Notes under the pieces: model-generated
What the model was told of the DNA's origin: nothing
The model's input: the letters and a program-made list of their open reading frames with translations, nothing else
The model's database searches: none
Made by a program: the position numbers and the translations under genes
Assembly: GCA_963575645.1 (NCBI GenBank)
Contig: OY754466.1
Span: 34,132,001-34,196,000, forward strand
Source of the DNA: Xanthostigma xanthostigma
Taxonomy: Eukaryota; Arthropoda; Insecta; Raphidioptera; Raphidiidae
DNA length: 64,000 bases
Direction of reading: 5' to 3'
Shown here: one piece after another, positions 1 through 64,000 of the stretch
Numbering within the stretch: the first letter of the stretch is position 1
How the letters are laid out: the number at the start of each line of letters is the position of its first letter

Positions 1-211
1 TAATTCGTGGGAAGACAAAAAATTATATTAATTTTTAATCGTCGCGTCGTAAGGACGCTGCAATATAAATAAAATGTCCGTAAAATATAAAATTACTACC
101 TATTTATTTGGTTAAATATATAAAATAAAAATGCAATAACGAATAACAAAAAATAAACAAACTAATAATGAAAAAATTTGAAAAGAAGTTTGACCCTGCA
201 GGCCATCCCTG

Positions 212-1285
212 TAACTTCCCGCTATTTTCGAGTTCAAAACGCTCAAAAATATATAAAATATAGCAAGAAGTTTATTTTTTAGCTCTTCGAGCTCAAAAAA
301 AAAAAACACTTTGTTACGAAATTTTCGTTCACTATATCTCATGAACAAATGAACCGATTTTGATGCGATTTGCAGCAGTCGACTCAATTTTTTATCCTAA
401 AAAAGTAATTTATTACAGAAAAATCGATCTCATAGGAATTTTACGAGCAATTTAAAAAAAAAACACTTTTTTACAAATTTTTCGTTCACGATATCTCGTG
501 AACAAATGAGCCGATTTTGATGCGGTTTGCGGCGATCGACGCAGTTTTTTTAACCTAAGAAAGTAAATTATTACAAAAAAATCGATTTGATAAGAATTTT
601 ACGAGTAATTATAAAAAATTACTTTTCTCTTAATTTTTCGTTCACGTTATCTCATGAACAAATGAACCAATTTTGATCTGGTTTGCGGCGATCGACGCAG
701 TTTTTTTAGCCTAAGAAAGTAATTTATTACAAAAAAATCGATCTGATAACAATTTTAAGAATCATTTAAAAAAAAAAACACTTTTTTACGATTTTTTCGT
801 TCACGGTATCTCGTGAACAAATGAACCGATTTTGATGCGGTTTGCGGAAATCGACGCAGTTTGTTAAGGAGAAGAGCTGATTAGATTTTGGAATTATTCG
901 GTTTAGTAGTTTAGAAAATATTTTACAACAACAAATTTTAAAAAATTTTTGAAACTTGTTTTTTTAAGATTTCTCAAAATTTTTTGGGCCGAATCGTTTC
1001 AAATTTTCAGGAAGTCTAAGTTAACCAAGATCTCGTCAGATGCCGCAAACCGCGTTTCAGTCGGACACTCCGTTCAAAAGATATAAAAGGTTTACATACA
1101 TACATACACACACACACACACATACATACAGCCCTACGGACATCATCGCCAAAATAGTTTTAATAGCTTCCTAGGACCTCAAAACGTCGAGATCTGGCGA
1201 AAACTCGATTTTCGAAAATCGGGGTGAAATCAATAACTTCCCGATTTTTGAAAAAAAAAATTTTTTTTTTTAAAGCGGGAAGTTA
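212..1285. mobile_element. Non-autonomous element with 'taacttcccgct' inverted ends
   Basis: The segment begins with taacttcccgct and ends with agcgggaagtta, so about 12 bp at the tips are inverted copies. The right part (about 872-1285) recurs inverted at 33908-34330, and its last 130 bases recur at 48960-49095, which shows a dispersed family. Inside are a four-unit tandem array (324-860), a CA-type microsatellite (about 1093-1133) and A/T runs. No open frame looks like a transposase, so mobilisation would need an unseen partner. The superfamily is unknown. Confidence 0.6.
324..860. repeat. Four-unit ~157-bp tandem array
   Basis: The block starting ttcgttcac recurs at about 324, 481, 637 and 796, a spacing of 156-159 bp. 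Each unit contains a short inverted repeat, GTTCACGA-TATC-TCGTGAAC in the best copy, followed by a conserved 'aaatgarccgattttgatg' and 'gcggtttgcggcgatcgacgcag' type stretch. Units differ by scattered substitutions. The array lies inside the 212-1285 element. Confidence 0.8.
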
Positions 1286-1413
1286 AAAAAAAATACAATA
1301 CTATTTTGTTTTCATTTTTCGCTTCGCCTTACCAAGTATTTTTATTTTTTGACGCTTGTGTGGAAATTTTGCATACGCATATAGTTCCGATGACAATTAA
1401 CACTAACGATTTT

Positions 1414-2119
1414 TAGTGTCCGACCGAAACTAGTTTTTACAGCCTAAACCGAAACCGAATTTCGGCTTCAGTCTCAGTTTCGGCCGGAAGCGAAACCGAA
1501 ACTTCATGTTTTCGTGGGAAAAATAAAGTAAACATTATCGTAATCAGATTTTTTTTATTTTTAAATTATACACATGTTAATCATTCAGCCTCTGATATTT
1601 TAACTAATCATTAACTTATCATATCATATTATTACCCATTTTATTTCAAAAAGCACAAATAAATATACTTTTTTTAATATTATGAAATAAAATAAAAGCT
1701 ACAAAACAAAATTACTTTTTACTGAAAAGTATTTACTTAATAAATATGTTGGGGTAGGTGGTACACACAACAAAAAAAAAGAGAAAACACTCTTTCATCT
1801 TAAGAACAAAATTATTTCTTTTAAACTTTGGTCATTTTGTATTGTACTCTTGTTAACGAACTACAATAAAATTACCAAATACAACAACTAAATAAATATT
1901 TTTAATGCAAATAATACTTCAATCGAAAGTACCAAAATAAAAAGAATTTTCTCTCAAACTTAAAAAAAAAAACGCGGAGCGCGTAGGCATAAAAAAATAC
2001 TTCGTCGAAACCTTCAGCGTGAAACCTCCCGAATGTAGTTTCGGTTTCGGCCGGATTGGTAACCGAAACCAGTTTTTTTGTCGAAACTAGGCCGAAACCG
2101 AAATTTCGATCGGACACTA
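1414..2119. mobile_element. hAT-like MITE
   Basis: The ends are TAGTGTCCGACCGAAAC at 1414 and, inverted, ...CGATCGGACACTA ending at 2119. They are flanked by acgatttt (1406-1413) and aagatttt (2120-2127), an 8-bp target duplication with one mismatch. The tips are rich in 'ccgaaaccgaaa' repeats in both orientations; the interior is AT-rich and noncoding. An 8-bp duplication and TAGTG-like termini are typical of hAT elements; the assignment is inferred from ends only. Confidence 0.7.
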
Positions 2120-2191
2120 AAGATTTTATTAGAATTAAGTAGATAGGTAATCCATAATGGGTGAATGTACTTTTTTTAATTTATTCGTTGT

Positions 2192-2351
2192 TAAGTTTGT
2201 TCCAAGCAGCCAGCAAACGGTAACGAAACCGTCACCCGCATGCGCAGTAGTTAAAACGAAGCTGTTTGTGTGGGTTTTGGAACACGTTTTTAGTTACTGC
2301 GCATGGGGGTAACGGTTTCGTTACCCTTTGCTGGCTGCTTGGGGCAAACTT
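2192..2351. repeat. Short foldback element
   Basis: Two arms of about 66 bp (2192-2257 and 2284-2351) are inverted copies with a few mismatches. Both contain the unit 'agcagccagcaaa' next to 'ggtaacgaaaccgt' and 'gcatgcgcagta'. The loop is about 26 bp. The arms are more GC-rich than the surrounding DNA. No coding content. Confidence 0.8.
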
Positions 2352-2639
2352 ATTGTTTCACTTAAATATCCTCTTTAGTAAAAATTTTGAACGACTAATT
2401 CACAGAACACTATTAAAGGTAGAAGTTACTAATCTTGGAACAAATTTATTCGTTAGAATAAAATTTACTTTCAATTCACCAAGCAAAATATCCGTTAGAA
2501 AAGTTTGTTAAAGAATAAATATACACTGCATTATACTCCTTGCTCTTTTTTTGAATATTTTTATGTTCATAAAAAACCGACCGATAGCGTTAGTGTAAGC
2601 GTAAAAAAAAACTTTCACAAAATAACAATGTTTAATCCT

Positions 2640-3217
2640 AACACAATTGCGCACAAACCTTCCACTAACTCGGCAAGTAGTTCAAAATTAACTTTTCGAA
2701 ATTTTACAATCTTTTTTCATTTTGAGATCCCCCAAGTTCAAAAAAACATGTTCTTGGAAAAAGTATGTTCGTCTGTACGATATAGGTCAAACGCCTAAGC
2801 GGATCAAAAACAAATTTTGTTAAGATGTTTGACTTATAAATATGAAGACCTCTATTGTTTTTGGGGAAAGTCGACGTATGCGCAGAATATAATATATAAC
2901 GTTGTTTTTCATAATGGAATACTTTACATAACAGTTTATTATTTTATTTATATTTCCAAGAAAGTTTCGTAACAAATATTTTTTCTAGATTTTATAAATT
3001 TCGGAAATATTTTGAAAACCAAAAAAATAGGTCTTTTTTGATTTTGTTCTGAAGATCTATCAAAAAGAAATTACGAGTGAAACTATATTACGAAATGCTA
3101 GCTATTATCCACCACCACACGCGTTTACAGAATTTTTGTTATATTTATTATGTCAAATATCAACATTTTTGAAGTTGGATTGATACTGATTGGCTGGATA
3201 TTTTTTATTTTGGAACA
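2640..3217 (+). repeat. Degenerate copy of the 'ccattccaac' dispersed repeat
   Basis: This matches, with many changes, the family seen at 27479-28137, 45958-47190, 51236-51915 and 53350-53680. Shared landmarks in order are a 'caatattttcattttgag-tccccc' block, 'acgatataggtcaaacg', an 'atgcgcag' block, 'ataacgttgttttt', 'tttcggaaatattttgaaaa' and the terminal 'tttttgaagttgga'. The 5' tip with ccattccaac is not visible here. It is noncoding. Confidence 0.6.
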
Positions 3218-3839
3218 ATCTTTTAGGTAAACAAAAAATGAGTAGACTATATGCAATATAACAGTTTTTTTTAGTAATGCACGTTAAATTTGAAAACAAT
3301 TAAAACTTTTTAAGCTCAAGCATTTATAAGTGGAGACTGTACTGTAATTAGCGTCGCTGTATCGGATATAGATTTACCATTAGGGATGCCTTATTTTGGC
3401 TTATAACTCATAAAATTGGAAATGTAATTTATATTTTTTTATTATTTTTTTATTTTTATTTTTTTACGTGGTGTTCCAATGTTAGTGTAAATTTGCTTAT
3501 GTGTGATATTCTCAAAAAGCATTTTGGATTTCTAGTACGACTCTCGACTCTAAATCAACTTTAAAAGTAGTTTTAGCGTTGATTTTCAACGCTAAATCTA
3601 CTGTATTATAATATTTTACCAGAAACGGAACATTGATCAATCTAAATAAAATTTGTTACATATATTATGCTCAGTTGTAGAAAGTGTTGTCAGAAAATCT
3701 GATTGGACAATGGAAAGCAGTTTTAAATCGATCCAGCTCGAAAAATAATTGATCGATTGAAACGATAATAATCTTAAACTGTATAGTGTAGGTATACATA
3801 TATTTAGCATCGTTTTTTGTACAGTTTCCACTTCAAAAC

Positions 3840-4060
3840 AATGTTTTTCTACGCATTTTGATCACAATTTAGCTTGAAAAGCCATCTTTTTCTATGTAGC
3901 ACAATCATTTGTTTTTTGTGAGTACAATCTAATGTACATGACACAGAGTTTGAGTACGATATCAGACTGCTCGTAATGTATGGAAACTGTAATTATATGA
4001 TTCTAAGGGCATTGTCAAATCAAATTTTTTGACAAACCTTTCTGCAACCCAGCATTATTA
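3840..4060 (+). repeat. Fragment of a dispersed repeat family
   Basis: The stretch 'gcattgtcaaatcaaa' to 'ctgcaacccagcat' (about 4010-4055) recurs at 29050-29103, and the upstream 'atcatttgttttt-gtgagta-ta-a-t-acatgacac' pattern recurs around 26346-26386. These three places therefore hold pieces of one family. No ends can be defined and no protein is encoded. Confidence 0.5.
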
Positions 4061-4421
4061 TTTTATTTCACTATTGGCCGCAACTTGTTTCAAAAAAATT
4101 GAATCGGATCACTTTACGACACATATTTACCATACAAGATCTATTGAGAAAGCAAAATTTACAGTTATTAAATTCAAAGCAAATTCAAAGTGCAGGTAGG
4201 TACTTACTATATACATATATTTACTAAAGTGGATCGGACTACGAAATTTATAAAATGATTTTTGTGAAAAATTTAATCTTCTAGCGGGTGAATTTAGCGG
4301 TTAATTGTTTTTTGTTAAAAAATAAATTAAACTTCACATATTGATAAATTAAATACAGCAGAGAAAATACTATTTTGTCAATTAGTTGTTTTTCTCATGA
4401 ATTTGAGATCTGAATGGATAT

Positions 4422-5318
4422 ACAGGGTGGGCTGAAAAGTTCGCAGGCTGACCCATAGATGGCGCTACTAGTATCAAATCCATATGATTTTTAGTTAGCC
4501 CTAACCTTCAAAAGACGCGTGTATAAATTTGACAGCTGTTGCACTATTAGTATCTGAGTTATAGCATTTTTTGTGAAAGAGCTTTCGTTACTTTGAAAAA
4601 ATGGATAAAAGGAATTTCGTGTGTTAATAAAGCATTGCTTTTTGGTGAAAAAAAATACTGTTGAAACTAAGGCTTGGCTTGATAAACATTATTCGGACTT
4701 TGCACCAGGAAAATCAACCGTAGAAAAGCGGTTTGCTAAATTTAAACGAGGCGAAATGAGCACCGAGGACGATGCACGCAGTGAACGCCCCAAAGAGGCT
4801 GTTATCGACGAAAACATCAAAAAAGTTCACAAAATAATTTTTGATAACCATAAAGTGAAGTTGATTGAGATAGCTGAGACCCTAAAGATATCAAAGGAAC
4901 CTGTTGGTCATATCGTGAATGAATATTTGGATATGCGAAAGCTCTGTACAAAGTGGATGCCGCGCGAGCTCACAATCGACCAAAAACAACAACAAATCGA
5001 TGATTCTAAGCAGTGTTTGGAGCTGTTCAATCGTAATAAATCCGAATTTTTGCGTCCATATGTGACGATGGATGAAACATGGCTCCATCATTTCACACCG
5101 CTGGACAGAAATTTCGCGCCGATGAAGAGGTAATCGCCGAAACTGAAGCCTATTTTGAGGCTAAAGACAAATCGTATTATAAAAATGGTATCGAAAAATT
5201 GTATGACCGCTATAATCGTTGTATCGCCCTCGAAGGGAACTATATTAAATAATAAACTCAAATTCTATAAAAAAAATTTTTATTCTATGCTAGCCTACAA
5301 ACTTTTCAGCCCGCCTGT
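4422..5318 (+). mobile_element. Internally deleted mariner (irritans type)
   Basis: The element starts acagggtgggctgaaaagtt (4422) and ends, inverted, acttttcagcccgcctgt (5318), with TA at 5319-5320. The left TA is displaced by one base. Its length of 897 bp compares with about 1.3 kb for full-length mariners, the shortfall matching the missing part of the transposase gene. It cannot encode its own transposase but keeps both ends. Confidence 0.92.
4601..5252 (+). pseudogene. Mariner transposase, deleted and frameshifted
   Basis: Mariner transposase (cut-and-paste DDE/D enzyme) of the irritans subfamily, recognised from TVETKAWLDKHYSDFAPGKS, FKRGEMSTEDD, YLDMRKLCTKWMPRELT and VTMDETWLHH. The likely ATG is at 4601, but a missing base in the A-run shifts the frame after two or three codons; it reopens at 4616-4621. 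The reading then covers the N-terminal DNA-binding region and the first catalytic Asp (in MDETW) to about 5100. There it jumps, in another frame, into AGQKFRADEEVIAETEAYF and on to IALEGNY and a stop at 5250. About 130 residues carrying the second and third catalytic Asp are therefore deleted. Not functional. Confidence 0.92.
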
Positions 5319-5319
5319 T

Positions 5320-5672
5320 AGGTGTTATGTCACAAAATTGGAGTAAATTGCAATCAACTGTTTTGATTTGGAACTCTTTAGTTTAATTCTTGCCGTTAAC
5401 GTTTGACGTTTCTTAAATAGGTATATAATCATTATTTTTATTTCTTTATATTTTAATTTAAAAAGAGTTTGATAAAAAAAAAATGAATCTACATGTACAT
5501 AGTACTTTTATTCACTTTTAAAATTAAAATATCACTTTTATTAACGACCTTATTAAAAGTTAGGTACAATACTATCCGGTGAACTCAAAAAGTAAATAAA
5601 ACCACTTTTTCAAAAATTGTGACTTTTATCCTCTTAGGTTTTCAATTAATATGAATTCTTATAAATAATACT
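5320..5672. other. Unassigned AT-rich spacer
   Basis: I see no coding, RNA or repeat structure here beyond A/T runs. Confidence 0.5.
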
Positions 5673-6582
5673 TAGAGGACGGTGACAGGAGCACTTGGTG
5701 GGAGAAATTCTCTCTTCGTGTGGCCTGAGTCCCCCTCAACAAATCCGCTTAATGGCAAAATTCAAAATTCCTCTTCAGAAAATGACTGCAAGGCATCTGG
5801 GAGGACTTCCTGATATCAGAAACAATGTTATCTACAAATTTACTCCCTGCAGAGACTTTCAAAGTCCTTTCAAAAAATCGAAAAAACCGTCAAAAAAATG
5901 CATTTGAAGTTGAAACTTGACGGAATGGTTGATTGGGTGGCTCGGAATACGAGAAAAAAATTTCATGGCTCTAAATGACCTCACTTCCTTTCGATGATTC
6001 TTCAAAACTTGCACAGGCAAAAATTCGAAAAGTCTTCGCTCGGTGGCAGAAAATCTTGCCAGGCTCTCTATTAGTACCTATTAGAAAAAAATATTATCTG
6101 CCAATTTTGTCACTGCTTGATCATAATCTGCCAATTTAATGTACTTGTCATTAATGCTTTACCTGAATACCATGTTAAACTTTACGCAAACATGACGCGT
6201 TTTTGCAAGGTCGATTTTGGCGGAAAACTGTACCTCAGGATTGTCTACAAGAAGATGAACCGTTTGAGCTCAATTTCACTCAACGAGCTATTTTTTTTAT
6301 TTTTATTTTTTTTTGTATTTATTTATTACACTGATAGTCTCTGCAGGGAGTAAATTGGCAGAAAATATTTTTTCTACAATTAGGAGAACCCCCCAGATGC
6401 CTTTCAGTCATTTTCTGCCATTTAGTAGAGCAATTTTGAATTTTGCCGATTTTTTTAAGTGCCCCAGCGTTGTATCGCTACGCACTGGACCCCTACTCCA
6501 CTAAGCGGATTTGTAAAGGGTGACTCAGACTACGGGAAAGAGAGAATTTTCTGCCATCAAGTGCTCCTTGACCGTCTCTTTA
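5673..6582. mobile_element. Foldback element, copy 1
   Basis: Inverted arms of roughly 200-250 bp at each end share 'gacggt-a-aggagcacttg-tgg-agaaa' and 'ttactccctgcagaga' blocks. The middle (about 5900-6080) contains 'ggctctctattagtacc' and 'cctcacttcctttcgatgattcttc', which appear in reverse complement in the second copy at 23130-24082. So the two copies share both arms and unique core and lie in opposite orientation. Short open frames in the arms are unsupported. Superfamily unknown. Confidence 0.75.
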
Positions 6583-7368
6583 ACTATAAGAGAAAAAAGA
6601 AACATTATCGTTAGAAAAATTCATTTAAAAAAATCAATTTATGTTCTTCTGTATAATATTACACCATTTTAAGTAAAGTGCGAATGTTGGCACATCCTTA
6701 ATTTGGACTTAATGCATACATAATGAGCCTGTTTTAAGTGGCGAGAGGGTTTGCTAAACCGCTTATAAACTTTTCAATGAAATTTGGAAATGGATCGACT
6801 TGAATAAATTAATTTTCAGTAGCTTTAATACACAATATATTGAATATATTAGAAAACTTACGTTCCCTTAATAGTTTACTCAGTTTACTGTATATAATCG
6901 AATCTCAAATAAAAAAAAAAACAAATCACTATTTTCTCGATTAAAATTATATAAAAATTGTTTGACTCATCAAATAATATTATATTATATTGGAGCGGTT
7001 ATCTCTGTTGGAGCTAAACATGTCTATGACGTGCTTAGCTACAATATATTACTTATATTATTATTATTTGGTCAATATTTGTAGAAATTTATTATAATTC
7101 ATTTACAAATAAAACCCATTTATTTAGCATTATTTCATCAGAAATAAGCTTTATACACTACTTAACTCTTGTTATATTGTCGATTTTAACGGATATATTA
7201 TCTTAACCAGATCGAGTCTGAATAAAAAGTATCTCTTTCTACTTTAATCAGTAGGTATATAAATTCCATTAGAAACAGTCCAGCTAGTATCGAGTAATTC
7301 TAAAAGTAGACAGCCAGACAAAACTTCTGAAAACTTTTTTTCCATTATATAAAATATTCAACAACCTG
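6583..7368. other. Unassigned AT-rich stretch
   Basis: No recognisable gene, RNA or element end seen between the foldback and the Harbinger-like MITE. Confidence 0.5.
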
Positions 7369-7371
7369 TAA

Positions 7372-8091
7372 AGGCCCCCATACACCTCGTTCTTTTTTGG
7401 CAGTTTTCATCGTCACGATAAAACACGTCGGTCAAAACCGAAGTGTATGGGCAAAAACTGTCGATGAAACACGGCAGTTTTTTTATCTGCCGAATCTTGA
7501 TTTTAAACACGACGTGTTTGCTGGTTGTCGTTTTAAATCGTAATGTGTGGCGCTTTCCGATAAGAATCGACGTGTTTATTCAGTGGTGCGACGTACAGCA
7601 AATAAGTCATATTAATTAAATGATTGTAATTAGTTTGAGTATTGATTTATATTTTAACCGTTTTAGTGCTAAGCAATTTTGACAAAAATAAATGAAAATT
7701 GCTATAAACATATTGATTAATTTAGAGGAAAAAATAATGGTGTCAAATAAAACACTCTAATTTAGACAAATATCAATCAATTTTATTAATTATTTTTGCA
7801 TTATATTGTTTATTAATGTTTATTAAACATAAAATAATATCAATATTATTGTATTTTCCATCAAAGCAGATCGTATTAATGATGCCACGACTTCAGAAAA
7901 ACTGAACGAAACTACGCCTCTGTGTGGATATGGCCGTTGTTCGTGTTTAAATTAACCGCACAGTTTTACCCGTGCGGTTAAAACTGCCATAAAAGAACGA
8001 GGTGTATGGGGATGGCCGTTGTTCGTGTTTAACCGTACAGTTTTACCCGGCGGTTAAAACTGCCAAAAAAGAACGAGGTGTATGGGGGCCT
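7372..8091. mobile_element. Harbinger-like MITE with duplicated 3' end
   Basis: The ends AGGCCCCCATACACCTCGTT... (7372) and ...AACGAGGTGTATGGGGGCCT (8091) form an essentially perfect terminal inverted repeat of about 35 bp. They are flanked by TAA at 7369-7371 and 8092-8094, the 3-bp TWA duplication typical of PIF/Harbinger. The last ~80 bp, from 'gatggccgttgttcgtgttt' to 'gaacgaggtgtatgggg', occur twice in tandem (about 7928-8012 and 8011-8091). No transposase is present. Confidence 0.75.
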
Positions 8092-9310
8092 TAATAGCGT
8101 AGTCAAAAACTGATACTTGAGAAAAATAGACCTAAGTCTCCAAAAAATATGAGCAATAGCTTATTTGAATCGGAAAAATATTCCGAAAAAGTCATTTTTT
8201 TTATTTTTTTCGCCGACAAAAATTGCATTTGTTATTAACAAAAAACGAAAATACAAAAAAAGCCCCTCAGATTTTTGGAAATTACTCAAAAACTATAAGC
8301 GATAGCAAAAATTGAAAAAAAAAAGATTCTTAAAGAGGAGAAAAACAATAATAAAGTTCTACTCACGGAGCTCTATCTCTATTATTTTTACTTTTTATTT
8401 GACGTCGAAAATAGGGTTCTGCGCGGCCGTTACAGCTCGAGCGTAACGTCCTGTTGAGAGAGTACAACACATATAATATTTTTTTTATAATATTAAATGA
8501 CAAATCAAAAATTTAAATAAATTATGGTGTCATCTTAACATTTAAAAGAATAAAGCTCCGTTGAAAATTTTTTTTATCTTTATTTTTTAAAAAGTGAGTC
8601 TATTGATAACTGAATAATTTGTTTTCAAAAACCGTCCCCATTTAAAACAACAAAAAATGTTTAAGTATAATTGGCCTATAAATTTTTTGTTTCATGGAGC
8701 CCTTTTACATACATATACTTAACAAGATTACATCATATAAATATTTAAAATTTATTTATTTTATTTATTGTAAGTTTTAAACAAAATAAACATTTTTTAA
8801 AAATTTATATAACGTGATCTTGTTATGTAAGTATATATGTAAAAAGAGCTCCATGACAAAAACTTTATAAGCCAATTATTTAAACATTTTTTGTTGTTTT
8901 AAATGTGGACGGTTTTTCGAAACAAATTATTTAGTCAATAGACTCACTTTTTTAAAAAAAAATTTCAATGGAAATTTATTCTTTCAAAGTTAAGATGACA
9001 CCATAATTTATTCAAAAAATAATTTGTTACTTAATACTATGTGTTGTACTCTCTCAACAGGGCGTGGCGCTCGAGCTGTAACGGCCGTGCGGAACTCTAT
9101 TTTCAACGTTAAATTAAAACTATAAATAATAGAGATAGAGTTCCGGGAGTGGGACATTATTATGGAAATTTTCCCCTCTTTAAGAATCTTTTTTTTAATT
9201 TCCGCTGTCGCTTATAATTTTTGAGTAATTTACAAAAAAATCTGAGGGGCTTTATTTGTGTTTTCGGTTTTTGTTATTAACAAATGCAAGTTTTGTCGGC
9301 GAAAAAATAT

Positions 9311-9537
9311 AAAATAAAATATAGTTTAAAAAAAACTAAAAAACACGCTTTATATCGCACTAAAAAGTAAAAAATAATTGTTTTAAAATAAGCTTAAAAA
9401 GCGTGGGGCGCTTTGTTCCACATTTTCGTACATCGAGCGCCCAACGCTTTTTAAGCTTATTTTAAAACAATTATTTTTTACTTTTTAGTGCGATATAAAG
9501 CGTGTTTTTTAGTTTTTTTTAAACTATATTTTATTTT
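9311..9537. repeat. Near-perfect hairpin, 102-bp arms
   Basis: Arms 9311-9412 and 9436-9537 are reverse complements with one visible mismatch, around a 23-bp loop. The arms include 'cacgctttatatcgcac' and 'ttaagcttattttaaaac'. It sits within the insertion that splits the right arm of the larger foldback and would give a long double-stranded RNA if transcribed. Confidence 0.9.
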
Positions 9538-9551
9538 TCACTTTTTAGTTT

Positions 9552-10030
9552 GAGGATCTATAAAAGAATTTATTAATCCTGGGGGTCCTAATAAGGATAA
9601 TGGGAAACTGTTATCAAATTATTGCATTGTCATCGGTCCTTGATACGTATGCAAAGTTTCAAATTAATCTGAGGATCTATAAAAGAATTTATTAATCCTG
9701 GGGGTCCTAATAAGGATAATGGGAAACTGTTATCAAATTATTGCATTGTCATCGGTCCTTGATACGTATGCAAAGTTTCAAATTAATCAGACTTCGGGAA
9801 ATTGGTGAAAATAAAGCGTTTACTACAGAGGATCTATAAAAGAATTTATTAATCCTGGGGGTCCTAATAAGGATAATGGGAAACTGTTATCAAATTATTG
9901 CATTGTCATCGGTCCTTGATACGTATGCAAAGTTTCAAATTAATCAGACTTCGGGAAATTGGTGAAAATTATGCTCAAAGATTCCGTTACGGAGTTAGTT
10001 ACATACATACATATTTACAACCCAAACTAA
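9552..10030 (+). repeat. Triplicated ~120-157 bp repeat
   Basis: The block 'gaggatctataaaag' to 'gcaaagtttcaaattaatc' starts at 9552, 9671 and 9828. Copies 2 and 3 continue with 'agacttcgggaaattggtga'; copies 1 and 2 stop short at different points, as expected from successive tandem duplication. The three copies look nearly identical, so the duplication is recent. The final unit runs on into 'attccgttacggagttagtt' and a cata microsatellite, which resembles tails of insect retroelements, but the family is not identified. Confidence 0.85.
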
Positions 10031-10139
10031 TATAAAGCGTTTAAAAACGTCTTTTTCGGAATATTTCTCCAAATAGAATTTTTTGGAGACTAGGATCTAT
10101 TTTTCTCAAAAACTCACTTCTTGACTAGACTATGTATAG

Positions 10140-12119
10140 TCTCTCTCTTTGTTTCTCTCTCTTTCTCTGGAAATATTATATTGACCTTCCCGTCTTCGCA
10201 ACCATCCACACCCACCCATGTAATAACTCACACCCATAGTATATGGATGGTAGGTTATAAATGATAAAATTGGCATAAAATCCGTTCTTAGTGGAGAAAG
10301 GAGTAACTATGCCAAATTTTAAGTCAATCGGGCGTATACTTTTGAAGATTTCGTGATGAGTCAGTGTGTCAGTGAATCATTTAACTAGTGAATAACATTT
10401 CGCTTATATGTTTTAAATTAAAAAAATCTATTTTTTTTTGCACAAACGGGTATTCCTGCTAAAATGTAGTTTAAGTGAGATTTAAAGAAGTGTATATTTA
10501 TTAGCACATCATTAAAACGAAGTTCATTCTAAACAGTATTTTATTCTATACCATGCCAAATGTAGATAAATATTATTTTAATTTTATTATCGCGTAAATG
10601 ACGTAGGTAAATATTTTTGTGTAGATATAGAATTATCATGGTTCCTTGATTTTTCAAAACTTTATATCTCAGAAAATAAGACTCATTAAAATAAATCAGA
10701 ACGCTTTCTTATTCTGACCTAAAAAAGTACACGACCTCGAACTGTGAAATTTTCTTGTGAACGGCTTCATTTCTCTGTGAATGCACACGTATTTATACAT
10801 AAAATATAAGTAAGACTTGAAACTAGGTCGATTTACGACTAGTCGATATTTACTCCATTATTTATTTAATACTTCTGGTTGTAACTTACATAGCATTAAG
10901 GTGAAATACTACCCCATAAGCTATGTAGCTTGTTTACCAAATTACTTGCTTGTTTCTTCGTTTATTTTCATGTTGAATGACATTAGAATATAAGTTGAGA
11001 AGATATACCTATTAATGATAAAATATTCCAAGGCAGGTTTACTTAAGTTATGCGTCTGACAAACTAATATTAAATGACTAAATACCGGTTTTACCACAGC
11101 TATGTTTGCGCTCATCTCAGTTTTGACGGGAATCCGAGTATAGCCTAGTAAAAAATACCCAATGCTTATATTGAATATCAATCGACACTGTATTAAGTTT
11201 GGTTAAAATCTGCTGTTCTCTATTCATTCTGGTCAATGCAAACAGAAATTTTGGAACACTTTATCTTTTAAAATCATAGTCTGTTACAATTTTAAATAGA
11301 CGTGCCTTAATAATTGATAGGATTTTTCGGTAATGCAACGTTAATTATAAAGGCTGCTCATTAAAAAACTCTTGAAGCTTAGAATTCTTTTTTTTTTTCA
11401 AGAAAAACAAAACTATACTTGCACAGTTAGTGTTCTATGACCTAATTTTGATTCTGCGGTTATAAAGAAACAAGCAATTAAATTGTTTATAACAACGGAT
11501 CCCGCTAGATTTTTTTAATCCGAATATTTTTTTTATTTATTTTGAGCTTTTCAATTCATTAATACAATAAAGACTAGATAATTAAAAAGACGATTTTAAC
11601 CTTTACTTCTTTTAATTTGCTTTTACCACTCTCACTTTTTGGGAAATATCTCTAACAAATTAAACCATTCGTAAATTAAATTACGTTGGCTATACTTATT
11701 GGTTTGCATCCGTAGCTATGTTTCTACTTTCGGTCAAGAGAGATTCTACAGATGCATTTTGATGCCGTCATCTGTCAGTCGATCATATAATAAATATATT
11801 ATTGAATTTGCGTTTCAATAAGCTTTCATTTACACCCTACACGATGTCCTTGGAAAAAATATTTTTTTTTTCATTTCCCAATTTACCTCCTGAAATTAAC
11901 CTCCAAAAACAAAATTCAGCCACACTATATCTCTATGCCCAATTTAAAATTTTACGTCTAATAATTACAGAAAAAATTGCCTGTAACAGCCAGACGGACG
12001 AACATCGAAGTAATTCCATGAGTGTTTTGTTTTGCACTGAACACTAAAAATAACAGTTGAAAAAATGAACGATTATTCCCTTTGTCCATGTATTAACAAA
12101 CATGAATTGGCTAAAAATT
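10140..12119. other. Unassigned AT-rich stretch
   Basis: A CT-rich patch (10140-10168) and a 'ggagaaaggagtaactatgccaaa' fragment (about 10294-10318) with a following 'gtcagtgtgtcagtgaa' resemble interior parts of the Helitron-like repeats near 36000 and 62050. The rest shows no supported gene or element end. Confidence 0.4.
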
Positions 12120-12136
12120 TCAAAAAGTATTGAAAA

Positions 12137-12835
12137 AATTGGTTGTCTGTAAAGTCGGTTTACGGACGATAGTTTTACGTGATAACGTATTCCGTAATAC
12201 ATAACCTAAACCTCCCAAAATTTGGTTTCAATCCGCTTATCCTTGGTGTCGGAATGATAAGAAATGTCAAAAGTGACGTTTGCAACTTACAAAGTATTAT
12301 GTTCTAATAATAATTAGTTATTCCAATACTTAACTTAGAAGGCTTTGCATTTCACAATATACTAATGTCAAAAAATTGAATTAAACATTAGAAATGCAGC
12401 TGTTTTCATGATAAGACAAGACATACGTTTGCTTCTAATTTCCATGTACGGCAAACAAAGACAACCGACCGCGTCGCGCCATGCATTACACAACATTGCA
12501 TTTATACAACTATTTTTCTATATAAATTTGTATAAAATATTTTTCTATATAAATTTGTATAAAATATTTTTCTATATAAATTTGTATAAAAAAACTGTTT
12601 AGGCAAATTCTGTTATACGAAATCTATGTAAAATGTTCTCCTCTTTCGTTTAAGACTGGTTTCAAACCGATCTGATTTAAATTGAGCGAGAAATTAGCAA
12701 AAAGCACGCACAGGGTCAGGCGGAACGTTAGGAACGTTACGTTACACTTTTTCGAACATGCAGCCGGTGTTTTATCAATTTATAAGATTGGTGATTCATC
12801 AATTTATAAGACGTTATCACGTCAAAAATATGTTG
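12137..12835 (+). mobile_element. Shared-end element, copy A
   Basis: The first ~75 bp (from 'ttggttgtctgtaaagtcgg' to 'ccgtaatacataacctaaa') and last ~140 bp (from 'agcacgcacagggtcaggcg' to 'acgttatcacgtcaaaa') match those of 14757-15320, while the interiors are unrelated. 'acgtgataacgt' near the start and 'acgttatcacgt' near the end are inverted copies, a subterminal inverted repeat. A 27-bp unit is repeated three times at about 12512-12592. No enzyme is encoded. Confidence 0.65.
12512..12592 (+). repeat. 27-bp tandem repeat, three units
   Basis: The unit 'tttttctatataaatttg' plus 'tataaaata' occurs three times without visible change. It creates a repetitive peptide in one frame, which is a by-product and not evidence of a gene. 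Confidence 0.9.
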
Positions 12836-12854
12836 AGTTTTATGTCCGTTAAAT

Positions 12855-13102
12855 AATACAATCAAAATTTAAAGGATAATCTAGGACTACTCAGTGCAAT
12901 TAATTATTTATTAATTATCACCAACGTTTCGATCAATATTCGATCTTTTTTAAGGTTCTAAAAAGTCAATTTGATGACAAAGTGCTATTGACTTTTTAGA
13001 ATCTTGAAAAAGATCGAATATTGATCGAAACGTTGGTGATAATTAATAAATAATTAACTGCACTGAGTAGTTCTAGATTACCTTTAAAATTTGATTGTAT
13101 TA
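12855..13102. repeat. Foldback element of the 'gatcgaaacg' type
   Basis: Arms of about 115 bp (12855-12969 and 12988-13102) are inverted copies containing 'ttaattatcaccaacgtttc' and 'gatcaatattcgatcttttt'. The sequence 'gaaaaagatcgaatattgatcgaaacgttg' (positions 13003-13032) resembles the core of foldbacks at 18553, 32888 and, weakly, 57800. Confidence 0.8.
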
Positions 13103-14756
13103 AAAAAATATTCGAAATTTTCAATGCATTCTAAGTCTATGGCTGTGTTTTGTGAAACTCCGTGTTCTCCGCATAAAATAGCTCTACGTATCGAGTTTTG
13201 CACTGTTGTACATCTTTTGTTTATTTGCTTTTGTTTTTGTAACAAAAGACAATGGTGTTTCCAGCGCGTGACTGCGTCGTCGTAGCATCGATTTGACATC
13301 TTTAGTTGGGAATAAGATTAGAACAATGCGTCGCTGGTACTGTCTGTAATTAATGATCTAAACGCATTATACATTTAAAAAAGATCAATAAAATTTTTTT
13401 ACGGCTCTGACCATTATAAAGAATGCATGAATGTTAATTATTTTAACTGTGAAATCAAAACAAAGTTTAAGTTGGTTTATATGGCAAAAATACGTTTAGG
13501 ATCTTATCGAATGGTAATGAAACCCGAAACTTCATATAAGTACTAGAAATAGTTCAGTACTCAGGCGAAGAAATATTGTTATGTACTTTTGTTATATGAA
13601 GAATAAAATATATTACAGTAAAGTAGCCATTTAAAAGTTTCGACCGCTTGAAAGCCGTCTGGAAAACAATGTTTCCTTTTAGCGATCTGATTCGCTTCAT
13701 AAATATAATTTTGATTGTACTACAAAATACTTATAAAATGATTAAGAATATTTTTTTATATGTAAAATACGTTTATTACGGACTTGCAATGCATCTCAAA
13801 AGCATAATGAGATCATAGATCATTATTAAGCAGAGTTAAAACAAACATTTTTGGTCACCTTGTAGCAAGCTGCAAAAACAACGCTTTCGATAAATAAATT
13901 AATGTTAAATTCGCTTACAGTGTAAAGAACTTATCTCAAGGCCTCAGAGAGTAAACATAACCACAGAGAGTTATTAAAGAAATAAGACATGACAATTTAG
14001 AATTACTCTTGAAATTGTTAAAAATTAAATCGTTAAAAGTTCAATTTAAAAATCGTAAGTAAAAAACGCATTTTTGAAATTATTTAAATTGTTTTTTATT
14101 TTAATTTGTAGAATTATTTCTCACATTCTCTAATAAAATAGAGGACATCTAAGTATACGTTATAATGAATTATTAATTTCTTAATTTATGTTTTAGTTAT
14201 TTATGTCCATGAAAGATTTTACAATTAAACTTTCTTTCTTTTTGTAGCTTTATTTTTTCTTTCTTTTGGTAATGTTGATTGAAATAAAAAAAAATGGAGA
14301 AAAATTTTTTAAATCGTGCGTTTCTAAAATAAATAAAAGGTTAGATTACGATAACTCGATGTGCAAAATACGCATTAGATATACACTATTATTATTTTAA
14401 ATAACATATAATTATTAGACATTTTAAGTGCAGAAAATTGATTTTTAAGAATTAATATTTTTTGCGTTTGGGAGGAGTTCTTTAAAAAACAATAACGGGG
14501 TCGTTTTGATGCGATGGCGTTTATTTCCGAAGTAAAAAGTGGAGGGCGTTTGGGGGCAGTTCTTTAAAAAAATAATTACGGGGTCGTGTATACAAAGTAA
14601 GATAGCAATACAGTAATTCTACACCTGTTGTTATGACGTGTGTAATGTATATGTGATTTCTGATTGGTTAGATTAAAAAAACGACTGTGAAAGACGAAAA
14701 GTTTTGACGTTTTTCTTTGGAAAGTCAAAATTTAGCGTTTTCTATGACTTTAAAAA
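13103..14756. other. AT-rich stretch with one imperfect direct repeat
   Basis: Two copies of a 'gcgtttggg-g-agttctttaaaaaa' plus 'ataacggggtcgt' block lie at about 14464-14504 and 14547-14588. Otherwise I find no gene or element. Confidence 0.5.
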
Positions 14757-15320
14757 AAATTGGTTGTCTGTAAAGTCGGTTTACGGACGATAGTTTTACG
14801 TGATAACGTATTCCGTAATACATAACCTAAATTTATATAATAATTATAATAATTCGAATCTATGATATTGCATCTTTTGCTTCAAATTTAGGTTAATTTT
14901 ATTTATTAAAATTACTCACCACCTATAATATAATTGGTTTTTTTAACTTTCTTTCTTTCGTATTTATTTTAAGTCTCAAAGATTAACTGTCATAATATTT
15001 TGAAAACAATTGTTTCATTGTTTATATAAAATTCCAATATTTAAGTATTTTCATACGTCAAAAAATTGATTTTTATAATGATAAAATTTGTATGAAAACG
15101 ATTTTTTCGAGAGATGAGACCTAGCTAAAACGATTTTTTGCCCCCCAAAATCCCTTTTTAGTAAATTTCATCCAAATCGTTAGGGCCGTTTTCGAGAAAA
15201 GCACGCACATGGTCAGGCGGAACGTTAGGAACGTTACACTTTTTCGTGCATGCAGCCGGTGTTTTATCAATTTATAATATTGGTGATTCATCAATTTATA
15301 AGACGTTATCACGTCAAAAA
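14757..15320 (+). mobile_element. Shared-end element, copy B
   Basis: Both ends match copy A at 12137-12835, but the interior differs. It includes 'aaatttcatccaaatcgtta' followed by 'gggccgttttcgaga', the wording typical of 3' tails of insect RTE-like retrotransposons. The combination suggests a non-autonomous element that has exchanged its interior, or two independent insertions into copies of one element. Confidence 0.6.
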
Positions 15321-17727
15321 GTAAAAATTTGGGCACATCGAGTTATCGTACTAGACCCTGAATAAAATACTTATGTTTGGAATTCGTTCAATGTTAGTTG
15401 AAGAAAAGTAAATTTATTAACTAGACTGATGTGATATATAAATATCGTTAAATTATGCTCGATATTTACAGTCACTGACTGAAGTATACTATACAGCAGC
15501 GCTGGACAGCCTATGACTTCTGAAGAGCGACCAGCATTAATCTCTGCTGATCCAAGGGTCTCTATTGTTTGTTACGCACAGGCAAATTTACGACTTCGAG
15601 TAAGACAAGTATAGTTTTTAGCTATAAAACTCTTGAACCTCTCTCACTCACTCTTACACTCGCTTATGGGAGCTACCTGGAGAGCCCCTAGACGCTCAAA
15701 GAGCCGAGGTTGCCCAGTGCTGCTATATAGCTACCACGCGGTTTTGATGACCATTTGCCGCGCCTTAAGGTGCATAACATTTGCGAGCCGAACCGGAATC
15801 CGTGTGATTTGTACGCGGTTTGGAGCGAACTGCTTGTGAACCGTTCGAGGTGAACCATCTCCCGTCGGTTTTTCTGACGAACACAACCGCGTTCTCAATT
15901 TACATAGGAACGTAATTCGGCCACAAAAAAACACGGCGTCCTAGCGTGTGTTCTGTTTGGAGACAATAAACGTCCACTTTTGTTAACATTCGAATGATTG
16001 CTGCACGCGTACCAAATCCATCTACAAAGTAAGCTTCAATACACGCATCGTTTGAAGCGAACACATAAGAGCCCTTACCAAAACCAGCGCCACAGCACGC
16101 TTGAAAAATTGCAACCAAATCAAGCAAAAAATCTAGCGACCAAACCAGCCTCGTGTGCAGCGAACTTTATTCTTGCACGAATTATCCATTACTAAAGCCG
16201 CACCCCTCATCACCAAAATCGCATAACAAATAAATTATTGCTGACTCCCATGGATCGCTGGAAGTGAAAAAAAATTAAACGAATGGCTCGCAAACGGTTT
16301 GGATCGAAAACGTATACGTTGCCAAGTTGGGTGGGAAAATTCTTTACTTTTTTTATACTTGGCATTAAAATTTATATACTACTGTTATAATAAAAATAAA
16401 ATATCGGTTTTGGAAAAAAATTATGTAAACTCAATCGTAGCCTTCGCAAAGTATATAGCCTATGAAGTTTGAATACCATGTTAGATATACAATCAGGCAT
16501 AAATTCTGAAACACGTTTCTCATCTACGTATCATAAAAATCTCAAGAAACAACCAAAAAATGAAAAATCGAACAGATGTCCTGATGTTACAGTTTTATGT
16601 ATTGGTATTGATGATAATCAAATTTACAAAATTTATTCTCGTATTCAAACGTTTGTTCTGTAGCGTTAAAATATAAATATTTTATGAATTTAAAATTGCG
16701 CAAACGATGTAAATATATGTTATTTCACCGTTAAATATGTGATTAAAGCTGAGTGCTTTTGAACCTAATTAATGTCTTTTATGTTCACGCCTACAGCTAA
16801 ATTTACGCACTTAAATATAATTAATTCTTAAAACATATCATTGTGAGATAAAATATTTTTTGCAATCATTGTTTTTTTTTTTCAGAATACAAATTTATGT
16901 ATTATTTTATTTGTAAGTTTCCATTTTCATTTTTTGATATTTATTGCTAATCTTAAGACAAGGATAAACTCCTGGGTTTTTCGTGTAAAAATAAAATAAA
17001 ATGAACACAGAGAAAATTTTTAAGAAAAATGGAAAGTATCTCATAAAATATTTATCTTTTTAGGTAAAACAGTCTGTTTAATTAGATGAAAAAAAATTAT
17101 TTTCCCGTTCTTGAGGCGTTAAAAATGCTATATGGTTAGTATATTTGCCATAATGGCACATCTGATATTATTGAAAGTTTATCCACATATTGGTATCCAT
17201 CACCGCACCAATCCTATTTAAAATGGATCCAATAGAACCATTCTAATGCTTTTTAGAGGCTGAAAAATAGTTTTCAAAATGCCGAAAATTCTTAAAATCA
17301 TTTAAAAAATGAAGTTTAATCCAGTATAGTCATGGTTAAAATGTGCTGCTAAAATTTTAATAAAACCAGCCAGACTAGACAAAACAAAAATTTCATAAAT
17401 AACTGGCTAGGATACGGATTTACTTAGCGAAGGATACGTTTAAATCAATGCAGATGTTTAAAGACGCAAATTATATAAAAAAAGCGAGCGTGCTTTAGAC
17501 CACGCGACTGAAGTAAAACTTCTTCCTGCCATAATTATTTTAAATATATTTATTAAGAATAATGCGTAAAGACCTCAAATTTGCTCATTTTAAATTCATA
17601 AACGAACAATAATATGCAGTCGGTTCGTCTCAAAGTTTATCAAACACAATATAACCTTACTCTGTAGCACATATCTACAGAGACGAAATGTTTAGAATAT
17701 TATTTTTGATTAATTTATAGGCAAAAT
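15321..17727. other. Unassigned; contains a GC-richer island (15480-16330)
   Basis: From about 15480 to 16330 the composition is visibly more GC-rich than on either side, with a TATAAAA at 15623-15629 and several CG dinucleotides. Short frames on both strands (for example 15731-15934 and 15900-16127, minus) resemble no family I know. It may be part of an LTR or another element with lost ends. The remainder (16330-17727) is featureless AT-rich DNA. Confidence 0.4.
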
Positions 17728-17756
17728 ATGTATATATATATATATATATATATGTA
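17728..17756. repeat. TA microsatellite
   Basis: A run of alternating T and A of about 28 bases. Confidence 0.9.
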
Positions 17757-17901
17757 TTAGCATAATTTACAATACCTACATTTAAAATGATTTATTAACT
17801 TACCTATATTATTTCCCGTTACAAAATGCAGCAAAATTCGATGAAATGTATTTTTGAGACAAAAAAACAGTTGTTTTCATTTTAAACGTCAAATTGTTGT
17901 A

Positions 17902-18000
17902 TTAATGCTCCGTCTTTGTCGCACTCACTAACTTATATCTCCCTCTCAACTTAATGCTTCGTCTTTGTCGCACTCACTAACTTATATCTCCCTCTCAACT
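17902..18000 (+). repeat. ~49-bp tandem duplication
   Basis: The block 'taatgc-ccgtctttgtcgc' through 'tatatctccctctcaact' occurs twice head to tail with one or two differences. Confidence 0.9.
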
Positions 18001-18057
18001 CCATTTGCCTTATCGATCTTAGAGGAAGAAAGATTAATTATTACTATATCTATAGTC

Positions 18058-18168
18058 GCGATGATGCACTTCCGTAAACGATTTCGTCAGGCATCTCAAT
18101 TATGCACTTCCGTAAACGATTTCGTCACGCATCGCGATGATGCACTTCCGTAAACGATTTTGTCAAGT
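18058..18168 (+). repeat. Three-unit tandem repeat
   Basis: The block 'atgcacttccgtaaacgatt' plus 'tcgtca-gcatc' occurs three times at about 18063, 18102 and 18139, with small changes between units. Confidence 0.85.
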
Positions 18169-18552
18169 ATTTACCAGCTTACTTCCCATTTCAAGCGTGC
18201 CTAAAGAAGTTTTACTTCAAAAAAAGGTATTTCTGGAAAAATTTAGAGGTGGCAAACTTTAGATTTGTGTTCCGCACAAAACATGAACAATCAGAATATT
18301 AGAACTCCTTTAAAACTTTCCAGGTTAAAAAAAAATTGCCGTCATATTTCTAATACAGTGACCCTAGACGTTAAGATAATATTTTCTATTTTTTCTCATT
18401 CCATTTAAGGCATTGAAACCTACAAATTCCCAAAGTCTCAAAGCTTATTTGGATTGGAGTCAATCTCTCGATTGGGCTATAACTAAGACATTTTAAATAA
18501 GATCAGGAATACGATTTGTTTTTTAAATCTTTGATTAACGTCTGATTAGTAC

Positions 18553-18846
18553 TCTTCAATATATAAAATTATCGATCTATTTTTCAGGCAATATATATAT
18601 TGACAAAATATACATATAAATATAATTCAATAAATTAAGGTTCCGGTCCGGATTTATAAAAAATTTATAAAAAAATTCAAACTGAATTCTGTAGAAACTA
18701 ATTATTAATTAATTTTTATATTTTTTAGCTCACTTCTGAAGAAGTCCCAAATCCGGACCGAAACTTTAATTTATTGAATTATATTTATATTATGCATATT
18801 TTGTTAATATATTTCCTGAAAATTGTTCTTAATTTTCTTTATTGAC
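18553..18846. repeat. Foldback element of the 'gaccgaaac' type
   Basis: Arms at about 18553-18657 and 18750-18846 are inverted copies with some divergence; both carry 'ttcaataaattaa' beside 'tccggtccggattt'. The right half reads 'gaagaagtcccaaatccgg' then 'accgaaac', which conceptually gives SEEVPNPDRN, like the motif in the 33-kb foldback. Flanking 'ctttgattaacgtctgatta' recurs at 19090 and 32894. Confidence 0.8.
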
Positions 18847-19119
18847 GATTTGTTTTCATTTAACTTTAAAGGAAAATTAACCAAACCTTGAGATAGATAG
18901 AGGAAATAAGGATAAACTCTCGTAGCAAATGTACGACGTAGTGATCTAATTTTTAACAAAAAATATTTTTGTATAGGGATTTTTTTTATTGTTGAAAAAT
19001 ATATAAATGTAAACTGACCATTTTTATAACTGATGTGCATTCATATTTTTTAATTTTTTAAAATTGTTGGTAAAACGTTAAGTTTTTAAATCTTTGATTA
19101 ACGTCTGATTAGAACTCTT

Positions 19120-19242
19120 CAATAAATAAAATTATCGACCAATTTTTCAGACAATATTATATTAACAAAAAATATAAATATATAATTATATTTTTTGTTA
19201 ATATATTGTTTGAAAAATTGGTCGATAATTTTATTTATTGTT
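19120..19242. repeat. Short foldback, same end family
   Basis: Arms of about 58 bp around a small loop contain 'aaaattatcgaccaattttt' and its complement. The same terminus occurs at 32935-32960, 33355-33375 and, singly, at 47822-47850 and 57920-57950. It is an end-only version without the central 'gaagaag' motif. Confidence 0.85.
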
Positions 19243-19779
19243 AAGTTTTTAAGTTATAATGCTAATTACATGAAGTGTAAGTATAAAGTGATTACAATAA
19301 ATTGTGTTTGTACATGCAGAAGTATAACAAGATCTCCCTTCGTCAATTGGAAAAAAACTAATACAAAAGTGTGGACCAATTTGTAATACCAATTTGAAAT
19401 AAAAGATTCTTAAATATTTTATAAAAATTTTCAGTAATTTTATTTTTGTTACAAGTGTAATTATAAACAAACTATTTACTAATTAATTAAAGTGAAATAA
19501 TATTGTTGTTAATTGTTTTCAAATGTTTATAAATTGTTTATACGTAGTTAAATACTATATTACCTTCTCCTTTGCTGTGATATTGTTCATAAAATACTGA
19601 ATAAAATCGTGTCCTTAATTTATCCAAAATACTAGTTTTGCTGTTCAAGAATCTCATAAAACATGTTCGTTTGGAGGCAGTGTGTATCATTAGAAGGTAT
19701 GCGTTTATTTTTCATTATTTTAAGACGTGTTATTAAAAATAGTTTTGTAGTTATAATTATAAAAATACTATTCCTGTGA
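19243..19779. other. Unassigned AT-rich spacer
   Basis: No supported feature seen. Confidence 0.5.
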
Positions 19780-20430
19780 ATTAAGTTTTTTTGAAAAATG
19801 TTGCGAATAAAAGTTGCTAAACTCGTTGTAATGTATTTTTCAGTCACAAAAGTTCCTCCCAAGGGGATGCCCCATGGGGGGACAGAGGGTAACTCCGAAA
19901 TTTTAAATGGCAACTGCAATTTTTTTATTGGGTCGAGTTCTTCGGGCAAAAAAGCCATCTTTTGTCTCAAACTTTTTTTTGTTCAAGCTACAGATCATTA
20001 AGTACGCGGGGTAAAATTTTCCAAGTTATCTTCACCCCCTCAAATAAAATTTGTTCATTTTGTAATAGGTCAAGAAATGGTACTCTTTTACTTGACCTTG
20101 ATAACAATCGTCAAGATTAGTTCGTCCTTTTTAAAGTGGAATTTGCAAAATGAACAAATTTTATTTGAAGGGGTGAGGATAATTCGGAGGATTTTACCCC
20201 GCGTACTCGGTGATATGTAGTTTGAACAAAAACAAGTTTGGGATAAAAGATGTCTTTTTTTGCCCGAAGAACTTGAGCCAATAAAAAAAATTGTGGTTGC
20301 TATCTAAAATTAAAGAGTTACTCCCTGCCTTCCTCGGGGGCACTCCCTTAGGAAGAATTTTTGTGACCGAAAAATACATTACAACGAGCTGAACAACTTT
20401 CATTCGCAACATGTTTCAAAGAAACTTAAT
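19780..20430. mobile_element. 650-bp foldback element
   Basis: Arms of about 260 bp are inverted copies: 'gaaaaatgttgcgaataaaa' at the left tip pairs with 'attcgcaacatgtttcaaa' at the right tip, 'gtacgcggggtaaaat' with 'attttaccccgcgtac', and 'aaataaaatttgttcatttt' with its complement. The central ~130 bp is unpaired. Conceptual peptides from the two arms repeat each other because of the symmetry; none is a recognised protein. Confidence 0.85.
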
Positions 20431-20747
20431 CTCTCTGAGATATTCAGCCGTTCCGGGACTTTTGAAACTCTCAGTATATTAAGAGTTATATATTTATGTC
20501 GCACATTGTTGACCTATGAATTTATTTGTTGTTGGTGTAAAGTATTGAAAAATTAAGAGCGGCCAGTCAACTTAGTTTAGCCCGGCACGATATGAAAAAT
20601 CGATCCTTTATTAGAAAACAAAAGAATGCCAATATCTAATATCGGTTTGGTTTAACCGATTGACTGCCATGAGTAGACATATTTCTTGACTTAATTACCC
20701 GAACTTAGCTGAACAAAAGTAGCCCTGAACATCAATCATTGGTCATA

Positions 20748-21158
20748 CAGTAGAACCTCGATAAGTTAAAGTTCAAGGGAAACGTTGAAAAATTTAAGTT
20801 ATCGAGTTTTTCACTTATCGAGAGTTGAAGTTAGAGAGGTTTTGAAAGTTCAATTGTTAATTTAACGTGGTTCAACTATTCTAATAAAATTTAAAGCGAT
20901 TTAGTGAAAGACTGAAGTGAAAATTATTAAATCTCTTGGCAAAACCTTTTGTATAATTATTCACGATGACTCACTGATAGTACTTTAAGTTATGGAGGTC
21001 ACCATAATATAATTTTAAGTTATCGAGGGCCAACGCTCAAAATATTTGTTTAAGTTTAGTTTTTGTGCTTTAAGTAATGGAGGGCTTAGGCTTTGAGAGG
21101 AAGGGAATTCAAAAACATTTTATGTTGCAGAGTTTTTTAACTTATCGAGGTTCTAATG
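20748..21158. mobile_element. Tigger/pogo-type MITE
   Basis: The ends CAGTAGAACCTCGATAAGTT (20748) and, inverted, AACTTATCGAGGTTCTAATG (21158) are flanked by TA on both sides (20746-20747 and 21159-21160). These termini and the TA duplication are those of pogo/Tigger elements. At 411 bp with no transposase it is non-autonomous. Several internal 'taagttatcgag' echoes suggest internal repetition of the end motif. Confidence 0.82.
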
Positions 21159-21160
21159 TA

Positions 21161-22005
21161 GGTATATACTAAGTTTAAAGAAAATTGCTCCGAGTGGTAC
21201 TGGTGTGACAGACAACGATTTTTCATTTTATTTGTAATACAGAATATTCGTAAAACTCACAAAACTCGCAGAAATTAAAACAGTATATTTTAGTTAATAC
21301 CTATTTTATATTTCACTATTAATAAATATGTTGTTTTTAAAGGTAGCTTTAAAATATTCACAAATATACTAGCTAAGTAATTGTATGGAGATTTTTGCTG
21401 AGTCGGTAAAGTCTACGAACTAACATAAAGTAGAAAAACGTCCCATATGGATATAATTTAAAAATAGAATGACTTAATGGCCCCTCACTTCTTTCACAGA
21501 TGACATAAAAAATGGCGTAAAAACAACCGCGCTACTTAACGGTTAAAGAACAAAGAGAACATTTCTTTAACATTTCTTCATTTTTCATTTCATTTCAAGT
21601 ACTTTTCAAGCATTTAGAACACTTCTATGACATTCAGTTGAAAGAAAAGTTATTTTTCACTGAATGCGCAAGAAATAATAATATATGGCGCTTAGCTTGT
21701 CGGTAATTGAAAAAAGAGAAAACTAGTATAGGTCAGGTTTCAAACGATGAGGGATATTACTATTATATTGCTAATATATAATCATATGGAAATTGTAATC
21801 TTTTAAATTGAAAAGGCAAATCCGTTAGTATAATTGTTATTAGTGGTATTAAAACATTGTCTCCTTTAGATTTGACGCACTAATTATAATAGCCCTAACA
21901 ATATTTCGACCTAGATGAGAAATTTTAAACGTGTATACCATTACACAATTTGGGCGCATCAAGATTTCGCATTAAAAGTATCGGAACACCCACTTTTAAC
22001 CTTAA
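21161..22005. other. Unassigned AT-rich stretch
   Basis: No supported gene or element end seen. Confidence 0.5.
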
Positions 22006-22206
22006 TGTATGAGAGGGCATTTCACATCCTTAGGGGTTAATTTTTGAAAAAAAAGTAGTTTATGTTCTTTCCCAGAGCTTAAACTATTTCCGTATTAAAT
22101 TTCATCACAATCGGTCTAGCGGTCTGGCCCATCGGTCTAGCCGTGAAAACGTAACAGGCAGACAGAGAGACAAAGTAGCTTTCGTATTTCTAATATTATT
22201 ATGAGT
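22006..22206 (+). repeat. RTE-like retrotransposon 3' tail
   Basis: The order 'cccagagcttaaactatttc', 'aaatttcatcacaatcggtc', 'agccgtgaaaacgtaacagg', 'cagacagagagacaaagtag' and 'ctttcgtatttctaatatta' is the usual wording of 3' untranslated tails of RTE-clade LINEs in Lepidoptera. A 12-base stretch including 'ggtct-gc' is locally doubled. No coding part is attached, so this is a severely 5'-truncated copy. Confidence 0.65.
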
Positions 22207-23129
22207 AGAGTGCAAAGATAAAATGTAAAAAAATATTTTCGTATTACGTGCATTGAAAGTGATGTTTCATAGATCCTTGTTTCCGAAGACGAAAGTTGAC
22301 AATTGCATCCCAGACATACTTGATTGGGACTCAACAATAACAAATTCGGTTTTTTTTGGGGTCACTCAAATGTGCATCGATTAATTGACCTGTGATAGCG
22401 GTAAAGACTGATTATTTTATTCATTTTTTTTTATTAAAAATTGTTGTTAAGATCTATGTTTTTCTTTAAAATAAGTCTAAACTTTTAGTTGTTGAACAAT
22501 TGAGAATTTGTATTAAAATTATGATTATAACACATTCTTTTTTTTAATTGCATCTTAATATTTGTGTTATTATCATGTAAATAATGGTACTGGCTCAACA
22601 TGTTTCAAACTTTGACTTTCCTGGTTCATGCTGAATAAGTGTGCGCGGTCTTTAAAACATTATGCTTCTTAAAAAAAATTACACATACATCACTGTCGCA
22701 AAAATAAATAGAAATAACAAATTTCAGTAGTGCAAGGCATTAAAGTGTATCAAGCCATATACTAAAATTAAAATATCTTACTAAAGCGCTGTAATAAAAA
22801 TCAAAAAAATTAGAAGAAACAATTTTAACGAATTGTTGACATGCCACCAAGTGACATATATATTTTTAAACCCTAGGATAATAATTATATTCTATAAATT
22901 ATAGGGAGATAACCAACTATGATTGGTTAGTACTAAAACATTATGTTGAATAACATTATTGACAAGAAAGGACAAAGCTTTCCTTAATTTCCATTCAATT
23001 AAGGTTAAGATTTCATATTGGAATTTATGTAAACTCAGTTGGCCTTTGTGATTAAACTCTATATTGATTTTAAAGCAGGTCTAGTTTAGAAGTTAGAACA
23101 CCCTTCACAGTTTGTAATATTGAATTATA
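22207..23129. other. Unassigned AT-rich stretch
   Basis: No supported feature seen. Confidence 0.5.
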
Positions 23130-24082
23130 AGTAGGAGGATGGCGATAGAAATGGTCAAGGAACACTGGGTGGCAGAAACGCTCTCTTTCGTGTAGTCTGA
23201 GCCGGCCCCCTCTACAAATCCGCTTGGTGGAGTAGGGGTCTAGCGCGTTCCGGTACGCCGCTGAAGTGCCTAAAAATACGAAAAAGTCCTCTACGAAATG
23301 ACTGAACAGCATTTGGGGGACCTCCTAGTTGTAGGAAAAATATTTTCTGCCAATTTACCCCCTGCAGAGACTCTCAGTATAATAGATAAATAAATTTGAA
23401 AAAAACGCTCGGTAAGTGAAACCGAGCTCAAACAAGTCGTCTTCTTGTAGATAATCCCAAGGTACAGTTTTCTGCCAAAATCTACCTTGCAAAAAAGCGT
23501 CATGTTCGTGGAAAGTTTAGTTTTTCAGGTAAAGCAAGTACAAGTACATTAAATTGGTACGTTGTGATTTAGCAGTGACAAAATGGTTAGATAATATTTT
23601 TGGCAAACTATCTGGGTACTAATAGAGAGCCTGGTAAGAGTTTTTACCACCGCGCGAGTACTTTGTGAATTTTTGCGTGTGCAAATTTTGAAGAATCATC
23701 GAAAGGAAATGAGGTCACTGGGAGTCACGAAAATTTTTCTCGTATTCCGGGCCACTGAATCAAACAATCCGTCAAGTTTCAACTTAAACTTCAATTAAAA
23801 TTTTTTTTTGTTATTTTTGAAAGGATTTTGAAAGTTTCTGCAGGAGGTAAATTGGCAGAAAATATTTTTCCTGCAACTAGGAGGCTCCCCAGATGCTGTT
23901 CAGTTATCATCTACCATTTCGTAGAAGACTTTTGAATTTGCCGTTTTTTAAGCGCCTCAGCGGAATATCGCAACGCACTGGACCCCTACTCCACCAAACG
24001 GATATGCTCAGACTATACGAAAGAGAGCGTTTCTGCCACTCAGTGTTCCTTGACCATTTCTGTCGTCCTCACGCTACCTACT
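23130..24082. mobile_element. Foldback element, copy 2 (inverted relative to copy 1)
   Basis: Terminal arms begin 'agtagg' on each strand and share 'acagaaatggtcaaggaaca' style tips, 'gtggagtaggggtc' and 'taccccctgcagagactctc'. The core (23600-23790) is the reverse complement of 5900-6080 in copy 1. The arms pair over roughly 250 bp with moderate divergence. No protein is recognisable. Confidence 0.75.
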
Positions 24083-24412
24083 AGACCAGAGTTTTCTAAT
24101 CTGGAATATGTAAGTCCGAGATGGGTCGCGGATTCATTCCTGGTATAAGTGGGCAAAACAATGACGGCCGAACTGTACATAAAAACGTCGCCCGGAAAGC
24201 GGTGATGTATTTTTTTACTGCACACCACTGAAGTAAAACTAGCAGAAAATCTATTATAAATTGACATTAATTCCCAAAAAATAATATATTATGATTTGTT
24301 TTTTAAAGTCATGGTATCGTTGAAGTTTTTCACTCTACTGTGCGTAAAAAATTGGGTCTGCGACAACTTCATTAATTTATAAAGGGTCCTTAGACGAAAA
24401 GTTTAGGGAACG
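24083..24412. mobile_element. Possible hAT-type MITE
   Basis: The left end 'ccagagttttctaatctgg' and the right end 'aaaagtttagggaacgctg' form a partial inverted repeat resembling the 'caga/cgttccctaaactttt' termini of some hAT elements. 'gatgggtcgcggattca' and 'acaccactgaagtaaaacta' inside fit that type. No matching 8-bp duplication is visible, so the ends may have drifted. Confidence 0.4.
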
Positions 24413-24946
24413 CTGTTGCGGAGGAAATAAAATTTAGTGACTTTTTAGTCTGTTGCACTTCTGTACACATAATAATATTATATAATTTATAGCATAACGC
24501 ATTATTCAATGCGCGTATGGGTTTAAAATAATGAAAATATGAAATATTAAACGAGCAGTCGGTCATAAAAGGGTGTATTACACTCTGTTAATTACTCCAG
24601 AACATAAATTTGTTTATAATAAAAGATATTATAAAATATTATATTTGTTCATCAGGAGGACTTTCATAATAATTTAGTTTCAGTTCTTATTAGTGCAGTC
24701 AAATAAGCTAAAAAAAGGGACAACCTCGGAATGAAACGGAATAAGCTGAATATTTGTATAAATCCTTATTATGGAATTCTAAATGTTGTCTCAAAAGTCT
24801 CATAAGCTCACGTGTGAGCGTCCTTAAATATTCAAGCTCAAAGGTTGCGAAAATCACTTTTTGGCAAATATCTCGCTTCCTTTGCCTCAAATCGTATTTA
24901 TATTTCTTATAAAAGTTGTAGAGTATAAAATTCTCTACAAATATAG

Positions 24947-25523
24947 TGTAACAAAACAGTTAAATACACAAATAAGCGTACTTCTCAAACGAAACAGTAA
25001 TAATAACGTTAACAGAAACAAAACTATTTGTTCCAAATAATAAAATAGAAGACTTAGTAATAGAAGAATATAATGTCACTCATTATGTACAAAAAATATT
25101 TACAATACAGGAACACACCAAAGTTTATCTAATACACTTATTCGCACTTGTCTATTAACTATATTCAAACGATTATTTACAACAAGTTATTTATGTAAAA
25201 CCACATTTATAAGATTGCACTCAATGATCTACACAGCTCATTTATCTTCTATCTTAGCAGTTATCTCGGTCTTGCTGTGCCGAGTAAACAATTTATGTCA
25301 CATAGCTATTTGTAATCCACTGTACGTACGCGCTGCGACTAACTGATTGACTTGTCAACGACTCCGCTCGCATTTTATAGTTTCGTCCCCCGCCTGGTCG
25401 AATTTTCTAGAAGCCTTCTTCAGGCAATTTTATGAAGGTCGGGTTTTGAATACCTGCTTCCATTGTCGTTGTTGCGAGAATATTCCACAGAAAGCATAGT
25501 CGTCCCAACAGGAGCGCGCAACA
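24947..25523 (-). mobile_element. Solo LTR with 4-bp target duplication
   Basis: Read on the minus strand, the segment starts TGTTGCGCGCTCCTGTTGGG and ends TTTTGTTACA, the TG...CA form of LTR retrotransposons. It is flanked on both sides by the same four bases (ATAG on the plus strand, 24943-24946 and 25524-25527). No second LTR or gag/pol remains, so it fits a solo LTR left by recombination. A 4-bp duplication suggests the Ty3/Gypsy group. It carries promoter motifs, described separately. Confidence 0.75.
25340..25412 (-). promoter_or_regulatory. LTR core promoter with heat-shock-element-like array
   Basis: On the minus strand there is TATAAAA (25379-25373). An arthropod-type initiator TCAGTT lies at 25345-25340, 35 bases downstream when measured to its A, and TCAATC puts its A 31 bases downstream. 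Upstream at 25400-25412 are three alternating blocks GAA-nn-TTC-nn-GAA with exact 5-base spacing, the heat-shock-factor site pattern. A further GAATATTC lies at 25478-25485. Motifs are directly visible; heat-responsive use is inference. Confidence 0.5.
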
Positions 25524-26109
25524 ATAGTTTTAAACAATTTTTTATACGTTTAACTGTTTTAAAATATTTTCTTAATTTCTTTCCTACTTAAAATACAATT
25601 ATTCTTAATAAGAATATTACTAAAATATATTTGAAGTAAATTCACTTAATTACCTCATTATTTATATGAAAAAGGTAAGTAATATTAAATGACTACCTAT
25701 TTGATTTATATATAATATTTTCAATATAATGTATGAAATAGTTAATTAACTAATATTTAATGAATAATTAAGTTAAAAAGCCGTACTATGGACTAGGATT
25801 CGGGATTGACCTTGCGCTATGGCATGTATGGCTGAGCGCTCTATCTCAAAAACGGTTAAACGTATAAAAAATTGTTTAAGTCAAAATTTGTAGAGAATTG
25901 TATAGTCTACAACTTTTATAATAAATACAAATACGATTGGAGGCAAAAGAAGCGAGATATGAACAAAAAGTGATTTTCGCGACCTTTAACCTTGAATAAA
26001 TAAGGACGCTCACGCGTAATTTTATGAAACTTTTGAGACAACATTTAGAATGCCAATTTAAAAGTTTATACAAATGTTCAGCTTATTCCGTTTTATTCCA
26101 AGGTGAAAC

Positions 26110-27478
26110 TCTAAAGTGACTGAACTATATAGGTATTTCTAAATTTTAAGGCTAAGAACTGCCATGCAACGATACGAAATCAAGACTAAGTGCTGTGAAT
26201 TACAGTACGCATTGTCAAAATATCTAGTTTGACAATGACCTTAGACTGTAACCACTCATATATTTCTTCATAAGAAAAGCATTGTAAGAATTTTAAATCG
26301 ATCTTGATCTAAATGCAATTTTTTTCGATGTATACTCAAGATCTATCATTTGTTTTTCTGTGAGTAGTACATTAGACATGATACACAAACCACTATTTTC
26401 ATACCGCCCAATAAAATAGCAGTAAAATGCCTGTACGAAACATTTAGCACTAGGCCTGTAGAGCCACGTAAAGTGAAATAACTCGTATTACCATTTTCAT
26501 AGAAAAACGAAAAAAAAATCATGAGCAATTTTTCCGTGCGTGAATAAAAAATAAAATAAAACCTTAACCGTATCTAAAAAACGGAAAATTTTCTTTTCGA
26601 TGTGTACATCGACGGAAAAATAGTGGCTGAAATTTGGGTCGCGTCATTTTTCCGCAATATGACGTCAAAAATGTCAATAAGTGGACAAAAAATTTCAAAG
26701 ATGGTAAAAAATTGGTTAAAATTTAAAAGCATTTCTGCCGCTTCGTTTTTTAGGTTCTGTTAGAGCCAAATAATTGGGAAATACCAGCGGCAGAAATTTT
26801 TGACCAATTGCACCCTCCCCAAGCCACTCCTAAGAGAGTGGATTTATGAATTGGTCAAATGATCTGAGGTGGCTTATTCATAATCCACTGCCTTGAATTA
26901 AAATAAAACTGAAAATATGAAATTATGCTAGGCGTCCAAAATATAACAGTGACTGTTGGCGGCCTTAAAAAAATATAAATTCTCCAAAGTGATCAAAGAG
27001 AAGAGTCGTAGTATTAACATTACGTATTTCGCAATGATAAATGAATGCGCGGTATGGATTACCGACGGAGGTGTCATGTAATAAAGTTAGGTGAGGTGCG
27101 CTTTACTGTAAGCACTTGCTTATGTGCTTACCTGAACGGAATATTAAACTCGATGATGCCAACAACTTGCGCACACAGAACCACTTATAAGCCCGTTTCT
27201 TGCAGTAACCTTTCCACTTCAATAAGAGATCCAACAAAAACTAGAATGCTCAAGCATAACGCAGTTCAGCGGTCCTAAAAGATTACACATATTCAAGCCC
27301 GTTTAACCGAGAAGCTTTTTAAATAGTACTTAATTTTGTATTGTAAGTGTCAGGAAATTTTAATCATGACCAGAAAAGAACAATAAAATAGGTTAAACGT
27401 TTTTTTGATTCATGTTATGACAACAGGCGATAAGTCCGGTTGACGCACGATTGTCACTGATGTGTTCACTGACATTTT
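26110..27478. other. Repeat fragments and unassigned DNA
   Basis: About 26215-26400 holds a diverged relative of the 3840-4060 repeat. At 26707-26810 'aattggttaaaattt-aa-a-catttctgccgct' and 'agcggcagaaatttttgaccaatt' form an imperfect inverted repeat. The frame at 27045-27278 (plus) has no recognisable domain and is not called as a gene. Confidence 0.45.
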
Positions 27479-28137
27479 ATCATTCCAACCCACAAGTGGG
27501 GAATGGCACTAATTTAGCTCAAAAATCACTTTTCCAAAATTTTACAATATCTTTTCGTTTTCAGGTCCCCCGAATCCAAAAAACATATTTTTGGAAAAAC
27601 TCTGTGCGTCTGTTAGTCGGTTAGTTTGTGAACACGATACAGGTCAAACGGATGAACGGATTGAAACCAAATTTTGGGAGGATATTTGATACATAAATTT
27701 GAAGAGCGCTATTGATTTTGGGGAAAATCGGTGCATGCGCAAGGATATATATGCTATGACGCTGTTTTTATATTATAATAATGGGATACTTTTCATAACG
27801 GTTTTTTATTCTATTTATTTTTTCAAGAAAGTTTTGACAACATTTACTTTATAGTCTCGGAAATATTTTGAAAATAAAAAAAAATCGGCTGTTCTTTTGT
27901 TTTGTAGATCTGTCAGAAATAAACTAGTTAAGCATGCTTTGATTAATTTTTACATGATGTGGAACATATTATTAGGTATCCGTGGCAACGAATAACAAAT
28001 TATATCATATTAAATACTAGCCATTACCTGCTTCATCTCACGTGATAGCAGAAATTTCATTCTCTTTATTATACTAAATCAAATGTCAATATTTTTGAAG
28101 TTGGAATGATCCCGTCGCCCAATAGGCTGGATTTTTT
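27479..28137 (+). repeat. 'ccattccaac' dispersed repeat, long copy
   Basis: Starts near 'atcattccaacccacaagtg' and reaches 'gaagttggaatgatcccgtc' plus 'gcccaataggctgga'. The 'cattccaac' start and 'gttggaatg' near the end are inverted. Shared internal landmarks with other copies are 'gtgaacacgatacaggtcaa', 'acggattgaaaccaaatttt' and 'ttttgaaaataaaaa'. Noncoding; SINE, MITE or LINE tail cannot be decided from sequence alone. Confidence 0.75.
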
Positions 28138-29600
28138 TTATAATACAATTTCAAAATTCATTGATCAGTTGGTCTTTACCAGAAAAAAGTGAATGAAAAC
28201 GATGTTCTAGGTACTCGAAAACTATAAAAGTCAAGATTTCTTTTCTTATCGACATATCTATTTGAATTTTGTGGAATCAAGGACAGGGAGATATAACACT
28301 GTGACGCATCAATGAATGAGCTCATAACTCTAAAGAAGTTTCACTTCCCCTTTGATTCTATGCGGGTGAGGCTCACACGTTTTTTTCGATATTTCTGACT
28401 ACAATTCTTGAAGTCGTGAAATAGTACATGTGTTAAAATCTTCGTATCATTTATTTTGAAAATTTGAACCAAATTTTTAAATACTTCATCCGTTAAAAAT
28501 ACAAAATTAGATTTTGTAACCCTAGTATTAACTGGATTTTTTAACAATTTTCCACCATGCATTTTTATTTTCACGACGAAATTTCATTATACGGATATTC
28601 TATCTTGTATACCATTTTCAGAGTAGGGAGAGAAGTGATTTCTACTATAATTTCACGAACAGTGCTTTATCCAAATCAACTTCATTTAAATGAAATAATG
28701 CATCTATATATGTAGGTATACAATATGCCTAGACTTTATGTAGATACGCCCACCTGCGTATATACAGGCATGAAGTTAATTTCGTAATCTCTATTCTAGC
28801 TAATGAACAAGTTTGGCAATTTACTGAATTAATTTTTCATTGCTCTTAGCGAATTTCTCGTAAGATTAGATTAAGATTTCATAACACAGTGTGCAACAGA
28901 ATTTGTAGGGTTTCGTATCTCATTATGAAAAAAAAACAAATCTCTATTTTTTGTCGTCCAAGTCCCGTTTCGTAGAGACGGCTAGAGATATCATGGTGAA
29001 ACTAATATTAAATACTAAGATCTATAACACCATAGATATGATCACAATCTAAGGTCATTGTCAGATCAAATTTTTTGACAATCTTTTCTGCAACCCAGCA
29101 TATGTCTTTAAAAATTGCGTATATTTTACTCATTCATCAGAAGTATGGCTGTGATCAAAACCTGTAGGGATCCAGCTGACCTAGAAATTGAAATTTGATA
29201 CGAACATTTCTAAATCTTTATGGAATTATTCAGCTGTCATAACCAATTTTGATCAGATTTTGCTGGTTGCTCTTGTTATCAGAATTTATTAAGTTCTTTG
29301 TATACATTTTTGCTATTTAAAAATTTGGAATATAACTAATTCGCAAAAATAAAGTATTTTGCTTAGCAGCTTTCCATATGAAATTCTACTGTGAAGATAT
29401 AACTTGATATACAAGATGTCTTATCGAAAAACCGAAATAATCAATATTTTTGTTTTATCTCGTAGATGTTTCATTTTGAGGAGCTAGAGAGAAATATTTT
29501 AAATGTTTTTACGCTATTTAATGGTTCAAAATATTAGCCATGAAATGAAAAAAAAACGAATATTGAAATGTAAGAAACGCAACAGTACAATTCTTCAATA
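28138..29600. other. Unassigned AT-rich stretch
   Basis: Only the dispersed 'aaggtcattgtcagatcaaa' to 'ctgcaacccagcat' piece (29050-29103), shared with about 4010-4055, is recognisable. A small minus-strand frame at 28341-28574 matches nothing I know. Confidence 0.45.
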
Positions 29601-29604
29601 ATCT

Positions 29605-29830
29605 CGTAATATTACTATAAATGTTCAAATAACTTGCCCCGCACCTGGTTAAATACACAATACACATATTTTTCTGGCACTTCAGAACACTTTTGTGGTC
29701 TCCAATAAATTTCAACATGAATTCAGTCTTTTAAATCCTTCAGAGCTTCTGGGATTGTTACGTATCCTTTATTTTTCAGAACAAAATCTAAGGGAGTCAT
29801 TTCTGGCGATCAAACAGGCCAGACTGTCAC
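29605..29830 (-). pseudogene. Decayed mariner-like transposase C-terminus
   Basis: Read on the minus strand with stops ignored, the frame gives VWPV*SPEMTPLDFVLKNKG then YVTIPEALKDLKD* and further residues to GKLFEHL. This is the shape of the 'WPxRSPDLTPLDFFLWG-K-Y-P-L-DL' segment around the last catalytic Asp in mariner/Tc1-superfamily transposases of the Mos-like long-form group found in many insects. It has at least two in-frame stops. Family-level assignment rests on this one segment. Confidence 0.5.
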
Positions 29831-29918
29831 CATGATACTTAGAATAACACTGTTGATCACATAATCCTTAAAAAACATATTCAGTGTTATCTTGAGGTTC
29901 GTAAGAACGACAAATTTT

Positions 29919-30034
29919 AAAAGGCTGCAGAACAAGATACTGATTGGAACACCCCGACAGACTGCCTTGGATAATAAGGGTTGCTCAAAGCAGTATACCG
30001 GGGTGTTCCGACCAGAATTTTGTTCTGCCTTTTA
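29919..30034. repeat. Small foldback
   Basis: The arms 'aaaggctgcagaacaagata' to 'gattggaacacccc' and 'ggggtgttccgaccagaatt' to 'ttgttctgcctttt' pair around a ~45-bp loop. It abuts the larger foldback that follows. Confidence 0.75.
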
Positions 30035-30059
30035 AATGCAGTTTAGAAAAGATGTATTT

Positions 30060-30622
30060 GAAATCTTAAAAAAAAAACTTCGGAGAAGTAAAAACTTCGT
30101 TCTGTGCTAAATTCAAAAACTTGAGGCGACTGAATCTTAAGATTATAACTTAAAAAAAAAGAATTTCGAGGCAGACAAGAAATTGAAATCAAGCTCGAAA
30201 TTCTGTGCGTAAGATGTCGAAAAAAAATGAATTTCGAGGCAGACAAGGAATTGAAATCCAACCTTGAAATTCTGTGCTTATAAAAGCTACAAGAGCAACA
30301 GCAAAAAAAATGCAAAGACGGTGTTCGCATAACTCCTTTAGTTATCACTAAAAAAACGCCGTCTGTGCACTTTTTTTTGCTGTTGCTCTTGTAGCTTTTA
30401 TAAGCGCAGAATTTCGAAGTTGGATTTCAATTCCTTATCTGCCTCAAAATTCATTTTTTTTTCGACGTCTTAGGCACAGAATTTTGAGCTTGATTTCAAT
30501 TTCTTGTCTGCCTCGAAATTCTTTTTTTTTAAGTTATAATCTTAAGATTCAGTCGCCTCAAGTTTTTGAATTTAGCACAGAACGAAGTTTTTACTTCTCC
30601 GAAGTTTTTTTTTTAAGATTTC
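30060..30622. mobile_element. 563-bp highly symmetrical foldback
   Basis: Arms of about 265 bp (30060-30323 and 30357-30622) are nearly perfect inverted copies around a 33-bp centre. Each arm also contains two related internal units, 'tttcgaggcagacaagaaat' and 'tttcgaggcagacaaggaat'. Because of the symmetry, minus-strand and plus-strand frames encode the same peptide (SLISISCLPRNSFFLSYNLK and onward), which is a structural by-product. High arm identity suggests a young element or one homogenised by gene conversion. Confidence 0.92.
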
Positions 30623-30835
30623 ACGTCTTTTTCCAAAGTGTGAGACATTATTTTTATTTTTCCTCCAAAATAAACATATGTGCATTTTTTATATTGTTGT
30701 ATTTAAATGCAATAAAAGTGTTCATATTGTTGTATTTAAATGCAATGAATCTCCGAAATTAGAATATGTATTGTAAAAAACAACACGATCCTTACTCCAT
30801 GCAACTGTGGTTTCGAGCGCGTCTCTCATGTATTT

Positions 30836-30915
30836 TGTTAAATAAGAAGTAACAATCAAAAGTCGGTTATAGAAATTGCAATAATCGACTTTTGATTTTT
30901 ACTTCTCATTTAACA
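30836..30915. repeat. 35-bp-arm hairpin
   Basis: 'tgttaaataagaagtaacaa' plus 'tcaaaagtcggttat' pairs with 'ataatcgacttttgattttt' plus 'acttctcatttaaca' around a ~10-bp loop, with one or two mismatches. The size is like a microRNA precursor or a tiny MITE; no evidence of expression. Confidence 0.7.
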
Positions 30916-30919
30916 AACA

Positions 30920-31625
30920 GTACTACAAAAGTGCATTTATATTTTGCCGCGTAGTCCAGTGCTGCCGCGGTGCAACACCTAGTGGTGCAATCGGCTCATC
31001 ACACCTCCATGCGAATACCATGACATTCAATTTGTAAACAATCCATGTGAAGTCTATTAAAAATAAAAATGAGCTATAACAAGTCTATGCTCTGTAATAC
31101 ATGATTCTTTTTTATTAACCGACGAAAAACAAAAACGGAGGAGGTTCTCAAGTCGACGCGTATATATATTTTTTTTTAGTTTTTTTTTTTTTATTTATAT
31201 TCATTTGAAATATGGATATTCTTGAAGATTCCATGAAGGCACATTTTGAAGGCATGAAAAAAAAATCAATGAACAAGGCCCACCATTAAAAATACAAATT
31301 TTTTTTCATATCATTTGTAAAATACTTATTTTGCATTAAAAAAAGAAGTTTCACTTCGTAATCTTTTCACTTTTTAATTTTTGTTGCACTTTTTATAATA
31401 AATATGTTTTTTAATAAATTAATTTATTTAAATCTAAAATCATATATTTTGTTATTTTTTAATAAAAGATTTGACGAGTGAATTTTTCAAAAAACAAGAA
31501 AATAAAAAAAATTAAAAAAGAAATTAAAATATATGAGAAAAAAATTGAGAAAATAAATTAAAAATAAAAAAAAACAATTAAAAACATAAAAAAATTAAAA
31601 ATTGAAAAAAAAAATTTTCCAATGA
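30920..31625. other. Unassigned AT-rich stretch with one repeat motif
   Basis: The motif 'ggaggaggttctcaagtcga' (31137-31156) followed by a T-run is a wording I associate with abundant lepidopteran interspersed repeats. The rest is A/T runs. Confidence 0.4.
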
Positions 31626-31627
31626 TG

Positions 31628-31713
31628 CTGGCGGGAATCGAACTCAAGACCCTGTTATTAGTTATTACTAGCCTACGTCGTAACCCGCTCGTCCACGGGC
31701 ACTCACACAGTAT
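31628..31713 (-). ncRNA. tRNA-like (SINE head) sequence
   Basis: On the minus strand 'gtgcccgtggacgagcgggt' resembles a D-arm/A-box region and 'gagttcgattcccgcc' an RNA polymerase III B box. The T stem does not pair cleanly and there is no acceptor stem, so it is not a functional tRNA. An A/T-rich tract follows the 3' side, as expected for a tRNA-derived SINE relic. Confidence 0.55.
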
Positions 31714-32451
31714 AAGCTGTTATTATGGTACAGAAGTATATATGGGTGATACGAAAAATCGGTCCTATGAAAGTCACGTGGTCACAGAACTATAAAACTT
31801 GGAAACTTGCTTCATATACACGGCGTTATATGGGACAAAGGCAAAATCAATGTATAAGAATACGCTAGAGATTCGTTGGCATTTAGCACAGAAAAGAATC
31901 TCTAGCGAGATTCTTCGATACTATTAAAATATCAGCCTTGCCAAAATGAGTTGAGTTTTCAAGCCTACTAATGCACATTTAGAGGCTAATTACTCCTAAA
32001 AACGACTGGACTTGGTGATGCAAAATATTATTTTCGTTATTTGCATTGATTAAACCACATTATAAAGTATGTTACTCTTATGCCTAAATCAGCCTCCAAA
32101 AACTTCAGTAGTTTTTGGACTATAATATCTATGTAGTATGTATATATCTTACCAAAATAGCATCTCGTCCTGGTTTCAAGAAAACCGCCTAAAATTAAAC
32201 CTGTTGAAAACTCAATGCATAAAGTTTGGAGAATATAGTTTCTCTGACCAAAATTTATTACTGTTAGACCTTGGAGCAATTGATCTGTTCGATGTTGTGA
32301 AATTTTTGGGGATTTATATCGATAAACGTTTAACATGGAAACAACATATTATAGAGCATCTATGTAAAACTATAAATAAATATTTAGATGAGCTATGTTA
32401 TAGGTAGTAATTATTATAATATATTACAGAGTAGCTACTGTTTGCTACAAT

Positions 32452-32887
32452 TGTTAAGAAACACTCATTGTTACAACGCTATCGACATAGAAAAATTAGT
32501 TCATTTTTTTTTTAAACAAAGTCATCGTCGGGATACGAACCCCGAATCTTTCCACTCTCGCGGCGGACTGAGTTACATTACACTACAGTGACACAATGTT
32601 AATGTAAGGAAACAATTTCACCTTTGATTCACTCATAGCTCTCACTACTGTGATGGTTCACATCTAGCGTTAACTAATATAATTGGTTCTCGCATGATGT
32701 GAAAAAATCAGTTACCAATGCTATAAATATTAGAATGATAGTTTGATAGTTGTGCCACTGTGGTGTAATGTAACTTAGTCCGCCGCGAGAGTGGAAAGAT
32801 TCGGGGTTCGTATCCCGACGGTGACATTGTTTAAAAAAAAAAAAAAAACTATCTTGATAGCGTTGTAACAATGAGTGTTTCTTAACA
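32452..32887. repeat. Palindrome with tRNA-like unit in both arms
   Basis: Arms of roughly 135 bp run from 'gttaagaaacactcattgtt' to its complement at 32887. Each arm includes the same unit (32513-32595 minus, 32753-32835 plus): 'actgt-gtgtaatgtaact-agtccgcc' and 'gattcggggttcgtatcccg'. The latter is a B box in a pairing T arm, and the ends 'gtcac'/'gtgac' can pair like an acceptor stem. Confidence 0.75.
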
Positions 32888-33390
32888 GTTTAAATCTTTG
32901 ATTAACGTCTGAATAGAACTCTTCAAATATATAAAATTGTCGACCAATTTTTTTCAGACCATATATTTACAAAAATTATATAAAAATATAAAACAAAGTA
33001 ACAAAGGATGACGATTTGATCTGGCTTTGGATCTTCTTCAGAAAAATCTAAAAAATATAAAAAGAATGCACGAATGATAATGTTAGAATGAATAAAAAAA
33101 AATAATGAAAAATTAATAACAAACAAATTTGGATATCAAAAAAATTTGTTTGTTATTAATTTTTCATTAATTTTTTTGATTCATTCTAACATTATCATTC
33201 GTGCATTCCAGTAGATAATAAATAACTTAATACTAATTAATTTTTATATTTTTTAGATTTTTTTGGAGAAGATCCAAAGCAGGATCGAAACGTCATCCTT
33301 TGTTACTTTGTTTTATATTTTTATATAATTTTTGTAAAAATATGGTCTGAAAAAAATTGGTCGACAATTTTATTTATTTCTTAACAATTG
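32888..33390. repeat. Foldback of the 'gaagatcc...ggatcgaaacg' type
   Basis: Arms pair from 'aaaattgtcgaccaattttt' (32934) to its complement (near 33352), through 'acaaagtaacaaaggatgac' and 'gaatgataatgttagaatga'. Both arms contain 'gaagatccaaagc-ggatc-aaacg' or its complement. Conceptual reading gives SEEDPKPD on one strand and GEDPKQDRNV on the other, matching SEEVPNPDRN at 18.7 kb. 'ctttgattaacgtctgaata' leads the left arm. Confidence 0.8.
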
Positions 33391-33907
33391 TTGCAAACAG
33401 TAGCTACTCTGTAATGTAAATAAATATGCTTTCCTCCCACGTTCATTAAACAAAATTGTTTCTCGATACATTTTGATAAATATATACTATTCGTATGTGC
33501 AGTCTAAACTACGATATGGCATTGTCATTTGGGGTAATTCTGTCTATGGATATCCTATTTAAAGCCCAGAAAAGATGTATTCGTGCAAATGATAAAAGTC
33601 CTCGAGGGCACTGTCGTCCGTTGTTTCATGATCTAAATATACTCACCGTCTATGATTTATATATACTGGATTGTGCTTTGTTCGCTGTAAAATATCCGAA
33701 ACTTTTCGTTAATAATACAATTAAGCATGCTTATGATACTAGAAGAAAAGAAAACTTTGTATTATCATTAACACATACATCCAGTGTTCTCAAGAGCCCA
33801 CTAAAATCCATTATAAAAATATTTTACAAGTTACCATGTGATATAAAGAACCTTCCATTAAAAATTTTTAAAAAAAGTTTGTGACATTTTTAAATTTTCA
33901 CATTTTT

Positions 33908-34068
33908 TTAACTTCCCGCTTTAAAAAAAAATTTTTTTTTTTCAAAAATCGGGAAGTTATTGGTTTCACCCCGATTTTCGAAAATCGAGTTTTCGCCAGA
34001 TCTCGACGTTTTCAGGTCTTAGGAAGCTATTGAAACTATTTTGGCGATGATGTCCGTAGGGCTGTATG

Positions 34069-34100
<32 letters not shown>

Positions 34101-34330
34101 AACCTTTTATATCTTTTGAAGTCAGTGTCCGACTGAAACGCGGTTTGCGGCATCTGACGTGATCTTGGTGAACTTAGACTACTACTTAGAACTAAAAATT
34201 TGAAACGATTCGGCCCAAAAAATTTTGAGAAATCTTAAAAAAACAAGTTTCAAAAATTTTTAAAAATTTGTTTTTGTAAAAAAATTTGTAAACTACTAAA
34301 CCGATTAATTCCAAAATTAATTGTCAAAAT
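33908..34330 (-). repeat. Truncated inverted copy of the 'taacttcccgct' element
   Basis: Reverse complement of about 872-1285: the terminal 'aacttcccgcttt', 'cgaaaatcgagttttcgcca', 'gtccgtagggctgtatgtgt', 'cgcggtttgcggcatctgac' and 'aaaaattttgagaaatctta' blocks occur in the same order. It lacks the tandem-array half. A GT microsatellite replaces the CA run of copy 1. Confidence 0.85.
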
Positions 34331-34856
34331 CAATTTAAACCATGTTTTGCTTCTAAAATAACGTGTTTGAACGTAGAATAACTCATATTTATCTTTTGTA
34401 TTAATTTTTTAATTTATAATAACAGGATGTAATACGAAATATTATATTTTATTGTAGAAATAATACATACTACTTTTGTTGACAACAGTGTGTAATTATA
34501 CGTCTCTATAAACCGAAACATTTGTGTGGAGCATGTACTCGTGTTATTAATGCCTTTAAATTTATACAAACTGACGTATTCGCTTGTTCAAATCAGCAGT
34601 TCTCAAAAAAATGCGTTAAAAAAATGTGTGTGACCTGGAAAGACAAGAGTTGATGTTTAAACATGTAAACTCATATCGGTATCATTTGGAAAAAATTATG
34701 GTAGTCTCGTGGTATAATAATTTCAAAATTTAATTGGTTGAATAAAAAAAATCATATAAGGCATTTTAAGCTAAACGTTTATTTTCAAAAGATTGCTTTT
34801 ATATGGTAATTTTTATACTACTAATATCCTTGTTTGGTTTTATAAAGATAAATATA

Positions 34857-35339
34857 CTGTGTAACCTCTTTATAACGAATCTCAAGGGACCAAGCATTTT
34901 TTTTCGTTATAAAGAGTTTTGGTTATATGGAGGCGGAGGGAAGAATGAAAAATACCCAAATTTCACCTAACTAATTTATTCCAAATACCTACATATAGTC
35001 TGTAAACTGTGTTGTTTTTTGCTATGCCAATATTTGTTTTGTATTTTATTGAGTATCTTATGCATGCCTTGGGATGCGGTGGAATCATCTTCATTAAATA
35101 ATAGGAATTTTTCGATAAATTTAGCGACATCAAAAGCTTGTTGAATAGTTGGTGATGGTTTAGAATCGTCCTCTTTACGTTTGTAAATATTTGCTGACGC
35201 TATGAACATATTTCTTCGTAATAGAGAATACATATTGCGCTATAAAGAAGGTATTAACGTATAGGTTTTAAGGTTAACCAACCAACTTGTTATAGGGAGT
35301 TTTTCGTTATAACGAAGGACGTTATAAAGAGGTCCACTG
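34857..35339 (-). mobile_element. Tigger/pogo element remnant
   Basis: The right end, inverted, reads CAGTGGACCTCTTTATAACG and the left end CTGTGTAACCTCTTTATAAC, each next to TA. These are pogo/Tigger-like termini. The interior retains part of a transposase C-terminus on the minus strand. Length 483 bp, so most of the element is deleted. Confidence 0.7.
34976..35233 (-). pseudogene. Tigger-type transposase C-terminal fragment
   Basis: An 85-codon minus-strand frame, with PSPTIQQAFDVAKFIEKFLL, then ASQGMHKILNKIQNKY. This resembles the acidic, helical C-terminal tail of Tigger/jerky-type transposases, where a similar 'ALxAxxxLxxFL' helix occurs, and it lies inside an element with Tigger-type ends. 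The catalytic DDE core is absent. The protein match alone is weak; the termini carry the call. Confidence 0.5.
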
Positions 35340-35617
35340 TATATTGAATTTTTTTCAGTATATGCATATCCACATAAAGCAATATAGGTTTCAAGTAGTT
35401 GTGTGCGCGCGCGCGTACACCCACAATAGCGCAATCAATTACGTACATACGTACGTATTGATCACTTACATAATACGTACGTCTTACGCGTTATACGACG
35501 GTCGTACTTCTATGTAACTCGTATTGGCCTAGTCGAGAAGTGAGATATCTGCGAAAAATAGATCGAAGTTTCCTAAACTCTGAGGGTCTTTTTTTCTTTT
35601 TCATTTTTTCACACGCG

Positions 35618-36080
35618 ATTGAGACAAAACACGGATGCATTCACATTATTTGGTATAGTTACACCTTTCTCGACGTAGACCCCCCCTAATAAATTGATGA
35701 CATTAACGTGATCAACGTCCTTACAAACCTAGAAAATGACACCCTGCACCCAGTTCCTAATACCGAGTAGGACGTATACCAAACCAACCTTTCATTTAAG
35801 AAGTAATGCAAAATGATTAATCCGTTCTCATGCAAAAATACTTCTTAAATAAAAGGTTGGTTTGGTATACATCCTACTCGATATAAGTCCAAACATTAGG
35901 AAGTGGGTGCAGGGTTTCATTTTCTAGGTTTGTAAGGACGTTGATCACGTGAATGTCATCAATCTTGAAATTTATTAGGGGGGGTCTACGTCGAGAAAGG
36001 GGTAACTATACCAAATAATGGGAATGCATCCGTGTTTTGTCTCAATCGCGTGCGGAGCCGCGGGTAACGGCTAGTTTTAT
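35618..36080. mobile_element. Palindrome ending in a Helitron-type 3' terminus
   Basis: Arms of about 200 bp pair from 'cgcgattgagacaaaacacg' (35622) to 'cgtgttttgtctcaatcgcg' (36031), through 'ggtatagttac-cctttctcgacgtagacc', 'gtgatcaacgtccttacaaa' and 'ccaaaccaacctttcattta'. After the right arm the sequence runs 'tgcggagccgcgggtaacgg' then CTAGT at 36076-36080, the same 3' tip as the Helitron-like units at 59.4 and 62.1 kb. Confidence 0.75.
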
Positions 36081-37620
36081 ATAATATTGGTACCATTCCA
36101 TAAAAAAGTACATACGGTTTTTGATTGTGAAGATTTTTGATTTTAAACCTTATCGAGAATGGCGGTTTTTTAGAAAATAAATTATAGAAGTTCTGCACTT
36201 GCTTACTACTGATCTGTAATTGTGGATAATAGACTGGTCTTTATGAAACGCCTGAACTGTCTTAAAATCGACATGGCGTGTTGTCTGAGAGAGGCACTTT
36301 GTGTGACAAGTTTAACGTAAAATTTAAATTATATCTATAGATAGCTTACCAAAATATAACAATTAATTATTTGATTAGTCCTAACAGCTCGTGCCGCATC
36401 AATAAGGCGCTATACAAGGTGAAATGTCAGACAATGTCAGCGTCTCAATAATCTGAGTCACATGTACTATGATGCTGCACAAATTAATAATTAACTCCAG
36501 TCACAATTCATGTAAATTAGAAATCAATGGTTTATGTAGCACTGCGATGCGCGAGTATGTGTGTGCGTGTAGGTACGTGTGTACTATTCATTAATCAGAA
36601 ATTCATTAGCTTTAAGCATTTTATTGATTAATTATAGTTCAATGCTACTGATTACAGTGTGTCGCACAATGATCTCACATCTGTATTATTTAAAAAATAC
36701 ATTGTATCAGTACGCGTTTAAAGTGTTTTCCCTTCTTAACTTTTTGAGGCGAAATTGTTACGAAATTATTGACAAAATAAAAATAAATAAATAAATATAA
36801 CTAGCACGTCTAATAATTATATACAGATTTAATTCGTGGTAGTCAAGGCGATAGAAAAATTTGGGTGAGTTGGTTAGGAAAAAAAGTGGTTCAGCTCTGA
36901 GTTTTTGGTTTTGAGTTTTGAGAAAAGGATTTGGACAGTTTATAGGTACAGATAAAACAGTGCGTCGATTTGGTTATGGAATAACCAGTAGTCAGCGATC
37001 AAAGGCCATTGTAAAGAAGATAATATTGGTTCCCCGAATGTCCTTGTTTCAATTTGATGAAAATAATAAGATAAATTTAGCATTTCATATTCTACATTTT
37101 TTTTTGTGAGTAAATTAGGACAAGTCATCGTTTTCGTTACCTATGCTTTTATATTATTTACGCTTAACTAGAGAAAAGTGAAGTTATACAAATGAAATCA
37201 TATTGCAGTTAAGGCAACTTTCTCTGAAGTTTGAAACAAAGCTTCTAGCAATATTGTTATTAAGTTAGATGTTAGTGAGATAGTGCACGTGCTTGTAGCT
37301 TGACTCTGTAGGTAAATATTCCTGTTATTTAATATACTCTGTCGACTTTGTTACGTAATATATTCAACTCAGATGAATACAGTCTGGTCGAGATAACCGG
37401 CCACTTTTGGAAAACAATGTTACATTCTGTCTAAGAAGATTGTAACCGATTTTTATTTTAAAGAAAAATAGAATGGAATCTCCTAGACAGAGCTATATAA
37501 AGGGCATAGCATCAATTTGCCCTTACTGTTACGAAGGTAACTGTGAAATAAGCGAATCTTTTACTAGACCTTCAACCGAGACTTACTATTTGATAGTAGG
37601 AGAGTTAGATAAAATAAAAA
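36081..37620. other. Unassigned AT-rich stretch
   Basis: A short plus-strand frame at 37473-37667 (begins MESPRQSYIKGIASICPYCY) matches no family I know and is not called. Nothing else is supported. Confidence 0.4.
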
Positions 37621-37623
37621 AGA

Positions 37624-37845
37624 AAAAAGATCTTAAAAAAACAAGAAACTCGACTGCACAAAAATGAAATAATAACTGAATACAAGTCATAAAATCTCAA
37701 CACGCAGCAGGTGCAGACCTATCGATCTCTTTCTTTTGGTTTTGAACCCGCTGCATGTTGAAATTTGCAAACTTGCTCTACACTTTTTGATTATTAAGTT
37801 AATTTTTGTGCAGTCGGGGTCTTGTTTTTTTTTTTTTTTGAAGAG
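37624..37845. repeat. Imperfect foldback
   Basis: 'aacaagaaactcgactgcac' plus 'aaaaat' pairs with 'atttttgtgcagtcggggtc' plus 'ttgtt', and an inner pair 'tcaacacgcagcaggt' / 'acccgctgcatgttga' exists. No coding content. Confidence 0.6.
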
Positions 37846-37849
37846 TTTA

Positions 37850-39335
37850 TTTTATTTTTTTCCTTTTAGTTAGTCATTTTAACGTATCCTAGTAATTTTT
37901 TTAAAAAAATTTTTACCAATACGGTATTCATCCTTATAAAAACATAACTGTCTTTGCTGTCGCGCAGTCGTGTGTGTGTGTTCGTACATACGTACGTACG
38001 TACGTCATAATTTCTTTCTCGAACGATTATAAAAATATTATTGGCTAAATTGGGGCACCAAACGATGTGCATTAACGTAGATATGATCTGAAATAATGTT
38101 GTTCAAAATAGGTTCAGCCGTTCTTTTTTCTACCAAAAAGATTCCAAAAAAGTAGATTTTACACAATATCTCGTGATAAAGAAATATATCGATTGTGAAT
38201 AGAAACGTGGTAACGTCATTTTGGTCCGAAAAAATTGTGTCAAGCCCAATCGTTTAAACAAAAAGAGTCGACTCGAAGTTTATTAACGTCAGTATGATAC
38301 GAATTAAATTTTATCAAAATCAGTCCAGCCGTTTTTTTCTTTTTGCTTAAACAAAAAGGCTGTAAAAAGTATGTTTAGGATGTTTTGGAAAATATTTAGG
38401 GGTCTAATTTGTTAAATACCTACATATTTAATATTCAATATTAATCATACTGGAAAGCTTGTTGAGTGGACCTCAAAGATCGCACTTGTCGAATCCAAAT
38501 GATTGATCCACCTCACGATTTATCGATATTGACCCGTTGAATCGAGCTAACTGAATCTTCCTCAGCAAACTGACATTGTCTGTAATGTGTACAAACGAAG
38601 ATGACACATACATATAGACAAGGAAGGCTAGATTTAGTGTTCTTGCAGTTTATACACATATTTGCTGAGCAAATGAAATCTGTTTTACGTTTAAGTTGTA
38701 AAGAGGTATTACGTAAGGCGACATAATGCACAATGACTTTGTAAAGGACGAATGCTTTCAGTATATATTATGGTGGAGGCGCTGGGTGTTACTGGCGGAA
38801 GAGACGTGCGTATGGCGGAGGCGCCGTGTACCTTGTCGAGATACCCGTTCTAAACGCTGCGACATGAATCCACATGTCTGTGGTCTAGTGAAATAGGATT
38901 CAGTTAATCATTCAATAATTAAATTAGTCAGTTGGTCATTTACATTGCAATGAAAGAGTCAACCATATGCCTCGGAGTACCTCAACATAAACCTAGCAGA
39001 CGTCCCTATCTAATGAAATTTTTTTCACTGTTTATTTCAAAATTAAATATTCTCACCCAGCTATGTTTTTTTTTTTGCAAAAAATAGCCTCAGAAATTTA
39101 AAAAGTCGTTTTGAATTGTAGTTTGAATTTATAATTTATCGTGTAATAATAATAATAATAGTAATAATAATAATGCGTGTAACGTCCGTTTCTCAACTTA
39201 ATGTATGTCACAACAGACGACATTCGCACCATTAATATTTTTCATCTATCACACTTCCCGTTATTTTTCACATTTTTTAAACTTCCACTTAATTAATAGT
39301 AATGGGCGATTGAAGGAATTTTTGGACATTAGGAT
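37850..39335. other. Unassigned; simple repeats and tail-like motifs
   Basis: A 'tacg' repeat (37983-38004), two copies of a 'caaaatcagtccagccgttttt'-like motif (38107-38128 and 38315-38338) and a TAA microsatellite (39142-39173). The GC-richer patch 38765-38880 ('ggcggaggcgccgtgtacct') has no recognised identity. Confidence 0.4.
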
Positions 39336-39339
39336 AAGT

Positions 39340-39595
39340 TAGTTAAATTTAGAGCATAGGAGTTTGACAGGTAATCGGCCATGGCCTTGAAGAAGGAAAC
39401 CATCCCGATATTTATCTGGAATTATTGAGGGAAACATTGGATACCTTAACAAGATGGCCGTTACAGAAGTTCCCGTTTCTCGGCGAGTGGCAGTAGGAAA
39501 AATTCCCAGCCACATCTGCCCCCGCCGGGATTCGAACCCGGTATACATCCCAAATGCGAGTCTAGTACTCTCACCGCTACACCACTCCGCTCGGT
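39340..39595 (-). mobile_element. tRNA-derived SINE
   Basis: On the minus strand the head reads 'gagcggagtggtgtagcggt' (A-box-like), then 'tataccgggttcgaatcccg', a B box inside a perfectly pairing 5-bp T stem (CCGGG/CCCGG). A ~170-bp body follows, with 'gagaaacgggaacttctgta' and 'aaggccatggccgattacct'. The acceptor stem does not pair, so this is a SINE and not a tRNA gene. The 3' limit is uncertain. Confidence 0.65.
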
Positions 39596-39599
39596 ATAA

Positions 39600-41241
39600 T
39601 TTATGTCATATACGTTAACTACGTATCGAACGATTTATTTAATTTTGGTGATATGGGACGTTCCCATTTTTAAGATTAAATTACTATTATTATGCGTAAT
39701 TAGTAAAATTTGCTTTTTCATTATTTAGTCGCTGCAAATTTCTAGCATTGTTGATTTTATTTGCTTTGTTGTCATTTTAGCGTAAGTAAGAAAGAGTGAC
39801 AAGATTTTGCTGTTAGGAAAAATGTCCGCCGGACGTAGCTGTGACGTAAAAAGGATACTGTGAACGCTAAGTAAGATTAATCATTCATATAGTGGGCTGA
39901 ATGCATGGCAGTGAATTATATCTATACAGTGAAATTTCTATAAACTGAAACACTGTATTCCCAAAAAAATTGTATATGATCAGTTACAGTATTTGATCAA
40001 GTCGAATCATATCGACCAAACGTTGTATAAACATTACGTACATGAATATTAAATGAAATACATTTTTTTTGTTCAGTTTTCCATTACTGTTTATAATAGC
40101 CGCCCGGCCCGGCTTCGCCCGGATTTTTAGATTGCCTATTAAAGATAGACATATTAAGTTGCATCGGACTTTCTTATAAAAAAATAGCTGTTTCCAGGGC
40201 GTTGTCGTATATTTATTAATAATAATAGCCGTTACCCACGACTTTGCACGCGATAAGTCGAAACACGGCAGCGACAACAGTAGTGGAGCCTTCGGATCCA
40301 CCGTATTGTAATCTTGCCTCACGGGATATCGTCTCGCTCGGCAACGACAACAGTAGTGAAGCCTCCGTTTTGTTTTACACAAAGTTTGGAAATTGCGATT
40401 TTAGTGGCTCATTGTGGTTTGCGTCTGTTGCTGTTACATTCAACAGATGGACTGTTTTACAAGCCTTGATCAGTTCTACACTTTTTCTATAGAAACCATT
40501 CATATATCTATTTTTCGTCGACTTACGTTTCAAAATCGGTCTTCACGAAAAGCTCTTTTTACTTTAACACGATAATATATTATCGTGTTAAAATAAAAGC
40601 GCTTTTATCAATATCACCAATATTTAGAATAGACATAGGCTATATTATAGCCTATGTCCATCCTAAAGATCCATTCTAAATATTGGTGATTACCTCCTAC
40701 ATCCAAACTTACAAACTTTATCTCTTTATATTAATTTAGATAATATAATAGAAAACAACCAGTTTTACTTTTGCAGTGGAAAATACACTCTCCTTTTTTT
40801 TATTTGTTTTAATTCTGGCAGGTGCATCGCTGTCGCCTCATTTGTTGATTAAGCCCTCCCGCCTTAGTCTCTTCTAACTATAATGTTATTACAGTTGATC
40901 TCGTCCGGTTACACACAGTATAATAATTGTGTAAAAGCATACCTACTTATTCTAAACACAATAATAATCGCGTGCAAATAATTAATTAGTAAATAAAAAT
41001 AGTATATTAATAGTGAACGCGATTATACAATGAAACTGTTTAAAAATATTATTTCAACTTGAAATGATTCCTCCTAAAATTTTTAAGAAACTGGAAACTA
41101 AAGGGACGATATTTTAGACATGTTATGTTGCATCATTTAGACGAAAACTGAGAACTCTTACAGAAGCATTAGAAGCAAGATTTTTTATCAATTCTTTCTC
41201 TTTCCAGAAATCTTACGACACAACATTTAATTATTAAACTA
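39600..41241. other. Unassigned with Helitron fragment and two hairpins
   Basis: 40226-40267 is, on the minus strand, a Helitron-type 3' piece ('gcaaagtcgtgggtaacggc'). 40563-40592 is a perfect 30-bp palindrome (tttaacacgataata and its complement). 40613-40690 is a bulged hairpin with 'atcaccaatatttagaat' arms. Otherwise no gene seen. Confidence 0.5.
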
Positions 41242-41400
41242 GTGTACCCGTGCAAAACTTGTTTTGCATTTATCTTTATATTGTATTTTAATAGAGAATT
41301 GCGACAATATTCCTCTTGAATTAGTTTTCATTTGCAGTTATTTTCCTTTTGATTGAGCTTAACCCGTCAGAACTGTGATCTTTCTGGTTTAAATACTATT
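41235..41400 (-). mobile_element. Helitron-like 3' end
   Basis: On the minus strand: a perfect hairpin TGCAAAAC-AA-GTTTTGCA, 'cgggtaca', then CTAGT followed by T. A short hairpin about ten bases before a CTRR-type end with insertion next to T is the Helitron signature. The adjoining sequence (41290-41400, 'attcctcttgaattagtttt') recurs at 47255-47345. The 5' end was not found. Confidence 0.6.
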
Positions 41401-42355
41401 TAAGTTTATATTGGCCTCAGAAGTTAGTAATATCTACCTACATATTATTATCATATTTTCTTTGGATATCCATGTTAGTAAAGTACATTTTACTTTACGT
41501 GTTCCATGCAAAAATATCGATGAAAATTTTGTTTATCTTTACTTTCCTCCGTTCACTACTTCTCTCGTCATTTTTATTTTTTATCATTTTCGTTTGATAT
41601 TACTACTTTCAAAGAAATTTCACACTAAAAACATAGTGATAACACATCTGTGGACTAAAGGCTTTAATAAAAAAAAATCCATAATCGGTTGAGTTGGCAT
41701 CGCTGGCGATTTGTCAAAAGAAGCAGGGCTTGTGTATTAAATATATAAACTACTTGTCTACTGAAGAACTCCAAAAGTCAGAAATTTAATAAATACGCTT
41801 ACATTGATGACATTTTCAAAGATATTTTTGAGTTTGGACGAAATCATTATAACTAATTCAAAAAAATGTTATGAGTTAAATTGGTCGTAAATTTATTATT
41901 TGTTTACAGACGCAATTAATCTATTAAAATTGGTAATTGTTGTATTATATGGTTGGCAGTTCATTATAACTGTTTGTCCAATTCTGAACACAATAATTCA
42001 GATTTGTTCCGACAGAAACAAATGCGGTGACATGGATATTAAATTACTTGCGAGTTTGCGAGTAACCGCATTTGAAATTAGATTTCGTTAACTAGCTCCA
42101 TCACCATGCTACACTACGTTTACAAGATATAGACCACAGAATATAATAGACGTGCACATTTTACTCATAGACAAAATAACGACCTCTTTCTGTTCACTTC
42201 GTATTATTTCACTATTTATAAAGATTTATTTTATCTATAAATAACGTTGTCACCGATCCCCGTATAAAATAAAAGCAAATAAAACTCGATTTATTAAGAC
42301 GAGGCCCGATCACAAAGAAATTTGAAATTGAATTTAACTTACAATGGCTAATAAT
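41400..42355. other. Unassigned AT-rich stretch
   Basis: No supported gene. The minus-oriented Helitron body may extend into it. Confidence 0.4.
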
Positions 42356-42427
42356 AATCATTAATATTATGCTTTCACTAATTCAGTAAAAAAATATGCT
42401 GTATACTGAAATTTAATCGTAAACTAT

Positions 42428-43575
42428 TATCGTCATAATATTTTTGAAACTTTATATACAGGCTGAATCAGACCACCCGTACCGTTCGTTTTTTTTCGAA
42501 AACGGTTAGTCGTAGAGAGTTGTGTCAAAAATCTGCATTATAAAAGCCCTAATGAAGAATCGAATGGTGATATTTTTTTCCCCGGAAAGGGCGGCTTCCC
42601 TATTAGTTTGCTCCGGAATGTTTAGAACTCCGGAATATTAAATGGCACGATAGGTCTAAAGTGGTATTGTTGAAAAGATCTTTAAAATATAAGCAAGTTT
42701 TGTAGGACATGTTTTTTTATTACTGCCACCCCTGTTAAGTAATATTCGTTTGAAATTATTAAACTAACATGTTATAATAACGAACTTAATTTTAAAAGTT
42801 GGCATTTGGAATCTAGTTCCCTAATTAAACAATAATAAATGTCACAATATTTTTTTAATAATTGCAATTGTTTTTTCTTTTTGTCGGAAAATACTTAGAG
42901 GTACCCATAGCATATCTGGAAGAGCTCATCAGTTTTAGAAGTAAATGGAAAACAGTTTAAGCATTTATGGCATTGTTTAATTAGGTAACTAGAATTTAAA
43001 TGCCGACTTTTAAAATTAAGTTCGTCATTATGACATAAATTTAATAATTTCAAACGAATATTACTTAACAGGGATGGCAGTAACAAAAAAAAAATATCCT
43101 ACAAAACTTGCTTATTTTTTAAAGATCTTCTCAACAATAACACTTTCGACCTATCGTGCCATTTAATATTCCGGAGTTCTGAACAAACTAATAGGGAAGC
43201 GAACCTTTCCGCAGAAAAAAAAATATCACCATTCGATTCTTCATTAGGGCTTTTATAATGCAGATTTTTGACACAACTCTCTACGACTAACCGTTTTCGA
43301 AAAAAACGAACGTGACTCACCCTGCATAAGAAAAATTTAAAATGTCGCTGTCGGAACTTGAAGCCGAAACAACCAATTTCGCGTTGGCTGAGTTACATTA
43401 CTCTACAGAGTCCACGACAGTTATATGAGAGAAATAAAAAATTAACTGTCGTGGGCACTGTAGAGTAAATGTTACTCAGCCAACGCGAAATTTGTTGTTT
43501 CGGGTTCAAGTCCCGACAGTGACATTTTAAATTTTTCTTATATATAAGCTTTCTAAAAATATTATGACGATAATC
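42428..43575. mobile_element. Foldback with tRNA-like arms, left arm interrupted
   Basis: Outer sequences 'attatcgtcataatattttt' (42429) and 'aaaatattatgacgataat' (43556) pair. The left arm resumes at 43327 ('aagaaaaatttaaaatgtcg') and pairs with 43444-43541. In the right arm 'ttttcttatatataagc' is continuous, so 42464-43320 was inserted later. The right arm contains a tRNA-like unit at 43452-43527 ('gcactgtagagtaaatgtta', 'tttcgggttcaagtcccgac', acceptor-like pairing CACTGT/ACAGTG). Confidence 0.8.
42464..43320. mobile_element. Inserted foldback MITE ('caggctga/tcaccctg' ends)
   Basis: Arms of about 370 bp are inverted copies: 'acgttcgttttt-cgaaaacggttagtcgt' tips, 'ttataaaagccctaatgaag' with its complement, 'atattaaatggcacgatagg' with 'cctatcgtgccatttaatat', and 'aataatattcgtttgaaat' type pairs. 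The termini CAGGCTGAATCA and, inverted, CAGGGTGAGTCA sit next to TA, so a Tc1/mariner-type MITE is possible. Confidence 0.75.
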
Positions 43576-43733
43576 GATTAATATTATGCTTTCACTAATT
43601 CAGTGAAAAAAATATGCTGTATACTGGATTTTAATCGTTAAGACTAATAATAATAATAATAAAAATAGTTTATTATCCCTGACATCAAAAAATCTGTGTG
43701 GAATAGTCATAAAATTACAAATTACAATAAAAA

Positions 43734-45193
43734 TTACACATCATTAAAATTAAATGAAAAATATTCGTCAAGTGAGTATATCGTATTCCTAAGCAGTAGT
43801 GTTATTATTTTATTTTTGAATACTTTTAAACTTTTAATTTCTCTAATACACTTAGGAAGATGGTTAAAACATTTTATGGCAACAATTTGCTGATTTTTAG
43901 CTGATAAGTTCAATCTGTGCTTAGGTATATTTAAGTATGTATTTCTGCGATTATCGTCAAAATTATATAAGTTGTTTTTTTTTTTTTACATATAATAAAA
44001 GATTCATAATATATAAAGAGACTGCAGTCAATATGTTTAAATTTTTAAATAATATTCTGCAACTGTGTCTACGATCCTTAAAAGACATAGTTCTTATAAC
44101 TCTTTTTTGACTAATTAAAACATCATTTATTCGGCTAGAGTTGCCCCAACAGAACAAGCCATATGTAATGACAGACTGTATATACGAGAAATAATACATT
44201 TTTAAGATCTGTGCATTGACTTTGTCCCTCAGTTGCCAGATGACGAAATTTCTAGACGAGATTTTATTTATAACAATATCAATTTGTTCATACCAATTAA
44301 GCCGGTCATCTACATTTATCCCTAGAAATTTGACAACTGATTTTTGTACAATACTTGATTTGTTGGCACGACAAAGTAAACTTTGACTATTTATATTTCT
44401 ACTGGAAAATAACATTAATTCCGTTTTATCATAATTAAGTTTAAGTTGGTTTATTGAGCAATAATTAATCATATCTTTTACACAGTTAGTTGCACTATCA
44501 CTCACACCACTTATATTGATGTCCGTGACAACTGCAGATACATCGTCTGCAAACAGAGTTAACGAAGCATTGTTTACGTTACTGAAAATGTCATTAACAA
44601 ATAATATGAGAGGAAGAGGACCTAGCACACTGCCTTGGGGCACCCCTGTTTTAATTGTATGCACACTTGATTCATATACACAGTTTTCATGCTTCATTTT
44701 GACCATCTGAAGACGTCCAGTCAAATAAGATTCCAGCCATTTATTAGCAATTCGTCTCATTTCATAATTATTTAACTTATGTAATAATAATTCATGATTA
44801 ACCATATCAAATGCGCGACTTAAATCGAAAAAAATACCTGCGACTTTTTTTTTTGCTCCAAACACTTTATTACATTATTGATTAGGGATAAAACTGCATC
44901 TTCAGTTGATGATTTTTCAACAAAACCATATTGATTCTGTGATAATAAGTCATGTTTTTTAATAAACGACCATAATCTGGACTGATACACTTTTCCGTAC
45001 ACTTTAGAGAATACGGATAATAACGAAATTGGACGATAGTTCGATAATAGAGCCGGATCATTTTTTTGTACACTGGACATACAACTGATGTCTTCAATTT
45101 CGTTCGGAATATGCCATCTTGCATTGACTGATTTATTAAAAATGTTAGTGGTTGTGCTATATGTTTAGATACTCTCTTCAGTAAAGAGCACGG
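43734..45193 (-). pseudogene. CR1-like LINE ORF2, frameshifted
   Basis: Minus-strand reverse transcriptase fragment in at least four frame segments. In order: QPLTFLINQSMQDGIFRTKL to PVYKK; NDPALLSNYRPISLLSVFSK and FVEKSSTEDAVLSLINNVIK (45080-44820); then FFDLSRAFDMVNHELLLHKL (palm motif A), GVPQGSVLGP (motif B), LFADD (motif C), VVKFLGINVDDRLNWYEQI, YGLFCWGNSSRINDVLISQK. After the T-run at 43975 it continues with NIPKHRLNLSAKNQQIVAIK to a stop at 43734. The 3' side ends in a TAA-type microsatellite (43648-43668). No endonuclease or RNase H part. Frameshifts fall at homopolymer runs. Confidence 0.9.
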
Positions 45194-45199
45194 TAATGA

Positions 45200-45955
45200 T
45201 TATTATTAACCATTGTAATAATAATACAATAAATAAAATCTTTTTCAAATCTCATGATTTATTAGTTTGAATTTCACAAAAAGTCACATCACTACAGCGC
45301 CGTCGTACAGTTTCACAGCTTATTAACTTGATAAATGTTACTGCGTTTGTTTCCCGAAAACTTAAAAAGCCGACCAGAGCGTGCCGTACAGTGTACACGT
45401 ATCAACTTAGGGTTCCTCTTTTCATCATTAGTAGATTGCTGCTATTGAAAAGTGAAAATTATGTGACATACCGATGAATATGACGAAAGTACAAGCGCTC
45501 CTTTGCAATTTGGCAGCGGATACTAAAAACGTACACAATTTAAATAGCTGTATTTTCAAATAACGCAATATGATGGAAGTAAGTTGGGATTCAGATATTG
45601 TGAAAAACTTTGTAAATAGAAATATTTACGAATAAAATATTTAAAAATCACGAATATTTGAAAGAAAATGTTCTGCTTAATTAAAAAAAAAAATGTTTGG
45701 AAAATATTTTTGTTTTTTTTTGATAGTATAATTGATAAATTGTCAGTAAAATCTAAGGAAGACATTTTTAAAAAAAATAACTCGTGGAAAATAAGTATTA
45801 TAAACAAAATGTAGATACTATATATTTTTTTATACATTCAACTATGGTCTAAAATTGGCAACAAGCAACACTGGCGCTGCTCTCGGCTTAAATTGGTAAG
45901 CGAGTTTTGATAATTCAATAAATAAAGATTAAATAAATAATCAAAGATTTGAGTT
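45200..45955. other. Unassigned AT-rich stretch
   Basis: No supported gene or element end seen. Confidence 0.5.
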
Positions 45956-45957
45956 TT

Positions 45958-47205
45958 TACCATTCTAACACCTCAAGTGGGGACTGATACCTACTAATTA
46001 AGATCTAAATTCACTATTCAATATTTTTCGTTTTGAGGTCAGCCGAATCCAAAAAACATATTTTTAGAAAAAGTCTGTGCGACTGTTAGTCTGTGAACTC
46101 AATACAGTTCAAATGAATGAGCAGATTGAAACCAAATTTTGGGAGGATGTTTTAATATGCAAATATGAAGATCCGTATTGTTTTTTAAAGAAAATAGGTG
46201 CATGCAAAAAAGATATATAAGCTACAACGTTATTTTATATAATAATGGTATACCTTTCATAACGGTTTATTATTCTATCTATTTTTACAAGAAAGTTTTG
46301 TAAACTTTTTTTTTATTTTATAGTTTCGGAAATATTTTGAAAATAAAAAAAATCTGTTGTTCTTTTCTTCTGTTGTTTATCGGTTAGTTAGGTACTTGAC
46401 AAACATGCTTTGTTTAATTTGTATACGACGTGATAACATATTATATAAATAACATTGAAAACGAATAGCAAATATCATAATATTTAATACTAGCCGCTAT
46501 TCTATTTTCTTCATTATAATATGTCAAACAGTCGAGAGCTGCACGATTTGTTTGTTAAATGTTATACGTCTTATTGTATTTGGTATAAATCACCTAGTAA
46601 CTATTATGTCAATGGTGGTAGTCCCTAACAACACCCATTTGATTATATAGGGAAATGTTGACCTGGTGGCTACAGACCGAACTAATGTCTCCCCTTTATT
46701 GATGTTGCCTGCTTAATGCCCCGTAGTGTGCAGAGACTAACACTAGATGGCGTTAATAATCATAATAAGCAAGCGCCAAATGAACAAACATTATAACCGA
46801 ACTAATTCCTATTGGCCGGTTGCAGAGTATAGAGTGGGGACAATTGAATCGATCGCAGCGTGAGGTGTAGACTAAATGGACAATAAATCATGCAACGGTT
46901 ATAGAGTATGATTTCATGTGGCCGTCAGATGTCGTTTTCATCGCGCTCCTTGCCATATCGTTTATTTAGAAGCTCCGTGATTTAAAAGAAACATAACAAG
47001 GCAGTTCAATCCTGCTCTATTGCCCACTAACGGCTCTAGTAGTTTTCGTGGAAGTAAAATTGAATTAGTTTTTTCTTACATTTTTCCAAATAATAATTAT
47101 ACTCAATAATATGTTTTTTCAGTGAAACAACATAAACACAATTTATGTCAATATTTTTGAAGTTGAAAAAGTCCCGTCGCTCAATTGGCTGGAATTTTTT
47201 ACCTG
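45958..47205 (+). repeat. 'ccattccaac' repeat split by a 616-bp insertion
   Basis: The repeat runs from 'accattctaacacctcaagt' to about 46527 and resumes at 47144 to 'gtcgctcaattggctggaat'. TATGTCAA is present at 46520-46527 and 47144-47151, while uninterrupted copies have ATGTCAA once, so it is a 7-8-bp target duplication. The insert (46528-47143) has no visible inverted ends and no recognised protein. Confidence 0.65.
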
Positions 47206-47209
47206 TATC

Positions 47210-48955
47210 TTTATATTGTTTTCAAAAATCGATGTTTTGACACTGACCTATGGCAATTCCTCTTGCATTAGTTTTTATTTACAATTATATCTTTTGATTT
47301 GGCTTTGCTCATTAGAAGTGTAGTTCTTCGGATCTAAATACTGTCAATTTATTTTATATTGAACGTATAAGAAGTCGATAAGTGTGTAAATATCGAAATG
47401 AAATTTGCTTTTGTAAAATCTCCAGTTAAATGTTATAAATCGAAATTTTCTGAAAAAATAGAGTGTATATTAAATATTGATTTGATTTTAAATAAATATT
47501 TAACACAAACGTATAACGACCCGAACTCGTATAAGAAGTTATACACTTTGAAACAACAAACAAATTACTAATTCATATCACCTGCATAGAAGAGAGAGCA
47601 AAAGGGAAAAGAAAGAAAGATAATTTGGATCGTTGCACGTTCTTTTTCCGGTAAACTAAATGCAAATAAAAATGCTTATTTTATGCAAAAGCTCGAATCC
47701 TTCGTCCCGTAAATGTGTGTTGTACGAAAGATGAATTATGTACAGAATGGCACAAAAATACTTAAGAGAAGATTCTACGGCGGACGCTCAAACGCTGGAT
47801 GTAAACTATTTATAGTTTTAATAAATAAAATTTTCGACCAATTTTTCAGACAATATATTAACAAAAAATATTAAAAAAATATAAATTATCTATAGTTTTA
47901 GGTTAAACTAGAGAGCCCACAAACATTAAGTTTTTAAATTGCAAGAAGAGTTCATAACGAGACTTTCCAAGAAGGCTGGAATACGATTCGTTAGTCTCGA
48001 TAAATATACTCGAGCATGAGGTTTTTGGAAATCAAAATTTGTTTAGATGCCTCTAGCGCCTGAAGTTAGGATATTATTCCTAAAGAAGGTGAAAAACACG
48101 CAAAGCTTAATCGTGAATTTAATTTTTTTTTTTTAAACTGATCTTACTGGTAGTGAATTGCATGTACCTACAATGTACATTGTACACTAAATACACCTTA
48201 AATCTGAAATTTTTTGGTTTGTCGATACTTTTGTATCGTTTCTAGCTGCTTAATTTTAGAAGATACCTACAAGTTTATTCGCATTACATATATCGTGCCG
48301 TTTTATAAAAGCATACTTTAATCAAATAGAAGTTTCTGGTTCGTTACCAGATTTTTTATTATTTAAAAAATACAAATGGAGTTTTATATAGGTTTTGAAC
48401 AAATTTACTTTTAAAAATATTTGTACAAAGTTGCAGTTCATAACAATTTTGTTCAGTAAAATAATGCTACGCTGAATTATTTATATTGTCGTAAAAATAT
48501 ATATTAAGACTCGAGAACTCTGTTCTACTTTCATGATTTACATTATACATTTTGTATATATTATCTAAATTTCAATTTTATACAGACTTGCAGAATCTGA
48601 TATGTGATAAAAGAAGGTTTAGCGATTCATTTATGTGAATTAATTTTACATAATTCAACAACCTACAAGATTAGGTTCTTTTGTGTATTTAACAAACTTT
48701 TTAATTTCATATAAAAAGTTTAAATTCTATGTCATTACAATTTTATGCTAAGTTTTGCACATTGGTTTACATGCGACCATTCCGATAAAACCTTACCTGT
48801 CTTTTGGCACGGGATCTTTAGAGTTTGACGGGCTTGACGTAAATCCGTCGAAGTAGGAAAAAACGATTTGTATCAGATTTTCAATGAAATATGATCTCAA
48901 CAAAAACATAAATGTGAAAAAATGACCAGATTCGTACGAAAAAAATTGATTATAC
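47210..48955. other. Repeat fragments and unassigned DNA
   Basis: 47255-47345 matches the Helitron-adjacent stretch at about 41305-41400. 47818-47880 holds one terminus ('attttcgaccaatttttcag') of the foldback family seen at 19120. The remainder is unassigned. Confidence 0.45.
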
Positions 48956-48959
48956 ACAC

Positions 48960-49095
48960 ACCTGGACGTCTATCCAAAAATAGTCAGAATAGGTTCCTAG
49001 GGCCTCAAAACGTCGAGATTTGGTGAAAACTCAATTTTCGAAAATCGGATCCAAACCTTCTCTTTTTTTTTAATTTTCAATAGCGGGAAGTTAAA
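48960..49095 (+). repeat. Tail fragment of the 'taacttcccgct' element
   Basis: 'gcctcaaaacgtcgagattt' and 'aaaactcaattttcgaaaat' followed by 'agcgggaagtta' match the right end of 212-1285 (same orientation). It is more diverged than the 33.9-kb copy. It abuts the LINE fragment that follows. Confidence 0.75.
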
Positions 49096-49204
49096 AAATG
49101 AGACTAACTCTTGAAGTTTATGATTTTATTGAACATATACTGCAGAAAGGTAGAAGACAGCAAAAATGTATACTGTACAAAGTTAAATAAGTACCTACTG
49201 TGAG

Positions 49205-49932
49205 ATGTCTGGTCTTGTATTGAACAGTTCTAAAACGGACCTTATGCTGTGCTCCGCTAAAGAACCTAAAAATCAAAGTCTTTTATTACGATTAGGAAAT
49301 AAAACCGTTAAACAAAGTAGTGAAGTTAAGCTCCTAGGACTATACCTAGATTTCAACTTGTCCTGGCATAGCCAAATCAACAGTATAACTAATAAACTAG
49401 CTAAAAGCTGCTTTGTGTTATGGCAATTACGGAACTTTGTCAACTTAGAAGTACTATTAACATACTATTACGCCCATGTGTACTCAATATTAAATTATGG
49501 AATTTTATGTTGGGGTACTGCAACAAAAACTAATGAAGTATTTTTAGCACAGAAAAAAATCATAAGAACAATCACTTTTAAAAATAAAAGTTTCTCGTGT
49601 AGGGAACTCTTCAAACAACTAAATATTTTAACTGTCACAGCTATGTATATATTCTTAATTCGGTTGTATATACAAGGAAGAACATTGATAAAGTTTCCCA
49701 ATACAAGACTGTCAGTAACTATAATCAGAGAAACGAAAATTTAACGCTACCACAGCATAGACTCGCTCTTTCAGCAAAAGGGCCTTTGATTATGTCTATA
49801 AAATGCTTTAATCATCTGCCAACTGACTTAAAGAAAATAAACAATTCTACTCTTTTTAAAAGAAAAGTTAAACTACTTCTATTAAAGCATAGCATTTATT
49901 CTATGGACGAATTTTTTAATATTGTATTTTAA
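49205..49932 (+). pseudogene. CR1-like LINE ORF2 3' fragment
   Basis: Begins in the post-palm region (MSGLVLNSSKTDLMLCSAKE), then VKLLGLYLDFNLSWHSQI, YYAHVYSILNYGILCWG, VFLAQKKIIRTITFKNKSFS and LNILTVTAMYIFLIRLYI. A frameshift near 49680 moves it to a frame reading ENLTLPQHRLALSAKGPLIM and ending at a stop at 49930. It is closely similar in layout to the 43.7-45.2 kb LINE but distinct in sequence, so the same family and a separate copy. The 3' tail is a short 'tattattatta' run near 49990. The palm is missing. Confidence 0.88.
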
Positions 49933-50001
49933 ATATATTGTATTTTTTGACATACTCTTCACTTTTGGTGTACACAGAGTGAAATAAATATTATTATTAA
50001 A

Positions 50002-51235
50002 TGTACATAATTGAGGATTTGTTACGGAGGTTGAGCTACAACTTCGGTTAAATAATTAATATATTCCATACGTCTTATATCGACAGTAACGTCTGCTTGC
50101 CGTAAAAATATTTAATCTCTCGCAGATTATACACATGCCCGAATATGTTTTTCTTAACCAATAGAAATTCCGAATGATAAATGTCAATTAAAACCATACA
50201 CGGATTACCTTAAAATGAATATTTGCCATGTAACGAAAATCTATTGACAAGACTGTTTTTTTGTAGTTGAATGGTGTAGTTTTTCAATGATCTTGGAAGC
50301 AAATCGACTTCTACCTTATTGCAGCCATCGGATTTTTGAGTTTCCAAGTTCTAATGCATTAGTACCGTAAAGCTGAAATAAAGGTTCTTCTTCACTATCA
50401 AAGTTCAACAATGATACTTGTTATATAATATAAGACGGGCCAAATAGACAATGGAAAATTTGATGATAGCAAATGTCAAATGCAAACAAATTGTTTATGT
50501 TTAACTAAAAAAAAAAAAATTAAGTTCCATAGGTCTTCGCTTCATAATAGCTATTATACCTGAATTTCAGGTTTACTCTCTGACGCGCTTCCTTCTTATG
50601 ACTATAACTTTGGATAGATATAATTGAAATGATTCAAAGTTTAAAATACTCTTAAATGTATTGGCAATTTATTTAGCAAAAAAAAACAATTTTTGGAAAA
50701 TTTCAATGTGGTGTAATCCCTTAATCAGATTTACCTTTTGGCCGCATATTTATATTGTACAGTTTTAGTATGTTTACTCGGTTTTGTACGTACTGCGAAT
50801 GGTTTGTTCATTTTGTTTTTTAACAAACAGAACAACTCCAAAGTCCAATTTAATTCAGAAACTTTGTGTTTGTTTTCGACCAACAAAACACCAAACACAC
50901 GTGACTGTCTGTTAGCTGTGGTAGCTGTGAAAACAAACGATAGTGCAATGCTTTATCCAGTCTGCATTTCTATCATCACGCAACTGAACCCGTTACCAAA
51001 GACAAAGAAATTACGATAGGAAATGAGAAATAGACAACAGGAAATAAAAGTACAATCTAAATTCCATTATAGTTGTCTACCAGATAAATTACCTACTTGT
51101 GAGGCTAGAGTCACATCAGGCGTTTTCGATGAGTCAATAGAACATTAGATACCGTTGTTTGCGTGTTCTTGCTGACTTTCAACGTCATATGGGCTCAGTA
51201 CCAATTAATATTTTCAATTTATGAGTTTTCTTTTA
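50002..51235. other. Unassigned AT-rich stretch
   Basis: A 93-codon plus frame near 50738 has a hydrophobic start but no ATG at its beginning and no known domain; not called. Confidence 0.4.
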
Positions 51236-51915
51236 CCATTCCAACCCAAAAGTGGGGAATGGTACTAGTTTAGGTCAAGAATCACTTTTCAAAATTTTAC
51301 AATATTTCTTCATTTTGAGGTCCCCCGAATTCAAAAAACACATTTTTGGAAAAACTCTGTGCGTTTGTTAGTCTGTTAGTCTGTGAACACGATTCAGGTC
51401 AAACGGATGAACGGATTGAAACCAAATTTTGGGAGAATGTTTGATATGCAAATATGAAGAGCCCTATTATTTTTGGGGAACTCGGCACATGCGCAGAAGA
51501 GATATATACTATAACGTTGTTTTTTTTTTATAAATAATAATGGTATACCTTTCATAACGGCTTATTATTCTATTAATTTTGCAAGAAATTTTGGTTAATT
51601 TTTTTTTCTAAACTTTATAGTTTCGTAAATATTTTGAAAATAAAAACAATCAGCTGTTTTTTGTGTTGTAGAGCTGTCAGAAATAAACTCGTTAAGCATG
51701 CTTTGATTCATTTTTACCTGACGTGGAACATATTATGTAAATAACCATGGAAACGAATAGCAATAAATTATCATATTGAATGCTAGTCATTAACCGCGTT
51801 ACCTTCACGCGATATCAGATATTTTATTTTTTTTTTTATCTTTATTATACTAATTCAAATGTCAATATTATTTAAGTTGGAATGGTCCCGTCGCCCAGTT
51901 GGCTAGGATTTTTAA
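51236..51915 (+). repeat. 'ccattccaac' repeat, long copy
   Basis: Runs from 'accattccaacccaaaagtg' to 'ggaatggtcccgtcgcccag' plus 'ttggctaggattttt' and closely follows the 27.5-kb copy through the internal landmarks. Noncoding. Confidence 0.8.
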
Positions 51916-52519
51916 CAATAAATTATTTTGATAATTTCAGCAGTTTTGAAATTATATTGTGAGAACGGGAGGCTTATAAATAGCCGAACCATAATAATTG
52001 GTATTTTTATTCTTATATGTCAAAAACTAACAAAATATGAACTTTTAAATCTTTGTCATTTTTATTCCGTTTGTGCTCGAATGATTTTATTTTTATGAAT
52101 TATAAAGTCTAGAATTAACTATATATAAACGTATTTTAAGCCCATCATATAAAATGCAAATGTGAGAGGTAGAAAGAGGTTTTTGATAATGACGCTCGTT
52201 CTTTGCGTCCTAGAATGAACATTGTCATCGTTCATCTGGCTACTTCCGTACATAAATTAACATACATTTACAAATTGTTCAGTCGCGAAAATTGTGTGGT
52301 TTTACGTTGTTTGGAAGCATACAAATAGTAGATTATAATGATGTATATTTCTAACTAGATATTATTTTTTTCCGTAGCCCCTATTAATAAATAGATGCTT
52401 TTCAATTACTCTTAGCAAACTTACGCACTCTTACAAATTTCTCCTATAAGTGTCTCGCGATTGCAAAATTTTAAGAAATGTTTAAAATTTTCACTATAAG
52501 TAATTGAATGGATAATACA
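51916..52519. other. Unassigned AT-rich spacer
   Basis: No supported feature seen. Confidence 0.5.
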
Positions 52520-53057
52520 TCTATATATAAAAAATTCTCGTGTCACAATTTTGACCGCGCTAATCTCCGAAACCACTAAATCGATTTTAAAGAAATTTTG
52601 TAAATGCGTCATGCTTGGTACAACTTACGCTATAGGATAGTACTTATTAAAAATTGTGTACAAAATTAAGTTGTTTTCTCAAGACAACTGTTTTAGTAAC
52701 ACGTAACGACATCTGATAGAATTTACTCAAAGAAGCAAATAAAAAAAAAACTGTATAGTACCAAGTAGCGACATCTGCTAGAATTCGCTCTAGGCTATTA
52801 GCTCAGAAGCAAATCCGGTAGAATTTGCTCAAAGCTAATTAGTTAAGACGTCGAGCCGCAAACGAAATACATTTCACAGAATTATATATCTTTTTTTTGC
52901 CACAGGGGGGGAAACCAAACCAAACAAAAAAGGATAGAATGGTAGTGTGGGATTCCAAGTGAAGTATACCCACTAAAACCCCTCTTCGATCTTCGCCGTG
53001 TACTCCATCACTGTTTCGTTTAGCATATCGTCATGATGGGCGGCAGCTCTCAGTTAT

Positions 53058-54095
53058 AAGTAGGGGAGCGAGGTGCTAGTTGTAACAATTTTAACAAAAA
53101 TTAATATATCTTGAGATGTAGGTATTGGTTAAATTACCACTAACTAAACATTGATTGATACTTAACTATAATTCTTCTATTAAGTCAAAATGAAACAATA
53201 TCAAATCTACAGGTAAGTCTTTTAAAATTACATTTTTATTTAAAAAAGGGCGGTGTTACAACTTACCCCGTGCTTGGAATTTGTTGTAACATTAATTGGG
53301 GCAAGTAGTAACAGTCATAAAAAACGAGAATGTGACACCTTCATCATTTATTACCATTCCAACCCACAAGTGGAGAATGGTAGGTACTAGTATAGGTCAA
53401 AAAACACTTTTCAAAAATTTTACAATATCTTTCCGTTTTGAGGTCCCCCGAATCTAAAAAACATATTTTTGAAAAAACTCTGTGTTAGTCTGTGAACACG
53501 ATACAGGTCAAACGGATGAGCGGATTGAAACCATGGCAACGAATAGCAAATATATTGAATACTAGCCATTACCCGCGTCACCTCACACGATATCAGAAAT
53601 TTTATTTTCTTTATTATAATTAAATGTCAACATTTTTGAAGTTGGAATTGTCCCGTCGCCCAATTGGTTGGAATGTTTTTTTCATCATTTTGCCTAACCC
53701 CAACATTTTGTTACAAAAAACCCCAAGGTATAGTTCTCAATATTTATTACGATAACTATTTAATCAATTTAGTAATCTCGCAAACTGTTACACAACATCA
53801 TAAATAGATAAATTGTAACACCAAATAAAATACAGAAAGCTCCAATTAGTCGATAATAGTAAAGCCAACTAAAAGTTTACGAAAGTAAAATTATACGTTA
53901 CCTGGCAACGATGAAGCGCTTGCACAGATCCACTCACTTTGAGTCACCTGGCGGGACACTTACTGTGATGACGTAGCGCTGCACGGTATGACGGTAAAAT
54001 TGAGTAAAAGAAATACGTTAATAAATTTTAAGTTCCTAGTGAAAAAGCCCTGTTACTACTTACTTCTGTTACAACTAGCCCCTCGCTCCCCTACT
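53058..54095. mobile_element. TIR element 'aagtaggggagcgagg'
   Basis: The left end aagtaggggagcgaggtgct (53058) and the right end, inverted (to 54095), share about 28 of 30 bases, extending into 'agttgtaaca'. The interior repeats 'tgttacaact-acccc' motifs (around 53253 and 54060) and contains the 331-bp dispersed repeat. No transposase is visible; the family is unknown to me. Confidence 0.75.
53350..53680 (+). mobile_element. 'ccattccaac' repeat, short copy with 10-bp duplication
   Basis: Flanked by exact TTCATCATTT at 53340-53349 and 53681-53690. It runs from 'attaccattccaacccacaa' to 'caattggttggaatgttttt'. Compared with the 27.5- and 51.2-kb copies it lacks about 300 internal bases after 'gcggattgaaacca'. 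The clean duplication fixes the family's true ends, which lie beyond the short inverted motif. Confidence 0.85.
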
Positions 54096-54507
54096 TCTCT
54101 TTCTTAATCCTTGTGATAGTGCTTTGGGTATCCAGTTAATTTCCTCCGTTTACATGTTTAGCGAAATTATCGGGCGTCAGCTCCTCTCTCAGTATGAGCG
54201 CGAGTTCTAAGTTTTCTTTGGTCCATCTGTGACATCTAAGTATGTATCCTGCTATGTCCTCCTCCTTCGAGCAGTATCTGCAAGTATCATTTTCCGTTTT
54301 CCCTATCCTTTTTAGATAGCTACCGAAGTATTCATGTCCTGTTAAGAACTGTGTTACGTAATGGTTGGTTTGCATAGCTCCTTTCTCTATATATTATATC
54401 TATCGCACCCGGGTGAAATCGGGACGGACCGCTAGTATAATATTAAAATTTGGACATGATTGACCACACCAAACATGAGATAATGGGAACCTAGCCCAGT
54501 AATTTAA

Positions 54508-55164
54508 GGCATTTTAAACCCCAATCTGCGGAAAAATTCCTAGTGAGCTGAATTTTTGTATACACCTTTATTACGGCGTTGTAATGAAGATGTGAAAAAT
54601 CGACATTGATATCGTGCCGGCTAAAAAAGTTATAAAGATCAGAAAGGTCATGTAAATCAGTTTTTCGCAAATATCTAGCAACCTATTGCTCGGAGGTCAA
54701 TAGAGGTCATTATAAAAATTGTTTGTCGTGAAATTATCTACAAAAAATGCCTCTTGCAATTTTCTGTAAAATTAACCGTTTTTGGAGTAGAGCGCTGAGA
54801 AAGCGACTAGAATGCACTCATATACGGTATTGTATACCGTAGGTACACCAAGGCGTAAACTCTATTGCTTTTTATTCATGTTTGCAAGTGTCTTCAAAAC
54901 TTCTATCTGATCCTTGGGCGTTTTGTGAAAAATATACTTATAGGTATTAGTTAGGCGTGGTCTACAAATATTAAAAAATGCGAGGTATTTGCAAAAAACT
55001 GATTTTCGTGACCTTTTGACCTTTACTTATAACTTTTTTTAGCCGGCACGATATCAATGTCGATTTTTCACATATTCATTACAACTCCCTAATAAAGGTG
55101 TATAGGTACTGTATACAAAAATTAAGCTCACTAGGAATTTTTCCGCTGATAAAACTTTAAATGA
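54508..55164. mobile_element. Foldback element
   Basis: Arms at about 54508-54690 and 54985-55164 pair: 'gcggaaaaattcctagtgag' with 'ctcactaggaatttttccgc', 'cgacattgatatcgtgccgg' with 'ccggcacgatatcaatgtcg', and 'cagtttttcgcaaatatct' with a diverged partner. The 300-bp middle has 'agagcgctgagaaagcg', similar to 'gctgagcgctctatctc' in the 24.7-kb foldback, so the two may be related. Confidence 0.8.
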
Positions 55165-56690
55165 TTGGACTAATTGAGCTTCGTGATTTTCACGCCAACT
55201 GGTGGTAAAAATGTTCATTTTATGGGAAGATTAGGCTTTGGTTAAAAAAAATTTCATTCGTGTTCTATGTACGGTATTTCAACAACAAAAATAGTGTCCA
55301 CCACGGTGTGACGTCACGCTTTCTGATTGGCGTTCACTGTCACATGACTTAATTCGTAATTTTGCTGAATTTCTTTTGTAAAATTTATAATAATCTTTAT
55401 TTTTAATAATAAATAATTTATATTTTTGTTATCTTCATATCATTATTAATCGTTAGAAACTAAAATTCGTCGGATTTATTCATAGTGGAAACAAGCCTAA
55501 GTGTGCTTTTCAGTTATCGAAAATATAAGTAAAATACTAATATTATACAAAATATTATATTATAAAGAAGAAATTATTTATATTATGTGTCTTTAGACAC
55601 TGTTGTTTGTGGTACAACTTTGCGGCTGTGACAACTTGCCCATTTAAATAACCTTACAGACCAACCGACAACTGTTGTTCGTGATTTTCAATTACAATTT
55701 TAGTAGTAATTATGAAATCGAATCGATCTAAAATGGTTCCGGTTTATAGAACAGAATCTCCTCTATTCTATAAGCTATAATTTGAATGGATTTCATGTGA
55801 AATTAACTTAGATATAACTTCTGATATGAACGAAAGTCAACTCTGACGCGCAAAGCGATAATAGAGCACATAGATACTGCCAGTTTATCGTTATGTGCAA
55901 TATTAATTTTTGTAATATATTCAACAAACATGTACATTCGATATGTGAAATGTTATGAGCGCTTATGTTATTTATGTTAAATTTTTTTAAGGAAGCTGTT
56001 TTTATATTATGGTTGTTTCGCAAGCTACAAAACGTGACCTATCAGAAGAAGAATAAGTAACAGGGTAGCATGTAATGCGTGAAGGCACTATGGAAGGTGC
56101 TTCGCTCCTGTGTTCGTGTTCTTTAGTGTATAGTTTCATATTTTATCAGGTTGATTTAAATTTTGTATGCTAGTACCATCTAGTACCATAACAACAAACT
56201 ATGAATTATTTTAGGAATACAGTTGAATTACGTAGTAAATTCAGGAAACAGATACAAAACAATTCCAAAGTTGAGAAGACAGTTGATAGGTCTTACGTTA
56301 TACGATAATTATTAATTTAATATACCAATATCGTAATGTTTGTCTTTCGAATTTAACTGAAGGATTAACGCTAAGATATTGAATTCGATTCCCTTTGGTA
56401 CCCCAGAATGCAAGTTCAGCTATCATGTGAAAAAATGGTTCAAGATTGGAAATTTAATCCACTTGTTTCTGCTGTTAATCAGTTCCTGATGTTTATACAT
56501 GCACCGAATAGGACGTACCTATACTAAACCAACCTTTCCCATAAGAAGTAATGTAAAAATGATTAATCTTTTCTCATGTAAAACAAACTCCTCTTGATAT
56601 GGTATACTTACTTTATTAGAGTGGGATTTTTCTGCAAAAATTTCCACGTCCATTAATTTTGCAAAGATTTCTTTAAATAATGAAGAAAAA
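55165..56690. other. Unassigned; one repeat echo
   Basis: 56500-56600 contains 'aataggacgtacctatacta' and 'aaccaacctttcccataaga', a diverged half of the inner palindrome at 35765-35870. Nothing else is supported. Confidence 0.4.
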
Positions 56691-56696
56691 GCTTTT

Positions 56697-57045
56697 CTAT
56701 CGCTTCCTCCTGTGAATCAGAAGAGAGTGTATCCATTCTAGTCGAGATGCGCATCGTTCCTCAGTAGTCAGTTCTTCATTGTGTTCTTCCACATCATCAT
56801 CATCACATACACCCAGTTTCATGAATCGTGCCATAGAAACAATATACTCCACTATAGAGGCCCAAGATTCTACGTCTCTTTTAGTTACTGATTGTGGCCA
56901 CAAATTTCTTCAAACGGAGTTCATTGTTCTGTGAGAGACAGAAACTTCCTGCCAAGCTTTGTCAATGAGCGATATAGAATGTACGATATTTAAGTGATTT
57001 TGCCAGAACTCTCTCAGAGTTAATTCTGTCTCACTTGAAAGTACA
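56697..57045 (-). pseudogene. Tigger-type transposase C-terminus
   Basis: Minus-strand reading gives ETELTLREFWQNHLNIVHSI, SLIDKAWQEVSVSHRTMNSV, a stop where Trp is expected, then RNLWPQSVTKRDVESWASIV, EYIVSMARFMKLGVC, a run of Asp/Glu and EELTTEERCASRLEWI to a stop. The 'TLREFWxxxxI.....xxAWxxVxxxxMNxxWxxLWP' pattern and acidic tail with EELT are diagnostic of Tigger/pogo transposases that end after the DDE domain. The catalytic core upstream is not readable and element ends were not found. Confidence 0.75.
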
Positions 57046-57049
57046 AAAG

Positions 57050-57628
57050 TCGTATACCGAACAAAATTTGTTTCGTCCAAACATGACGTGTTCCGAATTC
57101 AACGTATTTTAAAGCAGCTTTCACAGTATTTAGAAATGAAATGACAAATTAAATTTTTCAATTGTTCGAGATTACTGACAGGCATTATAATAGTATTTAC
57201 CCGCAGGCCTTCTTGACTTGAAATCAGTTGATAAAAGAACCGAAATAAAAGTTTAATTTGTCATGTAATTTTTATTAAATATCTTAAAATCTATCCACTT
57301 AAACTCGTGTGTAGCTTAATACCTTTCTATTCCCTATTCAATACTGTACCTATCGTATTCTGAAACAAAATTTCCAGCATACAACTATAATGTAAGATAT
57401 ATAGAAAATTTTACATAATACACTCCGGCGTTAAAGTATTAAAATTGGTGTATATTTAAATGACACTTTCTGATTAATAATATAATGTAGTTTACTTAAT
57501 TAAAGAAAAAAATAACAGTTGAAAAAAATCAGTAGGTACATAACAATGTGACAACAAATAAAAATGTTTAAGCAGTAAAATAAAATATTAGTAAAAAACT
57601 GTTTCTAAAGATAAGATTTTGATGAAAT
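57050..57628. other. Unassigned AT-rich spacer
   Basis: May include unreadable upstream parts of the Tigger remnant; no clear feature. Confidence 0.4.
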
Positions 57629-57782
57629 ATACTAAGAAGGAAAAACAACTTTTAATAATTAATTTAGGTTCATAATTATAAAAGCGCGGGCTGTCATCTC
57701 TATAATTGGTATTAGTCACAACCCACGCTTTTATGATTATGAACCTAAATTAATAAAAATTATTTTTTCGTTTTTAGTACAC
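57629..57782. repeat. Hairpin, ~65-bp arms
   Basis: 'taattaatttaggttcataa' plus 'ttataaaagcgcgggctgt' pairs with 'acaacccacgcttttatgat' plus 'tatgaacctaaattaat'; outer bases also pair to about 57781. Next to it (57833-57950) lie 'cttattatcttcttcagaat' and 'gtttgaaaaattagtcgg', diverged pieces of the gaagaag/'cgaccaattttt' foldback family. Confidence 0.75.
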
Positions 57783-57959
57783 TTCAATAAAAGTTTATTT
57801 TAAAAAGAAAACAACTTACAAACTTTACCTCTTATTATCTTCTTCAGAATTTTTTTGGAATCAATAAAAATTAAATTATAATTTTTAAACGTCAATTGTT
57901 ATTTTTTTTATTAAATTTGTTTGAAAAATTAGTCGGAATTCTTATTTATTTAATCAAAC

Positions 57960-58470
57960 GTTCAACAAATATTTGAATATTTTACCTCTTTGTAATATTT
58001 TTAGCATAAATTTGCTATGCAGAATCCAAAACAAAAAAAACAAAATAAATAGTGTGGGACAGCCCAATTGAATGTAATAATGGACTCGTATGGTAATAGC
58101 GTGAGAAGTGTTTATGATGTCGAGAAAGGTAACATCAATACTAGATATCAATAGGATATATGTACAATTTTTGAAAATATTTAAAATCAATTATTTTCAT
58201 TTAAAAGTTATCAAGCACATAAATCATTCATTAAAACATTCTTATTGAGTCAAAAAATAAATATTCTTTTTGAGCAAGATATATATTTTGATTATTTAAA
58301 CGGGTCATTGGGCGCGGGATTTCTGTGGCGTCATAGGCCACGTTAACAATTTTGTTTAAATAAATTTGAACTGAAAAAGAAACAATTATTCTATGGCAAC
58401 CATACGAATAGTTACGTTTACGTGGTTTTTGATGCCACACTACGATCTAATCAATAGTATTGCGTTTCAA
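57960..58470. other. Unassigned AT-rich spacer
   Basis: No supported feature seen. Confidence 0.5.
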
Positions 58471-59018
58471 TCTATATATATAAAAGGAGAAGCTGACTGA
58501 CTGACTGACTGACTGACATATCAACGCAGGGCCTAAACTATAAGGGTTAGAAACTTGAAATTTTGTACAGGGGTTCCTTTTATAACGTAGGGGAGCACTA
58601 AGAAAGGATTTTTGGAAATTCATCCCCTAAGGGGGTAAAACGGGGGTGCAAAGTTTGTATGGAGAAACAAGATTAGTTTGACCATTTTATTCGAAACTTT
58701 GCAGGAATACTCCTGGCGCTAAATGAGTAAATACGTGTTTCAGGATTTTTCAAAATTCAACCCCTAAAAGGGGAAATGGGGTGATAAAACGTGAAAAAAA
58801 TGGGATGAAATAACAGCGCAAACCGCTGGATCTAGAGACTCCAAATTTGGCACACAGGTTCCTTATGCGGTCTAGGGGTGCACTAAGAAAGGATTTTTGG
58901 AAATTTATCCCCTAAGGGGGTAAAAAGGGGGTGCAAAGTTAGTATGAAACTTTCCGTTTTTGAAGTTATTCGATTGAAATTCAATATTAAGGTGTTTCAT
59001 TGAAAGTCATGAAACAAA
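58471..59018 (+). mobile_element. Helitron-like 5' part
   Basis: Starts TCTATATATATAAAAGGAG after A, then a CTGA microsatellite (58494-58517) and 'atatcaacgcagggcctaaa'. The block 'ggatttttggaaattcatcc' plus 'cctaagggggtaaaa' occurs twice (about 58600 and 58890), so an internal unit is duplicated. No 3' terminus is seen before the next unit begins. Confidence 0.55.
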
Positions 59019-59468
59019 TCTAAATATATAAAAGATAACCGTGACTGACTGACTGACTGATCTATCAACGCACAGCTAAAACCACTGGACGGATTGGGCT
59101 GAAATTCGGCACACAGATAGTTATTGCGACGTAGGTATCCCCTAAGAACGGATTTTTGAAAATTCAACCCCTAAAAGAGTGTAACGGGGTTTCAAAATTT
59201 ACATGGAGAAATAATATTAGATGTATCAATTCGAAAATGCGCATGATTACGCCTGTCAACAAATAAATAAACACGTGTTTCATGCTTTTTCAAAAACAAC
59301 CCGTTCAGAGGGTGAAAAGAGATAAATACTCTAAAAATCAACATGGGTGTCATTTTCAAGGTTTATCGGGACGTTTATCACGTGAATGCCATCCATTTTG
59401 AAATTGAAAGAATTGAATTGAATCCGTGTTTCGTCTCAATCGCGTGCGAAGCCGCGGGTAACGGCTAT
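59019..59468 (+). mobile_element. Non-autonomous Helitron-like unit
   Basis: Starts TCTAAATATATAAAAG after A, continues 'gactgactgactgatctatc' and 'aaaccactggacggattggg', and ends 'gcgaagccgcgggtaacggc' with the final CTAGT altered to CTATC where the next unit starts. About 450 bp, noncoding. It shares its 3' half with the 35.6-kb palindrome and the 62.1-kb end. Confidence 0.65.
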
Positions 59469-59713
59469 CTATCTAAATATATAAAGAGAAACCGTGTCTG
59501 ACTGACTGACTGATCTATCAACGCACAGCTCAAACCACTGGACGGATTGGGCTGAAATTTGGCACACAGATAGTCATTATGACATAGGCATCAGCTAAGA
59601 ACAGATTTTTGAAAATTCAGCCACTTAAAGGGTGTAACAGAAATCATATACATGCATCAATTCGAAAATGCGCAGGATTGCTCCTGTCAACAAATAAATC
59701 AACGCGTCTTTCA

Positions 59714-61937
59714 TGATAGATAGATAGATACATAGATAGATACATTTATTGTTCATAATAGCTATACAGCAGGAGTTCGTCATAAATTTCTTAATTAAAA
59801 TTAATTTAAAAAAATTCTTGTACTGAATATAGACAAGCTTTAATTAAAAATGATTTAAGCTCCCTTTTAAATTTAAGAAAAGGTAAATTCTTCAGTTCTA
59901 TAGGAAGGCAGTTATAGAAATTTAGGGCAGAGTATTCGGGGCTATTTTGATAAAGACTAAGATTTGGTTTCGGAAGAATAATTGAGTTCTTATTACGCGT
60001 TTGGTAGCTATGTATTGTACTGTGAGTTGGATATTTAGTAACAAATTTCTGCAAATGACATAGAGAGTGATAAATGTAAATAGATGGAACTGTTAATATT
60101 TGATTTGCCTTAAAACAATTTTTACAACTGTCACGAAAGCCTAGATTGAAAACAATTCTTATAGCTTTTTTCTGCATTAAAAATACTCTATGGAGATCGG
60201 ATGCACTGCTACCCCAAAACATGATTCCGTATTTAACATGCTGATAGAAGTATGCATAATAAGTTGTGAGGCAAAGATTCGAGTCGTGACAGGTGTAATG
60301 AATTTTTCTCAGAGCGAATAGAGATTTAGAAAGTTTGGAACATAAGTTTGAAACATGATTGGTCCATTGTAGCGTGTCAGAAATGGTTACACCGAGAAAT
60401 TTAAAAGTGGATGTTTTTTCAAGTAATGTATTATTGGACATTAGTGACAAATGAGAAGCTGTTTTATTACGATTAGTGTGGAAAACCATGTATTGCGTTT
60501 TATTCGCATTAAGGCAGAGGGAGTTGTCAATACACCAGGCGGAGAATTGATCAAGAACAAGCTGAGTTTTTTGCTGTAATTCGGAAAGAGAATTCGCAGA
60601 AGTAATGAAACATGTATCGTCTGCATACATGATAATACGGTCACAGGATACGCAAGATGGTAGATCATTAACATAAAGAATAAAGAGTAGTGGACCTAAA
60701 ACGGAACCTTGAGGTACACCTAATTTAACCGGTCTGGAGCTTGATAAAGCATCAGCAACACGAACACATTGCTCGCGATCATCAAGGTAAGATGCAATCC
60801 AAGATAACGCTTTGCCACGAAAACCTAGATGTTGAATTTTAGTTAGTAAACGGTTATGATCGACAGTATCAAAAGCTTTACTTAGATCGCAATATATTGC
60901 AGATACATACATCTTGTCATTAAGACCAGTGGATGCATGTTGTATGAGTTCATGAATACCATCCTCAGTACACTTTCCTTCACAAAAACCAAATTGAGCA
61001 GGACAAATGATATTATATTTATGCAGATAAGAATTTATTCTGTTGCAGAAGGCAAGTTCAAAAAGTTTGGAAAAAATGGGAAGTATAGAGATAGGCCGAT
61101 AGTTGGCAATGTCACATTTATCACCTTTTTTAAAAAGTGGAATAGTCTTCCCTACTTTAAGAGCAGACGGAAAGGTACCTGTAGAGAAAGACAGATTAAT
61201 GAGATGTATAAGGGGTTTTATTAATTGCTTACAATTCTTAATAAGTGTATTAGGTAGCTCATCTACTCCACACGTTAAGTCATTTTTCAATTTATTCAGT
61301 AGCTCTATTGTTTCAACTTCAGAAATCGGTGTCAAATATATTGAATCATTGAGAGAAGTAACCGGGTTATAATTAGTGTTTGCAGATGGTAATTTCAGTT
61401 CATTAGGTATATTTAAGAAAAAGATATTAAAGATATCAGCTATTTTAGCATTATCAGTCACTAAGGTGCCGTTAAATGAAATTGGTTGCTGAAGATTCTT
61501 TCTATCGCTATTATTTCCTTTTAACTCTGAGTTGACAATAGACCAAATGACCTTACTTTTATTGTCTGATTTAATGATTTTCTTGTTGTAGTAATCTGAT
61601 TTAGCGAATTTTAAAGCTTGTTTATATTCAGTCTTTAAAACAGAAAAAACATTACAAAAATGGTTATCATGTTTACTGAGTATATTAATATTGTCAAGGA
61701 AACATTTAAAATCTAATAAATATTTAGTAATCCACGGTTTGACATATTTTTTATTCTTATGAGAAACCTTTTTTAAAGGAAAGGCACATTTAAAATAATG
61801 TAAAAAAGTTTGATGGAAATTATTAAACGACTTGTTGAGGTTGTAACAAAATAAAATGTCCTCCCATAGTTCACTACTAATTAAAAATGAGAAGTAATTT
61901 TTATTGAAATCACTGTATTGTCTGCTTTATCAGAAGC
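59714..61937 (-). mobile_element. 5'-truncated CR1-like LINE with GATA-type tail
   Basis: On the minus strand the LINE enters at about 61937 within the pre-RT region of ORF2 and ends in a TATC/GATA microsatellite (59714-59745). It lies wholly inside a Helitron-like unit. The endonuclease and ORF1 are absent, the usual outcome of incomplete target-primed reverse transcription. Confidence 0.85.
59806..61926 (-). CDS. Non-LTR reverse transcriptase (partial, open for 706 codons)
   Basis: RNA-templated DNA polymerase of a LINE, which copies element RNA at a nicked chromosome. The frame is open from the codon after a TAA at 61929-61927 to a stop at 59806. Approximate positions: a pre-RT region with KPWITKYLLD at 1-155, IPLFKKGDKCDIANYRPISI near 261, YCDLSKAFDTVDHNRLL (motif A) near 345, GVPQGSVLGPLLFILYVNDL (motif B) near 403, IIMYADDTCF (motif C, catalytic Asp pair) near 433, FKFLGVTISDTLQWTNHV near 508. 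It ends FKRELKSFLIKACLYSVQEF with no RNase H. All core catalytic residues are present and no frameshift is visible, unlike the other LINE copies here, so it inserted recently. No start codon or endonuclease; 5' truncated. Confidence 0.9.
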   Translation of the reverse strand, partial: SRQYSDFNKNYFSFLISSELWEDILFCYNLNKSFNNFHQTFLHYFKCAFPLKKVSHKNKKYVKPWITKYLLDFKCFLDNINILSKHDNHFCNVFSVLKTEYKQALKFAKSDYYNKKIIKSDNKSKVIWSIVNSELKGNNSDRKNLQQPISFNGTLVTDNAKIADIFNIFFLNIPNELKLPSANTNYNPVTSLNDSIYLTPISEVETIELLNKLKNDLTCGVDELPNTLIKNCKQLIKPLIHLINLSFSTGTFPSALKVGKTIPLFKKGDKCDIANYRPISILPIFSKLFELAFCNRINSYLHKYNIICPAQFGFCEGKCTEDGIHELIQHASTGLNDKMYVSAIYCDLSKAFDTVDHNRLLTKIQHLGFRGKALSWIASYLDDREQCVRVADALSSSRPVKLGVPQGSVLGPLLFILYVNDLPSCVSCDRIIMYADDTCFITSANSLSELQQKTQLVLDQFSAWCIDNSLCLNANKTQYMVFHTNRNKTASHLSLMSNNTLLEKTSTFKFLGVTISDTLQWTNHVSNLCSKLSKSLFALRKIHYTCHDSNLCLTTYYAYFYQHVKYGIMFWGSSASDLHRVFLMQKKAIRIVFNLGFRDSCKNCFKANQILTVPSIYIYHSLCHLQKFVTKYPTHSTIHSYQTRNKNSIILPKPNLSLYQNSPEYSALNFYNCLPIELKNLPFLKFKRELKSFLIKACLYSVQEFF

Positions 61938-62114
61938 GAGGTAAATAGTCTAAAAATCAACATGGATGTCATTTTCAAGGTTTGTCAGAACATTGATCAT
62001 GTGAACGTCATTAATTTTGAAATTTATTAGGGGAGTCTACGCCGAGAAGGAAATAATGGGAATGCATCCGTGTTTCGTCTCAATCGTGTGCGAAGCCACG
62101 GGTAACGCCTAGTA

Positions 62115-63117
62115 TTTTATATTTCGCGCGTATTTATTGCACTGTTGTTTAATTAATATTTATTATTCAACAAAAATTTAAAAACAAAAAAAATATTTAA
62201 TATTTTTAATCAATTGCAATAAAGATTACAAAAAATAATATTGAACTAAATATAAGTTACATGCGTATACCCTATTGCACTTTAATGTTTCTTTTTACGT
62301 CGCCGTTTCTGTATAAAGATATAATAGTCAGAAAATGTCGATATTTGGCAACACTGTCTCGCGACCTAACATTTGTCATTTCCAGTACGTTAAGCGTGTG
62401 CCCCGAAGACTTCTTGTGTAGCGAAATGATTAAACAATAGGTAGGGAGGTTATAATAATCTTTATTTTAAGAAAGAACGACTCTAGACTGTCTCTTGCGA
62501 CGCTAGAGTTTAATTTTCGAAAGTATATAATAAATGATGTAAATATGAGAACGTACAGATATTTTTAGCAAAAACTCAACAGGTGTAATTAAATTTTGAT
62601 AAAGAAGTTTACAAATATAAATATGAAAAAGTCGGCGTACACTTTTGTCCTGAAGTAGGCCATAGAATCAATTTTATGACAGTAAAAAGTAATTATTATT
62701 TATTTTATAGTTGATTTGCTAGTTTTGGAGCTTGATGTGCTATTTAAAATTGATTTATAAAATCGCATTTAATACATTTTGCTAGTTAACCAAATGCTTG
62801 AATGATCGTTCTAGAGCTATGGTGACTGATAAAATTTGACAGCTGATGAAAGCTCGTCTAATTTTAAGAAAACAATTTTTATTATATTTTAAGGAAATAA
62901 ACACATAAACCTTCGTTGTTTTTACTTGTTGAAGTGTGCGCTGCGAAGTGATCTGTTGGAAGTTTGACAAAAACATCAGGGATATATTATGTGCTCTATT
63001 GTCATAGTCTGCAGTTCTATACTTTTGGATCAAGGAACTTTGTTTGTTACTGGCTAATAGTTTTCGACAATTGAATAGGATTTAGGATCTGCGATCTTGT
63101 GCTGTAGGAATATTGAT
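62115..63117. other. Unassigned AT-rich stretch
   Basis: No supported gene or element end seen. Confidence 0.5.
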
Positions 63118-63345
63118 AAAAGATATGTCATGTTGAATTTTATTATTATTATTATTATTATTAGTCATATAAAAATTATCTCGGAAACTATTCATTCAAT
63201 TCACTTGAAATTTTCAGGGAATATTTTCGAAACAAAGGATATGTCATGTTGAATTTTATTATTATTATTATTATTAGTCATAAAAATTATCTCGGAAACT
63301 ATTCATTCAATTCACTTGAAATTTTCAGGGAATATTTTCGACACA
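63118..63345 (+). repeat. 116-bp tandem duplication with TTA microsatellite
   Basis: 'gatatgtcatgttgaatttt', a (TTA)n run, 'attatctcggaaactattca' and 'gggaatattttcga' occur at 63122 and 63238. The two units differ mainly in the number of TTA repeats and a short 'tat' before 'aaaaattatc'. Confidence 0.9.
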
Positions 63346-64000
63346 TCATACTACAAGAAAATGCAAAAAAAAAATAAATCGATTATATGACTTGCGTTTT
63401 TCTCGAAACTATGTTTTCGAAGTCTGTGACCACTGAAATTAAAGAACCACTTGATGGATTTAAATGAAATTTTTACAGCTTATTGAAGGCCTAAAAAGCA
63501 AGGACTTTATGAAAGGATTTTTGTTTTGGTTGAAAACTTCGGCTTTTATAACAATCTGTCCATGCAAATTCGGGTGTAAGCTTTTAGATGCCGCTTTTTT
63601 ATTAATTTTCAAAAAAAAAATAAAATCTTCGATTAAGTCTTAGATTTACTATTAAACTAAAGACTTTTCTTTGTTTTATCGATTTTGGATGAACCAGCAC
63701 AAAGTTATGATGGTCACCGCAAAGCATGACCTACTTGTGAGAGGGGTCCAACAGATGGCTATAACTTTGTCAAAAAAAAATTTTTTTTTTTGAAAATTTT
63801 GTGAAGTCAAGTTGAAATATCATTATCTTTATAAAATAAATCAAATTTTGTCGAAAATTTTTTTTTTTAATTTTTCATGCCTCTGACTGCCCCTAGCCCC
63901 TTAAACAATATAAATAATTCGTTCCCCGCCCCAAAATGTTTCTGATTTTCAATAATATTAAAAAACTAATTTAAAAAAAAATAATCAAAATCGGAGCTGT
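63346..64000. other. Unassigned AT-rich stretch
   Basis: 'gatggatttaaatgaaattt' style wording recalls retroelement 3' tails, but no family can be named. Confidence 0.35.

What the first reader, a model, noticed from the sequence alone, without database searches (positions are those of the whole stretch)
24943..25527. Solo LTR with promoter, initiator and heat-shock-like sites inside a foldback arm
Seen: TGTTG...TTACA (minus strand) bounded by identical ATAG tetramers, inserted exactly where the foldback's other arm is continuous. Within it are TATAAAA, TCAGTT at initiator distance and GAAnnTTCnnGAA about 20 bp upstream of the TATA box. Known: heat-shock factor binds alternating GAA/TTC pentamers, and some LTR elements are heat-responsive. 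Inference: the LTR could make the flanking inverted repeat transcribable under stress and so a double-stranded RNA source.
Basis: partly seen in the sequence, partly recalled or inferred. Interest (0 to 1): 0.72.

Follow-up and report, generated by a model that had tools for sequence, protein, structure and literature searches.

The report
Old solo LTR with heat-shock promoter
A worn copy of a jumping element's control region, carrying a heat-shock switch also found in related copies, sits inside another mobile DNA element and could drive RNA outward, but it cannot make that element's two halves into double-stranded RNA as first proposed.

Summary
Window 24947-25523 (minus strand) is a 577-bp solo LTR flanked by identical ATAG, inserted in one arm of a dispersed foldback element (about 24690-26128). 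The genome holds many copies with 4-bp duplications and at least 20 LTR-plus-primer-binding-site junctions, so this is an LTR retroelement family. The heat-shock element (TTCTAGAAAATTC) is ancestral: intact in 23 of 37 aligned copies, the rate expected of neutral decay. Genome-wide its TTCTAGAA core precedes 257 of 400 promoter anchors. A sister LTR family, near random similarity across this part of U3, keeps the core at the same distance from TATA but takes its third unit from the other side, suggesting selection while the elements were active. The dsRNA idea fails as written: the promoter reads only one arm, and that RNA folds like shuffles. This copy has lost its family's AATAAA. With a 3.2-kb minus-strand stretch free of poly(A) signals, a transcript could run through a second, complete foldback 1.3 kb downstream; this is inference from a pattern seen after the fact. 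No expression data were available; heat induction is untested.

The parts
24947..25523 (-). solo LTR, 577 bp (the 37 aligned relatives are 647-681 bp), TG...CA ends
24943..24946 (.). target-site duplication ATAG (3' side of LTR)
25524..25527 (.). target-site duplication ATAG (5' side of LTR)
25400..25412 (-). three-unit heat-shock element TTCTAGAAAATTC
25373..25379 (-). TATA box TATAAAA
25341..25350 (-). initiator region: TCAATC at the family start position (A at 25348), overlapping TCAGTT (A at 25344)
24690..26128 (.). dispersed foldback element split by the LTR; left arm about 24723-24942 plus 25528-25560, loop about 25561-25848, right arm about 25849-26104; TA at both ends
23143..24065. second foldback (arms 23143-23376 and 23829-24065, longer) lying downstream of the LTR promoter
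22548..25761 (-). 3213-bp stretch whose minus strand holds no AATAAA or ATTAAA between its two end sites

Best explanation
It is an old solo LTR, left by LTR-LTR recombination, of an LTR retrotransposon family that inserted into one copy of a dispersed TA-bounded foldback transposon. The family's U3 promoter was built as HSE - 20 bp - TATA - 29 bp - initiator, with AATAAA about 41 bp before the LTR end and a primer-binding site (Leu type by recall) one base after it. HSF binding at the HSE most likely raised transcription of the element under stress (inferred). This copy keeps the HSE and TATA, has a damaged family initiator, and lost its poly(A) signal by a roughly 55-bp deletion between near-identical direct repeats. 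If it is still active it would be an unterminated minus-strand promoter reading through the left arm and onward. Shown: identity, insertion, motif ancestry, loss of AATAAA. Inferred: HSF response, any present transcription.
For: Forty scored genome places for each of two LTR queries, each count including the query itself. Exact 4-bp TSDs in 12 of 20 copies examined, 3 more with one mismatch; 7 of a further 20; 2 of 2 more. LTR end followed by T or C and TGGTGTCAGGTGTG or a near variant in 20 of 100 listed places of 145 (the reversed pattern gave 21 chance places in all). HSE intact in 23 of 37 aligned copies other than the window. TTCTAGAA 7-10 bp before the 17-base promoter anchor in 257 genome places against 400 anchors, reversed-pattern controls 0. 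Sister LTR family: three-unit HSE GAAGATTCTAGAA in 6 of 7 copies. In a fixed register to TATA the TTCTAGAA core is 78% identical between families (35 of 38 copies and 7 of 7 could be anchored) against 28% in the 25-bp spacer and 35% upstream; a block this good came up in 2 of 2000 column permutations. AATAAA near the LTR end in all 37 aligned copies, absent here.
Against: No pol or gag sequence was read and no LTR pair was found, so the superfamily is unknown. HSE decay within the family equals neutral expectation (23 copies keep all nine bases; mean 22.2 for 405 comparable non-CpG templates, 232 of which do at least as well), so nothing shows that solo copies are kept for this site. The 37 copies were picked by similarity to the window or to L012. 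Three more copies were left out of the alignment because the script found no LTR end: of these L013 and L020 have the HSE and a late AATAAA, L019_9195 has neither, and L020 lacks TATAAAA. With the window's exact 5-bp HSE-anchor spacing only 53 of 400 anchors match, most listed core matches having 4 bp; the window copy itself has a mismatch in the anchor. The one PBS junction fetched has a truncated, rearranged LTR. No RNA or HSF-binding data.
Confidence: 0.8

Rival explanations
1. Inert fossil: an ordinary decayed solo LTR whose HSE, TATA and initiator are leftovers with no present activity and no heat response now.
For: Neutral-rate loss of the HSE across copies and 92.5% identity to the family column majority; mutated family initiator and several deletions.
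Against: HSE and TATA are both intact here. The sister family shows constraint on the HSE core while the elements were active, though that says nothing of this copy today.
Confidence: 0.65
2. One reading: heat-driven transcription from the LTR makes the surrounding foldback a dsRNA source.
For: Promoter and inverted repeat are both real; an RNA spanning both arms would pair strongly (-484 kcal/mol, no shuffles available at that length).
Against: The promoter reads only the left arm outward; the right arm is upstream of it. The predicted RNA folds like shuffles (z -1.1). Divergent transcripts would be same-sense.
Confidence: 0.03
3. The whole unit is not an LTR but a short non-autonomous element that moves as it is.
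For: More than half of the 20 copies read with flanks are single units with their own TSDs, as are the two same-strand neighbours tested; no LTR pair was found.
Against: Recurrent LTR-PBS junctions, and the order U3-TATA-Inr-AATAAA near the end with TG...CA.
Confidence: 0.07

Closest known systems
ONSEN/COPIA78 and other heat-responsive Brassicaceae COPIA LTRs (PMC5059998, abstract and outline seen)
   Same: HSF-type elements inside the LTR; gain, loss and duplication of such elements between families
   Different: Plant Copia elements whose heat-responsiveness was measured; here an animal-type genome, undetermined superfamily, copies read so far mostly solo LTRs, no expression data
Caenorhabditis Helitrons carrying HSEs (PMC6927752, abstract and outline seen)
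   Same: Transposons spreading HSEs through an animal genome
   Different: [quoted passage not shown] here LTRs with their own core promoter and no binding data
Drosophila copia, gypsy, Tirant and springer LTRs with predicted stress-factor sites (PMC10745035, passages seen)
   Same: Insect LTRs with predicted HSF sites (copia and gypsy in its Table 5)
   Different: Those two listed sites do not hold a TTCnnGAAnnTTC array; here a perfect array recurs across copies and two families
Hairpin-RNA / endo-siRNA loci of Drosophila (PMC5392987, PMC10292708; search listing and abstract starts only)
   Same: Inverted-repeat (hairpin) loci give siRNAs
   Different: No transcript or small RNA known here; the LTR's own foldback cannot be read whole by its promoter

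Membership tests
LTR retrotransposon (solo LTR) | TG...CA ends with short target-site duplications | tested here: met
   Window ATAG/ATAG; 12 of 20 other copies exact, 3 with one mismatch
LTR retrotransposon (solo LTR) | Primer-binding site just after the LTR in some copies | tested here: met
   TGGTGTCAGGTGTG or a near variant one base after the LTR end in 20 of 100 listed places; tRNA-Leu assignment is recalled
LTR retrotransposon (solo LTR) | Paired LTRs around gag-pol | tested here: inconclusive
Ty3/Gypsy superfamily | Gypsy-type reverse transcriptase and domain order | not tested
   No pol sequence read; the 4-bp TSD is only compatible with it
Heat-responsive LTR element (ONSEN-like in function) | Three-unit HSE in U3 conserved among copies | tested here: met
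   23 of 37 aligned copies; 87 of the first 100 listed core matches have all three units, counted by eye
Heat-responsive LTR element (ONSEN-like in function) | Transcript induced by heat through HSF | not testable with these tools
   No RNA-seq, CAGE or ChIP data
Tc1/mariner-like foldback or MITE (host of the insertion) | TA target duplication and inverted termini | tested here: inconclusive
   Left end TAGTGCAGTCA in 4 of 6 aligned copies and one mismatch in a fifth; right end TGACTGGACTA in 2 of 6, near variants in 3; no transposase source examined

The most novel reading that the evidence does not exclude
The solo LTR has become a heat-inducible promoter without a terminator, driving a roughly 2.9-kb minus-strand RNA from about 25348 to the first poly(A) signals near 22548-22435. 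That RNA would hold both arms of the second foldback (23143-24065) in cis and give a stress-induced hairpin RNA and siRNAs. The loss of the LTR's AATAAA and the absence of poly(A) signals along the path would be signs of selection for that transcript.
Probability: 0.05. Interest if true: 0.75.

Novelty: new member of a known kind. Interest (0 to 1): 0.42.

Why it matters
It adds an apparently insect genome in which an LTR family spread more than two hundred TATA-linked heat-shock cores. It gives a case where two LTR variants keep a two-unit HSF core in place while swapping the side of the third unit, which bears directly on how HSF sites turn over in retroelements. It also corrects the geometry of the proposed dsRNA mechanism and points to a different inverted repeat that such a promoter could read whole.

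Tried and rejected
PPT search before the LTR start: 5 places, 1 in the reversed control, no recurrent tract. The best one (L031) has upstream sequence that matched nothing else, so it was rejected as a PPT, but it exposed the sister LTR family. TGGC-type PBS: 18 places, 1 in the control, no recurrent sequence, rejected. The NNTGG pattern gave 2 places, both with only partial LTR tails. Rfam and tRNA scans found nothing; a sigma-70-style scan found 8 sites against 7.7 in shuffles. Pfam found RVT_1 in 2 of 6 window ORFs, which I take as LINE-like and unrelated to the LTR. Selection on solo copies for the HSE was rejected. Five hits starting near LTR position 110-122 were checked as a possible third U3 type: they are truncated or deleted copies, HSE intact in 4 of 5. 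A same-strand neighbour pair in the list (contig C3, 4066 bp apart) was tested as an LTR pair: each LTR has its own ATAT duplication, so two solos. Wider same-strand neighbours were not tested. Paper searches showed no insect LTR with a canonical three-unit HSE in the titles and abstract starts listed; one search listed 25 of 59 papers and one search listed 12 of 31, and only that library was searched.

Full report
The LTR itself. Window 24947-25523, read on the minus strand, starts TGTTGCGCGC and ends TTTTGTTACA and is bounded by ATAG on both sides. It lies in the left arm of an inverted repeat. Without the LTR and one ATAG the arms align at 226 of 252 positions with no gap at the insertion point. 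No second copy is in the window.

The host foldback is itself a dispersed element. A search with its right part found 40 scored places of 451 candidates, the window included, and about 30 of the 40 show an opposite-strand arm alongside by my count of the rows. Five fetched paralogues align from about window 24690 to about 26128 and across the LTR site; 3 of 5 keep the same length there, 2 have gaps there. Among the six aligned copies the left end reads TAGTGCAGTCA in 4 (one mismatch in a fifth) and the right end TGACTGGACTA in 2 (near variants in 3), so the element is TA-bounded. Its superfamily was not tested.

The LTR family. The window's own assembly (623 Mb, 28 contigs) gave 40 scored places for the window LTR (3181 first-look candidates) and 40 for copy L012 (4542 candidates), the query included each time. 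Copies end with ...AGAACAGTTTTGTTACA or close to it, followed by a 4-bp duplication, often ATAT, ATAC or GTAT. Of 20 copies read with flanks, 12 have exact duplications (9 by script, 3 by eye), 3 differ by one base, and the other 5 differ more or lack an end. Among 20 further copies 7 are exact by script, 8 could not be scored on one or both sides, and 5 differ. The 37 aligned copies are 647-681 bp.

Pairs. No hit pair lies on one strand at a spacing that suits an LTR pair. L010 holds two same-strand copies 1.4 kb apart, each with its own duplication. The one search list shows two same-strand cores 4066 bp apart on contig C3; their four LTR ends were read, and each LTR has its own ATAT duplication and no primer-binding site after it, so they are two solo LTRs.

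The primer-binding site settles the class. Among places with the LTR tail followed within 8 bases by TGG and a non-C, 20 of the 100 listed (145 in all; 21 for the reversed pattern) read TGGTGTCAGGTGTG or a near variant, one base (T or C) after the LTR end. In the one fetched (L070) the match continues TGGTGTCAGGTGTGGGGTGTGAAC, which looks like the complement of a tRNA-Leu 3' end; that assignment is recalled, not from a call. In L070 only the last 62 bp of the LTR are present, so it is not an intact element.

What this copy has lost. AATAAA lies near the LTR end in all 37 aligned copies: 41 bp from the end found by script in 33, 39 or 35 in 4 whose end was cut or mutated. Of three copies left out of the alignment, L013 and L020 have it and L019_9195 does not. 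The window copy has none: about 55 bp are gone between the near-identical repeats AACTGTTTTGTTA and AACAGTTTTGTTA. It also lacks about 28 bp just before the HSE and a few bases at the initiator.

The heat-shock element. TTCTAGAAAATTC ends 20 bp before TATAAAA. Shuffled LTRs had a three-unit HSE in 27 of 5000 cases and never had HSE, TATA and initiator in order. Of 37 aligned copies other than the window, 23 keep all nine fixed bases and 35 keep TATAAAA. Comparable non-CpG nine-base templates are kept by 22.2 copies on average (232 of 405 templates do at least as well), so the motif is ancestral and decays neutrally. These copies were chosen by similarity to the window or to L012. Genome-wide, the 17-base promoter anchor occurs 400 times; the window copy is not among them, having one mismatch. 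The three-unit HSE at the window's own spacing precedes 53 of the 400, and TTCTAGAA at 7-10 bp precedes 257. Of the first 100 of those listed, 87 have the third unit, by my count. Reversed-pattern controls were 0 in all three searches.

The sister family. A near relative shares the first ~75 bp of U3 (55-65 identities over 64-74 aligned bp) and the start of R (38-51 over 45-54) with this family, in comparisons of 5 sister and 2 family copies. Its U3 between is unlike: TATA-anchored identity is 28% in the 25-bp spacer and 35% upstream. Yet TTCTAGAA sits at the same place, -33 to -26 from TATA, at 78% identity; a block as good came up in 2 of 2000 column permutations (35 of 38 family copies and 7 of 7 sister copies anchored). 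In 6 of 7 sister copies the third unit lies upstream (GAAGATTCTAGAA), in the window family downstream (TTCTAGAAnnTTC). The sister copies are L031 and six of the best of 40 scored hits to it (866 candidates). Two families therefore keep a three-unit HSF site by different third units. I read this as selection for HSF binding while the elements were active (inference).

Geometry of the dsRNA idea. Transcription from about 25348 on the minus strand runs toward lower coordinates, through R-U5 and the left arm only; the right arm (25849-26104) is upstream. One RNA cannot hold both arms, and RNAs leaving in both directions would carry them in the same sense. The RNA 25346-24600 folds no better than shuffles (z -1.1, 2 of 20 shuffles as good). 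By contrast a second foldback downstream (arms 23143-23376 and 23829-24065) folds at z -34, 0 of 20 shuffles as good. The minus strand has no AATAAA or ATTAAA between the sites at 25761 and 22548, the longest such gap on either strand of the window (3213 bp; next 1740). Shuffles of this stretch average 9.1 such sites, with a minimum of 2 in 1000, against 1 here (the boundary site); the plus strand has 13. AATAAA is the only absent one of 20 hexamers expected eight or more times, and one of two absent among 84 expected four or more times. This was noticed after the fact and has no independent test; an intron or a transcript unrelated to the LTR would explain it as well.

Verdict. A new HSE-bearing LTR family in an apparently insect genome (my judgement from LINE and mariner-like ORFs; no call names the host), represented here by a damaged solo copy. 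Ordinary as a solo LTR, of moderate interest for HSF-site turnover, and not a dsRNA source for its own foldback.

Noticed in passing
window 22548-25761, minus strand: Longest stretch of the window without AATAAA or ATTAAA on one strand (3213 bp, next longest 1740); AATAAA is the only absent hexamer of 20 expected at least 8 times.
   Followed up: partly
window 23128-24080: A second foldback with long arms, very stable when folded (z -34), about 76% similar to window 5758-6579 over part of its length.
   Followed up: partly
L059-L064, and L031 from 874 downward (minus): Sister LTR family with the same U3 start and R region but a different middle U3; GAAGATTCTAGAA in 6 of 7 and TATAAATA in 6 of 7 copies.
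   Followed up: yes
L070 1-551: An LTR tail with primer-binding site next to what looks like an inverted partial copy of the same tail, so a rearranged locus.
   Followed up: no
window 30059-30623: Nested inverted repeat: 169-nt arms 98% complementary plus 91-nt arms 95% complementary.
   Followed up: no
window 9551-9969: Tandem repeat units of 119 and 157 bp at 100% match, hence probably recent.
   Followed up: no
window 59806-61926 and 43963-44874 (minus): Reverse transcriptase ORFs (RVT_1) that look LINE-like, the first open for 706 codons.
   Followed up: no
window 4609-5133 (+): 174-codon open frame that looks like a mariner transposase fragment (recalled likeness; no Pfam match at 0.001).
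   Followed up: no
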